From the IMG/VR virus record IMGVR_UViG_3300026518_000041, positions 1-30,860 of that record: a stretch of DNA of 30,860 nt; one strand, written 5' to 3'. Origin of the DNA: a virus. This document shows, one piece after another, positions 1 through 30,860 of the stretch. The position numbers were made by a program, and so were the translations under genes. Every line of letters starts with the position of its first letter. The first letter of the stretch is position 1. A model generated the notes under the pieces. The model had not been told where the DNA came from. It was given only the letters and a program-made list of their open reading frames with translations, and ran no database searches.

Positions 1-2
1 CT

Positions 3-185
3 TATAAAGAGTTAGCTGAGGCGATAGGGTATGGAGAAGATGCAGTAAAGAAAGCTGCTGCATCAGGTACAGTAAGTGTACCAATGCTAAAGGCTATTGA
101 ACTTGTAAAGAAAAACAAAGAACTAGAAAAAGAAATAAATGACACTAGTTTACTGAAGGATATGCTCAAAAAGTTTATAAATTAG
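3..185 (+). CDS. Small HTH regulator, partial (5' end missing)
   Basis: The reading frame is open from the window edge to TAG at 183-185 and gives the last 60 residues. It begins YKELAEAIGYGEDAVKKAAA, a helix-turn-helix of the kind found in small phage regulators, followed by a charged C-terminal helix (KNKELEKEI). The layout resembles the minus-strand regulator at 28246-28467: an HTH, then a short Lys/Glu-rich helix likely used for dimerisation. Its stop codon overlaps a perfect palindrome (184-200), which could be an operator it or a partner recognises. It precedes a Rha-type regulator and a 77-aa gene, the same order as in the right-hand module. The exact family cannot be named from the fragment. 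Its role as a DNA-binding regulator is inferred. Confidence 0.6.
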   Translation, partial: YKELAEAIGYGEDAVKKAAASGTVSVPMLKAIELVKKNKELEKEINDTSLLKDMLKKFIN

Positions 186-200
186 TGTATATAATACACT
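184..200. promoter_or_regulatory. Palindromic operator candidate, upstream copy
   Basis: Perfect inverted repeat AGTGTAT-ATA-ATACACT, 17 bases, starting inside the stop codon of the HTH gene. It has the same outer form (AGTG-N9-CACT) as a second palindrome at 280-296. The two lie on either side of the promoter at 240-269, which suggests a regulator-binding pair. Confidence 0.5.
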
Positions 201-239
201 GACTTATAAACAAAAATACTACAATATACACAAATACCA

Positions 240-269
240 TTGACAATATACTATTAATTACACTATAAT
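240..269 (+). promoter_or_regulatory. Sigma-70 type promoter for the left control module
   Basis: A consensus -35 TTGACA (240-245) and a perfect -10 TATAAT (264-269) are separated by 18 bases. It would transcribe the 45-aa ORF, the Rha-type gene and the 77-aa gene. Palindromes at 184-200 and 280-296 flank it, so it is probably repressible. Confidence 0.75.
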
Positions 270-279
270 TCTTTTTAAG

Positions 280-296
280 AGTGCATCTGTTGCACT
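280..296. promoter_or_regulatory. Palindromic operator candidate, downstream copy
   Basis: Inverted repeat AGTGCA-tctgt-TGCACT, 17 bases, starting 10 bases after the -10 box and therefore at or just past the transcription start. It shares AGTG-N9-CACT with 184-200. An RNA hairpin in the leader is the alternative reading. Confidence 0.45.
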
Positions 297-319
297 TAAA
301 TCACAAAAAGGATTACAAA

Positions 320-457
320 ATGAACAAACTCGCACAATTTGCACAATCACACGGATTTAAAACAGCACTTTTCAGCACCTTTGTACTCGTCTGGGATAAT
401 GACAGCACCATAGCAGTCACTACTGCCTCGGCTCTTAGAGAATGGATGGGGTACTAA
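320..457 (+). CDS. Small protein, 45 aa, unknown
   Basis: ATG at 320 follows an AAAAAGGA-type ribosome site and the frame runs to TAA at 455-457, one base before the ATG of the Rha-type gene. The product, starting MNKLAQFAQSHGF, has a short aromatic and hydrophobic middle (FSTFVLVWD) and no recognisable domain. The tight spacing to the next gene and the promoter 50 bases upstream support a real gene. It might be a leader peptide or a small regulator. No equivalent is seen in the right-hand copy of the module. Confidence 0.5.
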   Translation: MNKLAQFAQSHGFKTALFSTFVLVWDNDSTIAVTTASALREWMGY

Positions 458-458
458 G

Positions 459-1160
459 ATGCAAGAACTTATACACATAAACAATACAGATGTGGTTTTC
501 AGATTAGATGATGGGCAGGTTTTTACTGACAGTTTAAATATTGCCTCTGTATTTAAAAAAAGACATCACCATGTAGTGAGAGATATTCAGAAGTTCCCTA
601 AAGATGATTTTAGCGAAACCAATTTTGGTTTGGCCTCTTATTTGGACGCTCAAGGAAAGTCAAGACCAATGTACAACATCACCAGAGACGGCTTCTCGAT
701 GCTCGTCATGGGTTTCACTGGACAAAACGCTTACAAGTGGAAAGTACAGTTCATAGAGGCGTTCAATCTCATGGAGCAGAAGTTACGAGGTACACACGCA
801 CAGCCAATGCTTGCCCAGAGCATACACGAAGAGCTGCACGAACTCAAAGAGGGCTTTGCAGAGCTAAGAGCAGAGCGTGAAGAGGTGCAGTATCAGCTAC
901 GCAAGAGTACCAACGCCATGAAACGGCTTGATTTTGCACTGGAGAACATGCCGATGGACACCTATCAACTGGCACACATACGCAAAGTAGTAGGTATGAG
1001 AGGCAAAGAGCTTGCAGAAGCTAACGGCGTGGCACTCACTACAGCCACACCTACCATCTACAGAGCACTCAACCAGAAGTTTAATGTTTACACCTACACT
1101 GAGATAAAAAGAGAGCACTACGAAGCGTGCCTTGAGTTTATCCAATACGTGACACTGTAA
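459..1160 (+). CDS. Rha family phage regulatory protein
   Basis: 233 aa. Residues about 18-108 match the Rha family: a DNA-binding-like start (ASVFKKRHHHVVRDIQKF), then NFGLASYLDAQGKSRPMYNI, TRDGFSMLVMGFTG and an AFNLMEQK helix. Rha proteins are phage regulators, first known from P22/phi-80-like phages, that interfere with phage growth or act as antirepressors. A coiled-coil linker (about 115-150) leads to a C-terminal domain (about 165-233, QLAHIRKVVGMRGKELAEANG...) that also ends the antirepressor at 27328-28065 (QLKVLRQEATDQGRILANKIG...). The two are therefore domain-swapped relatives with different N-termini. The gene sits in a promoter-operator module and is followed 9 bases later by the 77-aa gene. 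An antirepressor role is inferred. Confidence 0.8.
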   Translation: MQELIHINNTDVVFRLDDGQVFTDSLNIASVFKKRHHHVVRDIQKFPKDDFSETNFGLASYLDAQGKSRPMYNITRDGFSMLVMGFTGQNAYKWKVQFIEAFNLMEQKLRGTHAQPMLAQSIHEELHELKEGFAELRAEREEVQYQLRKSTNAMKRLDFALENMPMDTYQLAHIRKVVGMRGKELAEANGVALTTATPTIYRALNQKFNVYTYTEIKREHYEACLEFIQYVTL

Positions 1161-1169
1161 GGACCTAGT

Positions 1170-1403
1170 ATGAAAACATTAACAAAAGATGAGATCATGC
1201 AGATAGAAGAGGAGTTTAGACGCAACAACGAAGACGCAGACCTTACCGCCTACACAGAGTGGCTGCACAAGCTACCACAGCCACGTCTTACTAGACTCAT
1301 GAAGGCAACAGCCATAAGTGACGACTTGGTAGAGGTGTATGCCTATTTCTTAGAGGTGTGCCTAGAAGTGTTTAGGCTTGACAAGACAAAGGCGAGAGCC
1401 TAA
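1170..1403 (+). CDS. 77-aa conserved protein, left copy
   Basis: ATG at 1170, 9 bases after the Rha-type gene. The product is a small, probably all-helical acidic/basic protein without a domain I recognise. A near-copy is encoded on the minus strand at 27085-27318: the last 50 or so residues are identical while the first third differs at several positions. In both places it is the last gene of an HTH-antirepressor module, so it likely works with the antirepressor, perhaps as a partner or modulator; this is inference. The 3' half of the gene and 5 bases past the stop form the near-identical inverted repeat listed separately. Confidence 0.7.
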   Translation: MKTLTKDEIMQIEEEFRRNNEDADLTAYTEWLHKLPQPRLTRLMKATAISDDLVEVYAYFLEVCLEVFRLDKTKARA

Positions 1404-1408
1404 GTCTT
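1293..1408 (+). repeat. Long inverted repeat, left arm (116 bp)
   Basis: These 116 bases recur as the reverse complement at 27080-27195 with a single mismatch by direct comparison (GCC versus GCG in one Ala codon). The repeat covers the 3' half of the 77-aa gene, its stop codon and 5 further bases. Upstream of it the two genes diverge clearly, so identity stops sharply, as expected of recent gene conversion or duplication limited to this part. Confidence 0.95.
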
Positions 1409-1572
1409 GTCAAATGCCCTCTAAAACCTTTTTAACACTCCTACATTACCCAAGACACACCAAACCCCTTTAAAATCCATCCTACCCCACAAAGAAACCC
1501 AACAAACAACAAATACACCAACTACCAAACCACACAACCCACCCCCCAAAAACGCCGCCCCCTCTTTTGCGA

Positions 1573-1600
1573 TTTTTTTTAGCCTATGGCTAGGAAAAAA
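1573..1600. terminator. Possible weak bidirectional terminator
   Basis: A run of eight T is followed by AGCC-TAT-GGCT (or CCTA-TGGC-TAGG) and then AAAAAA. The stem is only four base pairs, but T and A runs flank it in a way that would suit termination from either strand, 170 bases after the 77-aa gene. Low confidence because of the short stem. Confidence 0.25.
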
Positions 1601-2154
1601 GGCAAGTAATGATGAAGTTTTGTTTTTTAGTATTGTTTTGGTGGGTGTGCCTTGTTTTTTTTTGGAATTAGGATTTTTTAGGACGTGGTCGGCTTTGGTT
1701 TTGGGTTTGGTTGGTGATGTGGTGAGTGGTTGCCCTGGTATGTGGTGGGTTCGATTTTTTAGAGCGTCGAAAGTAAGAAAACCCATGCAGATTTAAGAGC
1801 GTTGGTTATTACAACCGTAGGTCTAAAGTGATGTATGTCCGATGTGGTGGGGCTTTGCTTGTTTAAATGTTTGCCACTTGGAAGTTTTTTAGCAGTAAAA
1901 AAAGGTGAAAACCCCAGGCAAAGTACCCACCTACGTTCTATAGCCCACACACAAAACAGAACACCACTCCAATAACTTTTGACACAAAGACCACTCGCTT
2001 TGGTTGGTGGTAGTGATAGGTTTGTTTTTTGAGACACGGGGGGGGTGATTCCCCATCCGCCTTTTACTGTGGTGACTGCCTCTATGCAAACAAAGGTACA
2101 TTTGAGAATATGTCCACATAGGTGACAGGTGCTAAAAATATAAAAAATAAATTT

Positions 2155-2226
2155 ATGGTTTTAGGTGAAAATGGAGTGAGATATACTAAAAAAATCGCGA
2201 AAGGGGGGGTGGAGGATCTTGTCTAA
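2155..2226 (+). pseudogene. Possible fragment resembling part of the replication protein
   Basis: A 23-codon frame ends in YTKKIAKGGVEDLV. It matches YLSKKIAKDGAEIF, about residues 225-240 of the initiator encoded at 2561-3487, and the shared DNA word (AAAAAAATCGCGAAAG then a G run) is at 2188 and 3246. A third, minus-strand copy (1551-1580) reads LKKIAKEGAAFL. This could be a scrap of a duplicated replication gene or a non-coding DNA word that happens to read alike. Confidence 0.25.
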
Positions 2227-2251
2227 ATTTTTAAATATATATCATTTACTC

Positions 2252-2297
2252 TTGATTAGTATATCAAAAATGGGTATAATATGGGAATTTGATATAC
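2252..2297 (+). promoter_or_regulatory. Early promoter with operator half-sites
   Basis: TTGATT (2252-2257) and TATAAT (2275-2280) with a 17-base spacer. GTATATC (2259-2265) lies in the spacer and its inverse GATATAC (2291-2297) just downstream; these resemble the arms of the operators near 28500 and 29290 (TATATC/GATATA). The promoter drives the Cro-like gene and the replication genes and is likely the main lytic promoter, under control of the CI-like repressor. Confidence 0.65.
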
Positions 2298-2310
2298 AAA
2301 AGGAGTGTTT

Positions 2311-2571
2311 ATGTATAAAGAGACACCACTAAATGGAAAAGCACCTATTATTGTTCGGCTTAAAAATCATTACCATGTAAAAACTAGAGTGTTGTTGGCT
2401 AGAAAACTAGGAGTTGCACTAGGCACATACGATAATTGGATGGCTAGAAATCGAATACCAGAAGCACATCTACTCAGGATAGCAGAAGAAGAAAATCTAA
2501 ACTGGAAGTGGCTAATGACAGGACTTGGCGAGAAGTTTAGATCTAGCGAAGAAGAACACGATGAGCGATAA
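2311..2571 (+). CDS. Cro-like HTH regulator
   Basis: 86 aa from ATG 2311. That start is chosen because AGGAG (2301-2305) lies at correct spacing, whereas an in-frame GTG at 2305 overlaps the ribosome site. Residues about 9-80 form a CI-type HTH domain: RLKNHYHVKTRVLLARKLGV, then GTYDNWMARNRIP as recognition helix, then a region ending WKWLMTGLGEKF. The repressor at 28823-29239 has GTYDNWMARDHIP in the same place and DWLITGEGEKY after it, so both probably read the same operators. As first gene of the early operon and with nothing after the HTH domain, it fits a Cro role: turning down repressor or early transcription. Its stop overlaps the start of the replication gene. Confidence 0.75.
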   Translation: MYKETPLNGKAPIIVRLKNHYHVKTRVLLARKLGVALGTYDNWMARNRIPEAHLLRIAEEENLNWKWLMTGLGEKFRSSEEEHDER

Positions 2572-3487
2572 TAAACTGTTAAACTCTGCCTTTTTTGTGC
2601 AGATGGATGATAGGGTGCTGCGACTTAATATTCCAATGGGGCAAAAGGTCATGTGTGGTACCATTATTGGACTTAGTAGAGAAAAGGGTTTTTGTTGGGC
2701 TGGAGATGAAGTTATTGCTAATCTGCTCTATACTTCTGAGAATTCTGTACGCAATACAATCTCTCAGCTATACAAGGCTACTTACGTAAAAAATATTGGA
2801 AGTAGAAGCGCTAGAAAGCTTGTATTTGTGGGAGACCAAAAAGAGGTCAAAAACCATTTGACCCTACAATCTCAAAATGAGAAACAAGGTGAAGTTAAAT
2901 CTCAAAACGAGATTTTTAAATCTCAAAACGAGATTTATACATACATTATATATAAATACAAGTTAAAAGAGGGTCAAAATGAGAATTTGACCTTGACTGA
3001 ATTTTATACCCTTACCTTTGAATTTTTTTGGAAACACTTTCCCAAACGGGTAAAAAAACAAGAAGCCTTGACACTTTTCAAGAAGATAGGATTAGATGAT
3101 CTGGATGTTCTTCTTGGTACGCTGCCTGCTATCAAAAACTACCACAATAAAAATAACCATCCTGAGAACGCTTTTATACCTGATTGTCCTCATCCTACAA
3201 CTTTTATCCGTGGTAAACGTTGGGAAGATGATGTCTATTTGAGTAAAAAAATCGCGAAAGATGGGGCGGAGATTTTTGTGGACTATGAGATGGAGCGGTG
3301 TGTGCAGAAGTTTGTGGCGTTGAGTGATGGGGATGAAGCAGTGCTTAGTGAAGAAGATAATGCTGTGCTTAGGTTGCTCGGTATGAGTGTGGATGATGCG
3401 GTGGATGAGATACAGTACTACAATGTTGAGAAGCTTAGAAAACGCATCGCGACTGTGTGGGGCAAAGTGACAAAGGCTGTGGCATGA
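2561..3487 (+). CDS. Phage replication initiator, lambda O-like architecture
   Basis: 308 aa from ATG 2561 (MSDNKLLNSAFF), overlapping the previous gene by 11 bases. An N-terminal winged-helix-like domain (about 1-90; LSREKGFCWAGDEVIANLL, TSENSVRNTISQLYKA) resembles phage and plasmid initiator DNA-binding domains. The linker (about 100-145) contains repeated SQNE motifs encoded by palindromic DNA repeats. The C-terminal domain (about 150-225; FEFFWKHFPKRVKKQEALTL ... HPTTFIRGKRWEDD) matches the conserved end of phage O-type and DnaT-like replication proteins, which recruit or load helicase. A DnaB-like helicase follows in the same operon (5142-6503), giving a matched initiator-helicase pair. 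The lambda O comparison rests on domain order and the internal repeats, not on close sequence identity. Confidence 0.75.
   Translation: MSDNKLLNSAFFVQMDDRVLRLNIPMGQKVMCGTIIGLSREKGFCWAGDEVIANLLYTSENSVRNTISQLYKATYVKNIGSRSARKLVFVGDQKEVKNHLTLQSQNEKQGEVKSQNEIFKSQNEIYTYIIYKYKLKEGQNENLTLTEFYTLTFEFFWKHFPKRVKKQEALTLFKKIGLDDLDVLLGTLPAIKNYHNKNNHPENAFIPDCPHPTTFIRGKRWEDDVYLSKKIAKDGAEIFVDYEMERCVQKFVALSDGDEAVLSEEDNAVLRLLGMSVDDAVDEIQYYNVEKLRKRIATVWGKVTKAVA
2867..2988 (+). repeat. Palindromic iterons with adjacent AT-rich stretch (probable origin)
   Basis: AAATCTCAAAACGAGATTT occurs exactly twice, at 2897-2915 and 2918-2936, 21 bases apart. Each unit is a perfect 7-bp inverted repeat around AAAAC. A degenerate copy is at 2867-2885 (ATCTCAAAATGAGA) and a half-like copy at 2972-2988 (GGTCAAAATGAGAATTT). 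Between the last two, 2934-2966 is almost purely A/T. Repeats plus an AT-rich unwinding region inside the initiator gene, between its DNA-binding and helicase-loading halves, is the lambda ori arrangement. Confidence 0.7.
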
Positions 3488-3669
3488 GAATGACGACAAA
3501 GGTAAAAGTGCCAGAGGTTGATGTGGTACAGGCTCGGAGAATACTGAAAGCTGCGAAAGAATACCCTGAGACTAAAGCGAAGATGGAAACATTGATAGAG
3601 GGGGCTTTGCATAGTAAAGACTTAGTCTCAAAAGACGAAGCGTTGAGAATGTTGAGGATGATGCTGTGA
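3484..3669 (+). CDS. Small protein, 61 aa, unknown
   Basis: ATG 3484 overlaps the stop of the initiator gene (ATGA). The sequence MRMTTKVKVPEVDVVQARRI... is a short basic start followed by amphipathic helices rich in Lys, Glu, Leu and Met, ending ALRMLRMML. No domain is recognised. It lies between the initiator and a small membrane protein with overlapping stop and start codons on both sides, so it is translationally coupled and probably an early accessory factor. Confidence 0.6.
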   Translation: MRMTTKVKVPEVDVVQARRILKAAKEYPETKAKMETLIEGALHSKDLVSKDEALRMLRMML

Positions 3670-3890
3670 GTCAGAGTAAACGTATGAGCTTCTATGAAGC
3701 TTTGACCAATACAGTTCTGGGTGTGGTGATAGGGTTTTGCATCGTGTACTTTGTGCTGCCGTTTATAGGTGTGTGTGTCTCTGTAGAACAGGCGTTAAGT
3801 ACCAACGCTATGTTTGTTGTTGCTTCTACTGCTCGTGGGTATGTGGTGAGACGTGGGTTTGTTTGGTTGGGTGAGGTGTGGGGTAAATGA
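3666..3890 (+). CDS. Small membrane protein, DUF7220-like
   Basis: Start GTG 3666 in a GTGA overlap with the preceding stop; ATG 3684 is a possible later start. About 74 aa with one strong membrane segment (VLGVVIGFCIVYFVLPFIGV) and a second amphipathic or membrane stretch (NAMFVVASTARGYVVRRGF). The pattern of a TNTV start, a first membrane helix ending in PFIG, then the Ser/Ala-Arg-x-Tyr-x-x-Arg-Arg ending is that of small phage inner-membrane proteins grouped as DUF7220. Function is unknown in that family. Confidence 0.55.
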   Translation: MSQSKRMSFYEALTNTVLGVVIGFCIVYFVLPFIGVCVSVEQALSTNAMFVVASTARGYVVRRGFVWLGEVWGK

Positions 3891-4699
3891 ATCTATTTCA
3901 AAATAAAAATATATATATTGCTTCATTAAGTTTTGGCAAGGATTCTATGGCAATGGTAGATTTATTGTTAAGACACAAAAAACCGCTTGATTATATTGTT
4001 TTTAATGACACTATGTATGAGTTTCCATTTATGTATGAGTACGCTGAAAAAGTTAAAAAGTATATTTTTGATAGGTATGGTAAAGATATTGTTGTTACTA
4101 GACCTAAGGCAACCTTTGAACAATGGGCTTTAGGTGTTGCGACAAAAGGAAAAAGAGAAGGGAAAATTAGAGGGATTCCACTGCTTTACTCTAAGGATGC
4201 TCAGTGTTTTTGGAGAAGAGAAAGCAAGACTAAGCCTTATGATTTATGGATAAAAGATAATTTAAAAGGTGATTCTTATATTAAATACATTGGATTTACT
4301 ACAGATGAGATAGAAAAAAGACGATTAAATGAAGATAATGTGATTTATCCTCTTGTTGAATACTTTGATATGTCTGAAAAGGATTGTTTTGAATATTTAA
4401 GAGAAAGAGAGTTGGAAAACCCACTGTATAGGTTTTTTGAAAGAACGGGCTGCATGATGTGCCCCGCACAAAGCGACTATGCATGGTTTATGGTTTTCTC
4501 TCATTTTTTTGAGACATGGAAATGGATGGCAAAGATAGAAATGATGTTAATCGATCTTATTAAAAGAGGATATGAGGTTATTAACCCTTATTGGTTTAGT
4601 GGACACAGAACAATAAAAGATATGGAAAAACTATTTAAAAGCATAGATTCTAAGGATTTAGATACTTCATATATCAAGGATTGTATGTGTGTAATTTAA
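3887..4699 (+). CDS. Phosphoadenosine phosphosulfate reductase-like PP-loop protein
   Basis: 270 aa, ATGA overlap with the preceding gene. The PP-loop is SFGKDS at residues 15-20, which binds the phosphates of ATP or an adenylated substrate in the PAPS reductase / ATP pyrophosphatase superfamily. Further family features are TMYEFPFMYEYAEKV, a Cys near residue 107 (DAQCFWRRESKTKP), IGFTTDEIEKRR and a CxxC at Cys189/Cys192 (GCMMCPAQ), suggesting a metal or Fe-S site. Many phages carry such proteins near replication and methylation genes; a role in DNA or nucleotide modification is often proposed and unproven. The gene is visibly more AT-rich than its neighbours, so it may be a recent arrival. 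Sulfate assimilation is unlikely without other pathway genes. Confidence 0.75.
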   Translation: MNLFQNKNIYIASLSFGKDSMAMVDLLLRHKKPLDYIVFNDTMYEFPFMYEYAEKVKKYIFDRYGKDIVVTRPKATFEQWALGVATKGKREGKIRGIPLLYSKDAQCFWRRESKTKPYDLWIKDNLKGDSYIKYIGFTTDEIEKRRLNEDNVIYPLVEYFDMSEKDCFEYLRERELENPLYRFFERTGCMMCPAQSDYAWFMVFSHFFETWKWMAKIEMMLIDLIKRGYEVINPYWFSGHRTIKDMEKLFKSIDSKDLDTSYIKDCMCVI

Positions 4700-5145
4700 A
4701 ACTAGCCACCCTCTTTTCAGGTATAGGAGCACCGGAGCAGGCGGCTTTTATGGTGTATGACTCTGTGGAGCTAGAAAAACGACTTAAAGATGTGCTTGAA
4801 GAGAGTGTGGATGATAAATACTATGTGGGAAGTTATTTTAGAGGAGATGATGTGAGAGTTAAAAATTTGATTTTGAAGTTTGGCTTTAGGTCTTTGGTTG
4901 GGGTGTGTGAGTCTAAGGGTTGGGCGTTGCCTTTGGCTAAAGAACTGCTGGATTGTCCTGAAGAGGTGGAGCATGAGGTGGTTTGGGTGGCTGATGTGCC
5001 TAGTAGGTATGATGACTATACAACCCATGCAATGGTTTTGAATATGAAAACAAAGAGGCTGGAGCTTGTGAACAAAAACTTTATGATGCACGCGGTGGTG
5101 TTGGTGAAGCCTACGGTGTGTAAGAAGTGTGGGGCGTTGGTATGA
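4687..5145 (+). pseudogene. Cytosine-5 DNA methyltransferase remnant
   Basis: A frame starting at GTG 4687 (TTG 4681 also possible) begins LKLATLFSGIGAPEQA, the canonical motif I (SAM-binding) start of Dcm-type methyltransferases. It jumps directly to ELEKRLKDVLEESVDDKYYV, which resembles a segment normally found far downstream between the catalytic and C-terminal motifs. Motif IV (PCQ, catalytic Cys), ENV and the other core motifs are absent, and 153 aa is well below the usual 300-400. The rest (to KPTVCKKCGALV) is unrecognised. It overlaps the end of the PAPS-reductase-like gene and the start of the helicase gene. Reading: an in-frame internal deletion left a non-catalytic remnant. Alternatively only the first 16 residues are remnant and a small unrelated gene starts at ATG 4750. 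Confidence 0.6.
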
Positions 5146-6503
5146 GTGAAAATAATCAGTTTGGGATAGAGCGGCTTATAGATATTGAGACTGAGAGGTC
5201 TTTGTTGCATGCTTTGATGGCATTTGACACTGAAGAGGCTGATTTGGCTTTGATACGCATCAAAGAGGAACATTTTTTTGATGAGGGTAACAAAAAAGTG
5301 TTTGGGATTATGCGTGAGCTTAGTGAACGTCATTTTGATATCGATGTGGAAGTGGTACGTGCAGAGGTGCGTAAAGTTGACCGAGGCTTAGAGAAGAGTC
5401 TGCTTGACATTGTATGTTCTGAGCCTATAAGTACACTCTCTTTTGCGGTGGATGCTTTGGAGGAGTGGCGAAAAAAAAGAGAGCTACGGCGTGCAGCGTT
5501 GACACTGCTTGATGGTGTGTATAGTGGTGAGTCATCTTATGCCTGTGCGAGTCATGCATCGCAGATTATGGATGAGGCTACCTTATCTTCTGAAGATGAT
5601 TTTGAGTCGTACGCTGCATTGAACCGAAAGTATGAGAACGCCCCGCCTATGGAGAAGATACCTACTGGCATACCTTTTTTAGATTCTTATTTGAATGGTG
5701 GGCTGGAAGAGGCAAAGCTTATGCTGATGTTTGGAGACCCTGAATCTGGTAAGACGTTACTCTCAAATCAGATAGGTCGTAATATGTCTCGTGACCATCG
5801 CGTGATGTTCTTCCCGTTTGAGTTTTCCAGTAGAAGTTTTCTAGAACAAAACAAACGCCACGAGTTTTACACAAATGGAAAACCTAAAATAAATCAAGAC
5901 AATATTTTTGTGGATGATGTGAGTACAGACTTAACAGACCTTGCAATAAAGCTGAAAATATTTGCTAAGCGAGGGGGAAAGCTTGCGGTGATTGACTCGC
6001 AGATGATGATCACCAACATAGGGAACAAAGGTACTTCAGAAGAGCGTGAGACTGAGAAGTTTACTACCCTTGGACGTATAGGTATCAAATACGGGTTGCG
6101 TATTATCTTTATTTGTCAGCAAGGGAAAGAAGATACACGAAGTGGGATAGTAACGCCTATGAAGTCAAAGAATGGGGCACACGCGGCACACATTATCGCG
6201 TACATAGAAACCCCTAAGCCTGTGTTTGGAAAGGATGGAGAGATTACCAATAAAAATGAACGCTTTTTACATATCAAGAAAAATAAACAAACGGGAAAAC
6301 ACGGTAAAAAGGCCATAGGGCTTGATTTTAAGAGCTTGGAGTTTTCAGGTCGTCACCTGCGAGAGGGGGCGGGTCGTCCTAAGACTACTGAAGTGATTTA
6401 TGAAATGGAAGATACAAGTGGGAATGTGAGTGCATTAGAAGACCCTAACTTGTGGGAAAAACAAGATGCGTATGCCGATAATGTCAGTATGACAAAGGTG
6501 TAA
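5142..6503 (+). CDS. Replicative DNA helicase, DnaB-like
   Basis: 453 aa from ATG 5142 (MSENNQFGIERL, ATGA overlap). The N-terminal DnaB domain (about 12-110) includes ERSLLHALMAFD, EEHFFDEGNKKVFGIMRELS and a helical linker. The RecA-fold core begins at PTGIPFLDSYLNGGLEEAKL; Walker A is GDPESGKT (198-205) and the Walker B strand is KLAVIDSQ with Asp285. The length equals bacterial DnaB. The preceding genes supply an O-like initiator, so the phage probably brings its own helicase to its origin. The C-terminal 60 residues are acidic and unlike DnaB's usual end. Confidence 0.85.
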   Translation: MSENNQFGIERLIDIETERSLLHALMAFDTEEADLALIRIKEEHFFDEGNKKVFGIMRELSERHFDIDVEVVRAEVRKVDRGLEKSLLDIVCSEPISTLSFAVDALEEWRKKRELRRAALTLLDGVYSGESSYACASHASQIMDEATLSSEDDFESYAALNRKYENAPPMEKIPTGIPFLDSYLNGGLEEAKLMLMFGDPESGKTLLSNQIGRNMSRDHRVMFFPFEFSSRSFLEQNKRHEFYTNGKPKINQDNIFVDDVSTDLTDLAIKLKIFAKRGGKLAVIDSQMMITNIGNKGTSEERETEKFTTLGRIGIKYGLRIIFICQQGKEDTRSGIVTPMKSKNGAHAAHIIAYIETPKPVFGKDGEITNKNERFLHIKKNKQTGKHGKKAIGLDFKSLEFSGRHLREGAGRPKTTEVIYEMEDTSGNVSALEDPNLWEKQDAYADNVSMTKV

Positions 6504-6505
6504 AA

Positions 6506-8092
6506 ATGTCAGATATGAGACAAAAAGAAGCTGCTGCGGAGTTGCAGCGGCGTAAAGCTCGGAATGTCTTGATACGGCGTGGAGGGGCTGAAGGGTTTTT
6601 GCTTTATGTGGAGGCGATATTTAAACACCATTATAAAAAAGTGTTCCGTCGTACCTGGTGGGATGAGATGATGGCTAAGGCTTTGATGGACATTTACGAC
6701 GGTGTGACTACGCGACTGCTTATCTCCATGCCCCCACGTCACGGTAAGACGGAAAGAGCAGTGAGACTCTTTGGGTCGTATGTGCAGGGGTTGGATATGC
6801 AGATAAAACTACAGTATGCGACTTACTCTGGTACTTTATCTGTGCTTACTGCGGTAGATACGAAGGAGATTATGGAGTCGGCTATTTATAGAGAGATATT
6901 CCCAGAGGTAAGCTTTTCTCAAAAATTAAACCTGAAGGAACACTGGAAACTTGCAAGTGGTGCTGAATTTTTGGCCACTTCTGTGGGTGGGTCCAACACG
7001 GGTATAGGGGCTGAGATATTTATAGGGGATGATTTGCTTAAAGCTGCGGATGCAGACTCTAAGGCGAGACGCGATGAGGCCTATAATTTTTTCAACTCTT
7101 CGGCACTTACTAGGCTAGAGGGTAGGAAAGCGGTTATTTTTATTATGCAGCGCTTACACGAAGACGACCCTGCTGGACGTGTACTTGCCAAAGGAGGACG
7201 TGCATCTGACGGTGGACTATGGCATGAGATTAAACTCCCCGTGATCAATAAAGAAGAAGAGGTGTATCACTACAGAGATTTGAGACTGGTACGCCCTGCG
7301 ATGACTCCTTTAGATGCTACTGCCTTTGGGTTGGAGTTTATAGCACAGCAAGAAAAAGAGATGTCTTCTGTGGAGTTTAAACGCCAATATCTGCAGGATG
7401 CAGAAGTGAGTGAAGCTGGGTATTTTTTAGAAGAGAACTACAAAGAGGTGGTGGATGTAGAAGTGCCTGAACAAAATGAATTTATACTTGTTGACCCCGC
7501 GGAGAGTGAAGAGTCCAGTGCAGATGATAGAGGGCTTGTAGTAGTAGGTAAAAGTGTGGATGCTTCGGAGATAGTGAAGACAGTGGTGATGGATGGTCGG
7601 CGTGGTAAGTGGGATGTGTACGGTACGTGTGAGCAGATTATTTATTTAATGTTGAAATTTCCTAAGGCACCTGTGTACATAGAGGGTGCAGGTGGTGGGA
7701 TAACGCTTATAAAAGTACTCAAAAAAGAGATACTCATACACAATGCCAAGGCACAGAGTGAGGGCAAGGTACAGATACACAACGGGGTATTTGCATTTAA
7801 ACCTGACAACCAAACTTCTAAAAACCAAGGCATTAAGCTTATGGCGAACCCTATGGAACAGGGGTATCTGCTCTTCTATAAATTTATGGATGCAGATTTT
7901 AAGATGCAACTCAAAAAAGAGCTTTTGGCATTTAACCCTGAGCGTAAGGGTAATACAGATAACTGTATCGACCCTTTGAGTAAAAGTTTTATATTGGCTG
8001 ATTGCAGGCCTAAAATAAACCTACCGCCAAAGCCAAAGCCAATTAAAAGACATAGCAGACGCAACAAAAACAAAACATGGAGAGGGGTGTAG
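6506..8092 (+). CDS. terL: Terminase large subunit
   Basis: 528 aa, starting two bases after the helicase stop. The ATPase domain has Walker A SMPPRHGKT (residues 74-82) and Walker B IFIGDD (Asp175, Asp176); an adenine-binding region precedes it (TWWDEMMAKALMDIY). The RNase-H-like nuclease domain carries FILVDPAESE with Asp330, VYIEGAGGG and CIDPLSK with Asp489, the expected metal-binding acids. It packages phage DNA into the prohead through the portal. The basic tail (PPKPKPIKRHSRRNKNK) may contact DNA. Unusually, the portal is not nearby but 17 kb downstream, and the probable small subunit follows rather than precedes. Confidence 0.92.
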   Translation: MSDMRQKEAAAELQRRKARNVLIRRGGAEGFLLYVEAIFKHHYKKVFRRTWWDEMMAKALMDIYDGVTTRLLISMPPRHGKTERAVRLFGSYVQGLDMQIKLQYATYSGTLSVLTAVDTKEIMESAIYREIFPEVSFSQKLNLKEHWKLASGAEFLATSVGGSNTGIGAEIFIGDDLLKAADADSKARRDEAYNFFNSSALTRLEGRKAVIFIMQRLHEDDPAGRVLAKGGRASDGGLWHEIKLPVINKEEEVYHYRDLRLVRPAMTPLDATAFGLEFIAQQEKEMSSVEFKRQYLQDAEVSEAGYFLEENYKEVVDVEVPEQNEFILVDPAESEESSADDRGLVVVGKSVDASEIVKTVVMDGRRGKWDVYGTCEQIIYLMLKFPKAPVYIEGAGGGITLIKVLKKEILIHNAKAQSEGKVQIHNGVFAFKPDNQTSKNQGIKLMANPMEQGYLLFYKFMDADFKMQLKKELLAFNPERKGNTDNCIDPLSKSFILADCRPKINLPPKPKPIKRHSRRNKNKTWRGV

Positions 8093-8093
8093 T

Positions 8094-8702
8094 ATGGCAG
8101 TGGGTGATGATGTAAAGTTGGAGATACGGGCGTTTTATGAGAGTCATAACCTTTCTTATGCCAAGGTAGCAGCACACTTTGAGGAGTTGGGGTATCCTAA
8201 CTACAAGAAGAGTATGGAGAACTGGGGAAGAAGTGATGTGCCAAAATGGAAGAAGAATAGATATGCCTCCATAGAAGAGGCTTTGGAAAGTATGGTGGAT
8301 GATACAGTGATGGATGCCATACATGACAAGGCCAAGGAGCTAATAAAAGACAAGATAAAGAAGGATGTGGGAGGTGATGGGCTTGATGTAGAAGTGCTGG
8401 ATGAAGATGACCTTGATGCGATGAGTGCAGCTGCTATAAAAGAGCTGATCTACAAAAAGCTTAACAAACATGCACTTACTGGGATGATGGCACAGAACCT
8501 TGAACGCTCTGAGAAGATGGCGAAGAAAGCAAAAACCATAGGCGTGCTTGCCACACACCACAATATGTTGACTACTACCTACACCACAATACACGGCAAA
8601 CAGACCAACATTACGCTGACTGACCCAAATAATGAGGTTAAGAGTGACAAAGAGCTGGATGAACTAAGTACCGAAGAGCTACAGGCTCTGCTTGAGGGGT
8701 AG
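8094..8702 (+). CDS. Probable terminase small subunit
   Basis: 202 aa, ATG one base after the terL stop. The N-terminus (EIRAFYESHNLSYAKVAAHFEELGYP...WGRSDVPKWKK, about 8-50) looks like an HTH DNA-binding domain of the terminase small subunit or phage transposase-like type. The middle is acidic and helical, consistent with the oligomerisation region. The C-terminus (ELDELSTEELQALLEG) is a short acidic motif often seen in small terminases and likely to contact TerL. The assignment is from layout and position next to terL; no unmistakable family motif is present. Confidence 0.6.
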   Translation: MAVGDDVKLEIRAFYESHNLSYAKVAAHFEELGYPNYKKSMENWGRSDVPKWKKNRYASIEEALESMVDDTVMDAIHDKAKELIKDKIKKDVGGDGLDVEVLDEDDLDAMSAAAIKELIYKKLNKHALTGMMAQNLERSEKMAKKAKTIGVLATHHNMLTTTYTTIHGKQTNITLTDPNNEVKSDKELDELSTEELQALLEG

Positions 8703-8704
8703 GT

Positions 8705-9169
8705 ATGGTTAAAGGGGTGAAGATGTCTAAACGATGGTGTCGTGCGTCTAGTTCTTGGGATATTCCGATAGAAGAGAAATTTTATAAGAAAGAGGATGAA
8801 AATAAAAGGGTGTATTTCCCTGAGATTAAAATGAGGAAGAATGATTTTGTGTATCTATGTGCAGCAGCTAAACGACACGGGGTGACAAACAGTTGTGAGC
8901 TAGAGACTATTTTGACGCGTGCATTTACCTATGGGATGCTTTGCAATGATGTTATTTTGTTGCGACAAAATGGTGAAAAGCAAAAACGCATATCTGTTGG
9001 AAATGATAGGCTTGTACGCAAACGTAGGTTTATGGTACATCCCTCTTTTGTACGTCTAATCAAAAGAGAGGCAGAGGAGAGAAAGATAAGTATCTCTTTG
9101 TTGGTTTATACGATATTTCTTATCTACAAAGAGAGGTTTCCTATACATCTTGGAGTAGTTACCACATAA
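8705..9169 (+). CDS. Basic protein of unknown function
   Basis: 154 aa from ATG 8705 after GAGGGG; ATG 8723 (MSKRW) is an equally possible start with its own AAAGGGG. The protein is strongly basic with many Lys and Arg. Two segments (IKMRKNDFVYLCAAAKRHG and FMVHPSFVRLIKREAEERKISISLLVYTIFL) resemble the strand-helix-helix shape of ribbon-helix-helix proteins, which would make it a DNA-binding protein; this is a weak similarity. It is the last gene before the first C7T6 element and therefore ends the early/packaging unit. Confidence 0.5.
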   Translation: MVKGVKMSKRWCRASSSWDIPIEEKFYKKEDENKRVYFPEIKMRKNDFVYLCAAAKRHGVTNSCELETILTRAFTYGMLCNDVILLRQNGEKQKRISVGNDRLVRKRRFMVHPSFVRLIKREAEERKISISLLVYTIFLIYKERFPIHLGVVTT

Positions 9170-9179
9170 CAACCCCAAT

Positions 9180-9218
9180 CACCCCCCCTTTTTTAAACTT
9201 AGAACATTGGTATAAAAT
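9180..9218 (+). promoter_or_regulatory. C7T6 element 1 with -10 box (capsid unit)
   Basis: CACCCCCCCTTTTTTAA at 9180-9196, then a -10-like TATAAAAT at 9211-9218, followed by the scaffold gene. The identical 17-base word occurs at 14404-14420 and 19592-19608, each between a stop codon and the first gene of a new block. It probably marks a late promoter. Confidence 0.65.
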
Positions 9219-9269
9219 GCAAAACATAGAGAAATATAATCTCAAAAAACATTTGTGAGGAGTAACGGT

Positions 9270-9902
9270 ATGGATAAAAAACCTAGCGGAAGCAAAGCTG
9301 AATTACCTGATTTAGAAGGTGTAAAGCAACAGCTTTTAAAAGAGCGTGCACAGTATGATGCTAAAAAAGAGGCTTTTGAAGGGCTAGAAGAAAAACTTAA
9401 TAAAGAGTTTGAATCTGGGCTTGATGCCTCCTTGAGTGATGAAGAACGCGATGTTATACTTGAAGGTAATGTATTAGATATTGCACGAATGATTGATGCG
9501 AAGCGTCAAGCATTTGTGGGGGACAGGGTGAATGATGAGCGTAAAGAGCTTGAACTTATGGAAGATGCTCTTGAGCAAAAAGAAGAGCGGATTGAAGACT
9601 TAGAAGCAGAGGCATCTTTTAGGAAGGGGCACCCCGATTTGGATACAGATGGCTTTGCTGAGTATCTAAGAGGTGAAATGTCTCCCAATCAGAGAGAAAA
9701 ATTTTTGGCTGAGTCAAAGGGGGATAAAGTGAAGTTTTTGGGGCTTGCGGCTAAGGCATTTTTGGAGAGTATGGGTACTATGCCTGATGATGATCCAAAA
9801 CTTCCTACAGACATATCTAATATTGCTGGTGCTACTGGTGATGTGGATAATGATACTGATGATACCCCAGACAATGATTATCTGGCTTCTGTGGGACTGT
9901 AG
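9270..9902 (+). CDS. Capsid scaffolding protein (probable)
   Basis: 210 aa from ATG 9270. This start is preferred to an in-frame GTG at 9255 because GAGGAG (9257-9262) is at proper spacing. The protein is highly acidic with a long heptad-rich coiled coil (about 85-118, RKELELMEDALEQKEERIED). A central AEASFRKGHPDLDTDGFAEYL region and an Asp-rich tail (TDDTPDNDYLASVGL) follow. Composition, size and position before the major capsid gene are those of podovirus scaffolds, which guide shell assembly and leave the prohead. No enzymatic motif is present. Confidence 0.65.
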   Translation: MDKKPSGSKAELPDLEGVKQQLLKERAQYDAKKEAFEGLEEKLNKEFESGLDASLSDEERDVILEGNVLDIARMIDAKRQAFVGDRVNDERKELELMEDALEQKEERIEDLEAEASFRKGHPDLDTDGFAEYLRGEMSPNQREKFLAESKGDKVKFLGLAAKAFLESMGTMPDDDPKLPTDISNIAGATGDVDNDTDDTPDNDYLASVGL

Positions 9903-10091
9903 ATGAGGAATGAAAGTAAAGAAGAAAAAAGATGGAAATTAGAAGAGGATATGAGAACTCTTTCTAGGGCTATGGAAATCGTGAAAGATAAATCACGATT
10001 GAAAGAGGTACAGACTTTTGCTAAAGAAAAGAAGCAAGAGATTGAGATGATTGAGGATGTGAGTTATCTTGAAAAAATTGGATTAAAATAA
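9903..10091 (+). CDS. Small helical protein in capsid unit, 62 aa
   Basis: ATG follows the scaffold stop directly. It is very rich in Lys and Glu and predicted to be one long helix (ESKEEKRWKLEEDMRTLS through EKKQEIEMIEDVS). No family is recognised. Sitting between scaffold and major capsid genes it could be a minor capsid or assembly cofactor, translationally coupled to the scaffold. Confidence 0.55.
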   Translation: MRNESKEEKRWKLEEDMRTLSRAMEIVKDKSRLKEVQTFAKEKKQEIEMIEDVSYLEKIGLK

Positions 10092-10101
10092 AGGAAAGAA
10101 T

Positions 10102-11256
10102 ATGCCAGTATTAACAGCAGATGCTTTTGCATCTAAAGACCCAAAAGAAAATTTGGAACACGGAAAAGATATTATGATTGCAGCGACACGTTCAAGTGCC
10201 TTTGCCGGGTTGATGGGATCAGACGAGAACTCCATCATCAAAACACAAAATGAAACACACTCTAAAGCTGCTATCGTGACGATGAGTCTGCTTGCTCCAC
10301 TTCGTACATTAGGGGTAAGAGGTAACGAAAACCTTAACGGTTTATCAAATAAGCTCAAACGTCTGTTTATGGATGTAAAAGGAAATGTTGTTGGGGAAGA
10401 TATTATTTCAGATAACACCAAGAAACTTGAGCGTTCTAGTTGGATGAATTTTAGAAGAGATGCTAAAAATGGTCTTAAAGAGTGGCTAAAATGGATCATG
10501 GATTGTGAGCGTTTTTCTAAACTGTCATATGACTGTACTAAGATTACCTGTGTTAAGGCAAATGGAACGGTGTCTGATACCCCTAGTAGCCTTGTGGCTG
10601 GTGATGTTATGAGTGCGCTTGCACTAGATGCTGCATATGACAGAGCTAAAAATGGGTACACCGATAGTGTAGGAAAGCGTCACCCTAAAATGAAACCACA
10701 TAAAGTTGAAGCAGGTATCGTTAAAGGTGTCAAAACAGACATTGAAATATTTGTGATGATGGTGGGTGGTGCGTCTGCACAGAACCTTGCTAATGACCCC
10801 TTATTCGAGCAAAAGAGACTTGGATTATCTGATGTTGATAGAGAGAAATTGCCTTTTGCGGGTGGTATCGGGCTTTACGACCAGAAGATTGTCGTGGTTG
10901 ATAAGGGTACTTGGAATGAAGAAGATGCGGGTATCGTGACTTCTGCTACTCCTGACTGGATTGACATTAACGGTCAGACTATCGGAAACTTTGCTCAGTA
11001 TGCTGGTGCAGCTGGAATAGAGACAGAAGTAAACCTTATGTTAGGTGCTGGTGCTGGGGTGCAACCGTTCCAAGCTATCCCAGATTATGAAGAAGATGGT
11101 AAAACGATTGACAGTGGTAGAAAGCTTAGAATCTTTGCTGATTTATTCTTCGGGTTTGAGAAGTTTAGACCTAAAGGTAAAACGGCTGACGAGATAGCAT
11201 TGTCTTGGCACGATGAAGATTATGGTGTGCAAGCTGTTGTCGCTACTATCAAGTAG
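10102..11256 (+). CDS. Major capsid protein, N4 gp56-like (DUF4043 type)
   Basis: 384 aa with AAAGGA ribosome site. The region around residues 36-95 (GLMGSDENSIIKTQ, LLAPLRTLGVRGNENLNG, LFMDVKGNV) carries the pattern of the N4 gp56/DUF4043 capsid family: a GSDxNxII motif, then LxGxGVxGNExLxG. The later part (FVMMVGGASAQNLANDPLFE, GIGLYDQKIVVVDKG, a Gly-rich LMLGAGAGVQPF) fits the HK97-fold peripheral and axial domains of that group. It builds the icosahedral shell and is the key marker that the phage is related to the N4-type head module rather than to P22 or T7. Assignment is by motif pattern and gene order. Confidence 0.75.
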   Translation: MPVLTADAFASKDPKENLEHGKDIMIAATRSSAFAGLMGSDENSIIKTQNETHSKAAIVTMSLLAPLRTLGVRGNENLNGLSNKLKRLFMDVKGNVVGEDIISDNTKKLERSSWMNFRRDAKNGLKEWLKWIMDCERFSKLSYDCTKITCVKANGTVSDTPSSLVAGDVMSALALDAAYDRAKNGYTDSVGKRHPKMKPHKVEAGIVKGVKTDIEIFVMMVGGASAQNLANDPLFEQKRLGLSDVDREKLPFAGGIGLYDQKIVVVDKGTWNEEDAGIVTSATPDWIDINGQTIGNFAQYAGAAGIETEVNLMLGAGAGVQPFQAIPDYEEDGKTIDSGRKLRIFADLFFGFEKFRPKGKTADEIALSWHDEDYGVQAVVATIK

Positions 11257-11267
11257 AGGGGGCGGGG

Positions 11268-11681
11268 ATGCCTAAACTTCATATACCTTCTTTGTGCATA
11301 CTTCAATATACGGGGGAACACCCCCGTAAAGTGGTTGAAATACGCATAAATAGAAGAGAAAAAGTTCCTGTACTTACAAAGGGCGATTGCCTAGCTGTTA
11401 CAACGGCTATAGGGATGATGATGATTGCGAAACATCCTTATTTTGAGATGGTGAAAGATGATGCGCTTGAAGAAGTTCTGAGAGTGGGTGCTTCGGTACC
11501 TGCCTCAGATACCGCAGCTGAAAAAGAAGCAGCTGAAAAAGAAGCAGTGTTTTTAACCAAAGAGAATGTGATGCAGGCTGACATCAAAGAGATTAAAGCT
11601 GCTTGTAAAAAACATGGTGTGACCATTGGTAAAAAAAATAAAAATGATTTGGTAGCGTTGTTGTTGCCTTATTTGTCTTAA
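11268..11681 (+). CDS. Capsid-unit protein with SAP/HeH-like C-terminus
   Basis: 137 aa with a strong GAGGGGG ribosome site. The first 70 residues are unrecognised (MPKLHIPSLCILQYTGEHPR..., AIGMMMIAKHPYFEMV). A linker contains an exact tandem repeat AAEKE-AAEKE, also repeated in the DNA around 11514-11545. The last 35 residues (ADIKEIKAACKKHGVTIGKK...LVALLLPYL) look like the short helix-extended-helix / SAP-type nucleic-acid-binding fold seen at the ends of several phage head proteins. It is probably a head completion or decoration protein. Confidence 0.5.
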   Translation: MPKLHIPSLCILQYTGEHPRKVVEIRINRREKVPVLTKGDCLAVTTAIGMMMIAKHPYFEMVKDDALEEVLRVGASVPASDTAAEKEAAEKEAVFLTKENVMQADIKEIKAACKKHGVTIGKKNKNDLVALLLPYLS

Positions 11682-11693
11682 CAAAGGGCTAAT

Positions 11694-12317
11694 GTGGCAG
11701 TGAACATAGTAGAGGTAGTTTTAGGGATACGTTCCCGTTTGGGTGATACAGACGTGACCAGTCGTGATTATAGTGACCCTGAAATCATCGATGCTGTCAA
11801 CTCTGCGTTAGCTCATTTGAGTGAAGATTTACTTTGCTTCCGCCGTATCTGGAGGGTGCCTTGTGTGGCTGGGGTTGGTAGATATGAATTGCCGAGTGAT
11901 TTTCTTCGATTCATCTCTGTTAACTATAATGGTACGCTCATTACAGAAGTAGAGAGTATGGAGCACAGGGTAAACCGTAGCTATACTTACCCCAGACAGA
12001 GTGTTTCTCTGGATTTGCAAACACTACATCTATTCCCCGCTGAGAGTATAAAGAGTGGAGATGTCATAGAGCTTTACTATAACTACTTTGAAACGATAGG
12101 CGATGACAGAGATACCATCGCTTTACCTAACAATGCCAAAGAAGCGATGATTTACTTTGCCTTGGGTTTGTTGTTTGAGAACAATATTTCAGCTAAAGGC
12201 ATGGAAAAGAGCAACAGATATAAAAAACTTTATGAAATGGAAGTACAGAAGTTGGCTTCGCGTGTGCAGATGAATGCACAGAGTAAGAACATACGCACGA
12301 GATATAGAAAGGTTTAG
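11694..12317 (+). CDS. Head-tail adaptor protein
   Basis: 207 aa. The start is GTG 11694, with AAAGGG at 11684-11689; GTG 11700 is the alternative. The N-terminal part (VVLGIRSRLGDTDVTSRDYSDPEIIDAVNSAL) is typical of phage adaptor proteins that bind below the portal ring. It is followed by a beta-rich middle (YELPSDFLRFISVNYNG) and helices at the end (AKEAMIYFALGLLFENN, KLYEMEVQKLASR). Size and gene order after the capsid gene agree. The exact family (DUF6682-like) is a suggestion. Confidence 0.65.
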   Translation: MAVNIVEVVLGIRSRLGDTDVTSRDYSDPEIIDAVNSALAHLSEDLLCFRRIWRVPCVAGVGRYELPSDFLRFISVNYNGTLITEVESMEHRVNRSYTYPRQSVSLDLQTLHLFPAESIKSGDVIELYYNYFETIGDDRDTIALPNNAKEAMIYFALGLLFENNISAKGMEKSNRYKKLYEMEVQKLASRVQMNAQSKNIRTRYRKV

Positions 12318-12319
12318 AA

Positions 12320-12811
12320 ATGGCACTTTTAGCTGTAACGGATATATTAAGGGACATTAATACCATTTCAAATTCACTCAATGGGAATGTGCTTATCGTG
12401 CAGGCACGCAAAGACATAAAAGAGGAGCTAAGGCGTTCTGGGTTATCACAAGAAGAGCGTGATAGGCTTTATGCAAATTTTTCACAGCAATTAGCACTTG
12501 GACTAGTGGCGCAGGCGATAAACTTGGCTAAAGAGATACCTCCTTTGATACAAGAGGTAGAAAAACTTAAAGAAGATGCAGCAATTTTGGATATACAGCG
12601 TAGTAAAACTTCTAGTAAGTTAGATGCAGAGATAGCAGTATTAGCCGAACAAAAAAAAGGTTTCTTGAAAGATATGTTTTATAAGACGCTTAAATTAAAC
12701 TCTGAAAATTCAGCCATGCTCGCGCAAGCAGGTATAGTGACTCCTGGATGGATGACAACCGCGATGAAAACAGCAATATCGAAGATGACGGATGGGCAGA
12801 TAAGCCCCTAG
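12320..12811 (+). CDS. Coiled-coil structural protein, unknown
   Basis: 163 aa, two bases after the adaptor stop. It is almost entirely helical with heptads (EELRRSGLSQEERDRLYANF; IQEVEKLKEDAAILDIQRSK; KLDAEIAVLAEQKKGFLKDM) and a less regular end (NSAMLAQAGIVTPGWMTTAM). Its coding region overlaps the next gene in another frame if that gene starts at 12748. It may be a tail or internal virion component; no family is recognised. Confidence 0.5.
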   Translation: MALLAVTDILRDINTISNSLNGNVLIVQARKDIKEELRRSGLSQEERDRLYANFSQQLALGLVAQAINLAKEIPPLIQEVEKLKEDAAILDIQRSKTSSKLDAEIAVLAEQKKGFLKDMFYKTLKLNSENSAMLAQAGIVTPGWMTTAMKTAISKMTDGQISP

Positions 12812-14397
12812 TTATGAGACTAAAACAGTATGATTTTAATTTTGGGGCGTATGAGAATATAAAGTCTCAAGTCGTTGCAGATAGGCTCGCAAAAAACCGT
12901 TGGGGGTTGAAGTTTAAAGAGCTTTATATGCGGCATATGGAAACTACTGGAAATGGAACGATAGGCAATTATAATTTTACTAGAGGTATGCGTGCATCGG
13001 TAACAACGATTACGCAGAGTCAAACAGATTTAGCCGCTACAACCAATCTAAAAAATAAATTACTTAATGGTATTCAAGTAGATGTTGGCAGTGGTTTTAG
13101 CATAAATGGGGCACTTCAAAATAGTTACGCTTCTGTGCTTATAGAGGCAGTCCAAAATCCATTCAATGTATCTACTCTTCCTCACCAAAAAATAATCGGG
13201 ATTCATTTTTCGCTGAGTCTTGCTGACGGTACTTCTTGGTTTTACTCTAGTGGCACAAACGACAGTACGCCATGTGTTGATTACGAAAGTGGAACAAACA
13301 CAGGAGAAAATCATAATACTATTTTAAACAGTCGTGGGGTAGAAGATAGAACCAACGCTTCTTTTAAACCAAACCAAGATGCTCTGTTTGCATCAATGTG
13401 GACGGAGATGAGTGATTTTCTAGGACTGATGGTTGATGATTTTGTACCTGCTGTCATAGGGAATCGTGAGGCAGTGGTGGTACCATTGTCTAGTCTTTTG
13501 TATTTCTTGGATAGTCGTGTAACTGTTTTGATTCAAACAATCGATCAGTTAACCAATGGTGTTGGCAGAATAGAAGAGGATTTGGAGTTAATTAATTATC
13601 TTGGTATCGCTGATACCTTGTATCAACAAATTGACAATCCAAGTAAGATAGGCGATATCTGGTTTATGTTTGAGCGAGACATTACTCCCCAAATGATAGA
13701 TAATGGAATTGGTATCTTAATCCCAGACCCAAATTATGAATGGTGGAAAGAGCAGCAGTTCCAGACACGCGTAGAAAATGGTGTAAAGATACCTGGCATA
13801 GCAGACAAGGTGAAGAACTTTCAAAATTACTGTGTTATGGAAGGCTCTAAAGTGTATGTAAAGCTTGAATTATTAGACACTGTGGGCTATGACATTTATT
13901 GGTTTGTGAACACTTTTTTAGGGATAGATGCATCTGCCAAAAAAACATCTTTATTAGCGCGAATATTTAATTTTGTTTTGCTTATTGTTTCCATTTCCCT
14001 TACTGCTATCTCTGCCAACCCTGTATGGTTGAAAATAGCACTTATAGGTACTTCTGTAATGAGCTATTCTGGGGTTCTGTCCCCTGAGATTTCTCTGTTT
14101 GTAGCCGCCCTCTCTTTTGGGTATGGATTGTCTCAGGTGGATTTTTCTGCAATGAACAGTGTGCAGATATTTTCATGGACGATTAACAATATAGAGATGG
14201 TTGGGAAGATGTTAAATCTTTATAAAAATATAGGCATACAAAAAAATGTCCATGATAAAGCAAAAGAAAAGAATAAAAATAAAAATCTTGCACAGCTTCA
14301 AGATGGATCAATGCAGTTTATATATAGTCGTGCGTATAGTCAGTATGACGATTTGTATAATATGCTATATGATTTTAGTCCACAATACAAGACTTAA
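12748..14397 (+). CDS. Large structural protein with membrane segments, unknown
   Basis: 549 aa if ATG 12748 is used, overlapping the preceding gene by 64 bases; ATG 12814 (MRLKQYDFNFG) just after that gene's stop is a plausible later start. The first 390 residues look soluble and partly beta-rich, with acidic DxN segments. Residues about 400-465 form a long hydrophobic region with two or three membrane-like helices (ARIFNFVLLIVSISLTAISA; WLKIALIGTSVMSYSGVL; ISLFVAALSFGYGLSQV). The end is Lys/Asn-rich then Tyr-rich. A virion protein that inserts in the host membrane during entry is possible; homology is unknown. More AT-rich than the capsid genes. Confidence 0.55.
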   Translation: MDDNRDENSNIEDDGWADKPLVMRLKQYDFNFGAYENIKSQVVADRLAKNRWGLKFKELYMRHMETTGNGTIGNYNFTRGMRASVTTITQSQTDLAATTNLKNKLLNGIQVDVGSGFSINGALQNSYASVLIEAVQNPFNVSTLPHQKIIGIHFSLSLADGTSWFYSSGTNDSTPCVDYESGTNTGENHNTILNSRGVEDRTNASFKPNQDALFASMWTEMSDFLGLMVDDFVPAVIGNREAVVVPLSSLLYFLDSRVTVLIQTIDQLTNGVGRIEEDLELINYLGIADTLYQQIDNPSKIGDIWFMFERDITPQMIDNGIGILIPDPNYEWWKEQQFQTRVENGVKIPGIADKVKNFQNYCVMEGSKVYVKLELLDTVGYDIYWFVNTFLGIDASAKKTSLLARIFNFVLLIVSISLTAISANPVWLKIALIGTSVMSYSGVLSPEISLFVAALSFGYGLSQVDFSAMNSVQIFSWTINNIEMVGKMLNLYKNIGIQKNVHDKAKEKNKNKNLAQLQDGSMQFIYSRAYSQYDDLYNMLYDFSPQYKT

Positions 14398-14403
14398 CCC
14401 ACA

Positions 14404-14442
14404 CACCCCCCCTTTTTTAAATAGGGTATGTTCTCTTATAAT
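14404..14442 (+). promoter_or_regulatory. C7T6 element 2 with TATAAT (tail/lysis unit)
   Basis: CACCCCCCCTTTTTTAA at 14404-14420, then TATAAT at 14437-14442 and a ribosome site before the gene at 14471. It starts six bases after the preceding stop. The 17-base word is identical at the other two sites. Confidence 0.65.
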
Positions 14443-14470
14443 GATGTAAAATGAGAAGAGGAAAGGTACT

Positions 14471-14782
14471 ATGGATGGATATGAATTACCTTCACCATTG
14501 TTTAGTTTTGACGGTGTGAATAATAATAATTTATCGAATGTAGGGCTAATGCCTAAAATAGATATTCCTGTCACTAAGGTTAAAAATGATTTATCTTTAG
14601 ATGGGTTGGGTATAGACATTAAGGGGTTTGGGACACTTGCTTCTTTAGTGGGTGGTTTTATGGCTCAACGCGATAGGAATCAGTACAGAAAAGATTTACT
14701 AAAGCGTGAAGATGCACGCATCGCTAGAGCTAGGAAACGACAAGATGCGTTTGAAGCGGACATGAAAAAGGCGTGGGAATAA
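14471..14782 (+). CDS. Small virion-associated protein candidate, 103 aa
   Basis: ATG 14471 with GAAAGG upstream, first gene after C7T6 element 2. The N-terminal half is rich in Asn, Asp and Leu and hydrophilic. A Gly-containing hydrophobic patch (IDIKGFGTLASLVGGFMAQRD) leads to a strongly charged C-terminal helix (KDLLKREDARIARARKRQDA). This shape, a short membrane-active patch followed by a basic helix, is common in small podovirus ejection or tail proteins, but no family is recognised. Confidence 0.45.
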   Translation: MDGYELPSPLFSFDGVNNNNLSNVGLMPKIDIPVTKVKNDLSLDGLGIDIKGFGTLASLVGGFMAQRDRNQYRKDLLKREDARIARARKRQDAFEADMKKAWE

Positions 14783-14783
14783 G

Positions 14784-15248
14784 ATGACACGGTCTGTACA
14801 GTTCTCTCTTTTTCTTCCAGCAGGTAATACTTTTATCATAGAGATGTGTGATAAATATCTCTATCCTTTAGGTGAAAAATCCGTCGTTGCTTCGGTAGGT
14901 GTCCCTGTAGCACTTGAAATCAATGAGGGGGAGACTTGTTGGGTGGCCACACTCCCAACAAAACAGAAAAAAGCCTTTTGGGTGTATGAGAATAATGGTG
15001 CATCTGAAGCGGTACAGAATATAGACTTAGACAAGCCTGTGTATCGTAGAAGTATTTTACCAAGTCTAGAACATACGTCTATTGAGGTGGCTAGTGTGAA
15101 TGTTGCTGATATTATAGATAATCTTACTTGTGGTTTCCCATTGATTAGTAAAGAGGAGCAAAGGCTTATATGTAGATATGGAGACTTTGCATCGGGTAAT
15201 GACGATTCATTTTTGTGTAACATTGACAACAGTATAGGAGGTGTATAA
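14784..15248 (+). CDS. Protein of unknown function upstream of tailspike
   Basis: 154 aa, one base after the preceding stop. It is beta-rich (VQFSLFLPAGNTFIIEM, VPVALEINEGETCWVATLPT, KKAFWVYENNG) with four cysteines spread over the length. Position directly before the tailspike suggests a tail connector or spike-attachment protein; this rests on position only. Confidence 0.45.
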   Translation: MTRSVQFSLFLPAGNTFIIEMCDKYLYPLGEKSVVASVGVPVALEINEGETCWVATLPTKQKKAFWVYENNGASEAVQNIDLDKPVYRRSILPSLEHTSIEVASVNVADIIDNLTCGFPLISKEEQRLICRYGDFASGNDDSFLCNIDNSIGGV

Positions 15249-17732
15249 ATGACTAAGTGTAGTGCTGGTAATGGTTTTGTTAAAGAGATGAAAGAAGCTA
15301 AAACTGTAGTTCTCCCAGAAGTAAGAGCGATAAAAGGAGATGTCGAAAAACTGAAAGCAGAAACACAAGGGCTAAAAAGTGCTACTTCGTTTCTTTCTGA
15401 TAATGCAAAGTTAAGCAGATGGGAGGCAGAGGCGGCAAAGAAAACCGCTGATTCTTATGCGAATGAGCCAGAGGGTATTTTGGTCAAGAGATATACATCA
15501 AACGGAGATGGTACGTTTTCTGCCACCGTCGAAGACAGATATTCTGCATTCCATTATAGGAATACAACTAAATTTGTAGGGCAGCAAGAGACTTGGCAAG
15601 CCGAAGCTGAGAAGATGACAGCTGATTCTTATGCGAATGAGCCTCACGGTGTTTCTGTAAAAAAATATACATCAAATGGAGATGGTACTTTTTCTTATGC
15701 TCCTACTAACACTTTTTCTGCACGTCATTATGCTGATGAAGCTCTGGCTACTTCCGGTGCTGTATCTTGGAGACAAAGCAAAACTTTGGTGGCAGGGCAA
15801 GCAGTTGTTGGGTTTGATAAAAATATTAACAACGCCTCTGTATATAAAAATGGAAAGCTTCTTGAGTATGGTACTGACTATACAACAATCCTAAAGGATA
15901 TAACAATAACCCCCGCTGGTGTAGCTGGAGATGTCATTACTGTTGTGGGGCAGGATGCAGCTACTGGCAATGAGTTTCAAACTCTCCTAAATGAGACGAA
16001 AGCAGTATATAGTTCTACACAACTTCGCAGGTGGGAAGCCGAAGCTGAGAAGATGACAGCTGATTCTTATGCGAATGAAGCGGTAGATACTTTTGTCAAA
16101 AAATATACATCAAATGGAGATGGCACATTTTCTGTTACGAATACATCAGACAGAAGTGCTTACCATTGGTCCACCAAAATGAATTTGGCGCTATCGAATG
16201 TGACTGTTGTTGATTTGGTGGGGGACCTCGCTGTAATAAATGTTAATGATGCTACTGTTGTGTACGTTCGAGGATTTAATACTGTTGGAGATGGCGGTGC
16301 TGGATTATTTATTTTTGATGCAAAACAATCTTCTGTGAATAATGGTGGAACTATTATTGATGGCTGGGTAAGGCAGTACGAAGGAGCAGTAAATGTTTTA
16401 TGGTTTGGCGCAGAAAACAAAGGTATTGCCGTAGATAATTCGGTAGCAATAAATAAAGCAATTGCAAGTATGAATAACAATGGTGTTTTATTTTTCCCAG
16501 AAGGCACTTACAATTTAACACAGTCTATTATTCTACCGTTGACAAAAACACAATCAACCTTATCTTTGTCTGGGTATGGTGCAACCTTAAAATTAACAGG
16601 TGCAATAGTTGGTATTGACCGTGAGAAACCCACAAACTCTAGTTCTGTATATACAACACAAATGATAAAAATTGAAGGTTTTAATATAGTCGGAGACTCG
16701 ACTCCATGGCAATATGGGGTACGTATGTTCACGACATATAGTTTGCAAATAAATCAAGTAAAAGTAACACAGTGTTATATTGGAATTGGTTTATATTTTT
16801 GTATGAACGCAGTGATTTCTGGCTCTATGACGGCAAACAATTCATATATAGGTTTTGCTGTCTTGTCTGGTGCCTCTTTAATAAATGGTGCGAAAGCATT
16901 GCCTGGGTCAAATTTTAACAATACTAATTCAAACGGAACAACATTAACAAACTGTAGAGATTTTGCCCTTACCGGTGCAAGGGCAAGTTTTTTGTCTGAA
17001 GCGTGCGATACGCTTCTCTTTCAGTCTTGCATCTCAGAAGGTGGTTCTCCAGTAAGTAACTTTGAACATTCCAACCAGGGAAGTACTGTATCTATAGGGA
17101 ATAGATATGTTGACACTCACATAGAAAATCATGCGACAGGTCAGTGTTGGCTCATGGGGGGTACACTCTCTGGACATTATATTTTAGACGGCATGGATAA
17201 TATAAGTGCTGCCCCTCTTCTTAACGTCGGTGATATGGCTAGTACTGCGATATATAGTATTATTAATCCAAGATGGATTGGTAATTTTAGGATATTAGGC
17301 TCAAAAATTACCGCAAATAGTCCAACCTTCAATATAGACTCGGGCTTAAATCTTGCTTATGATCAAATTTTTAATGTTGCAAATTGGGCTGGAGGGGTTA
17401 TAGGAAGGGTTATATATAGTGGCTTTGATAATCTGAATAAATATCATAATAGACTCCCTTCTGCATTTCTAAACTCTGTGGAATCTGAAGGAGAGATTAA
17501 TATAAATTCGGGGATAAATGGTTCACTTCGTAAGATAAAAATTAATTCTTCCTGGGATATTGAACTCAACCCTAAAACAACTGGACATAATATATTTATT
17601 AATGGGAGACTTAAGGTTTTTGGTGCGACTAAAAACCTAACCACGCTAGGCAGTGTTGTTGGAAAATATCCAATATATGATATTAATGGTGTATTATTGG
17701 GGTATCTTCCAATCTACAATAATATAACTTAA
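15249..17732 (+). CDS. Tailspike with repeated stalk and beta-helix domain
   Basis: 827 aa; AGGAGGT ribosome site, the strongest in the window. Order: helical N-terminus (1-57) likely binding the virion; three 46-residue repeats at 58-103, 116-161 and 262-307, each beginning Trp-x-Ala-Glu-Ala and containing TADSYANE and KYTSNGDGTFS; between repeats 2 and 3 a small beta domain (about 171-235, NASVYKNGKLLEYGTDYT) common in phage fibres. A spike start follows at about 338-360 (VRGFNTVGDGGAGLFIFD), then a right-handed beta-helix from about 395 (GVLFFPEGTYNLTQSI) to about 690. The C-terminal knob ends with a YPIYDINGVLLGYLPIYN motif shared by other spikes. It binds, and may cleave, a surface polysaccharide; catalytic residues cannot be named. 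Confidence 0.85.
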   Translation: MTKCSAGNGFVKEMKEAKTVVLPEVRAIKGDVEKLKAETQGLKSATSFLSDNAKLSRWEAEAAKKTADSYANEPEGILVKRYTSNGDGTFSATVEDRYSAFHYRNTTKFVGQQETWQAEAEKMTADSYANEPHGVSVKKYTSNGDGTFSYAPTNTFSARHYADEALATSGAVSWRQSKTLVAGQAVVGFDKNINNASVYKNGKLLEYGTDYTTILKDITITPAGVAGDVITVVGQDAATGNEFQTLLNETKAVYSSTQLRRWEAEAEKMTADSYANEAVDTFVKKYTSNGDGTFSVTNTSDRSAYHWSTKMNLALSNVTVVDLVGDLAVINVNDATVVYVRGFNTVGDGGAGLFIFDAKQSSVNNGGTIIDGWVRQYEGAVNVLWFGAENKGIAVDNSVAINKAIASMNNNGVLFFPEGTYNLTQSIILPLTKTQSTLSLSGYGATLKLTGAIVGIDREKPTNSSSVYTTQMIKIEGFNIVGDSTPWQYGVRMFTTYSLQINQVKVTQCYIGIGLYFCMNAVISGSMTANNSYIGFAVLSGASLINGAKALPGSNFNNTNSNGTTLTNCRDFALTGARASFLSEACDTLLFQSCISEGGSPVSNFEHSNQGSTVSIGNRYVDTHIENHATGQCWLMGGTLSGHYILDGMDNISAAPLLNVGDMASTAIYSIINPRWIGNFRILGSKITANSPTFNIDSGLNLAYDQIFNVANWAGGVIGRVIYSGFDNLNKYHNRLPSAFLNSVESEGEININSGINGSLRKIKINSSWDIELNPKTTGHNIFINGRLKVFGATKNLTTLGSVVGKYPIYDINGVLLGYLPIYNNIT
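15420..15557 (+). repeat. Tailspike repeat unit 1
   Basis: Encodes residues 58-103 (WEAEAAKKTADSYANE... to SAFHY). It is the most diverged of three 138-bp units in DNA, but the protein pattern of Trp-x-Ala-Glu-Ala, TADSYANE and YTSNGDGTFS is kept. Confidence 0.9.
15594..15731 (+). repeat. Tailspike repeat unit 2
   Basis: Encodes residues 116-161. From GCCGAAGCTGAG (15600) through GCGAATGA it shares about 41 consecutive bases with unit 3, far more than protein conservation requires, which points to recent duplication or conversion. Confidence 0.9.
16032..16169 (+). repeat. Tailspike repeat unit 3
   Basis: Encodes residues 262-307, separated from unit 2 by a 100-residue beta domain. The 5' part is identical to unit 2 over about 41 bases, while the 3' end diverges (SVTNTSDRSAYHW). 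Confidence 0.9.
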
Positions 17733-17838
17733 TGCTCTTGCGCATAAAATTTAGAGGTGTTTCGTGGAAGCGATAGAGACAAAATAATCATATGGTTTTT
17801 AGCTTATGTGATTGTATTAAGTATAAAAGGAAAAGACA

Positions 17839-18318
17839 ATGAAGAATGAAACCATATCACAGATAGGTGCTATATCTGCATACACAAAGTTTGTATTCAC
17901 GTCTATAGTAGCTATATTCGCGTCTATCACAGCGTATCTAAATATCAATGCCGAAGCATTAGCTATTTACTTCCTGCTCCTAGCCATAGATTTGTTTACG
18001 GGTATTATGGCTTCATTTATTATCAGAGAGAAGATTACTTCGGCTAGATTTTTAGCAGGTATTTTCTCGAAGTCTTTAATGTTCATCGTGCCTATTGTAG
18101 TTGCGTTGGTAGTCAAGATACAAGGCTCAGATTTGATGTGGTTCATCAAGTGGACGGTTATCGTATTGGCAGTCTCAGAAGCGATAAGCATATTTAACAA
18201 CATACTCAAAGCAAAAGGGAAAGAGCCATTGCCAGAGTTAGACGCTATCACTATCATATCTGGGAAGCTTAGGGATATTTTAGAGAGACTTTTTAAAACG
18301 GCTAATGGGGATAAGTGA
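17839..18318 (+). CDS. Phage holin (Holin_4_1 / toxin-secretion holin type)
   Basis: 159 aa with AAAGGAAAAG upstream. It has three or four membrane helices: about 16-34 (TKFVFTSIVAIFASITAYL), 39-60 (EALAIYFLLLAIDLFTGIMA), 74-95 (GIFSKSLMFIVPIVVALVV) and 100-120 (MWFIKWTVIVLAVSEAISI). The motifs LLLAIDLFTGIMAS and SEAISIFNNI...GKEPLP match this holin family. It permeabilises the inner membrane at the end of the cycle so that endolysin can reach the wall. It opens the lysis cassette, overlapping the inner spanin gene. A 106-bp gap precedes it with an AT-rich, possibly promoter-bearing stretch. Confidence 0.85.
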   Translation: MKNETISQIGAISAYTKFVFTSIVAIFASITAYLNINAEALAIYFLLLAIDLFTGIMASFIIREKITSARFLAGIFSKSLMFIVPIVVALVVKIQGSDLMWFIKWTVIVLAVSEAISIFNNILKAKGKEPLPELDAITIISGKLRDILERLFKTANGDK

Positions 18319-18656
18319 TGTTTAGTCTTTTAACAAATTTCACCCCCTTAAAATGGTTAAAGGTCGGACTCTTTGTCGCTACGCTCATAGCGGTTTGGTA
18401 TGGCGTGGACTCATTCGCGTTTAAGCCTTTAAGAGAATGCAAGGCAAATACAAAAGAGCAGTTAAGCGTAAGAGATGTGGCACTCAATGAAGCAGGAGAG
18501 ACTATATCGGGACTTGTAAGCGAACTACAAAGCTACAGAGCAGATGCCAAAGCCAAACGATTAGAGGGCGTGTATAGTGAGATTAGCAAGAAAGAAGGAG
18601 ATGATTATGAAGAGTTTAACGTTAGTAGCTTTGATTTATACAACTACTCTTTTTAG
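18318..18656 (+). CDS. Inner-membrane spanin (Rz-like)
   Basis: 112 aa. ATG 18318 overlaps the last base of the holin stop; an in-frame GTG at 18315 is adjacent. One N-terminal membrane helix (about 10-30, PLKWLKVGLFVATLIAVWYG) is followed by a periplasmic helical stretch (LRECKANTKEQLSVRDVALN through AKAKRLEGVYSEI). This is the i-spanin layout: membrane anchor plus coiled coil. The next gene, a lipoprotein, begins inside its 3' end in another frame, the classical Rz/Rz1 arrangement. Together they fuse inner and outer membranes at lysis. Confidence 0.75.
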   Translation: MFSLLTNFTPLKWLKVGLFVATLIAVWYGVDSFAFKPLRECKANTKEQLSVRDVALNEAGETISGLVSELQSYRADAKAKRLEGVYSEISKKEGDDYEEFNVSSFDLYNYSF

Positions 18657-18912
18657 TGGTTGTAGCGAGGTAGGATTAGACACTCAAACCAAAAAAGACA
18701 TCGCAGAACTACTTGACATCAAAGTCAAACCATGCGAATGCAAGTATCCAAAACTACCTATCTTTAAAGTACCGGCTAAACAAAAAGTACCAAAAGGCAT
18801 GAGCATAGAGGAAGCGTTTTATAGACAGAATGCAGTCAATGAACAGTTGCGCGGTGTGTGTGCGAAGTATAGACGCGTGGCGATTGTTACGAATAGGGAG
18901 TATCAGAAGTGA
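18607..18912 (+). CDS. Outer-membrane spanin lipoprotein (Rz1-like)
   Basis: 101 aa from ATG 18607, chosen because AAGGAG (18595-18600) is six bases before it and because the product then starts with a lipoprotein signal peptide: MKSLTLVALIYTTTLFSGC with the lipidated Cys at 19. An upstream ATG at 18601 is possible. The mature part is Pro- and Lys-rich (CECKYPKLPIFKVPAKQKVP), typical of o-spanins. It overlaps the i-spanin gene out of frame by 50 bases. It sits in the outer membrane and pairs with the i-spanin. It is longer than lambda Rz1 because it continues well past the overlap. Confidence 0.75.
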   Translation: MKSLTLVALIYTTTLFSGCSEVGLDTQTKKDIAELLDIKVKPCECKYPKLPIFKVPAKQKVPKGMSIEEAFYRQNAVNEQLRGVCAKYRRVAIVTNREYQK

Positions 18913-19406
18913 GTGCCTTTATAGAGGGCGTAAAGCTTATGCTTATAGATGAGTGTATAGCACAAGGCGTGACAAACCCTAATCAAATGAAGTACGTTCT
19001 AGCTACGGCACAACACGAAACTAATGGAACTTTCAAACCTGTAAAAGAAGCATATTGGTTAAGTGAAAATTGGAGAAAACGTAACCTACGATACTACCCT
19101 TATTATGGACGTGGGTATGTGCAAATCACTTGGAAGCGAAACTATGAGAAATTCAGTAAGCTACTTACTGAGCGTTACAATGCCAACTACATTGATTTAG
19201 TTGAATACCCTGACCTTGCACTCGATGAGTCTTTCGCTGCTTTCATTTTGGTGTACGGCATGAAGCACGGCACTTTCACAGGTAAAAAACTAAGCGACTA
19301 CATATCAAATAAAAAGATAGACTTTAGGCGTGCAAGACATATCATAAATGGACTTGATAAGGCTAAGAAGATAGCCAAAATTGCAGAGAGGATGACAATA
19401 GCATGA
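18909..19406 (+). CDS. Endolysin, GH19 (chitinase/lysozyme-like) family
   Basis: 165 aa from GTG 18909 in a GTGA overlap with the spanin stop. It contains the GH19-type core: YVLATAQHETNGTFKPVKEA (catalytic Glu expected in HETN, about residue 37), YYPYYGRGYVQITWKRNYEK and ALDESFAAFILVYGMKHGTF. Such phage enzymes cleave the glycan of peptidoglycan. There is no signal peptide, so export depends on the holin. Adjacent holin and spanin genes confirm the role. Confidence 0.85.
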   Translation: MSAFIEGVKLMLIDECIAQGVTNPNQMKYVLATAQHETNGTFKPVKEAYWLSENWRKRNLRYYPYYGRGYVQITWKRNYEKFSKLLTERYNANYIDLVEYPDLALDESFAAFILVYGMKHGTFTGKKLSDYISNKKIDFRRARHIINGLDKAKKIAKIAERMTIA

Positions 19407-19579
19407 CATACCAAGTAAAAAGACAAAATGGAAGTTCCCTAGATGAGCCTTTTTATAGTCGGATAGTAGATGCGTACATCAAAGACAAGAGCGAAGTGCA
19501 CTTTAACTGGCAGACGTTGGTTATAGAGGGTGCTAAGGTTGCCGATGGTGTGACTACTATAACTGTGAGGGTTAAGTAG
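19403..19579 (+). CDS. Small protein, 58 aa, unknown
   Basis: ATG 19403 overlaps the endolysin stop (ATGA) and the frame ends at TAG 19577-19579. The product begins MTYQVKRQNGSSLDEPFYSR and ends in beta-prone TTITVRVK. No membrane segment or known domain is present. The coupled start and position as last gene of the lysis block, right before C7T6 element 3, support a real gene. Confidence 0.6.
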   Translation: MTYQVKRQNGSSLDEPFYSRIVDAYIKDKSEVHFNWQTLVIEGAKVADGVTTITVRVK

Positions 19580-19591
19580 TCACTAGCCAAT

Positions 19592-19637
19592 CACCCCCCC
19601 TTTTTTAACCCAAGTCCTCTTTGTTACACTCTATAGT
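19592..19637 (+). promoter_or_regulatory. C7T6 element 3 with -10-like box (ejection unit)
   Basis: CACCCCCCCTTTTTTAA at 19592-19608, twelve bases past a stop codon. The best -10-like word is TATAGT (19632-19637), somewhat further away than at the other two sites. It precedes the gene block encoding the ejection proteins and portal. Confidence 0.6.
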
Positions 19638-19654
19638 AAAAAGAGGATACTCTT

Positions 19655-21631
19655 ATGCGTATAGATGATAGATTTTCTTCTACGATAGCAGTTTTGGCTC
19701 AACCACCTAAAAGCAATTTTTTATCACTGCTTGGCGATACTGCTACTAAGTATGCAGATGACCAAAAAAAAGATGCTCTTGACGAAATAAACCTCACCAA
19801 CATCAAAAACAAGGTAGCAGATGATAGAAACCTTGTCAAGTATAAAGCCCACCTGGACAATGGCGGTAATGCCAGAAGCTGGTATGAAGAGGGTAATAGT
19901 TTTTTGACCGCTGAGGGGGTGAAGATGGCTGAGGGGTTGGATAGACAGAGAATTATGGATAAGTTGCAACAAAAGAAATATGATACTGACACGAAGTATA
20001 AAAATGCAATGATTTCCGAAAATAAGCGCAAGAATGACTATGAGATGGGCTTTCCTGTGACTAAGAGTGATACGGCTATTGCGTCTGTTTCTAAAGATAA
20101 TAGTGGGAACAAAATTGTCTTGTACCCTAACGGAGAAAAACGCATAGGCGGAGATAGGAACTGGAGAAATAATAATCCTGGAAATATTGAATATGGTGAT
20201 TATGCTAAGAAACATGGTGCCATAGGTACTGATGGCCGTTTTGCTATTTTCCCGAGTATGGATGACGGATATAGTGCTCAATCCTCTTTACTTCAAACAA
20301 AAAACTATAAAAATAAAACACTTTCTGAGGCTATTAGCCGTTATGCTCCTAAAGATGAAAACAATACTCAAGCATACATAGACAGTGTTACCAAAGCTAC
20401 AGGAGTATCGGCAGACACACCTATGAGTAGCTTGGATGCATCTACATTAAATAGTATTGTTAAGGCGATGTCTCAATACGAAGGGATGAAATCAGGAGAT
20501 GTCTCAAGAGTAGAAACCCGCCAAAAGCCTGACCCTGTAAAAGCCAAACAACAAGCCCTCATAAATACTGCACTGACAAAAGAGGTGATGGGCTTAGGTG
20601 ATGGGGCGGCTAAGGCTGAGGCGTTGGGTGTGTTGAACGACCCTACCATGAGTACGGCAAACAAGGTAAAGGCTGTGAGTGCGTATGAGAGTGCGTATCC
20701 TGGACAATCTAAAACAAGATTAGGCGAAAAAGAACGCTGGATGAAAGAAAGAGCAAGATTACAATCTCTACCTAATCGAACACCAGAAGAGGATCAACAA
20801 TTACAGGACTATCAGGGTTTTATTGACAAGGCACAGTCTACTGCTATGGCAGATTTGGGAAAGTCAGATAAAGACATAGCTAAAATACTTCTTGATGAAA
20901 GAAAAAAATTACCAAAAGGACTTCAAGATGTAGCTTGGAGTGAGATAGATATGTCTACTCTTCCCAAAAGACAGAGAGATAGAATTCAGTTACGTGCTAG
21001 AAATATTGCAAGAAAATTGAGTTTAAATAATACAACAGTTCAAAAAACTATATCTAGTATTACTGCACAAAAAATAAAAGTCGAAAATGTTATGAAGTCA
21101 ACGATAGACAAAATAAATCAAGGGATAGAGTTTAATGCTATTGAAAAACCAATTAGGGATAAGCTTACGTCATATTTTGGCATGAGTGATGAGCAGGCAG
21201 AGCTTCTGTTCAGAGGTAAGCAGGCACAGTCTTTTATAAATACGTACAGACACGCATTGTTTGGTTCTTCTCTTTCTAAAACTGAAGTACCAGAGTTTTT
21301 AAAATCTGCAACGACAATGAGTCAGTCAAATCAACACATCGCTATAGCTTTTGCTTCAATGATGGAAAACCTTGTTGCTAAAGCAGACGGGGTGAGAGAA
21401 GTGATGGGGGATACACTCTTTAATCTAAATTATGGAGCATGGTACAACAATTTAAAGAAGAACCTTTCTATGTATAAAAAAGCTGTGGGGTTAAGCACAG
21501 AGAACGCTACCCCTTCTAACGAACTTATCATTTTAGGAGAAGAGACTCCTTCTGTTGCACATGAGACAAATACGGCTATCCCTACTAGCACGTATAATGT
21601 AGACTATTTTAAACAAAAGTATGGCAAATGA
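19655..21631 (+). CDS. Ejection protein with muramidase-like domain
   Basis: 658 aa. Residues about 1-155 are helical and unrecognised. At about 165-275 lies a wall-degrading domain of the kind found in virion structural proteins: NWRNNNPGNIEYG (from Asn169), GAIGTDGRFAIFPSMDDGYS, KTLSEAISRYAPKDENNTQAYI. This RNNNPGNI pattern marks phage virion-associated lytic enzymes (P5-like), which open the wall at infection. The rest is long helical linker sequence. It overlaps the next gene by an ATGA junction. It probably travels in the capsid and is injected first, acting with the 1234-aa protein. The catalytic Glu is not certain. Confidence 0.75.
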   Translation: MRIDDRFSSTIAVLAQPPKSNFLSLLGDTATKYADDQKKDALDEINLTNIKNKVADDRNLVKYKAHLDNGGNARSWYEEGNSFLTAEGVKMAEGLDRQRIMDKLQQKKYDTDTKYKNAMISENKRKNDYEMGFPVTKSDTAIASVSKDNSGNKIVLYPNGEKRIGGDRNWRNNNPGNIEYGDYAKKHGAIGTDGRFAIFPSMDDGYSAQSSLLQTKNYKNKTLSEAISRYAPKDENNTQAYIDSVTKATGVSADTPMSSLDASTLNSIVKAMSQYEGMKSGDVSRVETRQKPDPVKAKQQALINTALTKEVMGLGDGAAKAEALGVLNDPTMSTANKVKAVSAYESAYPGQSKTRLGEKERWMKERARLQSLPNRTPEEDQQLQDYQGFIDKAQSTAMADLGKSDKDIAKILLDERKKLPKGLQDVAWSEIDMSTLPKRQRDRIQLRARNIARKLSLNNTTVQKTISSITAQKIKVENVMKSTIDKINQGIEFNAIEKPIRDKLTSYFGMSDEQAELLFRGKQAQSFINTYRHALFGSSLSKTEVPEFLKSATTMSQSNQHIAIAFASMMENLVAKADGVREVMGDTLFNLNYGAWYNNLKKNLSMYKKAVGLSTENATPSNELIILGEETPSVAHETNTAIPTSTYNVDYFKQKYGK

Positions 21632-24600
21632 TAAATTTTGATAATCTGAATGAAAATGACCTAAAAGTCTTATCGGCTGTAGAAAATGGTGAGAAGGTTG
21701 ATGCTTCTCTTTTTGATGGGTTAAGTAGCGATGGACTTTCTGTGTTGCAAAAGATGGAAGCGGACAAATCATCTAAAATGCCTACCTCGTCAGAAGTTCC
21801 ACTTCCTACCCAAGACAAAGCATATTGGGATGCCCTTGAACCTGCTACGGATGAAGTGCTAGACAATCCAGATGCTTCTATCTGGGATAAAACGAAGAGA
21901 TACGCAGGTATAGTAACAGACAACATAGTAAACCTAGCAGGAACAGTTATACCTCTTCCTTTGCCTGATGCTGAGATAAGTGACTCTCCTTATACTATAC
22001 GGGCTACGGCAAATCGTGAGATAGATGCTGTAGGTAAAGATGATGCCAATTTTCAAACCTATAAATTATTTCATCAACTAGCCAATATCAAATGGGGAAC
22101 AGGTGACGATGAAGAAAATCTGAAAACTTTTTATAAAAATGCGAAACAGCTACTTGTAGATAAACTGGGGTATAAGCACTTTGCTAAACAAGGTGGTAAA
22201 TTTGTAGCAGTAGATAAAGACAACAAAGTAGTCAAGCTTGATGATAATTGGTGGAAAAGTATATTGGCTTCTACGAGAGGAGATAAGGGAGAGCTTTATG
22301 ACGGCATGATAGGTGCTACTCTTGGTGCAAAATATGGAAAAGGTGGAGCTAAAGGCAAGTTAGCATCTTCTATGGTGGGCGGTGCAGTGGGTGCGGCATT
22401 TGGAAACATTACTGACCAACTTATGTCGAGCATAGCGACTGGAGAAAAACTAAGTTTAAGACAAAGAGCAGATGAAGTCACCAAGGCTGCTGTGTTAGAT
22501 GCGGGGGGTAATCTTATTGTTGGTCATGCTGCACCGTTGATAGCCAATGGTGTAGTGGCTGGGGCTAAAGGTGTGTATAAGGCAACGACTGCGATGATAG
22601 ATGTGTTGGACAAGGCTAAGAAGTTTGATGTGAATAATTATGTTCAAAAACGTATCATCGATGATATGGCAAAACTTCCTGAAGCGGAACAAAAGAGATA
22701 TCTGGATGCTCTGGACTTTGCGAAAGAGAACAATATACAGCTTACTTCTACCTCGGTACTTGACCACCCTCAGCTTGACCAGATGGTGCAAGAGTTGGCA
22801 CGTAATCCGTTTATACGTCAAGGGGTAAAGAACTTAGAAGCTAAAAGTAGAGATAAGCTTATAAAACAAGTATTTGATGTTTTAGAAAGCGCGGGTCCCA
22901 AGGCTACGGCTGAAGAGCTGGACCCACTGCTCAAACAAGAGCTGGGCGATGCACTGGGCAAACGTAATGCTACAGTGAGACACCTTTATGATGATTTTGA
23001 ACATAAGGTGAGCGGTGAAGTGGTCACAAAAGCCAAGAAGCTTACAGAAGATTTAGCCTCTATAGGTGACAAATACGGTTTTAAAGAAGGGGGAAAGATA
23101 CTCGATGAAGAAGTAGCTGCTGCGGATGCGTATGTAAAAAAGATACTTAACCCTAGAATACGAAACAACACACTTGATGCCAAGGTACTAGACAAGATAA
23201 GTTCAAACTTCGGGAAGCGTGCGAGTGCATACAAGATGAATAATCCTAAGCTCTATGCGTACTACAACGAAGCCAAAGGGCTTGTGGATAGTGAAATACA
23301 AAAGGTAAGTGCTTACGAGGGTGACGATGTGGCTCAGGCACTCAACGTGGCACGTAAGGCCTATAAGGAAAAAGTAAACATCTATGGAAACAAAAGTGAA
23401 TACTCTGAAATACGCAAGGCGATGGAGAGTGACAGACCCAATGAGGCTATAGCTTCACTGCTTAAAGGCGACAAAGGGCTTGACAATGCCAATATGCTAA
23501 AGCAAGAGTTAGGTGGTAGTGAGTCTGGTGATGCACTTATAGGGGCGTTGGGTAGAAAAGAGCTTGATGATGCTCTAGCGAATGTAAATATGAAGTCGCC
23601 TAGCTCTTTAGCTAAGGTTCTCTCTTCTGACAAGATGAAAGTGGCTAAACGCTTGTTGGGTGAAGCGTCTAGTAAAAAGCTTGATGATATAGCAACACTC
23701 TTTGAGATGATGGGACGTACCGAGAAACTACTCTCTGGTGCTGGGTCTGAGATAGCGTCTGCAAGTGCTGCTTCTTTGCCGATTAAGATTATGCATGGTA
23801 TAGAAAAGCTGATGGTGCGGTTACAACAAAAACGACTGTTTGGTAAAGTGTTTGACAACACGCTTGCACAGGAGATGTTGCACAAAACACTTAAGGCTTC
23901 ACAAGATGCGAGTACACCAAGAGAGTTTAAAGTCGTAGATAACTTTTTAAAAAGAACCGCGAGAACGATAGAAAAAGAGACGGGTGAGGACTTTTCTGAC
24001 ATCTACGACAAACGCAAGATACAAAAGGCCGCTATAGTAGAACGTAAAGCCAAAGAGGCAGAGGCAGAGGCACTTAAGCGTGAAGTAAAAACCTTTAAAG
24101 TGCCAGAGCTTGCAGAACTGCGAGCCGTGGGTAAGACTGCGAACAATGAAGACGTGGTACTGCTCAATCATTCTATAGGACGCATACAGCAAGGTACGCA
24201 AACACCTGTAGATGTAGAACGGTACATTAAGGCTAGAAAGTCTTTAGATGAGGATACCTTTTTTAAAGCCTATGAAAAAGAGAAGGTGCTAGAACTACCT
24301 GCTAAGTACAGGACTGAAAACATACCTGAGTCAGTAGCGAACATCAAAGAGCTTAGAGACTATCTGATGAGTAACCCTGAGCTAAAGTATGGTAATGAGT
24401 TAAGCCCTGCTTCTGTCAATGCTTTGGTACGTGACCTAGAAGAAGAGGGTGTACCTAGAAGCATGGCACACGATACACTCTATGATGAGCTTAAGTCTAT
24501 GCACGCGGCGTTAAAAGACCGTATAGATGAAGCATATACCCCCAAACAAACCGCCTCAACCGAACACGTACTTGAAGAGCCGTTAGATGCCAATGGTAAT

Positions 24601-25332
24601 GCACTGTTTGCTAAAGGGATGGATCACCTTTTAGTAGGTGGAGTGGCTGGTGTGAGTGAAGATGAAAATGGAAACATAACTTTTGACCCCGAGAGGTTCA
24701 TACTAGGTATGGGTGGTTATACTGCGGTGAAGGCTTTGGCTAAGAACCCACGCGTAAGACAAGAGGTGAAGGACTTGGCTTTGTTTGCTTTGGAGAAAGC
24801 AGGTAACAAATTAGAAGGGTCTGTCTTTGATACGCGTTCATTTATGGCTCCTCTTGAATCGTTTGGGCGTAACTTTGCTAAATATAAGTCAGAACCTAAA
24901 AAGGCCATAGCCAAACTCATGAAAGAAAAAAATGGTCAAGTCAAAGGTGCTCTGTATCATCCTTCATTAGGAGAGATAGACTTAGTATGGGGGAAAGTTT
25001 TAGACCCTAAAGAACATACTGGGTATGGACTTGCTCACATCATCGATAAGCATGGTGAGGAGGTAGCGAAGAGACTTGATGACATTGTTATGGGTGGAAA
25101 GATAATTGAGGCAAAAGGTAACAGAGTTGTTTTAGAGAATGGTGATGACTTAGGTGTCGTTGCGATGAGATGGAATAAAGAAGATAAGAACTGGGTAATT
25201 TCAGCTTATGAGCCTGAGAAGCAGATTTCTACCGATGCTTCTACTTTGGCTGGGGAATCGGATAATCTATCCCCAAAGGCTGAGTTTAGTATAGCACAGA
25301 ATACAAAGAATGTCAAAAAGGACACCAAATGA
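21628..25332 (+). CDS. Giant ejection protein with C-terminal PBECR-like nuclease domain
   Basis: 1234 aa, largest gene here. A Gly/Ala-rich hydrophobic stretch at about 224-265 (GMIGATLGAKYGKGGAKGKL, SSMVGGAVGAAFGN) could insert into membranes; residues 290-1000 are mostly helical with coiled coils, as in podovirus internal virion proteins. At about 1103-1195 is a compact domain: GALYHPSLGEIDLVWG (Asp118 of the last kilobase, i.e. residue 1118, and Trp1121), GYGLAHIIDKHGEEV (His1137, His1142), then VVAMRWNKEDKNWVISAYE. It matches the phage Barnase-EndoU-ColicinE5/D-RelE-like (PBECR) nuclease pattern found at the ends of MuF and other injected phage proteins. A short low-complexity tail follows. 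Delivery of an RNase into the new host is inferred. No immunity gene is evident beside it. Confidence 0.75.
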   Translation: MINFDNLNENDLKVLSAVENGEKVDASLFDGLSSDGLSVLQKMEADKSSKMPTSSEVPLPTQDKAYWDALEPATDEVLDNPDASIWDKTKRYAGIVTDNIVNLAGTVIPLPLPDAEISDSPYTIRATANREIDAVGKDDANFQTYKLFHQLANIKWGTGDDEENLKTFYKNAKQLLVDKLGYKHFAKQGGKFVAVDKDNKVVKLDDNWWKSILASTRGDKGELYDGMIGATLGAKYGKGGAKGKLASSMVGGAVGAAFGNITDQLMSSIATGEKLSLRQRADEVTKAAVLDAGGNLIVGHAAPLIANGVVAGAKGVYKATTAMIDVLDKAKKFDVNNYVQKRIIDDMAKLPEAEQKRYLDALDFAKENNIQLTSTSVLDHPQLDQMVQELARNPFIRQGVKNLEAKSRDKLIKQVFDVLESAGPKATAEELDPLLKQELGDALGKRNATVRHLYDDFEHKVSGEVVTKAKKLTEDLASIGDKYGFKEGGKILDEEVAAADAYVKKILNPRIRNNTLDAKVLDKISSNFGKRASAYKMNNPKLYAYYNEAKGLVDSEIQKVSAYEGDDVAQALNVARKAYKEKVNIYGNKSEYSEIRKAMESDRPNEAIASLLKGDKGLDNANMLKQELGGSESGDALIGALGRKELDDALANVNMKSPSSLAKVLSSDKMKVAKRLLGEASSKKLDDIATLFEMMGRTEKLLSGAGSEIASASAASLPIKIMHGIEKLMVRLQQKRLFGKVFDNTLAQEMLHKTLKASQDASTPREFKVVDNFLKRTARTIEKETGEDFSDIYDKRKIQKAAIVERKAKEAEAEALKREVKTFKVPELAELRAVGKTANNEDVVLLNHSIGRIQQGTQTPVDVERYIKARKSLDEDTFFKAYEKEKVLELPAKYRTENIPESVANIKELRDYLMSNPELKYGNELSPASVNALVRDLEEEGVPRSMAHDTLYDELKSMHAALKDRIDEAYTPKQTASTEHVLEEPLDANGNALFAKGMDHLLVGGVAGVSEDENGNITFDPERFILGMGGYTAVKALAKNPRVRQEVKDLALFALEKAGNKLEGSVFDTRSFMAPLESFGRNFAKYKSEPKKAIAKLMKEKNGQVKGALYHPSLGEIDLVWGKVLDPKEHTGYGLAHIIDKHGEEVAKRLDDIVMGGKIIEAKGNRVVLENGDDLGVVAMRWNKEDKNWVISAYEPEKQISTDASTLAGESDNLSPKAEFSIAQNTKNVKKDTK

Positions 25333-27032
25333 CAAAACAACAACGCATAAACTACCTACAAGACATTTGGGATGAGGCGGTAAAACTTACTTGGCACTCA
25401 CGCAGAGAAGCCAGAGAGATGTACGAGTATCTACGTGGTAATCAACTCCCCGATGATGTCATCGCTACGTTAGAGAGTAGAGGACAGCCTATACAGTGGG
25501 AAAATGTGATACAAGAGATAGACACATCCATAGAGGGGATGAAGCTCATGACGCGTACAGAGCTTAGTCTCACGAACCGCCACCCTGAAGATGAAGAGCG
25601 TGTGAAGGTGATGGAGAGCATACACAAATCTACACTGGATGCGCCTGAGTGGTGGGAAAACAAGGCACGCTCTGACTTGGACTTGCGTATAGTGGGACTT
25701 TCTGCTATAGAGACAGTACTTGTGAACATGGATGAGTTTGATGGTCAAGGTAAACGGCTTAGAGAGATGAGGCACGACTACTTGCCTGCGTTAGAGTGTT
25801 ATATAGATATGTACAGCCGTAAAACTGACTACTCTGATGCAAGATACTTCCATCATAGCCGAATGTATGACAAAAAAACATTGGTACGAAAATTTGGTGC
25901 CGAAGCCAAGAAGCTTGAGGAAGATAACTACGGCATGTGTAGAGTAACACGTACATGGTACAGAGATGGGGACACGATACGCATCGCGACATGGTATGGT
26001 GATGTAGTGCTTGAAGATATAGCGCAACCATACACGAAGACCAAAGGCAGATTTTCAGTGGCAGTAAGACGTACCAAGATTACGCATGTTCGAGAGTACG
26101 TAGGGATGTACCGAAACGTCAAACCTTTCCAAGACAAGATAAACAACATGATGTTAAGACTCATCAACATGCTAGGCTCTTCTAAACTGCTTGTGGAAGC
26201 TTCAGCAGTGGCAGACATAGACGTGTTTCAAGAAGAGTACAGTATGGACAACTCAGTGACGGTGGTAAACGACGGTACGTTGAAAGACAAACGCATACAA
26301 GACATACGCTTGACTAACGACATTACACAGCTTATGAGTCTGGTACAGGATGCGAGGCGTAAGGCATTGCAGATTATGGGGCTGAACCCTGAGCTACTAG
26401 GTACAAGTACCATCCGACAAAGTGGTGTAGCGTTGGAAATAAAGCAGAATGCAGGCTTAGTAGGGTTACAGAAGTTTCTTACTACAAGTACAGAGATGGA
26501 CAAGGACTTGCTAGAGTTAGACTCTGGCATCATGCAGCAGTATTTTACAGCAGAGCAAGTCTTTTCCATCACTGGGCGTGAGGGAGTCAAGGAACATTTC
26601 TACCTAAACGAGTACGAACGTGATGCTACTGGACGTGTGATGTTTAAAGATGGTGTCCCTATGCAGCAAAACATCCTTTTTGTCGGGCGTTATGACCTTA
26701 CCATAGACCAAGTGCCATTCAACAATGGAAGTTCAGATGCCAAGATGAAGTCATGGGCTGAGATGATGAAGATTATCCCACCAGAGAAAGCAGCAGCTCT
26801 CATACCTAGTATGCTTAGAGATGTAGGCTCTGCACAAGCAGATGAGACAAGAGACATACTAGCTAAGTTAGATGCACAGGCAGCGCAAGCCCCACAAGGT
26901 GAAGACCCTGCGATGCAACAGATGAAGCTACAGATGCAGACTATGCAAGCGAAGATAGAAGAGATGGTGTCTAAGGCGAACTTGAACAATGCTAAGGCTG
27001 GGGAGATAGCAGGAAGTAAAGGTACTGAATAG
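25329..27032 (+). CDS. Portal protein (podovirus type)
   Basis: 567 aa, ATGA overlap with the preceding gene. It shows the order typical of P22/N4-like portals: an N-terminal helical region (RREAREMYEYLRGNQLPDDV), WWENKARSDLDLRIVGLSAIETV, a wing with YVGMYRNVKPFQDKINNMML, then QIMGLNPELLGTSTIRQSGV and the long stem/crown helix EIKQNAGLVGLQKFL. The C-terminus is Gln/Met-rich (MQQMKLQMQTMQAKIEEMV), like the helical barrel. The portal ring is the DNA entry and exit pore for TerL. Its place after the ejection proteins, 17 kb from terL, is unusual. The next gene converges on it. Confidence 0.85.
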   Translation: MTKQQRINYLQDIWDEAVKLTWHSRREAREMYEYLRGNQLPDDVIATLESRGQPIQWENVIQEIDTSIEGMKLMTRTELSLTNRHPEDEERVKVMESIHKSTLDAPEWWENKARSDLDLRIVGLSAIETVLVNMDEFDGQGKRLREMRHDYLPALECYIDMYSRKTDYSDARYFHHSRMYDKKTLVRKFGAEAKKLEEDNYGMCRVTRTWYRDGDTIRIATWYGDVVLEDIAQPYTKTKGRFSVAVRRTKITHVREYVGMYRNVKPFQDKINNMMLRLINMLGSSKLLVEASAVADIDVFQEEYSMDNSVTVVNDGTLKDKRIQDIRLTNDITQLMSLVQDARRKALQIMGLNPELLGTSTIRQSGVALEIKQNAGLVGLQKFLTTSTEMDKDLLELDSGIMQQYFTAEQVFSITGREGVKEHFYLNEYERDATGRVMFKDGVPMQQNILFVGRYDLTIDQVPFNNGSSDAKMKSWAEMMKIIPPEKAAALIPSMLRDVGSAQADETRDILAKLDAQAAQAPQGEDPAMQQMKLQMQTMQAKIEEMVSKANLNNAKAGEIAGSKGTE

Positions 27033-27079
27033 AGCTGTTTTAAAACCGTGTGATTGTACTAATTATGCGAGTATGTGGT

Positions 27080-27195
27080 AAGACTTAGGCTCTCGCCTTT
27101 GTCTTGTCAAGCCTAAACACTTCTAGGCACACCTCTAAGAAATAGGCATACACCTCTACCAAGTCGTCACTTATCGCTGTTGCCTTCATGAGTCT
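27080..27195 (-). repeat. Long inverted repeat, right arm (116 bp)
   Basis: Reverse-complement copy of 1293-1408 with one mismatch; contains the 3' half of the second 77-aa gene. The two arms are in opposite orientation 25.7 kb apart, so recombination between them would invert the whole intervening lytic region. Confidence 0.95.
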
Positions 27196-27318
27196 GGTGA
27201 GGCGTGGCTGTGGTAGTTTGTGTAGCCACGCTGCGTAGGCTGTGAAGTTTACGTCTTCGTTGTTGCGTCTGAATTCTTCTTCTATCTGGAGTATATTGTT
27301 TTTGGTTAATGTTTCCAT
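27085..27318 (-). CDS. 77-aa conserved protein, right copy
   Basis: Paralogue of 1170-1403. The N-terminal third differs (METLTKNNILQIEEEFRRNN, VNFTAYAAW versus ADLTAYTEW), while from LHKLPQPRLTRLMKA to the end the two proteins are identical. It follows the antirepressor at 27328-28065 by 9 bases, the same spacing as the left pair. Function is unknown; conservation of the gene pair at both ends argues for a joint role. It converges with the portal gene; no clear terminator is seen in the 52 bases between. Confidence 0.7.
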   Translation of the reverse strand: METLTKNNILQIEEEFRRNNEDVNFTAYAAWLHKLPQPRLTRLMKATAISDDLVEVYAYFLEVCLEVFRLDKTKARA

Positions 27319-27327
27319 GATTCACTC

Positions 27328-28065
27328 CTACAGTTCTACTGTGCGTAAAAAAGACATAGCTGCATAGTATCTCTCACGTGGTATTTCGTGGTAACTGCTT
27401 ACGTCAAAGTGTTTGTTTAGCTTTATAAACACCGCAGGGATGGCAGACTCCGAACTGATGCCTATCTTGTTTGCTAGTATGCGTCCCTGGTCTGTTGCTT
27501 CTTGTCTAAGTACTTTAAGCTGGTCTTTGTCTAGTGGTAGGTTCTGTATAACCTCTGTAGCCGTGTCTATGACCGCTGTGGCTTTTTGTAAGTAAAACCC
27601 TGCTCTTTTATGTTCTAGCTGATAGCTGTCGAACTTCTCTTCAAAGGCGTTGAGTCTAGTGTCTATGTGGGCGGTGAGTTCTTCTTTTATCCCGTCTAGG
27701 GCTAAAGTGTTGCCTTTTAGCTGTGCTATGTAGTCCCTCTCTATCTTGATGAAGTGGTCACGATAGGCTTTTGCTTTTTTGCTTTGGCTCATCATGGCGA
27801 TGTGCTTTGCAGACTCTATGGTGAGGAGGTACTCTTTTTTATATTTTGCACCAGATACCTGCTCGTCCTTTTGGGTGAGCAGGGCAAAATCTTTGTTTTC
27901 TTCTAGGTCAGCTCTTCTGATTTGGGCCTTTATCCAACCGCTGAAGTCTTTAGAAACATTTAGTCCATCATGTAAGTCTCTAGCATTTACACTATTAGCT
28001 TCTTGCCCGCCTATGTGGCTAGGTATAATTTGAATTAGTGGTGAATGTTGTGTGGGTGTGTTCAT
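27328..28065 (-). CDS. AntA/AntB-type antirepressor
   Basis: 245 aa with AAAGGA upstream. Residues about 20-110 match the AntA/AntB antirepressor domain: VNARDLHDGLNVSKDFSGWI, ENKDFALLTQKDEQ, KKEYLLTIESAKHIAMMSQS, KAYRDHFIKIERDY. A coiled-coil middle leads to the C-terminal domain shared with the Rha-type protein at 459-1160 (about 180-245, QLKVLRQEATDQGRILANKIG, SAIPAVFIKLNKHFDV). Antirepressors of this kind bind and disable phage repressors. It has its own promoter at 28110-28138 set among repeated CGATTATT boxes. As the CI-like repressor lacks a self-cleavage domain, this protein is the likely trigger of induction. Confidence 0.8.
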   Translation of the reverse strand: MNTPTQHSPLIQIIPSHIGGQEANSVNARDLHDGLNVSKDFSGWIKAQIRRADLEENKDFALLTQKDEQVSGAKYKKEYLLTIESAKHIAMMSQSKKAKAYRDHFIKIERDYIAQLKGNTLALDGIKEELTAHIDTRLNAFEEKFDSYQLEHKRAGFYLQKATAVIDTATEVIQNLPLDKDQLKVLRQEATDQGRILANKIGISSESAIPAVFIKLNKHFDVSSYHEIPRERYYAAMSFLRTVEL

Positions 28066-28085
28066 TATATAATCCTTTCAATAAT

Positions 28086-28217
28086 ACGATTATTCATATT
28101 ATATTTAGAATTATATTGGAATATTTGTATTAAGTCAAGTGTAACATACGATTATTCTAATTAAGTATAGTTTTTATTAGAATAATCGCACAAGATAGTG
28201 CTATTGCTACGATTATT
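28086..28217. promoter_or_regulatory. Repeated CGATTATT operator boxes
   Basis: ACGATTATT occurs at 28086-28094, 28148-28156 and 28209-28217. The middle copy starts a 13-bp perfect inverted repeat, CGATTATTCTAAT at 28149-28161 with its complement at 28177-28189. The boxes surround the minus-strand promoter at 28110-28138. They are likely binding sites for the HTH protein encoded just upstream, and differ completely from the AGTG-N9-CACT sites of the left module. Confidence 0.6.
28110..28138 (-). promoter_or_regulatory. Promoter of the AntA/AntB-type gene
   Basis: On the minus strand: TTGACT (28138-28133), 17-base spacer, TATAAT (28115-28110), 45 bases before the antirepressor start. It lies between CGATTATT boxes, so it is probably repressed by the HTH protein of the module. 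Confidence 0.75.
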
Positions 28218-28245
28218 ACTTTATTGTAAAATGGACTCGGGTATC

Positions 28246-28467
28246 TCATAATTCTTTGATTACTGAGTACGCATTTTTTATAGAACTTAATTTATTTTTC
28301 AATTCATTATTTTCTATCATGAGTTTTAGGGCAAGTGCAGTCATTTTTGGAATGTTGCCTTTTACCCAATCGGATATACTTGATGGGCTTACCTCCAACA
28401 TATCCGCCAACTCTTTCTGTGTAACACCAAGCTCTTTGCAGGTTTGTTTTACTATGTTCTTATCCAT
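28246..28467 (-). CDS. Small HTH regulator, right module
   Basis: 73 aa with AAGGAG upstream. A classical XRE-type HTH: CKELGVTQKELADMLEVSPS, then SISDWVKGNIPKMTALALKL with the recognition helix around SSISDWVKG. A short charged C-terminal helix (NNELKNKLSSI) follows. It is the counterpart of the partial gene at the window's left edge. Its promoter (28518-28490) carries the CI-like operator, so the repressor likely silences it in the lysogen. Its own target is probably the box cluster downstream. XRE-type regulator is secure; the circuit is inference. Confidence 0.75.
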   Translation of the reverse strand: MDKNIVKQTCKELGVTQKELADMLEVSPSSISDWVKGNIPKMTALALKLMIENNELKNKLSSIKNAYSVIKEL

Positions 28468-28485
28468 CTAGACTCCTTATGTTTT

Positions 28486-28525
28486 GAGCATTATATATCT
28501 TTCTGATATATAAGTCAAGGCTTTT
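28486..28525 (-). promoter_or_regulatory. Promoter-operator of the right antirepressor module
   Basis: Minus strand: TTGACT (28518-28513), 17 bases, TATAAT (28495-28490). The spacer and -10 are covered by a perfect palindrome, arms TTATATATC (28491-28499) and GATATATAA (28505-28513) around five bases. The 40-bp block equals that at 29269-29308 except for one base, in reverse orientation. Confidence 0.8.
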
Positions 28526-28599
28526 ATTTATTTTTTGCGTATAAATATATCTAAAACTTCTATGTTATACTTTTCTTTCATCATATGAAAGGAGAATAT

Positions 28600-28770
28600 A
28601 TGAAAAAAGCTTTATTTATGGTCTTTGCCATCATTGCACTTGTTACCACTGTTTATGCTTATGCACCTTTTGCAGGGTCAGATATAAGCGGAGATAAGAA
28701 GTTCTGCCATTATACAGACGGTTCGGTGGTAGTTGTGTACTATGCAGATATCTGTCCTATGTCTAATTGA
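28600..28770 (+). CDS. Small secreted protein (possible lysogenic conversion gene)
   Basis: 56 aa from ATG 28600; an in-frame ATG at 28585 overlaps the ribosome site AAAGGAG and is less likely. It has a clear signal peptide (MKKALFMVFAIIALVTTVYA) with probable cleavage after that Ala. The mature 36 residues contain Ser/Gly motifs, a Cys in KKFCHYTDGSV and a Cys in ADICPMSN, which could form one disulfide. It lies between two regulator genes on the minus strand, runs the opposite way, and has its own AT-rich upstream region with TATACT (28566-28571). That isolated position in the immunity region is typical of cargo genes expressed in the lysogen. Function unknown. Confidence 0.65.
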   Translation: MKKALFMVFAIIALVTTVYAYAPFAGSDISGDKKFCHYTDGSVVVVYYADICPMSN

Positions 28771-28806
28771 TATATAACAAGGTCATTTTCCGAAAGGATC
28801 ATGACC
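28769..28806. terminator. Stem-loop after the secreted-protein gene
   Basis: GGTCAT (28781-28786) pairs with ATGACC (28801-28806) around a 14-base loop. There is no T run, so it is a weak terminator candidate. Overlapping its left side, GATATATAA (28769-28777) repeats one operator arm. Both the secreted-protein gene (+) and the CI-like gene (-) end here, so a bidirectional role is possible. Confidence 0.35.
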
Positions 28807-28822
28807 CTATATAATGTAAGCA

Positions 28823-29239
28823 TTACAATTTCGTTTTCATGTATGTCAACATCTTCTCTAAAACTTCATCCTTTACATCATCATCCAATGCATCAAAAGT
28901 CTTAGCTATCTTTATGGTGCGTTTGTCTGTGCCGTAGTTTGGTAGGGTCTGTGCAACATAACTGCTTATCTCTTTGCTTAGCTCAGGGGTGAGAAATTGA
29001 GGTTTTATCTGCGTGGGTTTGTATTTCTCTCCTTCTCCTGTAATAAGCCAGTCCAGATGTACATTGTTTTTCTCTGCTTCTACGCGTAAATGTTTGTCTG
29101 GTATGTGGTCCCTTGCCATCCAGTTGTCATAAGTCCCTAATGAGACATCCATCTTCTTCGCCAAATCCACTCTGGTTTTTACGCCATAAATGGCTTTTAG
29201 TCTGTCTATTATGGGTGCTATTGTTCTTGTTTTCTTCAT
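28823..29239 (-). CDS. CI-like phage repressor lacking a cleavage domain
   Basis: 138 aa with AAAGG upstream. The N-terminal CI-type HTH (about 8-75) includes APIIDRLKAIYGVKTRVDLA, recognition region GTYDNWMARDHIP and DWLITGEGEKYKP. The C-terminal half (LSKEISSYVAQTLPNYGTDK, TFDALDDDVKDEVLEKMLTY) is helical and short, with no S24/LexA-type Ser-Lys peptidase, so RecA-driven self-cleavage is not expected. Its recognition helix nearly equals that of the Cro-like protein at 2311-2571. It is divergent from the excisionase/integrase operon, with the operator between them. It probably holds the lysogenic state and is inactivated by antirepressors. Confidence 0.8.
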   Translation of the reverse strand: MKKTRTIAPIIDRLKAIYGVKTRVDLAKKMDVSLGTYDNWMARDHIPDKHLRVEAEKNNVHLDWLITGEGEKYKPTQIKPQFLTPELSKEISSYVAQTLPNYGTDKRTIKIAKTFDALDDDVKDEVLEKMLTYMKTKL

Positions 29240-29268
29240 TTTTTATACCTTTTGTGGAAAAAACTACA

Positions 29269-29308
29269 AAAAGCCTTGACTTATATATCAAAAAGATATA
29301 TAATGCTC
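29269..29308 (+). promoter_or_regulatory. Promoter-operator of the excisionase/integrase operon
   Basis: TTGACT (29276-29281), 17-base spacer, TATAAT (29299-29304), with a perfect palindrome of arms TTATATATC (29281-29289) and GATATATAA (29295-29303). It differs by one base in 40 from the minus-strand block at 28486-28525. It lies between the divergent repressor and excisionase genes, and a repressor bound here would also affect its own promoter. Confidence 0.8.
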
Positions 29309-29351
29309 TTATGTTTATGTTATACCAAAATATAACACGAAAGGAATTACA

Positions 29352-29618
29352 ATGAGCTTGACACCAAGGGACATACTTCGCATAGAAGATATGGAGAGTA
29401 GAGGGATTAGCATTATTGATAATCTTGATTTACTCTTGCCTGAGGACGTAACGCTTGACTTTCTTAGTGGGGTATGTAACAAAAGCAGAGATACCTTACG
29501 TAAGTATCTTGTGAGAAACTATGTGGACGGAAGAGATTATCACCAAAAGGTAAAAGGTGGTAAACTATATGTTGCGAGAGCAACTGCACTTGAGATAAGG
29601 AGACATTATGTCAAATAA
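29352..29618 (+). CDS. Excisionase-like HTH protein
   Basis: 88 aa with AAAGGA upstream. A small protein with a MerR/excisionase-type winged helix: LPEDVTLDFLSGVCNKSRDT, LRKYLVRNYVDGRDYHQKV, KGGKLYVARATALEIRRHY, where DYHQ...GGKLYV forms the wing. It overlaps the integrase gene by 11 bases and shares its promoter. It probably directs integrase toward excision, or chooses the target site; it could equally be a transcription factor for the operon. Confidence 0.65.
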   Translation: MSLTPRDILRIEDMESRGISIIDNLDLLLPEDVTLDFLSGVCNKSRDTLRKYLVRNYVDGRDYHQKVKGGKLYVARATALEIRRHYVK

Positions 29619-30753
29619 TCCAGGTACAAGAATAAAAGGTAAAGGGTGGTTCGTAAATGATTACGGTGTCATTTATGTGCAAGGCTCTGTAGAGAAGAAG
29701 TTTTATAGAAAATCTACAGGTATGGAGCATACCCCTAGAAATGAAACATATATTAAGAAAAATCACCGTGAGGTTCTTTTACAATTAGTCAATAAAAATA
29801 AGCATGAAGTGAGTAGTGATTTTGCTACTTTTGGGCGTAGTGTGGTAGAGGAAGGGGTGAAACAAGATGGGATAAAAGGCGGACGTGGTGTACAAGACCA
29901 ACGTGACGCACTCTCTAAGTTTGATAGACTTATTTTACCCTATTTCAAAGCATACTCTCTTGAAGATATAAAAGTGTTGCATATAGAAAAATGGCAGAAG
30001 TCACTGTTGGAGAAGTACTCTTCTTCTACTGTGAGTAAGTGTCGTTTTTTAATGAAACAGATTATGCATAAAGCGTGTGCGAATGATTTGGTGCTCAAAA
30101 ACCCAGTAGAGTATGCAGCCAAGCTTGAAGTGGTGCATGAAAAGCAATCTGCCTATAGCGTGCAAGATGCGTTGAAAATGATGAAAGAATCTAAAGGTTT
30201 TATGCATACATGGCTTAATCTTGCTTTTTGTACAGGCATGAGGACAGGTGAGATGATGGGTCTTATGTGGGATGACATAGACGAAGAGTATTCATGTATT
30301 TATCTGCAAAGGTCTGTCACAAAAGGACGTATGACCATAGGGAGTAGTGGAAATAAAAACCACAGCCGTGTCGTGCCTCTTTTACCACACGTATTAAAAA
30401 TATTACTCGATGCCAAAAAGCAGGCTAAATCTAAGTGGATATTCCCAAGTAGAAAAGGTACGTACTATAGTGAGTCTAAGGCAATTATCAAGGTTCATTT
30501 TAAGCCGTTGCTTGAAGAGTTAGGAATAGAGTATATTACTCTGTATGCGACGAGACATACTTTCTCTTCTATTGCAGATAATGCGATGGTGAATGCCCAG
30601 GCACTGGATGCTATGATGGGGAACAGTGAAGAGGTGCGTGACAAACACTACAATACTTTTGCGATGACAAGAGAGAGAGCGGACGAAGCTCAAAGAAGTT
30701 TAGACGCTGTAAATAATGTATTTTTTGCAGACAATCAAGCAGAGGTGAAGTAA
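29608..30753 (+). CDS. int: Tyrosine-type site-specific integrase
   Basis: 381 aa, AAGGAG upstream inside the preceding gene. An N-terminal arm-binding region (about 10-80) is followed by a core-binding SAM-like domain (about 85-170, DALSKFDRLILPYFKAYSLE). The catalytic domain has Arg212 (TGMRTGEMMGL), a basic beta-hairpin GNKNHSRVVPL, then YATRHTFSS with Arg316 and His317. The nucleophile is Tyr348 (DKHYNTF). Two usual His positions differ: Tyr313 precedes Arg316 instead of His, as in several integrase subgroups, and the His of the LGH box is Asn339 (MMGNSEEV). It inserts the phage at the tRNA-Met gene next door. Confidence 0.92.
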   Translation: MSNNPGTRIKGKGWFVNDYGVIYVQGSVEKKFYRKSTGMEHTPRNETYIKKNHREVLLQLVNKNKHEVSSDFATFGRSVVEEGVKQDGIKGGRGVQDQRDALSKFDRLILPYFKAYSLEDIKVLHIEKWQKSLLEKYSSSTVSKCRFLMKQIMHKACANDLVLKNPVEYAAKLEVVHEKQSAYSVQDALKMMKESKGFMHTWLNLAFCTGMRTGEMMGLMWDDIDEEYSCIYLQRSVTKGRMTIGSSGNKNHSRVVPLLPHVLKILLDAKKQAKSKWIFPSRKGTYYSESKAIIKVHFKPLLEELGIEYITLYATRHTFSSIADNAMVNAQALDAMMGNSEEVRDKHYNTFAMTRERADEAQRSLDAVNNVFFADNQAEVK

Positions 30754-30759
30754 TGAAAA

Positions 30760-30825
30760 CTGCCAACTTACTGCCAAGTCGTTTTTTTATTTTTGTGCAA
30801 AGTGCGTGTGGGCGTGACTTTGGCA
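30760..30825. repeat. Possible integrase arm-type sites
   Basis: ACTGCCAA is directly repeated at 30760-30767 and 30770-30777, and its core TGCCAA is present inverted at 30820-30825 (TTGGCA), all between integrase and the tRNA fragment. Short repeats here are where arm-binding sites of a phage integrase would lie. Evidence is pattern and position only. Confidence 0.4.
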
Positions 30826-30840
30826 TTTTAGAGAGAAAGT

Positions 30841-30860
30841 CTCATAAGCCGGAGGTCGGG
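30841..30860 (+). other. Attachment site core: 3' part of a tRNA-Met gene (cut by window end)
   Basis: CTCATAAGCCGGAGGTCGGG reads as a tRNA from its anticodon loop onward: loop CTCATAA with anticodon CAT, 3' anticodon stem GCCGG, variable loop AGGTC and the start of the T stem. The bases before it (AAAGT) cannot pair with GCCGG, so the 5' half is missing, which is expected at a prophage junction where crossover falls in the anticodon loop. The intact or 5' half should lie beyond the left end of the window. Confidence 0.75.

What the first reader, a model, noticed from the sequence alone, without database searches (positions are those of the whole stretch)
24934..25212. Toxin-type nuclease domain at the tip of a 1234-aa injected protein
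Residues 1103-1195 show the PBECR pattern (GEIDLVWG, GYGLAHIIDKHGEEV, a final strand pair ending ISAYE), a fold related to Barnase, EndoU and RelE-like RNases. Fused to an ejection protein it would enter the new host with the DNA, perhaps cutting host RNA, disabling rivals or acting in defence. No immunity gene is next to it, so control of its activity in the producing cell, for example by packaging or cleavage, is an open question. This is the strongest candidate here for an undescribed effector system.
Basis: partly seen in the sequence, partly recalled or inferred. Interest (0 to 1): 0.8.

Follow-up and report, generated by a model that had tools for sequence, protein, structure and literature searches.

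The report
Predicted RNase on phage ejection protein
A temperate phage, probably of a Campylobacterota host, carries on the end of a DNA-ejection protein a predicted RNA-cutting domain (PBECR1) that is probably injected into the next cell; this kind of injected effector was already described in 2017, so it is a good but ordinary example, still without any laboratory test.

Summary
ORF 21628-25332 (1234 aa) ends in a PBECR1 domain (Pfam PF18809, residues 1108-1199, E 1.5e-18, 67.7 bits against a cut-off of 27.6). The conserved unit is wider than reported: residues ~1075-1200. The residues that define a PBECR active site are intact: His in the helix (H1137, H1142) and Ser/Thr in the last strand (S1192; S or T in 164 of 164 aligned copies). 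The predicted fold is helices plus a four-strand sheet, and the best solved-structure matches are mostly RelE-type toxins and T4 RegB, each weak.

The protein lies between a transglycosylase-like ejection gene and a P22-type portal gene. Its body is homologous to the large ejection/polyvalent proteins of Helicobacter phages and, through them, Campylobacter phages. In that family one body carries varying C-terminal loads (PBECR1, PBECR2, PBECR3, ddrB-ParB, ART, none), sometimes with an out-of-frame PBECR1 remnant downstream.

"Undescribed effector system" is not supported: Iyer et al. 2017 defined PBECR, its virion delivery and predicted RNase role, and noted the Helicobacter mosaicism. No immunity gene adjoins; solo PBECR1 genes in Bacteroidales lack a conserved partner too. 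Best reading: an early-acting injected RNase for counter-defence or takeover; target unknown.

The parts
21628..25332 (+). 1234-aa ejection-type protein with C-terminal PBECR1 domain
   Evidence: ORF; Pfam hit; body homology
21955..24297 (+). body (residues ~110-890) shared with ejection/polyvalent proteins of other Campylobacterota phages
   Evidence: BLASTP to L202 over residues 114-886, E 8e-23; held-out profile without the window finds it at E 1.2e-18, strongest at residues 161-321 and 751-1027; no hit in 1489 reversed proteins
22300..22413 (+). glycine-zipper-like hydrophobic segment (residues ~225-262), the most conserved part of the body
   Evidence: invariant G229, A253, G255, G259, D263 in 18 homologues; relative L206 has a sub-threshold match to the glycine-zipper 2TM domain
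24580..24816 (+). linker motif (residues 985-1063), LFxKGxDxLLVGxxAGVxxDENGxITFDPExFxLGxGGY, lying directly before the effector
   Evidence: recurs in about 20 related proteins (some overlapping fetches), often near effector modules
24850..25227 (+). PBECR1 domain, full conserved extent (residues 1075-1200)
   Evidence: Pfam, 171-sequence alignment, model with core pLDDT above 90
25036..25038 (+). codon of H1137 (helix; H in 107 and K in 61 of 169 copies)
25051..25053 (+). codon of H1142 (helix; H in 153 and R in 14 of 168 copies)
25201..25203 (+). codon of S1192 (last strand; T in 148 and S in 16 of 164 copies)
19655..21631 (+). 658-aa companion ejection protein with a transglycosylase/lysozyme-like region
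   Evidence: PHROG hits incl. tail injection transglycosylase; residues 133-295 are 57.6% identical to a Sulfurovum protein that also carries PBECR1
25329..27032 (+). P22-type portal protein, start overlapping the stop of the effector gene
   Evidence: Pfam P22_portal E 1.4e-78; the same effector-portal adjacency in L203 (G352) and L082

Best explanation
The protein is one of the DNA-ejection proteins of a temperate P22-portal podovirus of (inferred) Campylobacterota. Its C-terminal ~125-residue PBECR1 domain has an intact predicted active site. The protein is made late, packaged in the head, and leaves with or before the DNA. In the new cell the PBECR1 domain acts as a metal-independent endoribonuclease early in infection. 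Its most likely job is counter-defence or takeover: cutting an RNA that hinders the phage (a defence RNA such as crRNA, or selected host mRNA), rather than killing the host. No dedicated immunity gene is needed because the late gene is silent in lysogens and, in lytic growth, the product appears when the cell is doomed and is sequestered in virions. Shown: domain identity, intact residues, predicted fold type, gene context, shared body, varying tails. Inferred: packaging, delivery, catalysis, target, and why immunity is absent.
For: Pfam PBECR1 E 1.5e-18. S/T1192 in 164/164, H1142 in 153/168, G1134 in 169/169, D1118 in 155/168. The model (pLDDT 83.5, core above 90) has helices at 1134-1156 followed by four strands, with H1137 and H1142 in the helix and S1192 in the last strand, as the family definition requires (definition). 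Of the ten best PDB fold matches, nine are RelE-type or other toxin-antitoxin entries or T4 RegB, though E is only 0.1-1. BFVD gives nine viral matches at E below 1e-4, mostly phage proteins. The gene sits between a transglycosylase-like ejection gene and the portal. The body is homologous to Helicobacter and other Campylobacterota ejection-type proteins, and the order effector gene then portal recurs in L203 and L082. Tails vary on the family body. Delivery and predicted role are published for this class.
Against: No experimental study of any PBECR1 was found in the literature held. Single fold matches to solved RNases are individually weak, and no PDB sequence relative exists. The RNA target is unknown. 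Packaging is inferred from gene order and homology only. Body homology to the window is strongest in two segments and weak between them.
Confidence: 0.6

Rival explanations
1. An anti-competitor toxin: the injected RNase slows or kills newly infected or newly lysogenised rival cells, as proposed for MuF toxins, giving the lysogen population an advantage.
For: A conserved delivery body with varying C-terminal effectors, and out-of-frame PBECR1 remnants downstream of a shorter gene in some Campylobacter prophages, resemble polymorphic toxins. MuF toxins are the published model.
Against: No immunity gene next to it (89.4% of MuF toxin genes have a small downstream ORF). A phage gains little from killing the cell it needs. 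Solo PBECR1 genes persist in Bacteroidales chromosomes without a conserved partner.
Confidence: 0.17
2. A RegB-like regulator: the injected RNase trims early phage or host mRNA to time gene expression.
For: T4 RegB is among the best fold matches, and Iyer et al. raise this option.
Against: Turnover of effector modules between close phages fits an arms race better than a core regulatory step.
Confidence: 0.12
3. A structural or RNA-binding domain without catalysis, as Iyer et al. suggest for Mu gp30.
For: The window has Ser rather than the commoner Thr at 1192, and several other positions differ from consensus.
Against: H1137, H1142, D1118 and an allowed Ser are all kept; 16 of 164 distinct copies have Ser. 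Some Campylobacter prophages encode a body that ends without an in-frame PBECR1, so the domain is unlikely to be structural.
Confidence: 0.08
4. Defence of the lysogen: the domain protects the carrier cell against other invaders.
For: Solo PBECR1 genes conserved in Bacteroidales chromosomes hint that cells can keep the domain for their own use.
Against: Here it is fused to a late virion-type protein that a quiet lysogen is not expected to make.
Confidence: 0.03

Closest known systems
PBECR1 (Pfam PF18809) in phage polyvalent proteins, Iyer et al. 2017
   Same: Sequence family, His plus Ser/Thr active site, helix plus four-strand core, position in a late virion-type gene, expected injection
   Different: Only one recognised effector domain here, close to the C-terminus, instead of several in a giant protein; the host is probably an environmental member of Campylobacterota
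Helicobacter jhp1044-type (DUF3519) and Campylobacter prophage ejection-like proteins (e.g. L082, L008, L018, L026)
   Same: Homologous body, PBECR1 modules, portal next door in L082
   Different: Relatives carry other or more modules (four PBECR1 plus ddrB-ParB in L082; PBECR2, ddrB-ParB and PBECR1 in L026)
MuF polymorphic toxins (Jamet et al. 2017)
   Same: Phage-encoded structural N-terminus with a C-terminal toxin-type domain
   Different: No MuF domain and no small immunity-like ORF downstream
RelE-type toxins and T4 RegB
   Same: Predicted fold, remote
   Different: No detectable sequence similarity, no antitoxin gene, part of a large virion-type protein

Membership tests
PBECR1 (PF18809) | Score above Pfam gathering cut-off over the full profile | tested here: met
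   67.7 bits against 27.6, profile 1-103/104
[quoted passage not shown]
   H1137, H1142, S1192 (definition)
[quoted passage not shown]
   AlphaFold2 model, core pLDDT above 90; best PDB matches mostly RelE/RegB but each weak
PBECR1 (PF18809) | Endoribonuclease activity | not testable with these tools
   predicted only; no experimental paper found in the library
Campylobacterota phage ejection/polyvalent protein family (Helicobacter jhp1044 type) | Homologous N-terminal body | tested here: met
   held-out profile E 1.2e-18, 0 hits in reversed proteins; jhp1044 itself was not tested directly
Polyvalent protein (Iyer et al.) | Two or more effector or associated domains in one polypeptide | tested here: inconclusive
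   only PBECR1 is recognised by Pfam here; relatives with the same body have several
MuF polymorphic toxin | N-terminal MuF domain | tested here: not met
   no MuF family hit in the Pfam scan up to E 1
MuF polymorphic toxin / polymorphic toxin | Small immunity gene directly downstream | tested here: not met
   the portal gene overlaps the stop codon

The most novel reading that the evidence does not exclude
Campylobacterota temperate phages share a polymorphic ejection-protein system: a conserved delivery body plus linker onto which RNase and other effector cassettes are swapped, sometimes leaving PBECR1 remnants behind, and working without immunity genes because the cassettes act only in newly entered cells against defence RNAs. 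Part of this (mosaicism, virion context) is published; the immunity-free cassette logic and the defence target are not shown.
Probability: 0.25. Interest if true: 0.55.

Novelty: new member of a known kind. Interest (0 to 1): 0.3.

Why it matters
PBECR domains are predicted to be among the commonest effectors that phages inject (about a quarter of polyvalent proteins), yet I found no experimental study of one in the literature held. A compact protein with a single PBECR1 near its end is a simple test case for whether injected RNases target host mRNA, CRISPR RNA or other defence RNA, and for how phages carry such domains without immunity genes.

Tried and rejected
Searches with the body alone as a single sequence gave nothing in phages or genome contigs, nor did the whole protein in viral contigs; six-frame search of 397 Campylobacterota genomes did find relatives. 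The portal as a single-sequence query found nothing in viral contigs. Profile search of PDB sequences gave only chance matches. A profile from Campylobacter bodies alone does not reach the window at E 0.01, so that link is transitive through Helicobacter-type and G352 proteins. I considered an antitoxin next to solo Bacteroidales PBECR1 genes: in 29 loci surveyed no ordinary coding neighbour is shared by more than four, and those groups include closely similar regions; the nine-locus cluster looks like translated intergenic repeats. I considered that the 129-residue Campylobacter ORFs are independent genes: they lack an in-frame ATG before the conserved domain and sit after a diverged, shorter body, so they look like remnants.

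Full report
What is there. The window is a 30,860-base virus record that reads as a temperate podovirus: integrase, CI-type repressor and AntA anti-repressor at the right end; in the left and middle part a DnaB-type helicase, terminase, capsid, tail fibre, holin and endolysin; then a transglycosylase-like ejection gene (19655-21631), the 1234-aa ORF (21628-25332) and a P22-type portal (25329-27032). The terminase and portal are closest to those of Helicobacter prophages at about 30% identity, and the best relatives of the PBECR1 domain are a Campylobacterota MAG (L089, 46-49%) and, further off, Sulfurovum, Campylobacter and Helicobacter. The host is therefore inferred to be a member of Campylobacterota; this was not tested directly.

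Residues 1108-1199 match PBECR1 (PF18809) at E 1.5e-18 over essentially the whole profile. An alignment of 171 distinct copies from phages and genomes shows that the conserved unit begins near residue 1075. It also shows the pattern expected of an active enzyme: Ser/Thr at 1192 in 164 of 164 copies (Ser in 16), His at 1142 in 153 of 168 (Arg in 14, which recalls the published sixth PBECR family), G1134 invariant, D1118 in 155 of 168. The window has every one of these.

Fold. AlphaFold2 on an 83-sequence alignment of residues 1065-1211 gave pLDDT 83.5 with the core above 90. An N-terminal helix and strands lead into helices at 1134-1156, then four strands at 1158-1194. H1137 and H1142 lie in the first helix of that core and S1192 in the last strand, which is the published BECR configuration. 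Foldseek against the PDB returns RelE-type and other toxin-antitoxin entries and T4 RegB as nine of its first ten hits, but individually at E 0.1-1. In BFVD, nine viral proteins match at E below 1e-4. I treat the RNase-group fold as well supported by family, residues and topology together, not by any single structural hit.

The carrier protein. As a single sequence the body finds nothing in the phage collection, but in 397 Campylobacterota genomes it matches 34. The nearest is genome G352, in which the homologue (L202 and L203, split over two contigs, so the join is inferred) runs body, PBECR1, linker, further tail and then directly a portal gene. A profile built without the window finds the window body at E 1.2e-18, with no hit for the body profile in 1489 reversed proteins; the same held-out profile finds an H. 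pylori phage protein (L008) at 1e-201 and Campylobacter prophage proteins at about 1e-16 to 1e-19. So one ejection-type body is spread through phages of this phylum, most conserved at a glycine-zipper-like segment.

Exchange of the tail. Among 18 proteins with this body, Pfam finds PBECR1 in 14, ddrB-ParB in 7, PBECR2 in 6, PBECR3 in 3, and ART, LPD3 and helicase or methylase domains in a few. These 18 are not independent and were partly fetched through PBECR1, so the counts are descriptive. Within Campylobacter prophages the same body carries PBECR1 alone (L018, 1210 aa), PBECR2 plus ddrB-ParB plus PBECR1 (L026, 1663 aa), or ends without PBECR1, which is left downstream as an out-of-frame remnant (L023, L025, L099). 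In Sulfurovum a single polypeptide joins a region 57.6% identical to the neighbouring window gene 19655-21631 with PBECR1, PBECR3 and ART. A linker motif (residues 985-1063 here) recurs in these proteins, often near effector modules. PBECR1 itself occurs in 87 of 397 Campylobacterota genomes and in none of 14 control genomes.

Immunity. None adjoins: both neighbouring genes overlap the ORF by a few bases. Solo PBECR1 genes of about 140 aa with intact His and Ser/Thr sit at scattered chromosomal sites in Bacteroidales MAGs, one or two per genome in those checked, again without a conserved partner. This argues that PBECR1 is not a broadly lethal RNase that always needs a paired inhibitor.

Mechanism. 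Most likely the domain is injected with the DNA and cuts selected RNA early in infection, for counter-defence or takeover. Packaging, injection, catalysis and target are inference from gene order, homology, intact residues and the published argument. Absence of immunity is explained by late expression in a doomed cell and silence in the lysogen (inference).

Comparison with the known. Iyer et al. 2017 (PMC5512222) defined PBECR, its active site, its presence in virion-associated phage proteins including portal and MuF fusions, and the mosaic Helicobacter family, and proposed mRNA or CRISPR RNA targets. MuF toxins (PMC5576092) are a parallel system, but the window protein has neither the MuF domain nor a downstream small ORF. 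The finding is therefore a new, compact member of a known kind.

Noticed in passing
L107-L154 (Bacteroidales MAGs), e.g. L126:8977-9399: Solo ~140-aa PBECR1 genes, well conserved with intact active-site residues, at scattered chromosomal sites without a conserved neighbour; possibly adopted by the host. In L126 two copies lie in tandem.
   Followed up: partly
L023, L025, L028, L029, L036, L099 versus L018, L026 (Campylobacter prophages): Ejection-type gene with varying effector load; in some prophages PBECR1 survives only as an out-of-frame remnant downstream of a diverged, shorter body.
   Followed up: partly
L131 (Sulfurovum MAG contig): One polypeptide joins a transglycosylase-like region 57.6% identical to window gene 19655-21631 with PBECR1, PBECR3 and ART-PolyVal.
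   Followed up: partly
window 24580-24816 and related proteins: Recurring linker LLVGxxAGVxxDENGxITFDPExFxLGxGGY, two hydrophobic stretches around an acidic EF-hand-like loop, often near effector modules; role unknown.
   Followed up: partly
L023:9462-10784 and L025:9462-10784: An MFS-transporter-like gene (440 aa, judged by eye from its N-terminus) follows the PBECR1 remnant inside Campylobacter prophages.
   Followed up: no
window 459-1160 and 27328-28065: Two anti-repressor-type genes at opposite ends of the record, sharing PHROG anti-repressor family matches.
   Followed up: no
window 3887-4699: Phosphoadenosine phosphosulfate reductase-like gene, a common phage auxiliary gene.
   Followed up: no
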